NCBI GenBank assembly: GCA_025057135.1
Contig: JANWXY010000042.1
Span: 1-44,070 of the forward strand
Direction: 5' to 3'
Source: Bacteroidia bacterium
Lineage (GTDB): Bacteria > Bacteroidota > Bacteroidia > SpSt-205
DNA length: 44,070 bases
Numbering within the stretch: the stretch's first letter is position 1; the number at the start of each line of letters is the position of its first letter. Of this stretch, positions 1 to 44,070 are shown piece by piece. The notes beneath the pieces were generated by a model that had not been told where the DNA came from, searched no databases, and saw only the letters and a program-made list of their open reading frames with translations. A program made the translations under genes and the position numbers.

Positions 1-9
1 ACTTAGCCG

Positions 10-17
10 TACCTTCG
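10..17 (+). promoter_or_regulatory. -7 box of the phosphatase-glmM-GT4 operon
   Basis: TACCTTCG matches the Bacteroidota -7 consensus TAnnTTTG with one change. It ends 4 nt before the ATG at 22, so transcription would begin at or next to the start codon. Confidence 0.6.
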
Positions 18-21
18 TCAA

Positions 22-1347
22 ATGCGATGGGCATTCTCTCTAAAATGCATTCTCTATGCCCAAAAAGCCCGCCTACAAGCTGGACCAATGCTCGGCTATA
101 CCCAAATGCGAGAAGTAGCTATATGGCTACAAACAGCCGCACCTACCAAAGTCTTTATAGAATATGCCGATACCGCTTACCCTAAAATAAAGTATCGCAC
201 CTCACCTATCTACACAAGTAGAGATCAGGCTCACACGGCTCTTTTTCGTATCGGCCCTTTGGAGCCAGGGCGAGTGTATATCTACACCGTATACTTGAAT
301 GGGAAGCCATATAAACTCCCCTATCCAACATATTTCAAAACCCTACCTCAATGGCGCTGGCGCAACGCTCCACCAGACTTTTCCTTCGTCATAGGCAGCT
401 GTGCCTACATCAATGACTCTCTCTACGATCGTCCCGGCGAGCCTTATGGCGGAGGATATGAAATTTTCACCACCATATTGGCTCAAAAGCCTGACTTCAT
501 GCTCTGGCTCGGGGACAATGTATATCTACGAGAAGCCGATTGGAATAGCCGATCAGGTATCCTATACCGCTATACTCATACTCGGAGCCTTCCTGCGCTC
601 CAACCTCTATTAGCTGCATGCCCACACTATGCGATTTGGGATGACCATGATTTCGGTCCCAATGACGCTGACCGCAGCTTCTGGGCTCAGCACTGGACAC
701 GAGAAGCATTCACTTTATTTTGGGCTAATCCTTCCTACGGCGTATCAGCCATCCCAGAGGGTATTACAACCTTTTTTGAGTGGAGTGATGCAGAGTTTTT
801 TCTCTTGGACAACCGCACTTTCAGAGCACCTAACAAACGCACCACAGGCAACCGCTATATGCTCGGCCCAGCACAGATGGAATGGCTCATAGATGCACTG
901 AAATCCAGCCGAGCTACCTTCAAATTCGTTGCCTGCGGTAGCCAGATACTCAATCCCTCCACAGGATACGAGAACTTCATCAACTTCGCCGAAGAGCGAG
1001 ACCTCCTCCTCAAAAGAATAGAAGACGAAGGAATAAACGGTGTCATATTTCTCACGGGCGACCGTCATTTCTCAGAAATATCCGTGCTTACTTTGCCAAA
1101 CGGACAAAAAGTGTATGATGTGACTTCTTCCCCTCTTACTGCAAGTCCTTTTTCAGCAGCAGGAGAAAGAGACAAAAATCCGCTCAGAATCCAGGAGACC
1201 CTAACTACTCAGCGCAACTTCCTCCTACTCAGCGTGAGTGGACCTGAGAAAGACCGTCAGCTGAGCCTAACCGCCTTTTCTACCACGGGGGAGAAGTTGT
1301 GGTCCTATACCATATATGCCCGAGATTTGCGTCCAAAGAAAAACTGA
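22..1347 (+). CDS. PhoD-like metallophosphatase (alkaline phosphatase D family), secreted
   Basis: Predicted exported phosphoesterase of the PhoD/metallophosphatase superfamily, 441 residues. An N-terminal fibronectin-like region precedes the catalytic domain. The metal-site motifs appear in order: GSC near residue 126, LGDNVY near 163, WDDHDFGPND near 206, LLDNRTFR near 260 and GDRHFSE near 347. A stop lies in frame just upstream (4-6), so the ATG at 22 is the only upstream start. The resulting signal peptide is short, with probable cleavage after LYA near residue 13. The substrate cannot be read from sequence; family members cleave phosphate mono- or diesters. The next gene starts 1 nt after the stop, so this is the first gene of an operon with a phosphohexomutase and a glycosyltransferase. 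Confidence 0.85.
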   Translation: MRWAFSLKCILYAQKARLQAGPMLGYTQMREVAIWLQTAAPTKVFIEYADTAYPKIKYRTSPIYTSRDQAHTALFRIGPLEPGRVYIYTVYLNGKPYKLPYPTYFKTLPQWRWRNAPPDFSFVIGSCAYINDSLYDRPGEPYGGGYEIFTTILAQKPDFMLWLGDNVYLREADWNSRSGILYRYTHTRSLPALQPLLAACPHYAIWDDHDFGPNDADRSFWAQHWTREAFTLFWANPSYGVSAIPEGITTFFEWSDAEFFLLDNRTFRAPNKRTTGNRYMLGPAQMEWLIDALKSSRATFKFVACGSQILNPSTGYENFINFAEERDLLLKRIEDEGINGVIFLTGDRHFSEISVLTLPNGQKVYDVTSSPLTASPFSAAGERDKNPLRIQETLTTQRNFLLLSVSGPEKDRQLSLTAFSTTGEKLWSYTIYARDLRPKKN

Positions 1348-1348
1348 C

Positions 1349-2725
1349 ATGGCACTAATCATCTCCGCTTCGGGGATTCGCGGCACTGTGGAAGGCCCTG
1401 CGGGAGACCATCTCACACCGAAGGACACCCTTGAATGGGTAGCTGCCTGGGGGCTTTGGCTGGTTGAACGCTACGGCAAGGCTGCCGTCGTCGTAGGACA
1501 AGATGCACGTCCAAGTGGAGAAGTCCTTCGCCCGATTGTAATCCAGGCCCTTAGAGCCATAGGACACACAATATATGATGCTGGACTTACAACCACGCCA
1601 ACGCTGGCCATGGCTATACCTCTTTACGAGGCAAAGGGCGGAGTTATGCTCACTGCCTCCCATAATCCCCCCGGCTGGAATGCCCTCAAACTTTTAGACG
1701 CTGCCGGTGAATTCTTTCCCCCAGAAGTTATCCGAGAGGTAGAGAGTTACCGTTCCCACCTGAGCTTTACGAATACGGATCATCCGCCCAGCATAGAGAG
1801 AGGAGATAGGGCACTCAGTCACCATATTGGCAGTATCTTGAGACACCCCTGGATACATAGACAACTGATTGAACAAAGTCGTTTTCGTATCGTAATAGAC
1901 GGCTGCAATAGTAGTGGAGGGGTATTCGTTCCGGCCCTTTTAGAGAGTCTCGGCGTCTCTGATTTGGTCTGTCTAAACTGTGAGCCCACAGGCATTTTTC
2001 ATCATCCTCCTGAACCCCTCCCAGAAAACCTCACAGAACTTGCTGAAAAAGTAAGAAGCTCTGGGGCACACCTCGGCATTGCGGTAGACCCTGATGTGGA
2101 TAGGGTAGTATTCTTCCTGCCCGATGGACGGCCATTTAGTGAAGAATACACGCTTGTAGCCCTTTCAGATTATGCCCTACAACAGCAGAAAGGGCCAATA
2201 GTCGCTAATCAATCTACTACCATGGCAGTTCGCTGGGTCGCTGAACAGCACGGCGTAGGTTTCTATGAGAGTAGAGTGGGAGAGTATTATGTCGTTCAGA
2301 AGATGAAAGCTGTGGGGGCTGTATTGGGTGGCGAAGGGAATGGCGGAATAATTCTTCCTACCCTCCATTACGGGCGCGATGCTCTGGCGGGTATAGCCCT
2401 TTTTCTGAGCTACTTAGCCCGGACGGGAGGTGATGCATCGGCTCTGAGAGCTCGTTATCCCGACCTTTATATGGTAAAAGGGAAACTAACCCTCTCAACT
2501 CATCAGCCCCTTCCCTCAGATTTGTGGCATCGCCTGCGAGAAAAAGCACCTGATGCCGAAGCCTCCACTGAGGATGGGCTAAAGCTGCGGTGGAAGGAAG
2601 CTTGGGTACATATTCGCCCCTCAGGCACCGAACCCCTGATCCGTATTATCGCTGAAGCACCCACAGCGGCTGAGGCTGAGGCTCTCCGCAGCCGTTGGGA
2701 AAAGGCTCTCCTTAACCTCCTGTGA
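1349..2725 (+). CDS. glmM: Phosphoglucosamine mutase / phosphomannomutase family protein
   Basis: Alpha-D-phosphohexomutase of 458 residues; such enzymes interconvert sugar 6-phosphate and 1-phosphate. Visible signatures are the phosphoserine loop TASHNPP (Ser104), the metal loop DPDVDR, the sugar-binding GEGNGG and the C-terminal phosphate-binding RPSGTEP. The metal loop usually reads DPDADR, so one small residue is substituted. An in-frame ATG at 1316 exists, but the ATG at 1349 is preferred. It yields the typical N-terminus MALIISASGIRG, and the longer version would overlap the phosphatase. GlmM (glucosamine-6-phosphate to glucosamine-1-phosphate, for peptidoglycan and LPS) is the likeliest role in this phylum, but the family also includes phosphoglucomutases and phosphomannomutases. 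The stop overlaps the next start. Confidence 0.85.
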   Translation: MALIISASGIRGTVEGPAGDHLTPKDTLEWVAAWGLWLVERYGKAAVVVGQDARPSGEVLRPIVIQALRAIGHTIYDAGLTTTPTLAMAIPLYEAKGGVMLTASHNPPGWNALKLLDAAGEFFPPEVIREVESYRSHLSFTNTDHPPSIERGDRALSHHIGSILRHPWIHRQLIEQSRFRIVIDGCNSSGGVFVPALLESLGVSDLVCLNCEPTGIFHHPPEPLPENLTELAEKVRSSGAHLGIAVDPDVDRVVFFLPDGRPFSEEYTLVALSDYALQQQKGPIVANQSTTMAVRWVAEQHGVGFYESRVGEYYVVQKMKAVGAVLGGEGNGGIILPTLHYGRDALAGIALFLSYLARTGGDASALRARYPDLYMVKGKLTLSTHQPLPSDLWHRLREKAPDAEASTEDGLKLRWKEAWVHIRPSGTEPLIRIIAEAPTAAEAEALRSRWEKALLNLL

Positions 2726-3987
2726 AAGCCCTTTACCTGACCTACGACGGTCTCTTAGACCCCTTGGGGCAATCGCAGATACTCCCATACATTTATGGAC
2801 TTGTAGAGCGATTAGGAGTAGAATTTTCTATTGTAAGCTTTGAGAAAAGAGAAAGGCTTTCTGACTTGGAAGAGCTAAGGGCGGCCCTTTCCACTAAGAG
2901 CATACAGTGGTATCCTTTGTCTTTCACCCGAAAGCCTCCCGTGCTTGCCAAAGCTTGGGATAGCTATCGGTTTTTCGCCACTGCGGAGAAAGTTCTTCTG
3001 GAACATAAGGTGAGCCTTTTCCATGCACGCAGCTATGTGGCGGGATGGGTAGCGCACCGATTGAGTCAGCGGTATGGCATCCCATGGATATTTGATATGC
3101 GAGGATTTTGGGCGGATGAGCGGCGTGAAACACGAGCCTGGCCCGCTCACCATCCTTTATACAACTGGCTGTACCGTGTCTGGAAGCGCCGCGAGAGATT
3201 TATGCTTCACTCCGCTGCCCATATAATCGTGCTCACCGAAGCTGCCAAAGCAACTCTCAACAGCTGGCAGATACCTTCCCATAAAATCACAGTTATACCG
3301 TGTGTGGCGGATTATGAGCATTTCACACCTCACCCAGAGACACGCAAAGAATGTAGGAAGCAGCTACGCATACCATCGGAAGCCTTCGTACTGGGATATG
3401 TAGGTTCTTTGGGACCGCTCTATGAACTTGCAGAAATGATACGCTTCTTCAAGGTTTTATTGAAACATAAGCCAGACAGCTACCTGGTCTTTTTCACGCC
3501 CAGTGCCCCCGAGATTGTTTATACTGCCGTGCGTGAGGCGAATATACCTTTTGAAAAAATCCGCATTCGCTCGCTAAAGCGTGCAGAAGTACCCCTGTGG
3601 AGCAGCATTTTAGATGCATCTATTATCTTCTGTCTTCCAGGGTTTAGCCGAATAGGCTCCTCGCCGACCCGGGTAGCTGAAATGCTCGCTATGAATATCC
3701 CCGTCATCATGCAGGCCGACTTGGGAGACACAAAGCAGCTGGCTCGGGACATAGAAGGGATTTACGCCTGCCCCACCCTCTCAGAAGAGAGCTATGAACT
3801 AATAGTCCATCAACTACTCCTGCTCAGAGAACGGGGGGAGGTCTACTCCCCCCGTCATACAAGTCAGGCTTTTCTTGCCCTTCCAGTAGGAATACAACGA
3901 TACGAGGCAGTTTATAGACTTCTATGCCGAACTGCTACCTCGGAGGCTTGCAAAGTGAATGACTACACCTATCAGCAGAGCAACTAA
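2722..3987 (+). CDS. Group 1 (GT4-type) glycosyltransferase
   Basis: Predicted cytoplasmic glycosyltransferase of 421 residues with a GT-B fold, probably in envelope polysaccharide or glycolipid assembly. The N-terminus MKALYLTYDGLLDPLGQSQ is characteristic of a GT4 subgroup. A central segment carries VIPCVADYEHF, and a C-terminal nucleotide-sugar domain contains a GSSPTRVAEMLA-type stretch in place of the common E-x7-E. The start is GTG at 2722 and shares GTGA with the glmM stop, which suggests translational coupling. The last 66 bp overlap, in antisense, the 3' end of the cytochrome c gene. The residues after the LLCR segment near the end look like a non-conserved tail. Donor and acceptor are unknown. 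Confidence 0.8.
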   Translation: MKALYLTYDGLLDPLGQSQILPYIYGLVERLGVEFSIVSFEKRERLSDLEELRAALSTKSIQWYPLSFTRKPPVLAKAWDSYRFFATAEKVLLEHKVSLFHARSYVAGWVAHRLSQRYGIPWIFDMRGFWADERRETRAWPAHHPLYNWLYRVWKRRERFMLHSAAHIIVLTEAAKATLNSWQIPSHKITVIPCVADYEHFTPHPETRKECRKQLRIPSEAFVLGYVGSLGPLYELAEMIRFFKVLLKHKPDSYLVFFTPSAPEIVYTAVREANIPFEKIRIRSLKRAEVPLWSSILDASIIFCLPGFSRIGSSPTRVAEMLAMNIPVIMQADLGDTKQLARDIEGIYACPTLSEESYELIVHQLLLLRERGEVYSPRHTSQAFLALPVGIQRYEAVYRLLCRTATSEACKVNDYTYQQSN

Positions 3988-4479
3988 TACTACCACCCCT
4001 GTAATAATCCAGAAAACATTCCGTAGGGAAGCAACCTCAGAAGGCGGCAGAGTATTCTGTTCTCCTGGGTACACTATAGTTTTCTGCGTAGCGGACGGAC
4101 TTGCAGCGTTTGCAGAAGCCATTGAAGATTGCGCAGGAGCAGCCACACTATTCAAATACGACCAAATAGACTTTATGTCAGCTTCGCTGAGATCAGTGAA
4201 AGGAGGCATAATCTGCTGATTGTACTCCTTAAATACAGCCACCGCCTGAGCATCCCCCGACTGAATAAAAGCTTGCGAGTTTGAAACAAACTTGACAAAC
4301 CACGCTTCCGACCGACGCTCACTGATGCGTGCCAAAGGCGGGCCTATAAGCTTCTGCTCCAGCTTATGACAAGCCGCGCATCGTTGATTGAAGATGGTTT
4401 TACCTTTTTCCGAAGTATCTTGCGCCTGCATAAGCCCTATCAAGGCAAAGGCGCAAATTATGAAGCGTTTGCACCACAT
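3922..4479 (-). CDS. Membrane-anchored c-type cytochrome of the oxidase operon
   Basis: A 185-residue monoheme cytochrome c. It has a signal peptide (residues 1-20), the heme motif CAACH (Cys34, Cys37, His38), a probable axial Met91 in IMPPF, a Pro/Ala/Ser-rich linker (about 113-145) and a C-terminal transmembrane helix (about 155-178). It is the last gene of the ba3-oxidase operon and probably delivers electrons to the CuA site of subunit II on the periplasmic side. Its 5' end overlaps the SCO1 gene by 22 bp, and its 3' end overlaps the convergent glycosyltransferase by 66 bp. The start at 4479 is needed for an intact signal peptide. Confidence 0.85.
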   Translation of the reverse strand: MWCKRFIICAFALIGLMQAQDTSEKGKTIFNQRCAACHKLEQKLIGPPLARISERRSEAWFVKFVSNSQAFIQSGDAQAVAVFKEYNQQIMPPFTDLSEADIKSIWSYLNSVAAPAQSSMASANAASPSATQKTIVYPGEQNTLPPSEVASLRNVFWIITGVVVLVALLIGVVIHFASLRGSSSA

Positions 4480-5066
4480 AAGCGTATAAGTTTTTGTGTA
4501 TGTTGCAGTAGTCTCTCATCCTGAGAGGAATACACACCTCTGATACGCCCCTCACAATCTATGAGGATTATGGCATCAGAATGCAAAATCTCTTCTCCTT
4601 CTAAAGGTGCCGCCAAAAGCCCAAATACACTCGTCGCTAACTGAATGGCTACCCTCTGAGAAATAGGACGCCAAAATACCCACCGATGACCGGGAACCTT
4701 ATATGACTCCGCATGAACCCGCAAGTAAGCAGGCGTATCATGGGCAGGATCCAGAGAGATAGAGACCGCGACCAGTCGGTCCGATGAGGGTATAGCCTGC
4801 AGCGTCTGGCGTAGGCGACTCTGCAAGCGGGGACACACCGAAGCGCAACGAGTGTAGATAAAATCTAATAGTACCACTTTCCCTTGTAAGTGATAAGAAC
4901 GAACGGAATTGCCCTCTGCGTCCGTAAGGTTATAGGAAGCAACTATCGGCCATATGGACGCTGAATGGCGGGGTGGTGGCACACTTACCTGATCGTACCA
5001 CCACCACCCGCCCGCCACCAGTCCAGCCACCCCCATGCCCCCTATTAATAAGAAGAAGCGCTTCAT
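4458..5066 (-). CDS. SCO1/SenC copper chaperone for cytochrome oxidase
   Basis: A 202-residue membrane-anchored thioredoxin-fold protein. An N-terminal anchor helix (about 3-24) is followed by the copper-binding CASVC (Cys74, Cys78) and a distal His162 in LHSDA, the three ligands of SCO proteins. By family knowledge it inserts copper into, or reduces, the CuA site of oxidase subunit II. The start overlaps the subunit I stop in ATGA (5063-5066), and the 3' end overlaps the following cytochrome c gene by 22 bp, indicating a polycistronic message. Confidence 0.9.
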   Translation of the reverse strand: MKRFFLLIGGMGVAGLVAGGWWWYDQVSVPPPRHSASIWPIVASYNLTDAEGNSVRSYHLQGKVVLLDFIYTRCASVCPRLQSRLRQTLQAIPSSDRLVAVSISLDPAHDTPAYLRVHAESYKVPGHRWVFWRPISQRVAIQLATSVFGLLAAPLEGEEILHSDAIILIDCEGRIRGVYSSQDERLLQHTQKLIRLCGANAS

Positions 5067-6769
5067 TTTCGGACTTGAACCAGTGGCGTAGGATTGTCAG
5101 GGGAATATGGAGGGGCATTCTCGGGCGTACGAAGCGCCTGCTGAAGCGGCATCCAGTAGGAAACTAGTATAAGTATAATGGCGATAGCCAGCCATGGTCT
5201 CAGCCTGGCAACAATAGAGGTCGTCGTAGCATCAGGATGAAGACTTTCAGCCGTAGAAAAATACAACTCTCCTGCAGATTGCTGTGCAGGTGCAGCTATA
5301 GTCGCTATCCATACCCCAATATATATCAGGAAGGCGAGAAACATAACCGCTCCCCCTATTGCCGCCAAATAGCTGGTGACCACCCAGTCTAATCGGAAGT
5401 GTGGCGAGGAAGGGTCCAAATACGAGAGCCCCATATTCGTACGGCGGGGTTGTCCGAGGAGTCCACCGACCATCATCGCAGGAGAAAAAAGATAAATACC
5501 CATCATCCACAAGTATGGCACCGCCACATTCCACCCCCGCCCCCGAATAGGTTTGCCCGTAAGCTGGGAAAAGAGTTCAAGGGACATCCCTAAAATAATC
5601 AGAAAAACAGGGCCACCCACCGTCATGTGAAAGTGCCCAGAAATGAACCCTGTATTGTGAATGGTCTGATTGAGATTGTAGGAGGCATTCACAAGTCCCG
5701 TTAACCCTCCCATAATAAAGATGAGCAACCCAGCCAAACTATAAGCTACAAGCGGGCGTTCCCCATCAAACCAGGGTAGCCTACCTATCCAGCCAAAAAG
5801 GCCTTTTGCACCTCTCCGTACCCCGGCATATTCCAAAGAAGCAGCTAATGTAAACGCCGTCATGAAGCTTGGTATTGCCACCCCAAAAGTCAAAAGAGCA
5901 TGTACTCCCTTCCAGAACCTATCAAACCCAGGCTCAGTGTATTGATGATGAAGTCCCACAGGAATACTGAATATCAAGAACAGTAGGAAGGCCAGACGAG
6001 CCGCATACGCCGAATAGAGCTTCCCTCCTGCTTCTTTCGGCAGGATAGTGTAGTATATGACATATGCCGGCAAAAGCCAAAAATATACCAACGGATGCCC
6101 AAAAAACCAGAATAGCGTGCGTGCCATAGGAATGTTTATGCTATCCACCCACCCGAGAGACCATGGTATGAGCATGAAGAGGACCTCTATCGCCAAAGGT
6201 ATCGTACATAAAAACCAGATGATGAATGTGACCAGCATACCCATTACCGCCAAGGGGAGGGGTCGTCCAGGATTTTCCTGCATCCAGCTCCGAAGAAGGG
6301 GAATCCAACCCGCAAAGGCAACCCACGAGCCCACCACGAGCAGTGTAGCTCCAATATAGAAAGCCGGGTGCGCCTTCAAAGGAGGATAAAATGTGTAAAG
6401 CACATCCGCCAATCCAAGTAGCATGGGTACGGCTGCAATAAGGGTTCCAACCACCATCATCCCCGTAGAGGTAGCATGTACCCAGCCAATCAGCGGTCGC
6501 CGCAAATAAAACTGCATCACCGCATTTCCAAAGGCTACCCCAAAAAAGGTCGTCAAAACAACCGCATTAATCACCCCATGAAGTGTAAGGCCTTGATAGT
6601 AGTTCAGCCCCGCAAAGCTGCTACTCTGAATAACACCTGCCCTGTACAAGGTCTGCATAAAGCCATGATAAATCCCAAGCACAACCAGAATAATGGGCAA
6701 GGTCACTTCTATAATCATGAGGGTCCGCGAAAGCGGAGCAACCTGAAAAGTTTCTCGCGTACTTGTCAT
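5063..6769 (-). CDS. cbaA: Cytochrome c oxidase subunit I, B-type (ba3-like)
   Basis: Catalytic heme-copper subunit, 568 residues, about 13 transmembrane helices. Ligands are visible: His64 (low-spin heme), His225 with Tyr229 in WFFGHPLVYFWLLPAY (CuB and the cross-linked tyrosine), His274/His275 in VGLHHQYTEPG (CuB), and His379/His381 in SGHFHMTVGG (high-spin and low-spin heme). The VYFWLLPAY segment and the compact flanking gene set place it with the B/ba3 family rather than A-type or cbb3 oxidases. It reduces O2 to water using cytochrome c and pumps protons. It lies 14 bp downstream of the subunit II stop, and its own stop overlaps the SCO1 start. Confidence 0.93.
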   Translation of the reverse strand: MTSTRETFQVAPLSRTLMIIEVTLPIILVVLGIYHGFMQTLYRAGVIQSSSFAGLNYYQGLTLHGVINAVVLTTFFGVAFGNAVMQFYLRRPLIGWVHATSTGMMVVGTLIAAVPMLLGLADVLYTFYPPLKAHPAFYIGATLLVVGSWVAFAGWIPLLRSWMQENPGRPLPLAVMGMLVTFIIWFLCTIPLAIEVLFMLIPWSLGWVDSINIPMARTLFWFFGHPLVYFWLLPAYVIYYTILPKEAGGKLYSAYAARLAFLLFLIFSIPVGLHHQYTEPGFDRFWKGVHALLTFGVAIPSFMTAFTLAASLEYAGVRRGAKGLFGWIGRLPWFDGERPLVAYSLAGLLIFIMGGLTGLVNASYNLNQTIHNTGFISGHFHMTVGGPVFLIILGMSLELFSQLTGKPIRGRGWNVAVPYLWMMGIYLFSPAMMVGGLLGQPRRTNMGLSYLDPSSPHFRLDWVVTSYLAAIGGAVMFLAFLIYIGVWIATIAAPAQQSAGELYFSTAESLHPDATTTSIVARLRPWLAIAIILILVSYWMPLQQALRTPENAPPYSPDNPTPLVQVRK

Positions 6770-6783
6770 AGTAGTGGATGTTT

Positions 6784-7224
6784 TTATTTGGCTACGAGAT
6801 ATGCTACCATATTTTGATGTGCAGAACCGCAGTATTCATGACATATAATCGGATAAACCCCCGGCTTTTCCAGCTTCAGCGTGTAGGCATTCACAGTCCC
6901 GGGGATAGCCATGAGATTGGTATTTGTCCAGCTTACATAAAACCCATGGGTAACATCCGCTGCGCTGAGAAAGATATCCACGGGCTTATTGACTGGAACC
7001 TCTACCACCTCAGGCTCAAAACGCCACATGCGAGCGACATAGAAAAGCTGCCGCCGCCCATCGGGAAGGGTATCCACTCTCCCCTCCGAAAAAGGTTTCA
7101 CATCGGGGGGGAGGCAGGGCGGTACATTAATGCCCTGCAGCTTCGCCGCTGCCAGTAGAGCCAGGAAAAATAGCCCCAGCAGACCCGAAGCCATCATCAG
7201 AGTGATTTTCTCTACCCGATCCAT
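6784..7224 (-). CDS. cbaB: Cytochrome c oxidase subunit II, ba3-like (CuA)
   Basis: A 146-residue CuA subunit with a single N-terminal transmembrane helix (about 7-28) and a periplasmic cupredoxin domain. The CuA ligands are complete: His93 in DVTHGFY, Cys128, Glu130, Cys132, His136 and Met139 in CHEYCGSAHQNM. The short form with one membrane helix is typical of ba3 oxidases; A-type subunit II is longer with two helices. It accepts electrons from cytochrome c and passes them to subunit I. It starts 3 nt after the stop of the tiny IIa gene. Confidence 0.92.
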   Translation of the reverse strand: MDRVEKITLMMASGLLGLFFLALLAAAKLQGINVPPCLPPDVKPFSEGRVDTLPDGRRQLFYVARMWRFEPEVVEVPVNKPVDIFLSAADVTHGFYVSWTNTNLMAIPGTVNAYTLKLEKPGVYPIICHEYCGSAHQNMVAYLVAK

Positions 7225-7227
7225 AGG

Positions 7228-7359
7228 CTATCCTCGTTTGAGCATCAGGATATAACTGCTCAACCATATCAGAACGGTCAGAAGTATAAGTAGCCCAAAA
7301 AAGGCTAAACTTCCGTACGGGACGAAGCCCTCTTCTTCTCTGTGCAGTGTCGGTTCCAT
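7228..7359 (-). CDS. cbaD: Cytochrome c oxidase subunit IIa (43-residue membrane peptide)
   Basis: A single-helix peptide of 43 residues: an acidic head, a hydrophobic helix (about residues 17-39) ending YILMLKRG, and a short basic tail. Thermus ba3 oxidase has a subunit IIa of about 34 residues with the same plan and the same gene order (IIa-II-I), which supports the call. An AAAGGAGGT Shine-Dalgarno sequence stands 4 nt before the ATG, something hardly seen elsewhere in this window. The gene is too short for a standard ORF scan and would usually be missed. Homology is inferred from size, topology and position rather than from strong sequence motifs. Confidence 0.8.
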   Translation of the reverse strand: MEPTLHREEEGFVPYGSLAFFGLLILLTVLIWLSSYILMLKRG

Positions 7360-7363
7360 AAGT

Positions 7364-7372
7364 ACCTCCTTT
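7364..7372 (-). promoter_or_regulatory. Strong Shine-Dalgarno of the oxidase IIa gene
   Basis: AAAGGAGGT is complementary to the usual 16S 3' end and lies 4 nt before the ATG. It sets the start of the small gene and stands out because other genes here show no SD. Confidence 0.8.
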
Positions 7373-7376
7373 GAGG

Positions 7377-7384
7377 CAAAGGTA
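7377..7384 (-). promoter_or_regulatory. -7 box of the ba3 oxidase operon
   Basis: TACCTTTG matches TAnnTTTG. The box ends 17 nt before the ATG, leaving room for a short leader that carries the SD. No convincing -33 element is seen. Confidence 0.6.
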
Positions 7385-7542
7385 CAAGATTTAGTTCAAA
7401 AAAAAGTGAAAAACATTACCCCCTCGGCATACACGGGGAAATCGTTTGACTCTAAAGAATAATAGGGATAGGCATAACTTGACTGCCCCGCATAAGTTAT
7501 CGGACTAATTAAGAAAAACGTGCCACTAAATCGGCTAAACCT
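7385..7542. other. Intergenic stretch between sugar kinase and oxidase operon
   Basis: AT-richer sequence between the kinase terminator and the oxidase promoter. I see no small gene with a good start and no repeat. Operator sites for respiratory control could lie here, but none is recognisable. Confidence 0.4.
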
Positions 7543-7570
7543 AAAAAAGGGATGGAAGATACCCCACCCC
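7543..7570 (-). terminator. Rho-independent terminator of the PfkB kinase gene
   Basis: On the minus strand a 6-bp stem (GGGGTG with CATCCC, one G-U pair, 10-nt loop) is followed directly by TTTTTT. It lies 15 nt after the kinase stop codon. Confidence 0.6.
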
Positions 7571-7584
7571 ACACCTCTAGGCTA

Positions 7585-8517
7585 CTATTGCGATACCGTC
7601 AAGCCCATAAAATGGCTCATTCGCAGCAGTTGTGACCGCCTTTCAGCCACTTCCTCCCTTCCCACCGACATAAGCGCGTCGGGCCCGAATTGCTCTACAC
7701 ATAAGCTGGCAAGGACAGTACCCTGTACCACAGCCTCTTTTAGCACCTCTATGTCTAAGCGACCTTGTGCTGCAATATAGCCCATAATAGCTCCTGCAAA
7801 TGTATCCCCAGCCCCTGTTGGATCAAAAACATCCTCCAGAGGATAAGCTGGAAAGAAAAATGTTTCGCCCTCTTGACTGAAAAGGAGGGCGCCATTTTCA
7901 CCTTTCTTTATCAGTAAGTAGCGAGGCCCTTTAGCTAAAATAGCCCGAGCACATCGTCGTAACGAATAATCCCCTACTAACAGCCGAGCCTCCTCATCGT
8001 TGATGGAAAGAATATCTACCACAGCAATCATCTCTTCCAAAGCCTCCCGAGAACGCTCTATCCAGAAGTTCATTGTATCCATCAAAACCACTCGTGGTCT
8101 GGGCACGACTTGGTCGTAGATTCTTTTCTGCAGAACAGGGTCTAAGTTTCCCAGCAGTAAGTATTCAGCTTGGCGATAGGCTGGTGGTATCGTGTCAGGA
8201 AACTCCTCCAGTACGTTGAGCTGAGTTTCTATGGTATCCCGCCCTTGCATATCTGCATGATAGCGTCCAGCCCAGAAAAATGATGGACGGCCTAAGTGCC
8301 GAACCACTCCCTGGAGATCTACACCGCGCCTTTCTAAACTTTCTAACATGGTAGGCGGAAAATCATTTCCGACAATAGAAACTACCCCCACAGGCTGCAC
8401 ATATTGGGTAGCTGCCAGCGCTATATAGGTTGCTGCGCCTCCTACGATTCGTTCAGCTCGACCAAAAGGCGTCTCTACCGTATCTAAGGCTAAGGTGCCA
8501 GCGACGACTAACTTCAT
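7585..8517 (-). CDS. PfkB-family carbohydrate kinase
   Basis: A 310-residue ribokinase-fold kinase. N-terminal sugar-binding glycines are seen in VGGAATYIA (about 25-33). The C-terminal anion-hole signature DPTGAGDTFAG (232-242) contains the catalytic base Asp238. The family phosphorylates sugars, nucleosides or related alcohols with ATP; the substrate is not predictable here, though members close to this length are often called sugar or inosine-type kinases. It is monocistronic by appearance: its own -7 box lies 4 nt upstream of the ATG and a hairpin terminator follows the stop. Confidence 0.85.
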   Translation of the reverse strand: MKLVVAGTLALDTVETPFGRAERIVGGAATYIALAATQYVQPVGVVSIVGNDFPPTMLESLERRGVDLQGVVRHLGRPSFFWAGRYHADMQGRDTIETQLNVLEEFPDTIPPAYRQAEYLLLGNLDPVLQKRIYDQVVPRPRVVLMDTMNFWIERSREALEEMIAVVDILSINDEEARLLVGDYSLRRCARAILAKGPRYLLIKKGENGALLFSQEGETFFFPAYPLEDVFDPTGAGDTFAGAIMGYIAAQGRLDIEVLKEAVVQGTVLASLCVEQFGPDALMSVGREEVAERRSQLLRMSHFMGLTVSQ

Positions 8518-8521
8518 AGAG

Positions 8522-8529
8522 CAAAGGTA
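8522..8529 (-). promoter_or_regulatory. -7 box of the PfkB kinase gene
   Basis: Perfect TACCTTTG ending 4 nt before the ATG at 8517, so a leaderless transcript is predicted. Confidence 0.65.
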
Positions 8530-8532
8530 GCC

Positions 8533-9627
8533 TTATGGAGAATGCCAGACGAGCTTAGAGAACTTATCGCCCGTTCGGAGTAGATACACACCAGATGGTA
8601 TCTCAGCGGGTAGTTTTATTTCGCTTTGGGAGTCTATGAACCCCTGGCAGATCATTTTCCCCTGCAAGTCGTAAATACGTACAACCTGCGGAAATAAACT
8701 GGATTGGCTGCTTGCTTCCCCCCCTATCCCGAGAGAGACTATCTGACTACCATAGCTGAGCTGGTACGCCCCACCCGAATAAATCGCCTGAATCAGCCGC
8801 CCCTGCCCATCCCAAAAGTACCGCTTCGGAAAGGCGACACTCCCCAGAAGTTGGCCTTGTAAAGTGTAAGACCGAATAACCACCGAGTCCTCCAAAAGAC
8901 GACCCGCACCATCATAAGAGAAAAAACGCTCACTACTCATACACTCTACTTGAGAACAAGTGGTGTCACGGGTGTAGCTCAGCTTACCATTAGAAAGGGC
9001 ACAAAGGAGCTGCATACCACGCCCTACCCTAAGAATCCCCTGCTGTTCATACAATAAAAGAGTATCACATGTGGTCCCGGAGCGCCTCTCGTAGCCGCCT
9101 GTAACAACATAGACCTGAGCATCTGGAAGAAACTCCTCCACAATCAAGCTATCTCCCCAAAGCACACTTTCAGACAGAGTAGGATGAGGAAAAGGTAAGG
9201 CCCCTTCGTAGTGGCTCCAATCTATGCTGAATATGCCCAGCCAGCTACGCAGCAGGCTGTCCCATTGTGAAGGTCCTTTCCAGAGCATAAATCGCCTTCT
9301 CGGTTTGAAAGAGCCAAGCGTGGAGTCATAAATCTCCTCTGTGAAAGCGGCTCGGTGAGACTCAGGATAATCTATACGCCACCGTTCGGCAGGCGCATAG
9401 GGTAAATACACAACATACAGACGCAAGCGCCGAAGCGAGTCTATAAAGAAGCTATCGCGGCGAAATAGGGTGCTCTGACCTGCATTCAGTCGCCAGAGAT
9501 GCGCTGTCCATCCCCCTGGAAATGTCCAGCAGTCAGCATACAACGTATCCCCATGCCCCACAAAAGTGATTCTATCTGGAAGGGGTTGGGCTGAGAGAAG
9601 TGTAGCTCCTATGAAAAAGTACCGCAT
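8533..9627 (-). CDS. Secreted protein with T9SS type A sorting tail, function unknown
   Basis: A 364-residue exported protein. The reading frame is open further upstream, but the ATG at 9627 is preferred. It gives a clean short signal peptide (MRYFFIGATLLSAQ) and stands 6 nt after a TAATTTTA -7-like box. The body contains YD-like strands with YSGGAYQLSYG and DGQGRLIQA-type segments and no recognisable catalytic motif. The last 75 or so residues (RIYDLQGKMI...SGVYLLR...KLVW) form a type A T9SS sorting domain, so the protein should cross the outer membrane by the PorU-dependent pathway and be anchored or released. Its function is unknown. It sits next to a second T9SS cargo gene. Confidence 0.75.
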   Translation of the reverse strand: MRYFFIGATLLSAQPLPDRITFVGHGDTLYADCWTFPGGWTAHLWRLNAGQSTLFRRDSFFIDSLRRLRLYVVYLPYAPAERWRIDYPESHRAAFTEEIYDSTLGSFKPRRRFMLWKGPSQWDSLLRSWLGIFSIDWSHYEGALPFPHPTLSESVLWGDSLIVEEFLPDAQVYVVTGGYERRSGTTCDTLLLYEQQGILRVGRGMQLLCALSNGKLSYTRDTTCSQVECMSSERFFSYDGAGRLLEDSVVIRSYTLQGQLLGSVAFPKRYFWDGQGRLIQAIYSGGAYQLSYGSQIVSLGIGGEASSQSSLFPQVVRIYDLQGKMICQGFIDSQSEIKLPAEIPSGVYLLRTGDKFSKLVWHSP

Positions 9628-9633
9628 ATGGCG

Positions 9634-9641
9634 TAAAATTA
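9634..9641 (-). promoter_or_regulatory. Probable -7 box of the small T9SS cargo gene
   Basis: TAATTTTA deviates from TAnnTTTG at the last base and ends 6 nt before the ATG at 9627. Confidence 0.45.
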
Positions 9642-9780
9642 GGAAGGCCAAATAGGCTGGGAGCTTCGAGCACAACTAACTTCTACTAATCGTCGGCATC
9701 GTGTATGCCTTCGCTTTGACATGGCTCAAGCACACACCGAAGCTTTATACCCTCCTACCAAGAAAACACATACCTGCTTT

Positions 9781-12700
9781 CTACAACTTGATAAGTGCGC
9801 TCGGAATGTACCCTGAAGCTCCCACCCAATATAATCCAGATGGCAACCCAGACAGATCAAGCTGTACGCCAGAGGAATTGTACAACATCCTACGCAAGAT
9901 GCGGCCTTGATTATCCATCAGATAAACCTCCTCCACAGGAAGGCTGCTCCGTATGATGACCTTATCATAGGTTGGATTGGGATAAAGGATGAGGCCCGTC
10001 GCTTCCTTTCCTCCTAAGGGTACTCCTGCGGAGGTAGTAGTAGAATCCACGTAAGTAATCCCATCGGACCACATGACAGGACCAGTAAGCCCAGCTTGAT
10101 TGATAGCTCGCACACCGAAGTAATAAGTCTGCCCATCCAGAAGACTTAGCCCTATGTGAGTGTGAGATAGCGCCAGGTTAATAGGCGTCCAGTTTGCTAC
10201 ATCTGTGAGCCCAGCGGCGGTACCGATGGCGTATTCATAAGTGGCCAAACCTGAATGCGGATCACTTACAGGGGTCCAATGGGCTGAGAGCTGGGTATTA
10301 TCATAAGTCAAGTGCGCATCACCTGGTCCGAGTCCATCATACACACTGTCAGGGGCTGCGGGTGGCGTCCAATCCACATCTACGCTTGCTGAAACGATCA
10401 TTGAGAAATGTCCCACCCCATCCAGCACTCGGCTGAAAAGGGTTCCCCCTGGCGTAGAAGGCGCGGAATTTTGAGCGGCAAGCTGTCCCGCAGCGCCTAC
10501 GGTCAAATTTACCTGATCATTATCCCTACCTCCCCAGACTTCTACAAAGTCCCATACAACCTGAGCTTGATTAGTGCGCAAGCTGATGTAGCTACCCGCA
10601 TTCAACGGGGTATCATCTATCCATTCCGTCAAAAAGGTTCCGTTTATCCATACGCCGATGTACCCCTCATCATACACAACTTCTACGAGATATGTCGTAT
10701 CAGGGAGTAGAGAGAAAGGAACCGTCTGTCGCACATACAGCGTATTCCCGATAGTCTCATAAATCTGAATATCCTGGGAGTCATACCGCAACCATATGAG
10801 ATAAGAGTCCCCCCTCTGCTGCTGGATAGGATCACTTACAAGGATATGAAAGCCCCATCTTCGGTTTCCAGAGGCGTTCGTGAGACGCGCCTGTACGCGG
10901 TAAAGGTGATAGGCGCCCTGAGCTACGAGATGATAATAGTCAGTATTGAGGTGGGTCGTATCGGTTTGACTCAAAAATCCTCCCCCAGAGCTCCAAGTCC
11001 CTCGGTTAGCCGTCCACGAAGAAGCTGTCATATCAAAAGTCTCATATAGAAAACCGCTATTTGCTTGCCCGCGCCAAACGGCCCCATCCCGATATACGGG
11101 TAGGTAAAAGCGTTCCGCAACTCCACTCAAAGCGTCGCTCTCTGTGAAAGTTTGGACAAAATCCTGAGTTTTCCACCCGGAGACCGACAGCGAAGCCGTA
11201 GGTGGAGTAAGGTCTATCCGAGCTTCACCTACCGCCCCAGGAGCCCATAAACTCTGAGCATCTCGCACCTGAGAGAGGATGCGTACGACAGGCTGGCTCG
11301 GTGAAGGGCTTTCATACCGAGCGTGTCCCGATGACCCCACTTCTACCGTGAAAGTTGTGCCTCGGCTTCTATATACCCGAAGTTCATCGTAATCTACCAC
11401 GGCATTCCCCGTACGCAAGGAAACATATCCGCCCGCAGATAAAGGCGAGGGGTCTGTCCATGTCGCCACCAACTGATTATTTATCCAGATGCGTATCTCG
11501 CCGGTGGCAGGGGCATACGTCGCTTTGATGTCATACCAAGTGTTAGCGACAAAGGGGTAATTCTGCTGATATTGAGGTGAAGGAAGGACATTCCCAGTAA
11601 TCCGATAAATCTCTATCCGCTGATTATCCACACGAAACCAGAGGAGGTAGGAGTCGCCTCGCTGGGTCTGGGTCGGGTCTGATGCAAATATGTGGAGTCC
11701 GGCGCGCCGATTTGTCCCAGAGCCACCTATACGCATGCGCCAGTGGTAGAGCCATTCAGTAGAGGCACCTTGCTGGAGGGGAAAGTATAAGTTGGTATTG
11801 CCATTCGTGCCATCGGTTTGTGTGAGAGTATCATTAGCCACGCTCCATGTGCCCGATGAGGCTGTCCATCCAGGTGGAAGGGTACTTCCGACAAAGTCTT
11901 CATAGGCGAAACCTTTATTTCCCGCAGCACTCCATCGGCTTCCGTCATAGTCAGCTATACAGACATATCGCTGAGCGATGCCTACATCATCGGTGTCTTG
12001 AAAGGCTACGCGAAAATTCCGTCCATACCATGCCTGCAGGTTGGAAATCATGGTTGTAGGAGGTGTCTGGGTCTGAATACAATTCCACGTGGCGAGCCAA
12101 CCTCTGTCATTTGTAGCGTTATCAGATTTGAAGCGGAAAGTCAAGCTGCCAGCCGTGCCAGTGACGGTGCCAGGGGAAGTAAGACCCGTATAGCTTCCGA
12201 TCAGCGGACTGCTAACATTTGGTCCATTGTAGATAAAAAGGGTATCGTACCCTACTTCCAAGCGAAAATCATGAAAAGTAACCTGCACCTGACTGGCCCC
12301 TGTGGGAGCTAAGGTCCACGTCCAGTTCTCTCGGTTGAAATAGTTTCCCCTGGTGCCCCCCATATCAAAAAGGGTGTCCTGACAAGCGATAACGGCACAA
12401 TCTGTGAAGTGGTCGCGCAAAGCTCCCCACAGTTCCATACGGGGTCTATCATAACTCAGCGCCCACATACCGACGCCACCGATTCCCTGCATATTGACAG
12501 TTCTGTATGTCCAAGCCAAACTGAGGGAGTCATGCCACCACGTTTGATACCACTGCCCACCACTCTGATACATAAAGTAGCGGCTACGAGAATGGGAGTC
12601 CCAATTCCAGCCGTAGGTATTCGCCTCAGAGTACGCCTGAGCGTAAGTACGACTAACGCCACTACCTGTGGTACTGCTGGGGAAGGTATTCGCACTAGTG

Positions 12701-13566
12701 GGATACCGAAAGCCATAATAAGGCACGCCGAGAATAAGCTTGGAGCGCTGAGCACCCACTGCAAGGTAATCTATAATACTGCGGCTATTACACCGACTAC
12801 CCCAAATACTCCCTACATGGAGAAGTCCCGTCGGACCAGCGGTAGATGCAGTACTCCAGTAGTAATCATATCCCATGATGAAAAGCTGGTCACAAATGTT
12901 TGAGAGTGCCGTCACATCAAACGCATTATTCCAATCTACTGCGGGAAGGGCTACGGATAGTTTAGCTGCTGGACGGCGACGATTGAGGGTATCGCGAAGC
13001 TGCTGCATGAAATTTGTGAAGTTACTTCGCTGAGCGCCGGGTAGTCCCTCAAAGTCTATATTGATGCCGTTCGCATTTCGTATAGCAATCAAATGAATAA
13101 GGGAGTCAATACATCGCAGGCGAGCAGTAGGATTAGTGAGAAAGTTGCTAAGGTTTGTCCCACCAAAGAGAGAGGCGCAAAGCTGGACCTGAGTGCCATT
13201 AGCCTGGGCTGTGGAAACAAGAGAAGTCGTCCGCCAAGTATTAATAACAGACGGATTAGCATAGGAGCCGGTCGCAGGGTCCACTTCGTATGAGAAAAAT
13301 ACGACGGTTGAGAGAAGGTTCCACTGATAAGCAGTGAAAGCGGTACCAGCCCAGTAGGGATGGTAACCCATAACTTGCTTTTTGAGCATACAAGAGGAAC
13401 CGCTTCGGAAGGTCACCACAGGACCGGTGTATCCATTTACACTATCCCACTGTCGCTCGGTGAGATGCTGGAGGGGCTTGTATTTAGCTGACTCTATCTG
13501 ATGAATAGACAAGTACGGCTGCGCCAGGGCTATACCTACAGCTGCGACTAACCGATAAGAGTACAT
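9781..13566 (-). CDS. Multidomain T9SS-secreted GH18-type protein (GH18, CUB, two lectin-like repeats, FN3, sorting tail)
   Basis: A 1261-residue secreted protein. In order: a short signal peptide (1-16), a glycoside hydrolase 18 barrel (about 62-390), a CUB-like domain (about 395-496), a laminin-G-like repeat (about 552-735), a second copy (about 838-1020), an FN3-like domain (about 1085-1180) and a type A T9SS sorting tail (about 1190-1261). The GH18 motif reads NGINIDFEG: the acid Glu173 and Asp171 are kept, but two outer Asp positions are Asn, a pattern also found in spore-germination-type GH18 proteins. It therefore probably cleaves a GlcNAc polymer such as chitin or peptidoglycan, but activity is not certain. 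The two lectin-like repeats share GDSYL and IWIN/VWIN strings, showing internal duplication. A TATTTTTG box lies 4 nt before the ATG. Confidence 0.85.
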   Translation of the reverse strand: MYSYRLVAAVGIALAQPYLSIHQIESAKYKPLQHLTERQWDSVNGYTGPVVTFRSGSSCMLKKQVMGYHPYWAGTAFTAYQWNLLSTVVFFSYEVDPATGSYANPSVINTWRTTSLVSTAQANGTQVQLCASLFGGTNLSNFLTNPTARLRCIDSLIHLIAIRNANGINIDFEGLPGAQRSNFTNFMQQLRDTLNRRRPAAKLSVALPAVDWNNAFDVTALSNICDQLFIMGYDYYWSTASTAGPTGLLHVGSIWGSRCNSRSIIDYLAVGAQRSKLILGVPYYGFRYPTSANTFPSSTTGSGVSRTYAQAYSEANTYGWNWDSHSRSRYFMYQSGGQWYQTWWHDSLSLAWTYRTVNMQGIGGVGMWALSYDRPRMELWGALRDHFTDCAVIACQDTLFDMGGTRGNYFNRENWTWTLAPTGASQVQVTFHDFRLEVGYDTLFIYNGPNVSSPLIGSYTGLTSPGTVTGTAGSLTFRFKSDNATNDRGWLATWNCIQTQTPPTTMISNLQAWYGRNFRVAFQDTDDVGIAQRYVCIADYDGSRWSAAGNKGFAYEDFVGSTLPPGWTASSGTWSVANDTLTQTDGTNGNTNLYFPLQQGASTEWLYHWRMRIGGSGTNRRAGLHIFASDPTQTQRGDSYLLWFRVDNQRIEIYRITGNVLPSPQYQQNYPFVANTWYDIKATYAPATGEIRIWINNQLVATWTDPSPLSAGGYVSLRTGNAVVDYDELRVYRSRGTTFTVEVGSSGHARYESPSPSQPVVRILSQVRDAQSLWAPGAVGEARIDLTPPTASLSVSGWKTQDFVQTFTESDALSGVAERFYLPVYRDGAVWRGQANSGFLYETFDMTASSWTANRGTWSSGGGFLSQTDTTHLNTDYYHLVAQGAYHLYRVQARLTNASGNRRWGFHILVSDPIQQQRGDSYLIWLRYDSQDIQIYETIGNTLYVRQTVPFSLLPDTTYLVEVVYDEGYIGVWINGTFLTEWIDDTPLNAGSYISLRTNQAQVVWDFVEVWGGRDNDQVNLTVGAAGQLAAQNSAPSTPGGTLFSRVLDGVGHFSMIVSASVDVDWTPPAAPDSVYDGLGPGDAHLTYDNTQLSAHWTPVSDPHSGLATYEYAIGTAAGLTDVANWTPINLALSHTHIGLSLLDGQTYYFGVRAINQAGLTGPVMWSDGITYVDSTTTSAGVPLGGKEATGLILYPNPTYDKVIIRSSLPVEEVYLMDNQGRILRRMLYNSSGVQLDLSGLPSGLYWVGASGYIPSALIKL

Positions 13567-13570
13567 GTGG

Positions 13571-13578
13571 CAAAAATA
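13571..13578 (-). promoter_or_regulatory. -7 box of the GH18 T9SS cargo gene
   Basis: TATTTTTG fits TAnnTTTG and ends 4 nt before the ATG at 13566. Confidence 0.6.
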
Positions 13579-13603
13579 GCAGGTGTGCCGATGTCAGGTA
13601 TTG

Positions 13604-13632
13604 TTTGGAGTGAGGGAAAAGCTATACCTTTG
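13604..13632 (+). promoter_or_regulatory. tRNA-Asp/ligA promoter with -33 and -7 elements
   Basis: TTTG (13604-13607), a 17-bp spacer and TACCTTTG (13625-13632) match the Bacteroidota -33/-7 arrangement. The mature tRNA begins 9 nt further on. No second box lies between the tRNA and ligA. Confidence 0.75.
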
Positions 13633-13641
13633 CAGGGCAAA

Positions 13642-13715
13642 GGTCCGGTAGTTCAGCTGGTTAGAACGCTGGCCTGTCACGCCAGAGGCCGCGGGTTCGA
13701 ATCCCGTCCGGACCG
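13642..13715 (+). tRNA. tRNA-Asp (anticodon GTC)
   Basis: A 74-nt cloverleaf. The acceptor stem GGTCCGG pairs with CCGGACC, the discriminator is G as expected for Asp, the anticodon loop CTGTCAC holds GTC, and the T arm carries GGTTCGAATCC. No CCA is encoded. It is followed after 7 nt by ligA. Confidence 0.95.
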
Positions 13716-13722
13716 CTCGGAA

Positions 13723-15744
13723 ATGAACCTAACGCCCGAAGCGGCGGCGAAGCGGATATCTGAGCTGATTGCAGAGATTAGTGAGCACGATTATCGCTAT
13801 TATGTCTTAGCTCAACCCACTCTATCCGACAGTGAATATGACCGTCTCGTACAAGAGCTGCGCAGTTTAGAGGAGCGGTTTCCAGAGCTGAGACGGGCTG
13901 ATTCGCCGACCCAACGCGTAGGCGGTACGGTAACCAAAGAGTTCCCCGTCGTAGCCCATCGCCGCCCCATGCTTAGCTTAGACAACGCCTATACCATAGA
14001 AGAACTCCGGGACTTTGAGAAACGGCTAACACGACTGCTTCCCGATGCTTCTCTTTCTTACATCGCCCAGCTCAAAATAGATGGGGTAGCCGTCAGCCTC
14101 CACTATAAAGACGGTATTTTTATCCAAGGGCTCACACGGGGCGATGGCTTACAGGGGGACGATATTACGCCCAATCTGAGAACAGTCCGGGACATCCCGC
14201 TCCGCTTGCGGGGCAAAGCCCCTTCATACTTAGAAGTGCGAGGCGAAGTGTATATGCTGCGCTCAGAATTCAATCGCATCAATAAAGAACGAGAAGAGCT
14301 TGGCGAAACTCCCTTCATGAATCCTCGCAATGCCACCGCTGGCTCCCTCAAACTCCAAGATTCTAGTCAGGTCGCTCAACGCCGACTCAAGTTCTTGGCT
14401 TACTTCGCTGATGGGGAGGGACTGCCTGACTATGATCACGAAATAATGGCTCTCCTTGCACAATGGGGCTTCCACGTGGTAGAAACGGGGGGACCATTTA
14501 GTATGAATGAAGTAGAAGGGTTTATTGAGCGGTGGGCAAAATCCAAAGCGACTTTGCCATATGACATAGATGGAGTCGTCATCAAAGTAAATAACCGCGC
14601 GCTCCAAGCGAGGTTTGGCGCCACAGCGAAAGCCCCCCGTTGGGCCATAGCCTTCAAATACCAACCAGAACAAGCCATAACTGAACTCCAAAAAATCACG
14701 TATCAAGTAGGACGCACTGGCTACATTACCCCAGTAGCGGAGCTCAAGCCCGTTAAGCTCGCTGGAACTATCGTCAAACGCGCTTCTCTTTACAACTATG
14801 ATGAAATAGAGCGCCTCAACCTCCACCTCCCTGATGTCGTAGTGGTAGAAAAGAGTGGAGAGATTATCCCGAAAGTGATCCGCACTCTGCCGGAGAGGCG
14901 CCCTTCCACAGCTCAGCCGGCTGACCCGCCCCAAACGTGCCCCGAGTGTGGCACACCCCTTATACGCCCCGAAGGCGAAGTCGGACGATACTGTCCCAAC
15001 TATAAACACTGCCCCCCCCAAGTGATTGGGCGATTGGAGCATTTCGTCAGTCGGAAAGCCATGAATATCCAAAGCCTCGGTGAAAAAATCCTCCGAAAGT
15101 TGTACGAAAAGGGCTTGGTAAAAAGGTTCAGTGATTTATATGCACTCAAGCCGGAAATCTTGACGAATATAGAGGGTTTTGCAGAAAAAATGCCTCATAA
15201 AATTGTTCAGAACATTCAAGCCTCTAAGAGCGTGCCCTATCCAAGAGTCTTATATGCCCTCGGAATCCGGCATGTAGGCGAAACTGTTGCCCAGAAACTC
15301 GCCGAGGCCTTTCCCACAATCGGTAGCTTATACGAAGCTTCGGAAGAAGCCATCGCCAAAGTCTATACTATAGGGAGCGTGATAGCCCGCAGCGTTTATA
15401 CCTACTTGCATGACAAAGAGAACTGGGAGGAGATTCAGCGATTGCGCTCCATCGGGTTGCAGTTCTCCGCACTTTCTGCCGCTCGTCCTTCTGCAGGCCT
15501 TCCCCTAAGCGGAAAGCGACTATTAGTAAGCGGCACCTTTGAAGGCGTTTCGCGCGACTCTCTAATCGCCTACATTCAAGCACATGGGGGCATTTATGCC
15601 AGCAGCATTTCTAAAAACTTAGACTATCTCGTGGTAGGAGAAAACGCCGGCCCCTCTAAGTTGGAAAAAGCCCGAAGACTTGGAATAAAAGTTCTTTCCT
15701 TGCCTGAGCTGGAAGGCTTAGTAGGAAAGCCTGTACGGGAATAG
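13723..15744 (+). CDS. ligA: NAD-dependent DNA ligase LigA
   Basis: DNA ligase of 673 residues, essential for sealing nicks in replication and repair. It has an NAD-binding Ia domain with HDYRYYVL (22-29), the adenylated lysine in KIDG (Lys118), an OB fold, a four-cysteine zinc finger (CPEC, then CPNYKHC, about 405-425), helix-hairpin-helix repeats and a C-terminal BRCT domain (about 595-670). The frame is open back through the tRNA to 13567, but the ATG at 13723 gives the family N-terminus. There is no promoter box between tRNA-Asp and this ATG, so ligA is predicted to be co-transcribed with the tRNA and freed by tRNA 3' processing. Confidence 0.95.
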   Translation: MNLTPEAAAKRISELIAEISEHDYRYYVLAQPTLSDSEYDRLVQELRSLEERFPELRRADSPTQRVGGTVTKEFPVVAHRRPMLSLDNAYTIEELRDFEKRLTRLLPDASLSYIAQLKIDGVAVSLHYKDGIFIQGLTRGDGLQGDDITPNLRTVRDIPLRLRGKAPSYLEVRGEVYMLRSEFNRINKEREELGETPFMNPRNATAGSLKLQDSSQVAQRRLKFLAYFADGEGLPDYDHEIMALLAQWGFHVVETGGPFSMNEVEGFIERWAKSKATLPYDIDGVVIKVNNRALQARFGATAKAPRWAIAFKYQPEQAITELQKITYQVGRTGYITPVAELKPVKLAGTIVKRASLYNYDEIERLNLHLPDVVVVEKSGEIIPKVIRTLPERRPSTAQPADPPQTCPECGTPLIRPEGEVGRYCPNYKHCPPQVIGRLEHFVSRKAMNIQSLGEKILRKLYEKGLVKRFSDLYALKPEILTNIEGFAEKMPHKIVQNIQASKSVPYPRVLYALGIRHVGETVAQKLAEAFPTIGSLYEASEEAIAKVYTIGSVIARSVYTYLHDKENWEEIQRLRSIGLQFSALSAARPSAGLPLSGKRLLVSGTFEGVSRDSLIAYIQAHGGIYASSISKNLDYLVVGENAGPSKLEKARRLGIKVLSLPELEGLVGKPVRE

Positions 15745-15777
15745 ACGGTGAAATGAGGCATACTGGAGGGTAAGCGA

Positions 15778-15810
15778 GGGGGGAGTAGCGTTTGCAGGTG
15801 CTACCCCCCC
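15778..15810. terminator. Hairpin between convergent ligA and hydroxylase gene
   Basis: GGGGGG and GTAGC pair with GCTAC and CCCCCC, leaving one bulged A and a loop of about 10 nt. It lies about 33 nt after the ligA stop and 13 nt after the opposite gene. There is no clear T-run on either side, so termination would be atypical; it may serve both genes. Confidence 0.45.
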
Positions 15811-15822
15811 TGAAATACCTCC

Positions 15823-16584
15823 TCATCCCTTCTGCGCATAGAAGAGCTGCTCCCAGGCCCGTTCGCGCTCCTCTGCCTCAGTTACGTAAGGGATGAAATA
15901 GGCGATATTCAGAAGCAGCCAGTTCAGCAGACTGGCGGGGAAGTGGGTCGGACGCACAAAATCCACAAATAACACTGCCCGCAATCCGTCGGTATCGTTG
16001 CGGACTTCATGATCAAAACAGTCGTCAAAAATCATAACCTTCCCCTCTTCCCAGTGCAGCTTTTGATCATGCACCCGGATCCAGCATTGTTCTCTCGGCT
16101 CGGGAACGATAAGCCCCAAGTGCAATCGTAAAACACCATTGTAAGGTCCTCGATGAGGCGGAATGTACTTGCCAGGCTCTAAAATAGAGAAAAACGCTGT
16201 GCGGATTCCCGGAATGCGGCGTAAAAGACGAGTAGTCTCAGGGCACATCTCAGTATTCCGCTGACTCCAACGCCCATACCCACAAAAGAGAAAAGTTTTC
16301 CACTTTTTATCCTGGGTAATCGTACGCACTTCTGGAACAACTTCATGAAAAGCAGGCAGCTCGTCTTTGCGCAAAAGCACCTTTTCTAACTCTGACCGAA
16401 TGAGGTGCCAGTTGTCCTCCAACTCTTTCGCCCAGGGAAAAAGAGCTTTATCATAGACTGGAGGATTGCCATGAACGGAAAAACGAGCATTGACTTCCTC
16501 AACGAAGTCTACGATACCCTGAATTATTCGCTCTTTCAAGGTCTTGGGGCGATTGAGAACGCCCTTGTAAACCCGACTAGCCAT
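15823..16584 (-). CDS. Aspartyl/asparaginyl beta-hydroxylase family dioxygenase (AspH/LpxO-like)
   Basis: A 253-residue Fe(II)/2-oxoglutarate oxygenase. The core matches the AspH family: PPHRGPYNGVLRLHLGL (His144, Arg153, His155) and GKVMIFDDCFDHEVRN (His192). As in AspH, the usual metal-binding acid after the first His is Gly (HRG), so iron would be held by His144 and His192. Relatives hydroxylate EGF-domain Asp/Asn residues or, in LpxO, the acyl chain of lipid A. A lipid or small-molecule substrate seems likelier in a bacterium, but this cannot be decided. A TAACTTTG box lies 4 nt before the ATG. Confidence 0.85.
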   Translation of the reverse strand: MASRVYKGVLNRPKTLKERIIQGIVDFVEEVNARFSVHGNPPVYDKALFPWAKELEDNWHLIRSELEKVLLRKDELPAFHEVVPEVRTITQDKKWKTFLFCGYGRWSQRNTEMCPETTRLLRRIPGIRTAFFSILEPGKYIPPHRGPYNGVLRLHLGLIVPEPREQCWIRVHDQKLHWEEGKVMIFDDCFDHEVRNDTDGLRAVLFVDFVRPTHFPASLLNWLLLNIAYFIPYVTEAEERERAWEQLFYAQKG

Positions 16585-16588
16585 GGGG

Positions 16589-16596
16589 CAAAGTTA
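16589..16596 (-). promoter_or_regulatory. -7 box of the hydroxylase gene
   Basis: TAACTTTG, exact TAnnTTTG, ending 4 nt before the ATG at 16584. Confidence 0.65.
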
Positions 16597-16613
16597 TTTA
16601 TATGTGAAGACTT

Positions 16614-17694
16614 TCAGCTCATCTGAAGTAGATAACTTTTGAGAAAAGGCTCTATTTCCCCGTCCAAAACGCTCTGTGCATCACTGGTCTCGTAATCTGT
16701 ACGCAGGTCCTTGACCAGCTTATAGGGATGGAGAACATAGCTGCGTATCTGCGAACCCCACTCAATAGGGCGCTTCTGCGCCTCAAGCTTAGCTCGTTCT
16801 TCTTGGCGCTTTTGAAGCTCAAGCTGATATAATCGGCTTTTGAGGAGTTGGAGGGCCTTTTCACGATTTTGGTGCTGAGAGCGTTCTTGCTGGCAAGCCA
16901 CGGTAATTCCTGTGGGTATATGCCGCACCCGAACAGCTGTTTCCACTTTATTCACGTTTTGTCCACCATGGCCACCCGCTCGGAAAGTATCCCACTCTAA
17001 ATCATTTGGGTCTATTTTGATTTCTATGCGGTCATCCACCAGTGGATACACAAATACCCCTGCAAAGGAAGTATGCCTGCGTGCATTGGCATCAAAAGGG
17101 GAGATTCGGACAAGCCGATGGACGCCATTCTCGCCTTTGAGGTACCCATAAGCGTAGGGAGCGTCTATCTCTATGGTGATATTCCGGTACCCTGCCCCAT
17201 CCCCTAAGAGTTCATCAACGATGGTAGCTTGCCATCCTTTTTTCTGAGCATACATCATGTACATGCGAGCCAACATTGCTACCCAGTCTTGGGCTTCTGT
17301 ACCGCCTGCGCCAGCGTTTATTTCCATGACACACCCATAAGCATCTTCAGGCGCAGAGAGCATTTTCTGCCACTCTAAATCACCTATGGCTTGTTCTGCT
17401 TCAGAAAAAATTCTGGATAGCTCTGACTCATTCATCTCGCTGGACTTATACAGCTCAAGGGCCATTTCTGCCAGCTCCACAGCCGAGGCTGCAGCGGCGT
17501 ATTTGTCTATCCACTCTTTTTCCGCCTTAATCTGCGCCAGAATCTTACGGGCCGCCTCTGGGTCCTCCCATAAATCAGGAGCCTGACTGCGTATCTCCAA
17601 CTCCGAAACTATCTCTTCTCTGCGAGGGATGTCAAAGAAACCTCCTTAGCGCGACGAGGCGCTCCTTTAGGGCTCTGAGGGCTTCTTGGGTCAT
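16614..17694 (-). CDS. prfB: Peptide chain release factor 2 with programmed +1 frameshift
   Basis: RF2, about 359 residues after frameshifting; it releases peptides at UGA and UAA. The zero frame runs from the ATG at 17694 for 20 codons to TGA at 17632-17634. The classical cassette is present: AGGAGG (17641-17646), TTT, then CTT TGA C. A +1 slip on CTT continues with Asp in the long frame to 16614. Diagnostic motifs are SPF (about 198-200, stop-codon recognition) and GGQ (about 243-245, hydrolysis). An ORF finder would start the gene at 17600 and miss the first 31 residues. A TACCTTTG box lies 5 nt before the ATG. Low RF2 should raise frameshifting, giving autoregulation as in E. coli. Confidence 0.95.
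17632..17646 (-). promoter_or_regulatory. prfB frameshift signal (SD-like stimulator, CTT slip codon, TGA)
   Basis: AGGAGG, 3-nt spacer, CTT TGA followed by C. This is the same order and spacing as the E. coli prfB recoding site. The internal SD sequence requires an accessible anti-SD on the ribosome. Confidence 0.92.
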
Positions 17695-17699
17695 AGCTG

Positions 17700-17707
17700 C
17701 AAAGGTA
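17700..17707 (-). promoter_or_regulatory. -7 box of prfB
   Basis: Perfect TACCTTTG ending 5 nt before the ATG at 17694. Confidence 0.65.
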
Positions 17708-17819
17708 AAGAACGGCCAAATCAAGTCTGAAGCTGTAAGAACCGGCTGAATATGAGACTTCTATCACTCAGTTGGCTGGTTTTCACCCCTTCATCGGAAA
17801 GTTTATCTCCCTCAATACT

Positions 17820-19040
17820 TTACACCGCTTCTGGGATATATGCCCACTCATAGAGCTGTCCAAATACCGCAGCTGCCGCCTCTGAGAGCCGCATAGGAGT
17901 AAGTGCCCTAACTGCCTCTCGCCACTCGGCTTCCTCCACAATCCGACCTATATCCAATAAGCTACGCCCATACACATTTATGCGATAAGTCGGACTCTCC
18001 CACACCAGAGCCTGCTTGCCAAGAAAGCTGCGAGATAACTCTGAAAGAAAGCGTTGAGATATGGGTTTTTCAATCAAGCGATTGAGTTCATTCCGTATAA
18101 TCTGTCGAGCGCGATTGAAGGACTCAGGCGATAGCCCAGTATAGATGCCCCATACGGCCTTTTCTGAGTAGCTATGATAAAAGCCGTGGATTGAATAAGT
18201 CCAACCATACTTCTCCCTCAAGATGAGGCTCAAGCGACTACTCATTCCCCCTGCCAGGCCATGTAATAGCAGTTGAACCGGCATACTTCCTTCCCAATCG
18301 TAGATAACTGGCGCTAATCCTCCAATAATCAAATGTGCTTGTTGAGTGTGGCGCTTGACATGGCGAATGGTAGGAGGCGCTATGTCTTCCTCAGCAGTCA
18401 GAGGTGCGCTAAGATTTCCCAATCCCAATACTTCTCTCCAAGCACTACGATGGATATACTTGAGCATATCCTTTTCGGAGAGTGGGCCCGTCAGAAGAAA
18501 TACGAAAGAGGAACGCCGGAGATTTTCTCGGTAGAAGTTTCGCAGGTCCGCAGAAGAAATAGAACGCACGGAATCAGAGTAGCCTATGATAGGATGCCGT
18601 AATCCCCCCTGCGTAAAAATCTGCTCCTCAAAGTGATCCGCAAGAGACTCTTCGGGGATGTCCTCATACATTGCCATTTCTTCTAAGATGACCTCCCGCT
18701 CCTTTTCTACCTCAGTGTCAGGAAAGGTCGCTTCATAAGCCAGTTCGTAAAGCACAGAGAGGGCTATACTTAGTTCATTTGGGGCGATTCTAACCTCTAT
18801 GCCCATTTTATCTTTTGTGGTAAATGCGTTTAGTTCGCCGCCCACCCTCTCTATTCGGTGGAAAATGGACTTGCCTGGACTTTTTTCGGTACCCTTGAAG
18901 AGACTATGTTCTAAAAAGTGCATCAGCCCCTCCTTCGCAGGTGGGTCATGCCGGCTACCGACATTCCACATGACGACTGCATAAATACTGGAAGCATGAG
19001 GACGCCGCCAGTACCAAATGCGAGGAGCTATTTCCTGCAC
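17820..19040 (-). CDS. M16-family zinc peptidase (pitrilysin-like)
   Basis: A 406-residue metallopeptidase of the single-module M16B kind. The inverted zinc motif HFLEH (His41, Glu44, His45) and the distal Glu in VILEEMAMYED are visible. Members act as processing peptidases for secreted or misfolded polypeptides. I place the start at GTG 19040 rather than the ATG at 19061: a TACTTTTG -7 box lies across that interval, so the ATG would not be transcribed, and family N-termini begin close to this GTG. It has no export signal from this start. It is in the same orientation as trmB but has its own promoter. Confidence 0.85.
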   Translation of the reverse strand: MQEIAPRIWYWRRPHASSIYAVVMWNVGSRHDPPAKEGLMHFLEHSLFKGTEKSPGKSIFHRIERVGGELNAFTTKDKMGIEVRIAPNELSIALSVLYELAYEATFPDTEVEKEREVILEEMAMYEDIPEESLADHFEEQIFTQGGLRHPIIGYSDSVRSISSADLRNFYRENLRRSSFVFLLTGPLSEKDMLKYIHRSAWREVLGLGNLSAPLTAEEDIAPPTIRHVKRHTQQAHLIIGGLAPVIYDWEGSMPVQLLLHGLAGGMSSRLSLILREKYGWTYSIHGFYHSYSEKAVWGIYTGLSPESFNRARQIIRNELNRLIEKPISQRFLSELSRSFLGKQALVWESPTYRINVYGRSLLDIGRIVEEAEWREAVRALTPMRLSEAAAAVFGQLYEWAYIPEAV

Positions 19041-19046
19041 AGAGAG

Positions 19047-19054
19047 CAAAAGTA
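19047..19054 (-). promoter_or_regulatory. -7 box deciding the start of the M16 peptidase gene
   Basis: TACTTTTG ends 6 nt before GTG 19040 and lies inside the longer open frame that begins at ATG 19061, arguing against that ATG. Confidence 0.6.
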
Positions 19055-19107
19055 TCGTCAATCAGTGATACGCTTCATCTCATGTCGCCTACTCGTAAAA
19101 AGGCTCC

Positions 19108-19755
19108 CTAAGTGGGGACGGGTGAGGATGCATGAATATAGCGCGGCGGCTGCTCACCCTTACGCCGATAAAAATCCGTGGGAAAATATGCAGCCTCGGG
19201 AGCCTCGCCTGGGCGAAGTTCAGGTGTAGCGAAGACGATTTTCCATCCATCTTCTGAAAGCCTCTGCAAGGCATACTCATACAGCTCCTCAGAGTCGCTA
19301 CGAAAAAATAACTCCCCCTGAGCACGCAGGATAGTGCGGTATATCCGCAAAAAACGCGGATGGAAGAGCCGATGCTTTTCATGGCGCCTTTTAGGGTACG
19401 GGTCAGGATAGTTGAACCAGAGCGTAGAGACTTCTCCCGGACCGAAATAAGCCTCCATAGTAAGAGCGTCCCCGTGCCAAAAGCGCACATTGGATAGCGA
19501 AGCTGCAGCGGCTGCTCGGCATCCAGACGCTAACCTATCGGCTCGTCTATCTAAGCCGATTATCAGAGAGTCAGGATACAGCTGCGCTAAATACACAGCA
19601 AACTCCCCTTTCCCACAACCTATCTCCAAGATTAGGGGTGTCGTCTCAGATCCCCCCAAAGTAGAACGCCAAGAGCCTTTAGAGGGGACTCGCTCCCCAT
19701 ACAGAGCATATGTAGAAGCAAAATATCGCCGCTTTTTCTCCTGCTTACCCAGCAT
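19108..19755 (-). CDS. trmB: tRNA (guanine-N7-)-methyltransferase
   Basis: A 215-residue AdoMet-dependent methyltransferase that makes m7G46 in tRNA variable loops. It has the AdoMet motif LEIGCGKGEF (43-52) and the TrmB signature NYPDPYPKRRHEKHRL (115-130). The C-terminal T-D-F-Y segment (PTDFYRRKGE) is also typical. A TAGCTTTG box ends 4 nt before the ATG. The gene is divergent from asnB with only 29 bp between the two start codons. Confidence 0.93.
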   Translation of the reverse strand: MLGKQEKKRRYFASTYALYGERVPSKGSWRSTLGGSETTPLILEIGCGKGEFAVYLAQLYPDSLIIGLDRRADRLASGCRAAAAASLSNVRFWHGDALTMEAYFGPGEVSTLWFNYPDPYPKRRHEKHRLFHPRFLRIYRTILRAQGELFFRSDSEELYEYALQRLSEDGWKIVFATPELRPGEAPEAAYFPTDFYRRKGEQPPRYIHASSPVPT

Positions 19756-19784
19756 GAGGCAAAGCTACTTTATACCTTCGCTGC
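19756..19784. promoter_or_regulatory. 29-bp divergent promoter region of trmB and asnB
   Basis: Minus strand: TAGCTTTG (19760-19767), 4 nt from the trmB ATG. Plus strand: TACCTTCG (19773-19780), 4 nt from the asnB ATG. Both -33 regions must lie inside the opposite gene, so the two polymerase footprints overlap. Confidence 0.65.
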
Positions 19785-21680
19785 ATGTGCAGAATTGGGG
19801 GGCTGTGGAGTCGGGGAAATGCTCTTCCAGAACCGCTATTACTCAGACGGTTACGGCAGATGTCTCAAATCCAAGCTCATGGAGGCCCTGACGGCGAAGG
19901 TTTCTGGATACATCCTGAAAAACCTCTCGGTCTCCTGCACCGAAGGCTTGCGATTATAGACTTATCACCCGCCGGAGCTCAACCGATGGCTCGTGGTCCC
20001 TTGACCCTTTCTTACAATGGCGAAATATACAACTATTCTGAACTGCGCCAGACTCTCATCCAGAAAGGCTACGTATTCACCAGCGGCTCTGATACGGAAG
20101 TGCTTTTACACGGATGGCAAGCATGGGGCCCGGACCTCCTACCTCTCCTGCGCGGAATGTGGGCTTTTGCTCTATGGGATGGGGCAAGCCTATATCTCGT
20201 CCGAGACCGCTTCGGTGTCAAACCGCTATTCTACGCCCTCCAAGAAGCAGAGCTGCTCTTTGCCTCAGAGTTGCCCGCTATATTGATAGGATTATACCGG
20301 AAGCCAAGCCCTTATCTACCCGCTTTGCCTCAGTATTTAGCTTATGGATTTATCCGAACGCCATTTACATTTTACGAGGGGATACGCCAGGTGCCTCCAG
20401 GAACTTATTTGAAAATCACAGAAACGGATGTAACAGAGCATAGATGGTGGAACCCTCGCCCCTACTTCTTCTCTGAGAAGCGCATCATTCCAGACGACGC
20501 CATAGAGAATGCACTCTGTCAAAGTTTTCAGCGGCGATTGGTCTCTGATGTACCAGTAGGGCTTTTCTTGAGCGGTGGCATAGACTCTTCCCTCGTGGCA
20601 GCCCTGCTAGCCAAACGAACCAAGCAGCCCTTGCCTACCTTTACGATTGGATTTTCGGATGCAGCATATGATGAAGCCCCCTGGGCAGCACAGATTGCTG
20701 AGCATTTAGGCCTACCTCATTATACGCTGTATATTAGTGATGACGAACTGCTGACACGCATAGAGAGGCTTCCAATGCTCTACGGACAGCCTTTTGGAGA
20801 TGCCTCAGCCTTAGCAGTAGATGCCTTAGCATATTTTGCCAGACAGCAAGTCAAAGTCGCTCTCTCTGCCGATGGAGGGGATGAGCTATTCGGGGGATAT
20901 GTGCGCCACTTTCTGCGTATAAGACCGGCTCAGTGGATAGCCCGAGGGATGCGTTTGCTGGGATTATCCCCTTCATGGACTGCTCAGCTCTTATCTAACA
21001 GAAACTTTCATAACCTACCCACCAAGCTCTTCAAGCTCTACCATTTTCATGGGAGGCACTATGGCGAGCTGGTACAATCCGTACCCGAAGAGGCTATACA
21101 AGCGCTCATGACCTCTAAACTGCCTGCCATACCTTACCATTCCGAGCCCTCCCGCTGGGACAGCCTAAGTGCGCGCCAATATTTGGACTTGACAATATAC
21201 CTACCTGACGATGTCCTTCAAAAAGTTGACCGTGCTACGATGGCGCATGCCTTAGAAGCCCGAGAACCATTTTTAGACCCAGAGCTGGTAGAGATAGGAG
21301 GTATGCTCCCTGATGAAGACAAACGATATAAGCGTGTCCTGCGCCGATTACTAAGCCGATACCTCCCCCCTTCTTTGTGGATGCGACCCAAACAGGGCTT
21401 TGCCCCTCCTCTCGCCAGTTGGCTAACCGGCCCTTTACAGACGCAGCTTGAATTTTTTATCCTGAGTGAAGAGAGCCCACTTTATGAACTTGGACTGCAG
21501 AGAAAGGCAACGCAGCAGCTGTATTCGGCTTTTGTCCGAGGGGAAAGGGCTTTCTCAATACTTTTCTGGCACCTGCTGACCCTGGGCAAGTGGGCTCTGT
21601 GGTACGCTACCATATCTCCAGCAGACGATAATCCACACCCGGCCAAAAGTGTGCTGGCTTCGGACCAGCATACTTCTTGA
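19785..21680 (+). CDS. asnB: Asparagine synthase (glutamine-hydrolysing)
   Basis: A 631-residue class II amidotransferase that makes asparagine from aspartate, glutamine and ATP. The N-terminal glutaminase begins MCRIGG with nucleophile Cys2; the usual third residue is Gly, here Arg. The synthetase domain carries the PP-loop LSGGIDSS (262-269) and SADGGDELFGGY. The conserved end of the family seems to lie near LGKWALWY (about residue 607). The remaining 24 residues are encoded by DNA that is also the 3' end of the convergent gene (74-bp overlap), so they are probably a late extension. Some relatives instead amidate other substrates in exopolysaccharide clusters. Confidence 0.9.
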   Translation: MCRIGGLWSRGNALPEPLLLRRLRQMSQIQAHGGPDGEGFWIHPEKPLGLLHRRLAIIDLSPAGAQPMARGPLTLSYNGEIYNYSELRQTLIQKGYVFTSGSDTEVLLHGWQAWGPDLLPLLRGMWAFALWDGASLYLVRDRFGVKPLFYALQEAELLFASELPAILIGLYRKPSPYLPALPQYLAYGFIRTPFTFYEGIRQVPPGTYLKITETDVTEHRWWNPRPYFFSEKRIIPDDAIENALCQSFQRRLVSDVPVGLFLSGGIDSSLVAALLAKRTKQPLPTFTIGFSDAAYDEAPWAAQIAEHLGLPHYTLYISDDELLTRIERLPMLYGQPFGDASALAVDALAYFARQQVKVALSADGGDELFGGYVRHFLRIRPAQWIARGMRLLGLSPSWTAQLLSNRNFHNLPTKLFKLYHFHGRHYGELVQSVPEEAIQALMTSKLPAIPYHSEPSRWDSLSARQYLDLTIYLPDDVLQKVDRATMAHALEAREPFLDPELVEIGGMLPDEDKRYKRVLRRLLSRYLPPSLWMRPKQGFAPPLASWLTGPLQTQLEFFILSEESPLYELGLQRKATQQLYSAFVRGERAFSILFWHLLTLGKWALWYATISPADDNPHPAKSVLASDQHTS

Positions 21681-23148
21681 GCCACTCTGGCAAGCGCACC
21701 CGCTCTTCGGGATAAGCTCGTACGAGCCATGCTATTTGACGCTTACGGATGAGTTTTTCTATCTGGACGGCTCGAGTTTCCTGAACGGAGAGGCGCCTGC
21801 GAACCAGAGATGCATTCATCCCGCCCCCAAAGCCTTCTATGCCCGGTAGGCCTTTGATATAGCGACGCTTACCTTTATCTTGTTGAGTAGAGTCAGACAC
21901 CCACACCTCTAGCTGCTTAAGAGCCCAAACTTTTCGGCGCTCTAATCTCGGTTTTTTGAGGGGGCGACCTTTTTTGTCATAAAAATGTGCAAATACATGG
22001 GTTCGGTAGCCCATCACATAGCCTGCGACAGGTACTCGTCCGTAGCTTTCTGTATTTACCCATTCGCCGATAGAAACACCACTGTAAGCACTGACGACTT
22101 CACAGTGCTTTTTATGATTGGTGAAAATATATCGCAAATCATGACCGAAGCGCTCCGTAGCTGTCATAACCCCGCGACGCTGTGCATCACAGGGTACATC
22201 GTAATCTTTAGGTGAGCGATGAGCTATGTTAGGAGTAGAGCAGGTGTATCGGTCAAAATTTTTGTGTGGAATGGGCGGCGGCGCACAAGCTTGCCGCTCA
22301 TAATACCGTGGAGATCGGTGGCTGATCTGAGTTTCCTGACAGGTGTATTTATCAAAGTTTTTGTGTGAAATGGGTGGCGGGCCACAACTCTGCCGTTCAT
22401 AAGACTGAGGCGGGCGATGTCTGACAGACGGCGATTCGCAGGAGTATTTGTCAAAGTTTATGCGAGGGATGGGCTGGGGTTTGCAACTCAGCTGCTCAGC
22501 ATAGTCATTATGCGGTATAGGTGGCGGCTCACATCCTGAACGAGAGGGACGACGACGCTTGAGCCGCTTTTGAGTGTAGAGAGCACCCTCAGGAGCAGCT
22601 TTATGACGCTTCTTAACCTCCTTAGGGCGGTAATACTCCGCTCTCGGTGAATGGGTAGGAGCTGGAAGAGGAAATGCAAGTCTCTCTGAAAGAGGCAAAG
22701 TACGCCGTCTGAGAGTATGTTCTGGCAAGGTGAGATTCTCCGCCTGCTGCGCGTGACGAGTCTTACTTTCCATAAACTGCTGCCTCTCCGCCCTTGATAA
22801 ACTCCGCCGACTTACACGCCCCTGAGCTATACCAAACCGCTCTGTCCGCTGACGATGTCTCACAGAAGGTTGATATGGAGAAAATGCCTCCTGCCGACTC
22901 AGGGGTTTATGCCGGGGAGAATAAACCTCCATTCGAAGGCGCTCATAACGCTTCGGTCGTTTGGGGTACCCAAACCTATCTACCCGTGTCTCAGCTCTGC
23001 GCAAACTGCGGCGGCGAGGTTTTTCGTCTTCTACCCTAACCTTCTCACTACAAGAAGGGCCCGTACATTTTTCTCTGGAGCGGAGCCGCTGAGCCCACAA
23101 TAGGCCATAAGAGAATAAGAGAATACCCAAATAACGCGCGTATAACAC
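21607..23148 (-). CDS. Very basic secreted protein with Cys/His-punctuated repeats, function unknown
   Basis: A 513-residue protein I do not recognise. It has a signal peptide (1-20), then an Arg/Lys-rich region (20-200) with loosely repeated RRSLxRAE and RRRTLPLSER strings. A cysteine ladder follows (206-320) with Cys at 206, 222, 237, 255, 270, 288, 303 and 320. The segments alternate 15 and 18 residues: PPPIPHKNFDKYTC-type and IxHRSPxxYERQxC-type. The C-terminal part (325-513) is compact, with YIFTNHKKHCE, VAGYVMGYRTHVF and GLPGIEGFGGG segments and no known motif. The start is GTG at 23148, 8 nt after a GATATTTG box. No T9SS tail is visible. The Cys/His spacing could support disulfide cross-links or metal binding. 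The 3' end overlaps asnB by 74 bp. Confidence 0.75.
   Translation of the reverse strand: MLYARYLGILLFSYGLLWAQRLRSREKCTGPSCSEKVRVEDEKPRRRSLRRAETRVDRFGYPKRPKRYERLRMEVYSPRHKPLSRQEAFSPYQPSVRHRQRTERFGIAQGRVSRRSLSRAERQQFMESKTRHAQQAENLTLPEHTLRRRTLPLSERLAFPLPAPTHSPRAEYYRPKEVKKRHKAAPEGALYTQKRLKRRRPSRSGCEPPPIPHNDYAEQLSCKPQPIPRINFDKYSCESPSVRHRPPQSYERQSCGPPPISHKNFDKYTCQETQISHRSPRYYERQACAPPPIPHKNFDRYTCSTPNIAHRSPKDYDVPCDAQRRGVMTATERFGHDLRYIFTNHKKHCEVVSAYSGVSIGEWVNTESYGRVPVAGYVMGYRTHVFAHFYDKKGRPLKKPRLERRKVWALKQLEVWVSDSTQQDKGKRRYIKGLPGIEGFGGGMNASLVRRRLSVQETRAVQIEKLIRKRQIAWLVRAYPEERVRLPEWLKKYAGPKPAHFWPGVDYRLLEIW
22189..22533 (-). repeat. 99-bp tandem repeat encoding the Cys/His ladder
   Basis: The alternating 15- and 18-residue protein units form a 33-residue (99-bp) super-repeat. 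It is best conserved near 22241-22306 and 22340-22405, where the DNA is nearly identical at an offset of 99. Three copies plus a degenerate leading unit can be traced. Confidence 0.8.
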
Positions 23149-23285
23149 AGCTTCCGCAAATATCGCTACTCCTGAGGATTACATTTTCCACGAGTCTGTC
23201 AACTAAGTGGAAATCTGCTGGTATAGAATAGCAAAAAGCCCGCGCTTTTGCTTACGAACGCATGAGACAAAGCTTAATCCTTCAC
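23149..23285. other. Intergenic region upstream of the Cys/His repeat gene
   Basis: It holds the GATATTTG -7-like box (23157-23164, minus) of the repeat-protein gene and the probable terminator of the nucleoside transporter. No other gene is seen. Confidence 0.5.
23230..23252 (-). terminator. Probable terminator of the nuclease-transporter operon
   Basis: AGCAAAA with GC pairs with GC and TTTTGCT around a CCGC loop, one A bulged. The minus-strand copy has its T-run within the 3' arm. It lies 34 nt after the transporter stop. Confidence 0.5.
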
Positions 23286-24563
23286 TCAATCTAAAAATAC
23301 ACCAGCCCAGCAAGCAGACAAAAGGGACGCAAAAGCTCCACCGAGAACGGCACGCAGACCGAGCTCTGCCAGCTCACGACGACGATGAGGAGCTAAACTC
23401 CCAATACCTCCTAACTGAATAGCGATGGAGCTGAAGTTTGCAAAGCCGCTTAGAGCATAGGTAGATATTACCCGTGCCTTTTCACTTAGGGCGGGCATCT
23501 GAGCTAATTTTGTATAGGCTATAAACTCATTGATAACTATCTTTTGTCCGATTAGGGCGCCGACCCCAAGACTCTCCCCCCAATCCACTCCAATGAGCCA
23601 TGCAACTGGGCGAAATACTTGTCCGAGTAACCATTCCAAAGACAACCCTGGATAAAGTCCTCTGGAGCTCTGGGAGATCCACGTATTCAGATGGAGAAAC
23701 TCGCCTAAGCGGAAAAGAAGATAGTTCATCAGGGCGATAGCAGCGATGAAAGCCAAGAGCATAGCCGCTATATTGGCTGCGAGACGCAAGCCGTCTGCGG
23801 CTCCCTGGGCAAGCGCTTCCAAGAGATTAGCTGCTGAGACATCAGAAACGACTTTCAGGGGCTTTTGATGCACTGTAGGATCGCTTTCTGGTAGGAGAAT
23901 CTTGGCAAAAATCAAAGCAGCGGGGGCATTCATAACCGAAGCTGCCATAAGGTGAAGGGCAAACTTCTGGCGCATGAGAGGGTCATTTCCCCCCAGAAAC
24001 CCTACATAAGCCGCCAATACCCCCCCAGCCAGCGTAGCCATGCCGCCCACCATGATAGCGAGTAACTCTGAGCGAGACAAACCCCCAATAAACGGACGAA
24101 TAAGCAAGGGGGCTTCCGTTTGCCCGAGGAATATATTTGAAGCAACGCACAGACTTTCAGGACCAGAAGTGCCGAGAGTTCGGCGCATCACCCACGCAGC
24201 CGCTTGAACAACCACTTGGAGCACTCCCAGATGATACAGTGCCGCCGTAAGGGCAGAGAAAAATATCACCGTCGGTAAAACCTGAAGAACGAAGATAAAT
24301 CCGAAAGTCTCTGCATATTCGGGACGAACAAGATTACCGAAGAGAAACTCAGCGCCCTCATGTGCGAAATCCAGTACCCGCACAAACCCCCGACTCAGCC
24401 ACTCAAATCCTCTACGAACAGCGGAAACCTTCAAGACCAGCCAGCCTACCCCCGCTTGCAAGAGTAAGCCCCCCAAAATGACTCGCCACATAATAGGTCG
24501 CCGCCTTTCGGCAGCGACCCATGCCAGTATCAATAAAACGGGAATTCCTACGAGGACCTGCAT
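23286..24563 (-). CDS. Concentrative nucleoside transporter (CNT/NupC family)
   Basis: A 425-residue inner-membrane symporter with about 10 hydrophobic helices. The CNT core motifs are visible: GFIFVLQVLPTVIFFSAL, ESLCVASNIFLGQTEAPL (substrate and ion-site helix) and NEFIAYTKL with YALSGFANFSSIAIQLGG near the end. It takes up nucleosides with Na+ or H+. It starts on the stop of the upstream DUF151 gene (TGATG overlap), indicating coupled translation. Nucleoside uptake next to a nuclease suggests nucleic-acid scavenging, but that functional link is inference. Confidence 0.92.
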   Translation of the reverse strand: MQVLVGIPVLLILAWVAAERRRPIMWRVILGGLLLQAGVGWLVLKVSAVRRGFEWLSRGFVRVLDFAHEGAEFLFGNLVRPEYAETFGFIFVLQVLPTVIFFSALTAALYHLGVLQVVVQAAAWVMRRTLGTSGPESLCVASNIFLGQTEAPLLIRPFIGGLSRSELLAIMVGGMATLAGGVLAAYVGFLGGNDPLMRQKFALHLMAASVMNAPAALIFAKILLPESDPTVHQKPLKVVSDVSAANLLEALAQGAADGLRLAANIAAMLLAFIAAIALMNYLLFRLGEFLHLNTWISQSSRGLYPGLSLEWLLGQVFRPVAWLIGVDWGESLGVGALIGQKIVINEFIAYTKLAQMPALSEKARVISTYALSGFANFSSIAIQLGGIGSLAPHRRRELAELGLRAVLGGAFASLLSACWAGVFLD

Positions 24564-25168
24564 CAGTTTTCAGGCTCATCTCCGGCAGCCTCAAGCCTGC
24601 GAAGCTCATCTCGTAACCGAGCAGCGGTTTCGTAATCTTCCTTTGCCAGAGCCTCTTCCAGTAGCCGCTCTAACTCCTCTTTGGAACTGGAGGAGCGTCG
24701 CCGTACGGGAGGGCGAGTGGAAGAAGCCGAACGGCTCTCTTCCTCCTCTTCATCATCTACACTAGGCTGCCCAGCTTTTATCAATACATCTTCTTCGCAA
24801 TAAATGGGGGCTCTGGCACGCAGTGCCAGTGCGATTCCATCGCTTGGACGACAGTCAATCTCTATCTCTTTTCCTTCGCTTTCCAGCACTAAGTGAGCAA
24901 AAAATGTGGAATCCTGCAGCTTATCTATCGTAACCTCTACGAGAGACACCCCCAAGTCGCGCAGTGTATTGATAAAAAGATCATGCGTAAGTGGTCGCGG
25001 GTGTTTGATGTTTTCCAACTCTATATTGATGGCATGAGCCTCAGGGAAACCGATTACTATTGGCAGGCGACGCGAACCATAGCGCTCTCTAAGCATAACA
25101 ACAAATGCATTATAAGGTTCTGTTGGAGACCGGCTTAGCCCAGCTACCTCCATTTCAACCTTTGCCAT
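24563..25168 (-). CDS. Bifunctional nuclease (DUF151) with C-terminal UVR motif
   Basis: A 201-residue protein. The DUF151/BFN domain (about 1-135) shows RLPIVIGFPEAHAI, RPLTHDLF and CRPSDGIALALR. An acidic, Ser/Arg-rich linker (136-162) follows, then a UvrB/UvrC-type coiled pair (LLEEALAKEDYETAARLRDEL, about 167-187). DUF151 proteins have been reported with RNase and DNase activity. The UVR motif usually mediates interaction with UvrA/UvrB-like or ClpC/Mcs-type partners. A TACCTTTG box lies 5 nt before the ATG. First gene of the operon with the nucleoside transporter. Confidence 0.88.
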   Translation of the reverse strand: MAKVEMEVAGLSRSPTEPYNAFVVMLRERYGSRRLPIVIGFPEAHAINIELENIKHPRPLTHDLFINTLRDLGVSLVEVTIDKLQDSTFFAHLVLESEGKEIEIDCRPSDGIALALRARAPIYCEEDVLIKAGQPSVDDEEEEESRSASSTRPPVRRRSSSSKEELERLLEEALAKEDYETAARLRDELRRLEAAGDEPEN

Positions 25169-25173
25169 TCAGT

Positions 25174-25181
25174 CAAAGGTA
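25174..25181 (-). promoter_or_regulatory. -7 box of the nuclease-transporter operon
   Basis: Perfect TACCTTTG ending 5 nt before the ATG at 25168. Confidence 0.65.
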
Positions 25182-25263
25182 CAAAAACCCGCTACTCTCT
25201 GGAATCAGTTATCCCTGCGTTTGTGGGCATGCGTAGGTTTTACAGGGATGCCGACGTTTGACC

Positions 25264-25271
25264 TAATTTTG
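25264..25271 (+). promoter_or_regulatory. -7 box of the outer-membrane protein gene
   Basis: TAATTTTG, exact TAnnTTTG, ending 4 nt before the ATG at 25276. Confidence 0.65.
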
Positions 25272-25275
25272 GCAA

Positions 25276-25956
25276 ATGAAGCGTACGATGAGTTCATTAG
25301 CAGCATGCCTGATAGGGATTTTGAATGTGAGAGCTTTTGCTCAGGCAAACGAGTTTGGGGTCAGAGGGGGGGTGAGCTTATACCAGTATCGCACTGAATA
25401 TGCTCAGTTCTACGCTCGAGCAGGTGCGGAAATAGGGGCGACAGGACATATCCAACTTTTTACAAGTCGCAAACTGCATCTCTATCACGCTCTAAGCCCG
25501 GGGTTCGGCTATCTCATGGGGCACTCTCGACTACTCTTGGATAGTGCGATATACATCTCTCCACTCACTGGTCGCCCTCTGACAGGAATAGCTCGGGCTC
25601 ATACCTACACGCATTTTTTGTACTTACAGGGATTATGGCGAATAAGCTTTGAGGAAAACAACGCCTTTTCTCTCGCTTTAGGACCGCAGCTACTCCGACT
25701 TTTAGGTCAAACTTTGATGCTCGAGTACGAAACCCAAGATGGGCAACCGATTCAAGAGTGGAATCGTGTAGCCCTCTCTGATGTAGAGAAAGTTATCCCA
25801 CCGTGGGTAGTGAATCTGACCTTGCAGGGTGAGCTTCGCTTTCGCGAGGGAATAAATAGTAGCTGGTATTTATACTTTCAGACCATACATCAGCTGAATC
25901 GCTTTCTCTGGCCTACTGGGCTCTTAGCGGGCATCTCGTGGAAACGGCGGACCTAG
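25276..25956 (+). CDS. Predicted outer-membrane beta-barrel protein
   Basis: A 226-residue protein with a signal peptide (1-22, AFAQ) and alternating amphipathic strands such as EFGVRGGVSLYQYRTEY, HALSPGFGYLMGHSRLLLD and LQGLWRISFEENNAFSLALG. It ends on a strand (LLAGISWKRRT), as expected for a small barrel assembled by BAM. No specific family is recognised. It converges on porU, with which it shares a palindromic CTAG containing both stop codons. A role in T9SS is possible from position only. Confidence 0.6.
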   Translation: MKRTMSSLAACLIGILNVRAFAQANEFGVRGGVSLYQYRTEYAQFYARAGAEIGATGHIQLFTSRKLHLYHALSPGFGYLMGHSRLLLDSAIYISPLTGRPLTGIARAHTYTHFLYLQGLWRISFEENNAFSLALGPQLLRLLGQTLMLEYETQDGQPIQEWNRVALSDVEKVIPPWVVNLTLQGELRFREGINSSWYLYFQTIHQLNRFLWPTGLLAGISWKRRT

Positions 25957-28900
25957 CGCAGTAACACAAGCTTTTCTGTGACATAAGCGGTCTCACCCGT
26001 AGTAGGATTTCTAACCTCCAACTTATATACATAAACCCCCCGCCCAAGTCTATCTCCGTATGCATCGAGCCCATCCCAGAGGATTTCCTGAGAAAAGTTA
26101 CCATTTGTAATCACCGGAGCGGTAAGCGTCTGCACAAGCCGCCCAGATACAGTGTATATCGTTACCCTGGCTTCTAATGGCTGACCAGGTTGATTATGCT
26201 CGAAGCAGAAGCGGGTAGCAGTGGTAAAGGGATTAGGATAGTTGAAAACTCGCCCAAGTCGGAGTTTATCACGTTCAGCGACGACGAATCGCGTCTCGGC
26301 ACTTCCTTCTAATCCAGCTAAGTTATAGGCTCGCAACTTCAAAGTATATTCCCCCGCTGGCAGAGCGGAGAAACGATACTCCACGGTACCTTGATTAGGC
26401 TGATCCCGCTGGGCTCGGTAATACTCGCTTAGGAAGTAGTCCTTACCGTTCAGTATCGCCTTAAGCTCACGTCCGACAGCCAGAGAGGAGAGATTTATCC
26501 CCAAGCTATCGGATATCAATCCTATCAACAAAGGGTCCGGAGGAGTCCAGCTCCCGCTAATCCATGAAGAATCGTTGATATAGACCCGGACAGAAGGCGG
26601 CCGTAAGCCCATCAGGGTAGTATCGGGGCAGCATATAACGAAACGATGCTCCGCCCCCGCTGCAGACCGTCCATCAGAACTTTGAGCCCATAAAGAAACC
26701 CTTCCCCGTTCAGGGTTAGGCAGTATATCTATAGGCAGATAAAAGCTAATGCTGAACCGCCCCCCCTGGACAGAAGCTTTACCACTGAAAAGCAGTATAT
26801 CCTGAGAAGTAAAAGGCGTACCACTGATTAGAGTTTGCCGATTGACCACTTTATCCCATAGACGAATAGTGACCTCTCCATTGAAGTCTTGCAGAAGCTG
26901 CCCTCCCTGTGTCTGAATCTCCCCCTCCATGTGGATAAGCCTCAAAGGACGCAAAGTATCCGGCAGAAGAGAGTCAGGAGCTTTTGAGCCCAGACGAGTA
27001 ATCACCACTCGGTACTCGGGAATAGCTATGGGCAGAAGGGGGTCGCCTAAAAAAGCAAATGAGCGGGTATTGATGGCCATCCCTGAGCCCCAGCTGCGGT
27101 TTTTCGTTCCCTGCATCAAATCCCCGAAATAAATCGGATACTGCCCCTGGAATCTCTGTATAAGATCAGCATAGAAGTTTTGCGTAAGTGCAAAGTTGAG
27201 TGTAGAGAAGACCTTTCGTGTAGAGGTAAGCAGAGCTATGGCTCCACGACGCGGAAGGAATAGAGCTTCTACTCCCCCACTACGAATGCGAGGGTCGTCC
27301 CATTTCCCCCATTCACAAGTGGCTGTAACGAAAAAGATATATCGCTGAAGATTCTGCATTTGACGCACCGCAGTCAGAGGAAAAAACTCAAAGCCTTGGA
27401 GAGTATATTCATTCCCGTGCCCGACATAATGAGCAATAAACGCCCCAGACCCGAGCTGGGCCATCAGCGCTTCACTGGCTTGGGGAAACACTAACCCAGA
27501 GGCACGAGGCTGAGCAGGATAACGGTCTATGTATATCTTGACTTGGTCTAAATATGATAAACCCCGACGCACCTGCTGGGCTATCATTTCTGCTTGCTTA
27601 GTGTGATCCCCTCCGTCCTTATAATCAGAAAAGAGGACCAACTTTTGGAACCAGTCGCCTCTGGTCTGAGGATTCCGAAGGTAATCCGTGAGTTTAGCAA
27701 TATAAGCCTCCAAATCAGACAGAGTATAGGTGGGAATGCGCGCAATCGCTATGTCTAATCCATGGGTCTGAAGCGTTCTATCTCGTGGATCATACCAGAA
27801 TGCCAACGCCCCTTCTCCCCAAAAACCCTCTGTGTCGTCCAAAAAACCGAAAAAATCATCGCTACCATAAGTACTGGGAGGATAAAAGCTTTCTCTACTC
27901 TGATAGGTGGGGAAAAGGGTAGCCCCCGAGGCCCGGAAGTCATAACTCGCAGCCCCGATAATAAGGAGATACTGCGGGCGCGCCTCGGGGACGCCGGCTC
28001 GCAAATACAGCATGCGAAGGAAGTTTCTCAGAGCACAGATGTCCGGCCGCCCACCCGAGAACTCATTATACAGGGCCTCGGTAGTAACCACAACACACGG
28101 TCCCGCCTCAGGATGAAGCTCACAGAAACGCTGGGCTAGACCTGCCTGAGCCGGAGTGGTGGCTACAATAAATCGAATCCCCTGCAGTGCATGAAGATTT
28201 TGATTGGATACTCGCCCTACCACTTGTACATCTTGAGCGCTCTCTAAGCTGAAAGCACAGTATCGGCGTAAAGTGTCCCCAAGGGAAATAAACGAGAATC
28301 CCCCTAACTGAGGGGTCACAGAGACAGCGACGGGTGAAACCCCATCGGTAACATCCCATATATACGCAGGCGCAAGACCCTCCCCCATAATCCGCCATAG
28401 ATTACCAGCGGGTACATGGAAAATGATTTGGCCACTCTGGTACCGAAGAGGATGAATGGCGATGGCTTCTACATAGTCCAGATATCCCTGCTGACTGCCC
28501 GTATAAGTAAGTGTGAGAGTGGGAGAAGAAGGAGTATTGAAAAGCACGCGAGAAAATTCCCCCCACTGAGCCTGACGGTTATCGGCAGGACCAGGGATAG
28601 CGGGGACCATAACAGTTCCTAAGAGATTGCCTAACCAGCTAATGCTAAACTGGCTACCGGAAAAACTACTCGCTGCAAACTGCACACGCAATCGCAAGGT
28701 GTCACATGCAGGCAGAGAGAGCGTCAAGGAGAGCGTAGGATTAGCTGTACTGAGATTTTCGCCGAGCCAAACACGACCAGATTTGACAAGGTTGGTCTGC
28801 TCCCGCTCATGAAAATATAAGGTAATCACCCGTTGGCGAGGCTGGGGCACACCACCTGGCGGAGAAGCCGTCGTTATTCGCCGCCCATTCCCCTGATCAA

Positions 28901-29660
28901 AAGTCAAAAAGTAATAGCAGCTGTCTGAGTAGGGGTTACGCTGATGAAAGTACGGGCGCTGATTATCTGAGTAGGCATACCAGGCGTGCGGGCTCTCAGC
29001 CCAGAAGTAGGCAACATCTTGAGCATCCCATCTGCCATCAGACTCTCCTATGAATAGTACGGGCACTTCCACCAAATCATCCGGTTGAGGAGCATTATTA
29101 GATTGGGGAAGCGGCCCTCCGATTTGCCCGAAAACTCGGAGAGTCTGCGGATTGACAGTAGATGGATTAAGTCCCAAAGCTTGAAGAGTTTGGGCGGTGA
29201 TTCGGTAGATGCCTGCTTCACCAGTGGCTATTTTGTACCACACGCCAGTAGACAATACAGACTGAGCGGCAAAGCGGGGCTGAATGCGTCTCAACTCGCC
29301 CTCTTGAGTTGGTCGGAGCTGATAAGGCTCATAGTTAGTTCTCAGGCGTAAGAGCTGCCCCGATCGGTGGAGCTGCCACGCATGCCGTACTAGATACTGA
29401 ATAGCTCGCCCCTGAACGTATATCGGCGGATAAAGGGTATCCCACTGTGCGGGGTACCACTCCTGATTTATGTCCCAAGGTATCCGCTCAATCCATTTAC
29501 GAAAGTCCCCCGTACTATCTCGCCATATAGGCAAGGGCCTGTGCGACCATTCAAAGCTGCCGTACAGCGGTTCAGCCACATGAGGAGGGAGGTCAATCAC
29601 ATAAGGGTCCCAGCTTACACTTTGAGCCCAGAGGAGAGTGAGCCCGCAGACTAACCGCAT
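25953..29660 (-). CDS. porU: Type IX secretion system sortase PorU (C25 gingipain-like)
   Basis: A 1235-residue cell-surface peptidase that removes T9SS C-terminal signals and links cargo to A-LPS in known systems. It has a signal peptide (1-13), an N-terminal beta-rich region (about 15-480), and a C25 peptidase domain (about 490-870) with the catalytic dyad His748 in YVGHGN and Cys782 in VTATCEWG. Ig-like segments follow, then a FlgD-like C-terminal domain (about 1135-1235, FNYPNPFTTATRF to TEKLVLLR), as in PorU itself. Two T9SS cargo genes lie in this window. A TATTTTTG box is 4 nt before the ATG, in the 18-bp gap after tRNA-Lys. The stop overlaps the convergent gene's stop. Confidence 0.92.
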   Translation of the reverse strand: MRLVCGLTLLWAQSVSWDPYVIDLPPHVAEPLYGSFEWSHRPLPIWRDSTGDFRKWIERIPWDINQEWYPAQWDTLYPPIYVQGRAIQYLVRHAWQLHRSGQLLRLRTNYEPYQLRPTQEGELRRIQPRFAAQSVLSTGVWYKIATGEAGIYRITAQTLQALGLNPSTVNPQTLRVFGQIGGPLPQSNNAPQPDDLVEVPVLFIGESDGRWDAQDVAYFWAESPHAWYAYSDNQRPYFHQRNPYSDSCYYFLTFDQGNGRRITTASPPGGVPQPRQRVITLYFHEREQTNLVKSGRVWLGENLSTANPTLSLTLSLPACDTLRLRVQFAASSFSGSQFSISWLGNLLGTVMVPAIPGPADNRQAQWGEFSRVLFNTPSSPTLTLTYTGSQQGYLDYVEAIAIHPLRYQSGQIIFHVPAGNLWRIMGEGLAPAYIWDVTDGVSPVAVSVTPQLGGFSFISLGDTLRRYCAFSLESAQDVQVVGRVSNQNLHALQGIRFIVATTPAQAGLAQRFCELHPEAGPCVVVTTEALYNEFSGGRPDICALRNFLRMLYLRAGVPEARPQYLLIIGAASYDFRASGATLFPTYQSRESFYPPSTYGSDDFFGFLDDTEGFWGEGALAFWYDPRDRTLQTHGLDIAIARIPTYTLSDLEAYIAKLTDYLRNPQTRGDWFQKLVLFSDYKDGGDHTKQAEMIAQQVRRGLSYLDQVKIYIDRYPAQPRASGLVFPQASEALMAQLGSGAFIAHYVGHGNEYTLQGFEFFPLTAVRQMQNLQRYIFFVTATCEWGKWDDPRIRSGGVEALFLPRRGAIALLTSTRKVFSTLNFALTQNFYADLIQRFQGQYPIYFGDLMQGTKNRSWGSGMAINTRSFAFLGDPLLPIAIPEYRVVITRLGSKAPDSLLPDTLRPLRLIHMEGEIQTQGGQLLQDFNGEVTIRLWDKVVNRQTLISGTPFTSQDILLFSGKASVQGGRFSISFYLPIDILPNPERGRVSLWAQSSDGRSAAGAEHRFVICCPDTTLMGLRPPSVRVYINDSSWISGSWTPPDPLLIGLISDSLGINLSSLAVGRELKAILNGKDYFLSEYYRAQRDQPNQGTVEYRFSALPAGEYTLKLRAYNLAGLEGSAETRFVVAERDKLRLGRVFNYPNPFTTATRFCFEHNQPGQPLEARVTIYTVSGRLVQTLTAPVITNGNFSQEILWDGLDAYGDRLGRGVYVYKLEVRNPTTGETAYVTEKLVLLR

Positions 29661-29664
29661 GGAG

Positions 29665-29672
29665 CAAAAATA
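29665..29672 (-). promoter_or_regulatory. -7 box of porU
   Basis: TATTTTTG ends 4 nt before the ATG and lies between tRNA-Lys and porU. Its upstream half would fall inside the tRNA gene. Confidence 0.6.
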
Positions 29673-29678
29673 GGCTCG

Positions 29679-29750
29679 TGTCCCCAGCAGGATTCGAACC
29701 TGCGACCCGCGGATTAAGAATCCGCTGCTCTACCGCTGAGCTATGGAGAC
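29679..29750 (-). tRNA. tRNA-Lys (anticodon CTT)
   Basis: A 72-nt cloverleaf on the minus strand. The acceptor GTCTCCA pairs with TGGGGAC (one U-G), the discriminator is A, the D arm is GAGC-type, the anticodon loop TTCTTAA sits in a GCGGA/TCCGC stem, and the T arm is GCAGG TTCGAAT CCTGC. No CCA is encoded. It has its own -7 box 3 nt upstream of the mature 5' end, and porU follows 18 nt downstream. Confidence 0.95.
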
Positions 29751-29753
29751 GGG

Positions 29754-29761
29754 CAAAGATA
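29754..29761 (-). promoter_or_regulatory. -7 box of tRNA-Lys
   Basis: TATCTTTG, exact TAnnTTTG, 3 nt before the mature tRNA 5' end. The predicted transcript has almost no 5' extension for RNase P to remove. Confidence 0.6.
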
Positions 29762-29775
29762 AGAGATTTTTGAGG

Positions 29776-29783
29776 TATGTTTG
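29776..29783 (+). promoter_or_regulatory. -7 box that sets the nuoJ start
   Basis: TATGTTTG, exact TAnnTTTG, ends 4 nt before GTG 29788. The open frame extends upstream to ATG 29743 inside the tRNA gene, but that would be upstream of the transcript. Confidence 0.6.
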
Positions 29784-29787
29784 CGGT

Positions 29788-30312
29788 GTGGTAAAGCTCA
29801 TCGCTCTCGGAATATTCGGGATAGCAGCTTTGGTAGGAGGGGCCTTAGCCGTGGTGCTGAGGGACCCAATCTATGCTGTTCTATCCCTTGTCAAAACTAT
29901 GATAGGCTTAGCTGCGGTGTATTTTATTTTGGGGGCGGAATATATCGGCGCTATTCAGGTGATTGTGTATGCAGGGGCGATCTTGGTTACTTTTCTTTTC
30001 GTGGTGATGCTGGTCAATCTATCGCCTCAGGACATCCCGCCTCTGCCCAGAGGGCTGAACTTGTATGGGCCCATAGCTTTATCCGTTATGTGGATGCTTA
30101 CCTTGAGCTTAGCTCTGCGTTCAATCTTAGACCTACCTAACCCCGAAGAGGTTCATCATATGCCTACTGATCAGTATCTTTTTGGCACTTTGCCTCCTAT
30201 CGGTAAAGCCTTATTTACAGCATATGCTTTCCCGTTTGAGCTGCTCTCTATCACGCTGATTGTGGGCCTCATCGGCGCCTCTCTACTTGTGCAAAAGCGT
30301 ACTGGCGTATGA
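29788..30312 (+). CDS. nuoJ: NADH-quinone oxidoreductase subunit J
   Basis: A 174-residue membrane subunit of complex I with five hydrophobic helices. The conserved segments are LRDPIYAVLSL, AVYFILGAEYIGAIQVIVYAGAILVTFLFVVMLV and, at the end, LITLIVGLIGASLLV-like sequence. GTG at 29788 is chosen because it lies 4 nt after a -7 box and gives the normal length. The ATG at 29743 is within tRNA-Lys. The stop overlaps nuoK (ATGA). It is the first gene of a nuoJKL block; no nuoA-I, M or N is in the window. Confidence 0.92.
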   Translation: MVKLIALGIFGIAALVGGALAVVLRDPIYAVLSLVKTMIGLAAVYFILGAEYIGAIQVIVYAGAILVTFLFVVMLVNLSPQDIPPLPRGLNLYGPIALSVMWMLTLSLALRSILDLPNPEEVHHMPTDQYLFGTLPPIGKALFTAYAFPFELLSITLIVGLIGASLLVQKRTGV

Positions 30313-30617
30313 AAGTAGAACTCCTCTACGCAACATTGACCCTCGCCGCTGGGCTTTTCAGCCTCGGCCTTCTTGGCTTACTTCTTCGGCGGAATATTCT
30401 ACTCGCTTTTCTCAGCATAGAACTTATGCTAAATGCAGCCAATCTTAACTTTCTCGCATTTTCCCGTTATCACAATGAACCCACAGGTGCAATTTTCGTG
30501 CTCTTTGGCATCTGCTTAGCGGCGGTAGAAGCAGTAATTGGATTAGGACTCGTCGTGCGTGTATTTCGTATGCATCAGGATTTAGGCTATACTAATCTAT
30601 CGGCTCTGCGATGGTAG
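30309..30617 (+). CDS. nuoK: NADH-quinone oxidoreductase subunit K
   Basis: A 102-residue three-helix membrane subunit (MrpC-like) in the proton-pathway region of complex I. Conserved acidic residues of the second and third helices are seen in SIELMLNAANLNF (Glu near 36) and CLAAVEAVIGLGLV (Glu near 72). It starts in an ATGA overlap with nuoJ and overlaps nuoL by 7 bp. Confidence 0.95.
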   Translation: MKVELLYATLTLAAGLFSLGLLGLLLRRNILLAFLSIELMLNAANLNFLAFSRYHNEPTGAIFVLFGICLAAVEAVIGLGLVVRVFRMHQDLGYTNLSALRW

Positions 30618-32506
30618 CTCAGCTTTTACCTCTGGCGATAGGACTTCCTCTCTTAGGCGCCGGCGTTTTGGGACTTGGAGGGCTCTGGTTCCCCGGCCTC
30701 CGCTCCCAACGGAATCTTTTTGGAACGGTGGCCACTGGTATTGTTCTGGCTTCGTTTGCCATATTTCTGCTCACATTTTTGAACTATACCGCTCCCTTAC
30801 AGGTTCAGGCATGGGACTGGATAGTGATTGAGCCTATGCGCCTGTCTCTGCGCTTTGAGATAGACACACTCAGCCTCTGGATGGCTTTGGTAGTTACAGG
30901 CATAGGTGCTCTGATCCACTTATACTCCATCGGCTATATGGCAGAAGAAGCCGGGAGCTGGCGCTATTTTGCCTTCTTAAATCTCTTCATTTTTAGCATG
31001 CTGGTCTTAGTTCTGGCGGACTCTCTGCCTCTGCTCTTTCTGGGCTGGGAAGGGGTAGGTGCTTGTTCATACTTCTTGATAGGCTACTGGTTTAGTGAAG
31101 AAGCGAATGCCCGCGCGGCTCAGAAAGCCTTTATCATGAATCGGATTGGCGACCTTGGGCTACTGATGGGAATGATCTGGCTATATGCAGAAACAGGCAC
31201 TTTTGATATTGCCTTACTCAAAGGATACATCTTTCCTGCAGATACCGCCACAGGTATCGCTTTATTGCTTTTCTTAGCCGCCACGGGCAAATCCGCTCAA
31301 ATACCACTCTATACTTGGCTACCAGATGCCATGGCTGGCCCGACGCCCGTTTCTGCCTTGATACACGCAGCAACGATGGTTACAGCGGGCGTCTATCTCG
31401 TCGCCCGAATGGACTTTTTATTTACATCCACACCAGAAACCCTTCTACTGGTCAGTGGGATAGGTACTGCGACAGCACTCCTCGCTGGGCTTATCGCCAC
31501 TCGTCAATATGATATCAAAAAAATCCTTGCTTATTCCACTGTCTCGCAGTTAGGGTTTATGTTTGCTGCGGCAGGTGCAGGCGCCTATATGACTGCTATT
31601 TTTCATGTATTTACCCATGCTTTCTTCAAGGCGCTACTTTTCCTCGGGAGCGGTAGCGTGATACATGCTACGGGCACCCAAGATATTAGGGAAATGGGCG
31701 GATTGCGACGGATAATGCCTATCACTGGATGGACATTCTGGATAGGCACGCTGGCTATCGCAGGCATCCCTCCTCTCTCAGGCTTTTTCTCCAAAGATGA
31801 GATTTTAGCAGCTCTATATGCTCGCGGTAGCGCCGGAGAGACTCTTTACTTCATATTCTGGGCTACTCTGCTGCTGGTTGCGTTTTTGACGGCATTCTAC
31901 ATGGGACGTCTGACCTGGCTGACCTTCGAGGGCGAGTACCGCGGGAAAGGGACGCCTCATGAGTCCCCTACGGTGATGACGTTACCTTTGATCATCTTAG
32001 GTGTGGGCTCTGTGCTGGTGGGTCTATTGGGGCTCCCACCGCTCATAGGAACTTCTTGGCTTCGGGAGCACTGGCTTATTCAAAGCATCAAAGAGCCCTC
32101 TCTGCCGCTCCTTTCTCACACCAGCGAAGCTGTGCTTCTTATCATCTCGGTAATAATAGCTACGGCAGGATTAGGAGCAGCATGGCTGCTTTTTGGACGG
32201 GAGTCTTTATCCGCCGATGAAAGATTATCAAATCAACTCGGTTCTTTCCATGAACTTCTGAATGCCCAGCTGCGGATAGACCGACTCTACGAAAAAATCT
32301 TCCTGCAACCATACTATGTGATTGCTGATTTTGCTAAGGATGTATGGACTACGTGGATAGGACGGGGGGCACCGCAGCTGATAGCCATGGTCTTTGAGAC
32401 GGCAGGACGACTTTTTACTCGCATGCAAGTTGGGTATTTGCCCGCATATGTGCTGTACCTTGCTGTGGCAGGGCTATTGATGATCGTTTGGGTACTCTGG
32501 TTGTGA
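30611..32506 (+). CDS. nuoL: NADH-quinone oxidoreductase subunit L
   Basis: A 631-residue antiporter-like proton-pumping subunit with about 16 helices. Key stretches are GWEGVGACSYFLIGYWF, KSAQIPLYTWLPDAMAGPTPVSALIHAATMVTAGVYLVAR (pump lysine and histidine region) and the late HAFFKALLFLGSGSVIHATG. The C-terminal part carries the long lateral helix and a last transmembrane helix. In most genomes nuoM and nuoN follow; here the next gene, 20 bp downstream with its own -7 box, is a cytochrome c. Confidence 0.95.
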   Translation: MVAQLLPLAIGLPLLGAGVLGLGGLWFPGLRSQRNLFGTVATGIVLASFAIFLLTFLNYTAPLQVQAWDWIVIEPMRLSLRFEIDTLSLWMALVVTGIGALIHLYSIGYMAEEAGSWRYFAFLNLFIFSMLVLVLADSLPLLFLGWEGVGACSYFLIGYWFSEEANARAAQKAFIMNRIGDLGLLMGMIWLYAETGTFDIALLKGYIFPADTATGIALLLFLAATGKSAQIPLYTWLPDAMAGPTPVSALIHAATMVTAGVYLVARMDFLFTSTPETLLLVSGIGTATALLAGLIATRQYDIKKILAYSTVSQLGFMFAAAGAGAYMTAIFHVFTHAFFKALLFLGSGSVIHATGTQDIREMGGLRRIMPITGWTFWIGTLAIAGIPPLSGFFSKDEILAALYARGSAGETLYFIFWATLLLVAFLTAFYMGRLTWLTFEGEYRGKGTPHESPTVMTLPLIILGVGSVLVGLLGLPPLIGTSWLREHWLIQSIKEPSLPLLSHTSEAVLLIISVIIATAGLGAAWLLFGRESLSADERLSNQLGSFHELLNAQLRIDRLYEKIFLQPYYVIADFAKDVWTTWIGRGAPQLIAMVFETAGRLFTRMQVGYLPAYVLYLAVAGLLMIVWVLWL

Positions 32507-32512
32507 AAACCT

Positions 32513-32520
32513 TACCTTCG
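32513..32520 (+). promoter_or_regulatory. -7 box of the membrane cytochrome c gene
   Basis: TACCTTCG, one change from consensus, ending 6 nt before the ATG. A TTTG lies 22 bp upstream, within the last codons of nuoL. Confidence 0.5.
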
Positions 32521-32526
32521 TAGGAA

Positions 32527-33129
32527 ATGGACACCGGCATTCTCCACACCCATCACCTCTTAGCTGTACTTCTATTGGTGCTTGTGGGGGCTCCCATTGT
32601 TTTCTCTCAATGGGCTCAGCGTCTGAAAAAGGTTCATATGGTTCTGGATACCCTGCTTGTTTTGACGGGAGTTTATCTGCTGCTAAAGGCACCAGAGGCT
32701 TTCAGTCCTCCTTACCTTCTCAAATACATTCTCACCTTGGCGGCCGTAGGGCTGGCTATCGCAGGTAGCCGCCGAAATAACAAACGCCTATCCATAGCGG
32801 CGTTTTTCCTTCTGACTTATGCATATGGATTGTCGCTTCAGAGGGACTTTTTCCTCAAATCAGAAGCCCAAAAGGTGGAAAAATTAGCCGTTCAGGCGCC
32901 CTCCGTAGCAGAAGGGCAAAAGCTATATTCGGTATTATGTAGTCGCTGCCACGGTAGCGATGGACAAGCAAAGTACCGCAAATCCCCTTCTCTTCACCCC
33001 ATTCAAAACCCCGATACCAACTACTGGGCTGCCGTCATCCGCAATGGTAAAGGCATGATGCCAGCCCATACCTATCTATCCGATAATCAGATCAGCAGCC
33101 TCATTGCTTACCTGAGAAGCTGGCAATAG
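32527..33129 (+). CDS. Four-helix membrane domain fused to cytochrome c (SirB2-like N-terminus)
   Basis: A 200-residue protein. The N-terminal half has about four transmembrane helices with conserved-looking histidines (HTHHLL at 7-12, KKVHMVLDT at 34-42), resembling the SirB2 family. A short linker leads to a periplasmic monoheme cytochrome c domain with CSRCH (Cys138, Cys141, His142) and probable axial Met178 in GMMPAH. The membrane histidines might bind heme b or quinone, which would make this a small quinol-to-cytochrome link, but that is inference. The position after nuoJKL supports a respiratory role. Confidence 0.7.
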   Translation: MDTGILHTHHLLAVLLLVLVGAPIVFSQWAQRLKKVHMVLDTLLVLTGVYLLLKAPEAFSPPYLLKYILTLAAVGLAIAGSRRNNKRLSIAAFFLLTYAYGLSLQRDFFLKSEAQKVEKLAVQAPSVAEGQKLYSVLCSRCHGSDGQAKYRKSPSLHPIQNPDTNYWAAVIRNGKGMMPAHTYLSDNQISSLIAYLRSWQ

Positions 33130-33140
33130 AGGCTGCTTAT

Positions 33141-33148
33141 TATATTCG
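33141..33148 (+). promoter_or_regulatory. -7 box of the TonB-dependent receptor gene
   Basis: TATATTCG, a TAnnTTCG variant, ending 5 nt before the ATG at 33154. Confidence 0.5.
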
Positions 33149-33153
33149 CTGCG

Positions 33154-35562
33154 ATGAGACAGATTATACTCTTCGCGGCGAGCTGGATGGGTATTATCCT
33201 TGCTCAGAGAATCACAATCAAGGGACGAGTTACCGATGAAACTACTCGTGAGCCTCTAATCGGCGCCAAGATTATTATCTCAGATGGGCAGACGGGGGCT
33301 TTGACGGACACGGATGGCCGCTTTGAAGTGCAGGTAGATAGAGCTCCCAGTGTAAAAGTACAGGTAACCTACGAAGGATACGAAGACAAAGTACTGACCT
33401 TATCGCTTCCAGCAGACAAGACAGAGATAACCGCAGATATACCTTTACTCCCTAAAAACACGACTATTCAAGAGGTGGTGGTCTCGGCTGCCCGTTACGA
33501 GCAGAAAATAGAGCAGGTATCAGTCTCTATGGACTTTGTGAAACCTCGGCAAGTGGAAAATTTAGCTTCCGTAGACCCTATCAAAGCCTTAGAACAAACC
33601 CCAGGTGTCTCTACTAACAAGGACCAGCCAAGTATACGGGGGAGTAGCGGTTATACCTATGGGGCGGGCTCACGAGTGCTCCTTCTGCTGGATGGACTGC
33701 CCATGATGAGTCCAGACAGACTGAGTACTCAGTTTGATCTCATTCCTGTTGATAACATCAAGCAGATAGAAATAGTCAAAGGCGCCTCTTCTGTACTATA
33801 CGGGACGGGAGCTCTCGGAGGAATTATCAATGTAGTGTCCGAGGATGTGAAGTTCCAGCCGAGGACGGTGGTACGACTTCAACATCAGATATTTGACTCT
33901 CCTCGTCCGCCTGTGGGAGATTGGGACGGGCGCAGCTCAGCGAGTATTTCCGCTGCTCACATTCTCCACGCTCAACGCGTTGATAACTGGGAGGTCGCAG
34001 CGCTCTTAGACCTAATCAGGGATACTGGTTTTAGGAAAGAAGGCTTCTCCAATCGTGCCCGAACATGGATATCCATCAAGCATAATGCTCCCTTCTTAGA
34101 TGGGCTACAATATGGTGTGAGCCTTCAGGCTAACATTGACTCCAGTGCGACCTACATCGCATGGGACAGCTTCCCCGACCGAGCCAATCTACCCGGGAGC
34201 GGCTTCTTAACCTATCAGATGCTTCAACGGTACATGATAGACCCATTCATTTCATATCTCACTCCCAAAGGACACCGACACTGGCTTCGCGGACGCCATT
34301 ATCGTACAGTGAATGACCTCAGCACACCTCAGTCCGGCGGTGCCACCCTACACTACTACGATTACCAGTATGTCCATAACTTACAAAAGTGGGGCAAGGT
34401 AATCGTCGGCGGAAACTACACTGAGAATCGGGTCTATGCGAAGGAAGTTTTCGGTAAAGCCCGAGGTAGGCAGGCAGCGGCTTTCGCCCAAGCAGAAATA
34501 GACCTTTGGAAATTTCACCTAAGTGCTGGTATCCGCTATCAGTACGAGGACATCAGAGGCGACACCAGCATTCAAGTTCGCCAGGGACAAGTCGTCAAAG
34601 GCGAAACGCCTAAAGAGGTAGAGCTTGTAACAATACAAGAGCCAGTTTTCCGCGGTGGTATCACTTTTACACCCTTCCAAGGCACTATCCTACGGGCTTC
34701 CTTTGGACAGGGGCTTAGAAGTCCATCCGTAGCAGAGCGCTTCACGACCACGGGTGCAGGAGGTATCACTGTGGTCCCCAATCCTCTGGTCAAAGTTGAA
34801 CGCGGTTACAGTGCCGAGGTGGGTCTTCGCCAATACATAAAAGTCGGCGAAACCTTCAAAGGCTTCATAGACATATCGGCTTTCCGCATGGAATTCAAAG
34901 ACATGGTGGAGTTTCAGGTAAACACAGCCGCAATACTGAATGGATATCCTGGACTTCCATTCTCTGCTGTAAATCTATCCAGAGCTTTTATTCAGGGGTT
35001 AGAGCCTCTCTGGGGATTGCGATATGAGAAAGGGAAGTTCTACGCGAATCTTAGCGGTGGGCTCACACTCATAGACCCAGTCAATCCTGACGGTAGTAAA
35101 GCTCTGGATACAATGAATAATACCGCTGGCGCTTTCACAGTTATCAATACAGCTCTCCAACTTCCCCCTAAAGATGACCCCAGATACAATATTGCTAACG
35201 ACATTCCCTATACCCTCAAGTACAGGAATAAGCAGATTCTGCGAGGGATACTGGAAGTAGGATATGGAAACTTCTCCTTTACGACCAACTTTCGCTACAG
35301 CAGCGGAATCACCAATGTGGATAAGCTCTTCTTTTTGCTGGGTGCACTCAACCCAGATCAGTTGGCAGGCTTAGAGGAGTTTTACAGGGACTATGCCTCT
35401 AAGCCATATACCGTTTGGGACTTTATACTGGCTTATGAAGTTGGCAAGACTCGTTGGTCATTCCACATATTCAACGCATTCAACCGAATATACACTACGC
35501 TTCCAGGCACGCTCAACGAGCAGCGTAGCTTTGCCTTGCAAGCCGTAGTCAAAATTCAGTGA
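33154..35562 (+). CDS. TonB-dependent outer-membrane receptor
   Basis: An 802-residue TonB-dependent transporter: a signal peptide (1-17), a carboxypeptidase-regulatory-like beta domain (about 20-100, with TIKGRVTDETTREPLIGAKI), a plug domain (about 105-230, with SSVLYGTGALGGIINVV) and a 22-strand-type barrel to the C-terminus. It lacks the long SusC-specific features, so a siderophore, cobalamin or other small ligand is plausible. No partner lipoprotein (SusD) follows. The ligand is unknown. It may be expressed separately from the cytochrome gene, since a -7-like box lies in the 24-bp gap. Confidence 0.9.
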   Translation: MRQIILFAASWMGIILAQRITIKGRVTDETTREPLIGAKIIISDGQTGALTDTDGRFEVQVDRAPSVKVQVTYEGYEDKVLTLSLPADKTEITADIPLLPKNTTIQEVVVSAARYEQKIEQVSVSMDFVKPRQVENLASVDPIKALEQTPGVSTNKDQPSIRGSSGYTYGAGSRVLLLLDGLPMMSPDRLSTQFDLIPVDNIKQIEIVKGASSVLYGTGALGGIINVVSEDVKFQPRTVVRLQHQIFDSPRPPVGDWDGRSSASISAAHILHAQRVDNWEVAALLDLIRDTGFRKEGFSNRARTWISIKHNAPFLDGLQYGVSLQANIDSSATYIAWDSFPDRANLPGSGFLTYQMLQRYMIDPFISYLTPKGHRHWLRGRHYRTVNDLSTPQSGGATLHYYDYQYVHNLQKWGKVIVGGNYTENRVYAKEVFGKARGRQAAAFAQAEIDLWKFHLSAGIRYQYEDIRGDTSIQVRQGQVVKGETPKEVELVTIQEPVFRGGITFTPFQGTILRASFGQGLRSPSVAERFTTTGAGGITVVPNPLVKVERGYSAEVGLRQYIKVGETFKGFIDISAFRMEFKDMVEFQVNTAAILNGYPGLPFSAVNLSRAFIQGLEPLWGLRYEKGKFYANLSGGLTLIDPVNPDGSKALDTMNNTAGAFTVINTALQLPPKDDPRYNIANDIPYTLKYRNKQILRGILEVGYGNFSFTTNFRYSSGITNVDKLFFLLGALNPDQLAGLEEFYRDYASKPYTVWDFILAYEVGKTRWSFHIFNAFNRIYTTLPGTLNEQRSFALQAVVKIQ

Positions 35563-35569
35563 CTTTATA

Positions 35570-35577
35570 TACCTTTG
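35570..35577 (+). promoter_or_regulatory. -7 box of the beta-barrel protein gene
   Basis: Perfect TACCTTTG within TATACCTTTG, ending 7 nt before the ATG at 35585. Confidence 0.6.
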
Positions 35578-35584
35578 CCGCAGT

Positions 35585-36352
35585 ATGCGATACCTAAAAC
35601 TAAGTATTGTAGCTGCCGCTATATTGGGCAGCGTGAGTGCACAGGAAGGAGTCAAGTTTGGACTCAGGGTTTCCCCAGGTATTGGCTTTTTCGGCGTAGA
35701 CTCTGGTGGTCGCACAGTCAAAAACTTATCCGCCTCGGGAGTTTTTGGATTTGGCGGAGGTCTAATGCTCAGCTTTGGCTTCTCTGACAATGTGGCTCTG
35801 CTACTCGGCGCTGGCGTGGGCACTGGCGGAGGTAAAATTGAATTCAAACCTAACTATGCCATCATAGGCAGCAACGATACCTTGTCTCTCTCAGAAGCAG
35901 GACTTACCTCTGCCCAACAGGTAACCTATAAAATCACCACACTGAATGTGCCCGTATTTATCAAGATGCGCACAAATCCGATAGCCTCTACCCCTCTGCG
36001 TGCCAAAGGCATGTTGGGTGGTCAGCTGGATATTCGCGTAGGCTCTACTACTAACTCTGACAGGCCCGTCGTTTCAGCAGACTTCATCGATCAGGACAGA
36101 ACTCGCACGGGCGCACACTTCGGCACTTTCCTTGCACAAGCCTCTGCTGGTGCTGGAGTGGATATTGACATAGAAGGCGTCGGAACCGTAGACGTCACCT
36201 TCCTATACAATCATGGGCTGATTAACTTCTTTGACAAAGACTTCAAGTTTGATGCCACCGTGGGTAGCACGACCTACAGAGAACTGAAGCCCTACCGAGA
36301 CCTCAAAGGACGCCTGAGCTCCCTCCAGATGCAAATCGTTTTCTGGTTCTAA
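35585..36352 (+). CDS. PorT-family-like outer-membrane beta-barrel protein
   Basis: A 255-residue exported protein with a signal peptide (1-19, GSVSAQ) and about eight to ten amphipathic strands, opening with EGVKFGLRVSPGIGFFGVDSGG and ending with an aromatic residue (LQMQIVFWF), a BAM signal. The layout resembles the common Bacteroidota outer-membrane beta-barrel (PF13568-like) group. No enzymatic motif is seen. A strong terminator follows about 60 nt after the stop, and the gene has its own -7 box. Confidence 0.7.
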   Translation: MRYLKLSIVAAAILGSVSAQEGVKFGLRVSPGIGFFGVDSGGRTVKNLSASGVFGFGGGLMLSFGFSDNVALLLGAGVGTGGGKIEFKPNYAIIGSNDTLSLSEAGLTSAQQVTYKITTLNVPVFIKMRTNPIASTPLRAKGMLGGQLDIRVGSTTNSDRPVVSADFIDQDRTRTGAHFGTFLAQASAGAGVDIDIEGVGTVDVTFLYNHGLINFFDKDFKFDATVGSTTYRELKPYRDLKGRLSSLQMQIVFWF

Positions 36353-36414
36353 AATCTACTCTTAGCTTCCACTTCCCTCGCCTCTACTAAAATCCTGAAA
36401 CGCTTCTTAACGAG

Positions 36415-36450
36415 TGGGAGGCTGCACAAGCGGCCTCCCATTTAGTTTTT
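36415..36450 (+). terminator. Rho-independent terminator after the beta-barrel gene
   Basis: TGGGAGGC pairs perfectly with GCCTCCCA around a 10-nt loop, followed by TTTAGTTTTTT. Confidence 0.8.
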
Positions 36451-36473
36451 TACAATAACCTTATCCTCTCCAA

Positions 36474-36812
36474 TCACCTGAACGCATCCACAAAGAGCAC
36501 CACTTCTGGCACTTCGGATAATCGTACAGCAACTACATCTATCCGAGCGGGAAGGCTTTCATAAACGGGATTCTCCGTGAAAAATATCTCCACTGAGCGA
36601 CGAATCCCCGATTGCTTACCTCTCCTGATAGTGGATTCAGGATTCCAAGGGGTTTGTTGGCTGACTGTCCGAACTTCTACGAAGACCAACTCGCCATCCT
36701 GCCATGCCACTATATCTATCTCATAGTTACCCTTTCGCCAACGCTGATAAAGGACCTTATACCCCTGACTCCGAAGGAAATCAGCCGCTATCTTTTCTCC
36801 GAGCCAGCCTAT
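36474..36812 (-). CDS. YraN/UPF0102-family endonuclease-like protein, start codon unclear
   Basis: A predicted small protein of the UPF0102 restriction-endonuclease-like fold, about 113 residues. The family core is intact: LGEKIAADFLRSQGYKVL, then NYEIDIVAW, then LVFVEVRT, the E-I-D...E-V-R catalytic pattern of PD-(D/E)XK enzymes. There is no ATG, GTG or TTG in frame upstream of the conserved region; the first is GTG 36710, which would remove the EID motif. The frame is open back into dnaJ in the -1 register. The start is shown at ATA 36812 as a placeholder. It may be an unusual start, a -1 frameshift product of dnaJ, or a sequencing error. Cellular function is unknown in the family. Confidence 0.7.
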   Translation of the reverse strand: MGWLGEKIAADFLRSQGYKVLYQRWRKGNYEIDIVAWQDGELVFVEVRTVSQQTPWNPESTIRRGKQSGIRRSVEIFFTENPVYESLPARIDVVAVRLSEVPEVVLFVDAFR

Positions 36813-36814
36813 GT

Positions 36815-37651
36815 CTAACTGGGGCGAATCCGTTGGAGCTCTGCTATGAGTTCTTTTTCTCGAGGGGTCAGGTGGGTAGGTAGCTTTATTTGCACGGTGA
36901 GGTATAAATCTCCGGGGGGATTCCCTGGCCAGCCCTTAGAGCGCAAGCGGAGAATATGTCCATTCGGTGTCTCAGGAGGAATGCTGAGGCGCAGACGCTG
37001 CCCATCCAGATGCTGAAACTCCACATTTCCGCCCAATAGAGCAGTATAGAGCGGTACTATCAAGGGCGCATGTAAGTCTTTACCTTTCAGTTTGAACGTA
37101 GGGTGCGGCATAAGTTGAAGATTCACTATTAAGTCGCTTCCCCTCGGACCTCTTTGACGCACACGCAAACGAGTATTAGGTGACATCCCAGGACGGAGCG
37201 TAATCTCAATCTCCTCCCCCCCAACTCTTAGGTTCTTTTTAGCTCCCCTGTACAACTCTTCCAAACTGACAGGTAATGAATATTCTGGTGCTACGCCCCG
37301 CTGAATAAAATCTTCTCCAAAAAACATTCTGAAAAAATCAGAAAAGCCCTCAAATGGGGAGCCTATACCTTCCCAGCTCATACCTGGACCAGATGCACCT
37401 CGTGCTGCCTCTTCGTAGTATTTCCAGTTACTGCCCAAACGGTCGTATTTGGCGCGCATCTCTGGATTGCTCAGCACTTCATAGGCTTCTTGTATTTCCT
37501 TAAACTTCTCTTCAGCGGCTTTATTCCCCGGATTGGTATCTGGATGGTACTGACGCGCTAAACGCCGATAGGCTTTTTTTATCTCTTCCGCAGAGGCATC
37601 ACGCGATACACCTAATATGGCGTAGTAGTCCTTGTAGCCGACGGATGCCAT
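36815..37651 (-). CDS. DnaJ/CbpA-type J-domain co-chaperone
   Basis: A 278-residue type II J-protein. A J domain (about 7-72) carries the HPD motif (36-38), then a Gly/Phe-containing linker, then two C-terminal substrate-binding beta domains. It lacks the CxxCxGxG zinc repeats, so it is CbpA-like rather than canonical DnaJ. It stimulates DnaK ATPase and holds unfolded clients. The ATG at 37651 is chosen because it gives the family N-terminus ([10 protein letters not shown]) and follows a TATATTTG box by 15 nt. An ATG at 37702 lies upstream of that box. It is divergent from hsp20, and its 3' end abuts yraN in the -1 frame. Confidence 0.88.
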
Positions 37652-37666
37652 AGCCTGAATTTCTAA

Positions 37667-37674
37667 CAAATATA
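37667..37674 (-). promoter_or_regulatory. -7 box of the dnaJ-like gene
   Basis: TATATTTG, exact TAnnTTTG, 15 nt from the ATG, leaving a longer leader than most genes here. Confidence 0.5.
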
Positions 37675-37775
37675 AAACCATTCGCCATGAAAAGGAGATC
37701 ATAGACTTTTTGACCGCTTTTTTGTCATATAGTCATAGGCTGGCTGAATGGTACGATTTGTGCGAATAAACCTAC

Positions 37776-38252
37776 ATGCAATCAAACCAAAAACAAACGC
37801 CTATGAGTAGCATAGTGCGACTGATGGACTGGACAGAGTCGCTTCCTGAGCGATTCCGCACAATGCAGGAGTTAGTAGAACGAATGTTTAATGAAACCGC
37901 CAGCAACTTCACTCGGATGGAAACTTTCGTGCCTCGGGTAGATGTAGTAGAGACGGAAAAGTCCTACGAGATTCATGTAGCTGCGCCGGGCATGAAGAAA
38001 GAAGACTTCAAGGTGGAGCTGACCGAAGGGCGGCTAACTGTCTCTGGGGAAAGGAAGTTCCAAAAAGAAGAGGGCGATAAAAAGACCTATCACAGGGTAG
38101 AAACCCAATACGGTTCCTTCATGCGGAGCTTCCTTCTGCCAGATGATGTAAAGGTAGATGCCATATCTGCTGAGTACACCGACGGCATCCTGAAGCTTCA
38201 CCTGCCGAAAGACGAAAAGAAAGCTCAGGTTGCCCGGATTGAGGTGAAGTAA
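37776..38252 (+). CDS. Small heat-shock protein (Hsp20/alpha-crystallin)
   Basis: A 158-residue ATP-independent holdase. The alpha-crystallin domain (about 50-148) contains FVPRVDVVETEKSYEIHVAAPGMKKEDF, LTVSGERK and the GILKLHLPK strand. A C-terminal I-x-V-like end (VARIEVK) may dock into neighbouring subunits. The start is ATG 37776; ATG 37803 is an alternative. The upstream TACGATTTG (37752-37760) has three rather than two bases between TA and TTTG, so a different sigma factor or another start site is possible. It is divergent from the J-protein gene, forming a stress-related pair. A strong terminator follows. Confidence 0.92.
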   Translation: MQSNQKQTPMSSIVRLMDWTESLPERFRTMQELVERMFNETASNFTRMETFVPRVDVVETEKSYEIHVAAPGMKKEDFKVELTEGRLTVSGERKFQKEEGDKKTYHRVETQYGSFMRSFLLPDDVKVDAISAEYTDGILKLHLPKDEKKAQVARIEVK

Positions 38253-38279
38253 GGCTGTAAGCCATCAGTGACCTCACCA

Positions 38280-38313
38280 GCGCCTGTCCGATTGAGACAG
38301 GCGCATTTTTTTT
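38280..38313 (+). terminator. Rho-independent terminator of hsp20
   Basis: GCGCCTGTC pairs perfectly with GACAGGCGC (9 bp, 7-nt loop), followed by A and eight T. It lies inside the longer open frame of the next gene and forces that gene's start downstream. Confidence 0.92.
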
Positions 38314-38318
38314 GTGCT

Positions 38319-38921
38319 GTGGAAGCATATGTGCGATTCCTGTGGGAAGCTCACATAGTCCAAATACGAACCGACCCTCCCTGGTTTCAGTGGGCTTCCG
38401 GCATTGAAAGTCCAATCTACGTGGATCATCGGCGCTTACTTGCTGATCCGCTTTGGCGGCGTTGGGCTGTGAAGGCTCTCGCAGAAAAACTAACTACCTC
38501 TATCCCATCTTTTCGGGCTATAGTCGGTGTAGCTACGGGCGGGATTGCATGGGCAGCGTGGCTGAGTGACTACCTGAATCTGCCAGCTGGTTATGTCCGC
38601 CCCCAACCCAAAGCCCACGGGTTAGCTCGTCAAGTTGAAGGTTTATGCGAGCCCACGACCGTTTTATTAGTAGAAGACCTCATCTCCACAGGCCAGAGTT
38701 CTCATCGGGCAGCCGCTGTACTGCGAGAAGCAGGTTTTTCAGTGGTGGCGATAGCGGCTCTTTGGAACTATGACTTGCCCTCCTTTTCGCCTGCTGAATA
38801 TCCTATCGCTGCTCTGCTAACTTTTCCCCATGCAGTGTCATATTGGCAAAAGTTTGGCTACCTCTCCATGGGAGCTGTGGATGTACTACATCGGTGGTAT
38901 AAAAGTCTGTCAGATGCTTGA
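38319..38921 (+). CDS. pyrE: Orotate phosphoribosyltransferase
   Basis: A 200-residue enzyme of de novo pyrimidine synthesis that joins orotate and PRPP to give OMP. The PRPP loop VLLVEDLISTG (115-125) is clear, as are the substrate stretch FQWASGIESPIYVDHR and the RPQPKAHG segment. The frame is open from 38268, but that start would place the hsp20 terminator inside the gene. GTG 38319 gives the family length and lies 4 nt after a TTTTTTTG string that resembles a -7 box. The T-run of the terminator may thus double as promoter. Confidence 0.9.
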   Translation: MEAYVRFLWEAHIVQIRTDPPWFQWASGIESPIYVDHRRLLADPLWRRWAVKALAEKLTTSIPSFRAIVGVATGGIAWAAWLSDYLNLPAGYVRPQPKAHGLARQVEGLCEPTTVLLVEDLISTGQSSHRAAAVLREAGFSVVAIAALWNYDLPSFSPAEYPIAALLTFPHAVSYWQKFGYLSMGAVDVLHRWYKSLSDA

Positions 38922-38945
38922 AAAGGTTAGTATAAGCAGCCGGTA

Positions 38946-40184
38946 TCAGCTACGCCCCCCTACTTCCACGAAGACGTCCATAGGCAGGTAACTCAGAGTA
39001 GAATTGTGCCATATGAGGTGCAAGCGTCCGCCCGTTGCCTGCGTTATTTGAAGAAGCCGTCTGATTTCACTCGGAATCTCGTGCGGTGCTGTGTCTATGT
39101 AGGCTCTATCCATCAGGGCTGGCCCCCACAGGTACAAAGGGAAAACTTTCTCCATATCTACCCGGTAAAAAGGTACTGACAGGGTCGTTCCTAATAAAAA
39201 GCCACTGCGCTTCGGAAATGCCAGAGTGAAGTCCTCAGAGATTCCCGCCTCAGTCAAATGCTGGAAAGTCTGTGGCATCCAATAACGCAGATAATGCTGA
39301 CGACTCTGTCTGACAGGTTGGCCAGTAAAGTCTTCAAGGCGAGCCACCTCTCTACGAAGGCGAGAAGGTACATCCCGGCTCGTGAAAGAAGGATGGATAC
39401 CAACTGGATATCCTTGCTCCACAAGGAAGCGAACCGCTTTACGCAGCGCAGGATGAAAAGGGGAGACTAAGCTGTCGCGAGGATGCTGAGACGAGAGCAG
39501 GAAGAAGAAGCGACTATGTTCGGGTGAAAATCTCCCCACAATCGCATGAATGGTGTCATAAGGATCAGGTAGAGCGCCCAAACGAACCTTCAACCGTTCC
39601 CTAAGATCCCCATGCCGCAGCCCTCCCAACCACCACCGCAATCCCGAGCGCCCCTTCCAAAGATATAAATGGTCTATATCCCACCCAATCTCCCAGTGAA
39701 AAGGCGGCTTGGGGAAAGCCACTTCCAGCTTCTCCAAAAGCTCGTACCAACGCAGAAGTACAAAAGGTTCTCGCCAAAAAGCCGCTTCATAAAATGGTGC
39801 CTGATGCCAGGCGTAGTTTCCCCATTCGTCGTAGCCATACGGCCACTGATAGAGTGGATAAGCGGTGATTGTATAAAAAGCCATCGCTGGCAAGTCCCAC
39901 CCAAAACCTCCTTCGCCGGGGAAAAAGCCGCCTTCGTTCCATGTGGGTAGGAAAAATTCCGTACCGCTCCATTCTATGAACCCAGAGTAAGGTAAGATAA
40001 CATCAGCACTCTGAAAGTCCCCCCCACCATAATCCACTACTCGCCAACCAGTAGGAACGCAATCAGGGCGCCAGTCTCCGACACAGACTACACGATAGGG
40101 AACTTTCACCCAGTGCTCACACAAAACATGTAAAATGTACCGCAGGCGAGGTGTGTCAGTTCGGACACGCCATACTAATCCCAC
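38946..40184 (-). CDS. Polysaccharide-deacetylase-like protein (DUF7033-type N-terminus)
   Basis: A 412-residue protein similar to a Bacteroidota group annotated as polysaccharide deacetylases. The N-terminus GLVWRVRTDTPRLRYILHVL matches that group's opening, which begins with a short hydrophobic strand and TxRLRYI. WEIGWDIDHLY supplies an Asp-x-Asp motif, and VGIHPSF with a late LIWHNS gives the histidines expected in the NodB-like barrel. GTG at 40184 is preferred to ATG 40211: it directly follows the pssA stop and gives the group's N-terminus, whereas the ATG would overlap pssA by 26 bp. The probable role is cell-surface glycan modification. It is the last gene of the gmk-nadD-pssA operon. 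Confidence 0.75.
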   Translation of the reverse strand: MGLVWRVRTDTPRLRYILHVLCEHWVKVPYRVVCVGDWRPDCVPTGWRVVDYGGGDFQSADVILPYSGFIEWSGTEFFLPTWNEGGFFPGEGGFGWDLPAMAFYTITAYPLYQWPYGYDEWGNYAWHQAPFYEAAFWREPFVLLRWYELLEKLEVAFPKPPFHWEIGWDIDHLYLWKGRSGLRWWLGGLRHGDLRERLKVRLGALPDPYDTIHAIVGRFSPEHSRFFFLLSSQHPRDSLVSPFHPALRKAVRFLVEQGYPVGIHPSFTSRDVPSRLRREVARLEDFTGQPVRQSRQHYLRYWMPQTFQHLTEAGISEDFTLAFPKRSGFLLGTTLSVPFYRVDMEKVFPLYLWGPALMDRAYIDTAPHEIPSEIRRLLQITQATGGRLHLIWHNSTLSYLPMDVFVEVGGRS

Positions 40185-40185
40185 G

Positions 40186-40878
40186 TCAGCGGTAGAATCG
40201 TGCTGCGACATAGCTCAATACTCCATACACCGCTAAGGCAAAAATCACCCTATTAGCACCCGGTAAATACAAGGCTCCAACTGCCGAAAGAGCCAGAGTA
40301 AAAGCCGCCCAGATAACATTCTGACGACTTTTTAGAGAGAAAAAAGGCAGCTCACTCACCATCAAAAGCCCAACGCTTAGAATAGTGCCTATCCACACAA
40401 CTGGATGCAACCAGTAATCGCGAGGTGCCGAAATAATCCATAAACCCCAAAAAGCTCCATGTGCTGGCGTCGGTAGCCCAACGAAAAAACGCAGATTAGA
40501 GGAGGGAGCGGCATTGAAGCGGGCGAGTCGCCACGCAGCTAAAAGCGGCAGAATAAACGGTACCATTACCATCCAGAACTTCACCTCTCGGTCATATGGG
40601 AGTAGCGGGATTTCTGGACGAAGGTAGTTGTACAGAGCAAAAGCCGGAGCTAAACCAAAGCTTACCAAATCTGCCAGAGCGTCTAACTCTTTGCCCATAG
40701 ACGATTCAGCATGGAGAAATCTCGCCATGCCTCCGTCTAACCAGTCACAGAACATCGCTGTGCTCAGAGCAAGCGCAAAGCCTATCCAGTCCCGCTGGTA
40801 GCTTAGAGCGATGGCCCAGCTTCCTGCAGCGAGATTGCCGAGCGTGAGGAGATTAGGGAGTAGTGACAGAGCTCGCAT
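40186..40878 (-). CDS. pssA: CDP-diacylglycerol-serine O-phosphatidyltransferase
   Basis: A 230-residue integral membrane enzyme that makes phosphatidylserine, the precursor of phosphatidylethanolamine. The CDP-alcohol phosphatidyltransferase signature is exact: CDWLDGGMARFLHAESSMG followed by KELDALAD, i.e. D-G-x2-A-R-x8-G-x3-D-x3-D. About seven hydrophobic helices follow. It overlaps the upstream nadD gene by 26 bp. Confidence 0.93.
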   Translation of the reverse strand: MRALSLLPNLLTLGNLAAGSWAIALSYQRDWIGFALALSTAMFCDWLDGGMARFLHAESSMGKELDALADLVSFGLAPAFALYNYLRPEIPLLPYDREVKFWMVMVPFILPLLAAWRLARFNAAPSSNLRFFVGLPTPAHGAFWGLWIISAPRDYWLHPVVWIGTILSVGLLMVSELPFFSLKSRQNVIWAAFTLALSAVGALYLPGANRVIFALAVYGVLSYVAARFYR

Positions 40879-41446
40879 ATAGCCCCTTTTCCAAGATATA
40901 GCGCTCCACCGCAGACGGCACCAAGTAGCGAATAGATTTTTGCATAGCCCTGTAGTTCCGAATCTGAGTCGCCGATAAGTCTATGCGTGGCGCTTCTGGA
41001 AAAGTCCTGAGGCGCGCAGCCTGCGGGAGTTTATCTAATGACACCCCTTGGCGGGGATAGACCCATATTTCCCACTCTGAGAGAATGCGTTTCCCTTCAC
41101 GCCAAGTAGGAAGTCCCAACGCAGTATCCGCCCCTAAAAGAATAGCCCAGAAAGCCCCGGGATAACTTTGCTTCAGCTGCTCCAGAGTCTGGATGGTATA
41201 CGATGGGCGAGGGAGGCTTAGTTCTATGTCGCTGACTTGAATACGAGGCTCATTCGCTACGGCAAGGCGTGCCATAACTAAGCGATCCTCTATGGAAGCA
41301 AGTTCGCCAGAGGATTTATGAGGATTATGTGGGGAGACGACAAACCATATTTGGGAGAGGTCAGTCTCATTGAGCCAGTACCGAGCTAAAATCAAATGTC
41401 CCATGTGTATCGGATTGAAAGAACCAAAGAACAGACCAATCTTCAT
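40853..41446 (-). CDS. nadD: Nicotinate-nucleotide adenylyltransferase
   Basis: A 197-residue nucleotidyltransferase of NAD synthesis that turns nicotinate mononucleotide and ATP into deamido-NAD. Motifs are GSFNP (8-12), HMGH (14-17) and the C-terminal IDLSATQIR, a variant of the usual ISSTxIR. The start overlaps the gmk stop in ATGA (41443-41446), so translation is likely coupled. Confidence 0.94.
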   Translation of the reverse strand: MKIGLFFGSFNPIHMGHLILARYWLNETDLSQIWFVVSPHNPHKSSGELASIEDRLVMARLAVANEPRIQVSDIELSLPRPSYTIQTLEQLKQSYPGAFWAILLGADTALGLPTWREGKRILSEWEIWVYPRQGVSLDKLPQAARLRTFPEAPRIDLSATQIRNYRAMQKSIRYLVPSAVERYILEKGLYASSVTTP

Positions 41447-42000
41447 AAGAGCTTATTCTGGATGAGGGGATCAAGCCGCGCTACGGCTTTATTTACATCA
41501 TCGTTGTATAGGGCATAGTCAAAAAGGGGGAGTAACTCGAGCTCCGCTTCTGCCCGAGCGAGACGCTCAGCTAAGTCTTCTGGGGTATTCAATCCGCGAT
41601 TTACGAGCCGCTCGCGCAAAGCTTCAATGGAAGGCGGAACTAAAAAAACTGTGACTAACCCTTCTCCAAAAGCCCTTTTGAGCGTCAACGCCCCTTTTAC
41701 ATCCTTGACAAAAACAGGGATTTTACCTAAGCTCTTTATACGACTGATCTCCCTCTTAAGAGTGCCGTAACGATAGCCCGAAAAAAGGCGCTCCCACTCT
41801 AAAAACCCATCTGAAGCCAGCTCTTCATCAAACTCCGCTTCTGTGAGGAAATAGTAGTCTTGCCCATGCTTCTCCCCTGGACGAGGAGGACGCGTAGTGG
41901 CCGAGATGGAAAACGTTAGAGCATCGTACCTTTGTAAAAGAATTTGGGCAATAGTGGTTTTTCCTGAGCCGCTCGGTCCGGTAAAAAGGAGCGCCTTCAC
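41443..42000 (-). CDS. gmk: Guanylate kinase
   Basis: A 185-residue kinase that converts GMP to GDP. The P-loop GPSGSGKTT (8-16), the GMP-binding stretch SATTRPPRPGEKHGQDYYFL and the lid region with RLVNRGLNTPEDLAERL are all present. The start is GTG at 42000, 5 nt after a TACTTTTG box that lies right behind the rhomboid stop codon. First gene of a gmk-nadD-pssA-deacetylase operon. Confidence 0.95.
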   Translation of the reverse strand: MKALLFTGPSGSGKTTIAQILLQRYDALTFSISATTRPPRPGEKHGQDYYFLTEAEFDEELASDGFLEWERLFSGYRYGTLKREISRIKSLGKIPVFVKDVKGALTLKRAFGEGLVTVFLVPPSIEALRERLVNRGLNTPEDLAERLARAEAELELLPLFDYALYNDDVNKAVARLDPLIQNKLL

Positions 42001-42005
42001 TTCTG

Positions 42006-42013
42006 CAAAAGTA
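42006..42013 (-). promoter_or_regulatory. -7 box of the gmk operon
   Basis: TACTTTTG ends 5 nt before the GTG at 42000 and lies in the 19-bp gap after the rhomboid gene. Confidence 0.6.
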
Positions 42014-42019
42014 CGCCCC

Positions 42020-42685
42020 CTATCGCAAGTAATCCCATCTATCTACCTCAGAAGGCGATGGTCGCGCAAGCTGTGATAAAAGCCATCCCCCCGCAAATCC
42101 ACCGATGTGTGCCCAGAAAGCTATACCACCCGTCTCACCAGAGACCCAGTTGCTCAGCTTGTCTATGACGCCTTGTAGCAACTGGAGAATAAACCAGAGC
42201 ACCAAGAAAAACCGAGCTGATATCATCTGAAAAAATAACGGTGGAATGTAAGCCAAAATCTTAGCCCGAGGAAAAAGAGTAAGATAAGCCCCCATAATCC
42301 CAGATATAGCTCCTGAGGCACCTACCACGGGCACAAGCGACTCCGAATATAAATAAGCATGGGTCATCAGCGCCACTAAACCTGAAGCGAAATAGACGAT
42401 TCCATACCATATTTTCCCCAAAACATCTTCTACATTATCCCCAAAAACCCATAGAGCCCACATGTTGAATATCAAGTGCCCCCAGCTTCCATGCATAAAC
42501 ATGGAAGTGAATGCCTTAGTCAGAGAAAAAGGCTCGGCGGGGATATATCCCAAATCAAGCAGGGCTTCGCTGAACGCTTCGGTATCAGTATAATATTGAA
42601 GAAAAAACCACACATTCCCCCCTATGATTAGAGAAGTGATGAGGGGAAAGCTTCGGGATGGATTTATGTCCCGTAGAGGAATCAC
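42020..42685 (-). CDS. Rhomboid-family intramembrane serine protease
   Basis: A 221-residue membrane protease of about six helices. The catalytic dyad is Ser124 in VGASGAISG and His193 in FWAHIGGFAGG. The HGSWGHLIFNMWALWVFG stretch (65-82) supplies the HxxxN oxyanion part. It cleaves transmembrane segments of unknown substrates. It starts directly at the end of the stomatin-like gene with no gap, so the two are almost surely co-expressed. Confidence 0.92.
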   Translation of the reverse strand: MIPLRDINPSRSFPLITSLIIGGNVWFFLQYYTDTEAFSEALLDLGYIPAEPFSLTKAFTSMFMHGSWGHLIFNMWALWVFGDNVEDVLGKIWYGIVYFASGLVALMTHAYLYSESLVPVVGASGAISGIMGAYLTLFPRAKILAYIPPLFFQMISARFFLVLWFILQLLQGVIDKLSNWVSGETGGIAFWAHIGGFAGGWLLSQLARPSPSEVDRWDYLR

Positions 42686-43573
42686 CTATGTTTTTGAGTG
42701 ATTGGATATGAGCTCTCCCACTTGACGAGCTAAGCCTGTGACCTCTACGGGTACGATCCACTTGGCAGAGGGGGATTGGCCTACATTTTTGAGCGTCTCT
42801 AAGTATTGTATGAGCATGGTATTGTTATCCAAGTGACGGGCGGCTTCACTGATTTTTTGGAGAGCGAGAGCGTATCCTTCGGCTGCCAGAAGCTGAGCTT
42901 CCCTTTGAGCCTCTGCGTGGAGAATAGCCGAGGCTTTCTGAGCCTCAGCTTCCAAAATTCGGGCGGTTTTTTCTCCCTCAGCTCGTAGGATTTGTGCTTG
43001 TTTAGTCCCCTCAGCTTCGGTCACCATCGCCCGGCGGGTGCGTTCTGCGGCCATCTGCTTAGTCATAGACTCTTGAACTTCCGCTGGCGGGAGAATCTCT
43101 TTGATCTCTACTGCATTCACCTGTACACCCCAGCGGTGGGTAACCTCATCCAACTTTACGCGCAGCTTTTGATTAATCTCATCCCGTTTAGACAAAACAT
43201 CGTCTAATGCGATATCTCCAATCACAGCGCGCAGTGTAGTAGTGGCTAATCCCTCGGTCGCTTGGAAAACATTCTGCACATTCACGACAGATGCCAGAGG
43301 ATCGACAATCTGCAAGTAGATGAGAAAGTCTATGGAAATCGGAGCATTATCTCGGGTGATACAAGTCTGCTTGGGAATTTCCATAATCCGTTCACGCAGG
43401 TCCACCCGAATGGGCGTGTCTATGACGGGGATAATAACAACGAGTCCAGGACCTTTTGCCTGGGGTAGAGCTCTCCCCAGACGCAAAACGACAAGTCTTT
43501 GATATTCCGGAAGTACTTTTAGGCTTGAGAAAAGCAGTAGCACCACCAGCCCGATGAGAATGTAGGTAAGCAT
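42686..43573 (-). CDS. SPFH/Band 7 (stomatin-like, slipin) membrane protein
   Basis: A 295-residue membrane scaffold. An N-terminal membrane helix (3-19) leads to an SPFH domain (about 22-190) with GPGLVVIIPVID, LATTTLRAVIGDIALDDVLSKRDEIN and AVEIKEILPP. An Ala/Glu/Gln-rich coiled coil (about 190-250) follows. Such proteins oligomerise into rings that organise membrane proteins and proteases. The usual bacterial partner, NfeD, is absent; the partner here is the rhomboid protease. A TACCTTTG box lies 4 nt before the ATG. Confidence 0.93.
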   Translation of the reverse strand: MLTYILIGLVVLLLFSSLKVLPEYQRLVVLRLGRALPQAKGPGLVVIIPVIDTPIRVDLRERIMEIPKQTCITRDNAPISIDFLIYLQIVDPLASVVNVQNVFQATEGLATTTLRAVIGDIALDDVLSKRDEINQKLRVKLDEVTHRWGVQVNAVEIKEILPPAEVQESMTKQMAAERTRRAMVTEAEGTKQAQILRAEGEKTARILEAEAQKASAILHAEAQREAQLLAAEGYALALQKISEAARHLDNNTMLIQYLETLKNVGQSPSAKWIVPVEVTGLARQVGELISNHSKT

Positions 43574-43577
43574 AATC

Positions 43578-43585
43578 CAAAGGTA
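43578..43585 (-). promoter_or_regulatory. -7 box of the stomatin-rhomboid operon
   Basis: Perfect TACCTTTG within TATACCTTTG, ending 4 nt before the ATG at 43573. Confidence 0.65.
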
Positions 43586-43608
43586 TAACTTAGGGTCGGT
43601 TCAAGGTC

Positions 43609-43637
43609 TTGATTTTTTCGGAAACGTCGTAATTTTG
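43609..43637 (+). promoter_or_regulatory. Promoter of initiator tRNA-Met
   Basis: TTG (43609-43611), an 18-bp spacer and TAATTTTG (43630-43637) fit the -33/-7 pattern. The mature tRNA begins 8 nt after the box. Confidence 0.7.
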
Positions 43638-43645
43638 CCTCACAT

Positions 43646-43717
<72 letters not shown>

Positions 43718-43870
43718 CTAACACCTCTGATACTGCCCTTGTAGATAACCCAGCTCAGCTCTAAGTATTGCATAGAGGTAGTTTCGGTGTCCAAATCATC
43801 ATATGCCCCCCAAAATCCGATGTAAGTCTGTGAATCACTACTGTCTCATGTATTCTGTACCAAGGCTTAG
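43718..43870. other. Intergenic stretch after initiator tRNA
   Basis: No convincing gene. An open frame of 57 codons from 43803 would run through the following terminator and is not credible. Confidence 0.4.
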
Positions 43871-43903
43871 CAAAAAAGCTGCTGCCGTGTTAGGCAGCAG
43901 CTT
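43871..43903 (-). terminator. Terminator of the gene entering from the right edge
   Basis: AAGCTGCTGCC pairs perfectly with GGCAGCAGCTT (11 bp, 6-nt loop). On the minus strand it is followed by TTTTTTG, so it ends leftward transcription. It may also slow rightward transcripts from the tRNA. Confidence 0.85.
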
Positions 43904-43931
43904 ATTCATTTTGTCACCCAGCTATGTATGG

Positions 43932-44070
43932 TCAGGCGGGAAAGTTTTCTGCCCCGCTTTGGCGTAAAAGTACTCTGACCTCCCCCTGAGGCGACACAAT
44001 GAGATAGCCATCTTGCAAGAGAAAAGTTTTCTCCCCTTCTGAGGTAGCGATTTTGAGAGGCCCTGAAACA
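43932..44070 (-). CDS. 3' end of a gene, possibly ATP synthase epsilon subunit (partial)
   Basis: A 45-codon open frame enters from the right edge and stops at 43932-43934, 28 nt before a strong terminator. The fragment reads GPLKIATSEGEKTFLLQDGYLIV and then VRVLLRQ. This resembles the end of the beta-sandwich of F1 epsilon subunits (a G-x-L-x-I strand, a hydrophobic strand, G-G/Y, then V-x-V-L), which in Bacteroidota is often short and lacks the helical tail. The fragment is too small for certainty. Confidence 0.4.
   Translation of the reverse strand, partial: VSGPLKIATSEGEKTFLLQDGYLIVSPQGEVRVLLRQSGAENFPA

Follow-up and report, generated by a model that had tools for sequence, protein, structure and literature searches.

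The window is a stretch of 44,070 nucleotides from the Bacteroidia bacterium assembly GCA_025057135.1 (contig JANWXY010000042.1; the genome is called G000 below) and carries prfB on its minus strand. The gene consists of a short leader frame that ends at a premature stop and an RF2 frame shifted by +1. The following features were located from 5' to 3' of the gene:

17700..17707, minus strand: TACCTTTG, a Bacteroidota -7 promoter box (TAnnTTTG) that ends 5 nt before the leader ATG
17632..17694, minus strand: prfB leader frame from ATG to the premature TGA, 20 codons
17646..17648, minus strand: TAA in the RF2 frame directly upstream of the cassette
17641..17646, minus strand: SD-like stimulator AGGAGG, extending to AAGGAGGT (17647-17640)
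17634..17637, minus strand: slippery CTTT (P-site CTT shifting to TTT), invariant in 10 genomes of the genus and family
17631..17634, minus strand: premature stop TGA, specific for RF2, followed by C (TGAC, a weak context)
16614..17633, minus strand: RF2 body (TIGR00020), read in the +1 frame from GAC onwards

The leader starts with the ATG at 17694-17692 and ends with the TGA at 17634-17632, which is followed by C17631. Leader and RF2 frame overlap in AGGAGG-TTT-CTT-TGA-C, and the cassette reads CTAAGGAGGTTTCTTTGAC, with the spacer TTT at 17640-17638 and the slip codon CTT at 17637-17635. The extended stimulator AAGGAGGT is an 8-nt complement to the 16S tail of a congener (G005). All required cis elements are present, namely the premature RF2-specific stop, the SD-like element 3 nt before CTTT and the TGA followed by C, and they stand at the canonical spacing. 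The pattern AGGNGGNNNCTTTGAC occurred once in the window; 0.22 occurrences were expected even with one mismatch permitted. The upstream TAA closes the RF2 frame to in-frame initiation from further upstream, and this frame opens at the identical place in every copy from the genus and family. RF2's own final stop is a TGA as well.

The mechanical ORF finder began RF2 at TTG 17600. This ORF (17600-16614, minus strand) matched TIGR00020 with 464 bits from profile position 29, while the +1-shifted product of 359 amino acids reached 479.8 bits from position 2. With the shift, the RF2 N-terminus is complete and the score exceeds that of the truncated ORF, which confirmed the anatomy proposed in the first-pass annotation, an intact cassette linking a 20-codon leader to the RF2 frame. 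The same annotation had expected standard gene callers to truncate the protein at 17600. This applies to the mechanical ORF finder but not necessarily to site-aware pipelines, since NCBIfam types its prfB model as 'exception'. The ORF starting at TTG 17600 could also mean that RF2 is made mainly via internal initiation and without a frameshift. Such a product would lack the leader-encoded N-terminus and the residues between the slip site and 17600, both of which are covered by the family profile, and the sole promoter box identified is positioned for the leader ATG. Internal initiation is thus considered very unlikely.

Among named records, the nearest are 'Bacteroidia bacterium' MAGs of hot-spring origin, such as SKYB95, SKW77 and KatS3mg025. 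prfB was found in ten genomes of the genus and family, the window's own included. The 19 letters of CTAAGGAGGTTTCTTTGAC were identical in all ten, each of which needs the frameshift for RF2; the survey of close relatives suggested earlier thus found AGGAGG kept in 10/10 and no uninterrupted frame among them. Leader codons 16-20 (CTA AGG AGG TTT CTT) were likewise identical in 10/10 genomes, compared with only 6 codon-invariant columns among the 229 residue-invariant ones of RF2 (eight genomes), where no run exceeded one column. As AGG accounts for only 8% of the Arg codons, this comparison of aligned sequences establishes that the whole cassette is under nucleotide-level selection. An ordinary prfB could look interrupted in a similar way if assembly or sequencing had introduced an indel, and the draft assembly behind the window has 94 contigs. 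However, the 19 letters are shared by ten separately assembled genomes, one of them a single 2.27 Mb contig, and the elements are canonical and canonically spaced. An indel, named in the first-pass annotation as a refutation, is so improbable on these grounds that it was excluded.

The genome around the full stimulator had been described as otherwise avoiding SD sequences, which the counts support; rpsG is an exception. In 632 kb of G000, 4-nt SD cores at -17..-4 were counted before 22 of 410 starts, about half as many as in control windows (48 and 46; p = 4e-4); each called ORF was taken to begin at its first ATG, and some starts are therefore wrong. The depletion at starts was similar in G005. 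Genome-wide, AGGAGG is not rare (542 seen and 540 expected). The extended SD of rpsG (uS7), AAAAAGGAGGTAAAAA-ATG, has 11 nt complementary to the G005 16S tail (G000 contig 4, minus 19558), and given this gene the avoidance is not absolute. No SD was found here on rpsU or rpsR, the genes that usually carry one in Bacteroidia. The rpsG of G189, a more distant genome discussed below, was examined as well and has none.

The bS21 protein has a C-terminal helix, and Tyr54 is present in the predicted protein of G000, G002-G005, G010 and G011; G007 bS21 also has ...RAAYRQ. In F. johnsoniae, mutation of bS21 Tyr54 raises translation of a strong-SD reporter (PMC9976891). The G000 assembly is without 16S, and the anti-SD was taken from G005, whose tail GGATTACCTCCTTT contains an intact CCUCC. 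With this tail, the G005 prfB site, which is identical to that of the window, forms a duplex of -11.9 kcal/mol. A search with RF00177 for 16S across the genus gave no match, the 16S body being absent or reading N. 16S tails were recovered by pattern and confirmed in context only in G005, G040 and G042. Pattern matches in G000, G003, G004, G007, G008, G010 and G011 did not count as 16S.

In flavobacteria, the -7 box occupies positions -12 to -5 relative to the TSS (PMC6847099, PMC9723704). With its box 5 nt before the ATG, the prfB mRNA is therefore predicted to be leaderless or to have a 1-nt leader. A box was located 3-9 nt upstream in 80 of the 410 starts, with a mode of 4 nt that places the TSS on the A of ATG, and only 28 boxes lay 10-51 nt upstream. 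In G005, 63 of 255 starts had a box; by chance, approx. 1.4 boxes would be expected among 534 starts. The AT-rich patches described for F. johnsoniae promoters, near -18 and -28, were seen as well. Box-bearing starts in the window are, e.g., -16584, -19755, -13566, -8517, -29660, -43573, -25168, +25276 and +35585. Elsewhere in Bacteroidia, a box 3-9 nt before the ATG was found at 1-4% (G267, G016) or 10% (G189) of starts. Widespread leaderless mRNAs, amounting to ~20% of the genes sampled, are hence a prediction for this genus. Published values, each from another Bacteroidota, are low, with 3.7% for leaders under 10 nt (PMC7366714), 5.5% for leaderless mRNAs (PMC9723704) and about 13% for leaders of at most 10 nt (PMC6847099). 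The prediction is unusual for Bacteroidota and perhaps more novel than the prfB site; if confirmed, leaderless transcription would be a translation-initiation route unreported in the cited Bacteroidota literature.

From the architecture of the locus we infer that prfB is autoregulated by a standard +1 programmed ribosomal frameshift, and this reading is very probable. The 20-codon leader would be translated, and ribosomes would stall at the UGA when RF2 is scarce. Base-pairing between AGGAGG and the 16S tail would help the tRNA-Leu to slip from CUU to UUU, and translation would run on into RF2, while plentiful RF2 would lead to termination of the leader. In this lineage, bS21/bS18/bS6 probably keep the 16S tail on the platform, and the pairing would then have to follow the tail's release during the stall.

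The switch itself is ordinary and its mechanism standard and known. A premature stop in prfB was reported for 64% of 12,753 genomes (Prince 2025, PMC12421855) and the frameshift was counted in 523 of 726 Bacteroidia, i.e. 72% (McNutt 2021, PMC8710568). The latter study reported AGGAGGUAUCUUUGAC as the site in F. johnsoniae, raised the question of access to an occluded anti-SD and suggested that prolonged pausing allows the tail to come off the platform. The first-pass annotation had suggested that the site may be a natural probe of anti-SD accessibility in a lineage with reported occlusion at initiation. This interpretation is supported in part, by a genuine conserved +1 site and a full SD in an SD-avoiding host with bS21 Tyr54, but it is not new, as both the paradox and the use of the prfB site as a probe have already been stated and tested in F. 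johnsoniae.

Low frameshifting efficiency was reported for F. johnsoniae (Naeem 2024, RNA 30:136, as cited in PMC12421855), which is perhaps tolerated with only 7% TGA stops in this organism (Prince 2025, PMC12421855). In both G000 and G005, TGA ends 42% of the called genes, so the low-demand argument is not transferable here. The same occlusion residue and the same full SD are combined with a TGA share six times that of F. johnsoniae, and the supply of RF2 can therefore not be casual.

The statement that such frameshifting needs an accessible anti-SD was too strong, since several Bacteroidia families keep the frameshift without any SD. G071 and G211 have an SD-less frameshift site together with an intact CCUCC tail, and that of G216 is weak. 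Judged from these sites, pairing cannot be essential everywhere. In one incomplete MAG of the same order (G012), the prfB site TTACACCACTATCTTTGAC is SD-less and a His is aligned with bS21 Tyr54. In G277, G399, G350 and G029, TAA replaces TGA as the premature stop (CTTTAAC); a premature TAA in prfB is found in under 1% of genomes (PMC12421855). A match in G062 proved to be a false site call and did not enter the analysis.

The anti-SD could be read from the 16S tail in 52 genomes of 40 Bacteroidia families, and these were compared. A GGAGG or GGGGG core was present in 31 of the 35 families with CCUCC and in none of the five whose anti-SD is altered (Fisher p = 2e-4, with families treated as if unrelated). 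The prfB SD of G189 (anti-SD UCUCC) is AGGAGA, with -10.5 kcal/mol on its own tail and -7.9 kcal/mol on the canonical one. One of the two 16S copies of G189 reads UCUCU. G267 (UCUCC) and G346 (CCUCU) kept the frameshift without an SD. G189 and G267 are MAGs with a small risk of mis-binned 16S, though G267 has three concordant copies. Family f10 contains a genus whose anti-SD is UCUCC (GGAACATCTCCTT), and prfB is uninterrupted in 8/8 of its genomes with a read tail. In family f23, loss of the frameshift may precede the anti-SD change because the neighbouring family f21 is also in-frame and has CCUCC. On the RF2 tree, five anti-SD changes were placed, with two usable pairs on well-supported branches. 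The association of the prfB SD core with the canonical anti-SD is suggestive, the independent events being too few for significance.

The frameshift could also be real without AGGAGG acting by pairing in this lineage; the stall and the CUUU/UGAC context would then account for the slippage, and AGGAGG would be residual or retained on other grounds. The SD-less sites with intact CCUCC in G071 and G211 would fit such a mechanism. In the 2024 work of Naeem, an SD-less Winogradskyella site reportedly worked equally well. The low efficiency in F. johnsoniae (PMC12421855 citing Naeem 2024) points in the same direction. However, the rare codon pair AGG AGG is conserved letter for letter in a genus saturated at synonymous sites, the core is absent from 5/5 families with altered anti-SD, and AGGAGA is re-matched in G189. 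Slippage without pairing is therefore considered rather unlikely. The pairing-assisted frameshift can be extended to a broader proposal: pairing would be required at prfB despite occlusion at initiation, efficient frameshifting from a leaderless mRNA would supply the RF2 for 42% TGA stops, and the prfB SD and the anti-SD would have coevolved across Bacteroidia, re-matched in one lineage and eroded or lost in others with altered anti-SD. Taken as a whole, this proposal is tentative and falls somewhat short of being probable.

The prfB site is thus one more, very well conserved, example of a known mechanism. What appears novel here is the strictness of the cassette conservation and its seeming tracking of ribosome changes in some relatives. 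The stop usage, the anti-SD association and the predicted leaderless promoters are regarded as new, sequence-based material with moderate confidence. The natural anti-SD variants, one of them with a re-matched prfB SD, are ready pairs for testing the use of the anti-SD by elongating Bacteroidia ribosomes.

Compared to known systems, the site resembles that of E. coli prfB (AGGGGGUAUCUUUGAC), with an SD-like element, a 3-nt spacer, a CUU slip codon, UGA followed by C and a leader of ~20-25 codons. It differs in having AGGAGG instead of AGGGGG, in an SD-avoiding host and with a predicted leaderless mRNA. The F. johnsoniae site (AGGAGGUAUCUUUGAC; PMC8710568) likewise belongs to the Bacteroidia, with a full AGGAGG, CCUCC (here via the congener G005), bS21 Tyr54 and SD avoidance elsewhere. 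In contrast to F. johnsoniae, the TGA share of stops is 42% and not 7% (PMC12421855), the prfB mRNA is predicted to be leaderless and rpsU is without an SD. In Weeksellaceae, the frameshift is absent, prfB is uninterrupted and the anti-SD is UCUCA (PMC8710568), which illustrates the link between anti-SD and prfB site. While that family lost the frameshift, the lineage studied here keeps both the site and CCUCC, the latter as read in one congener.
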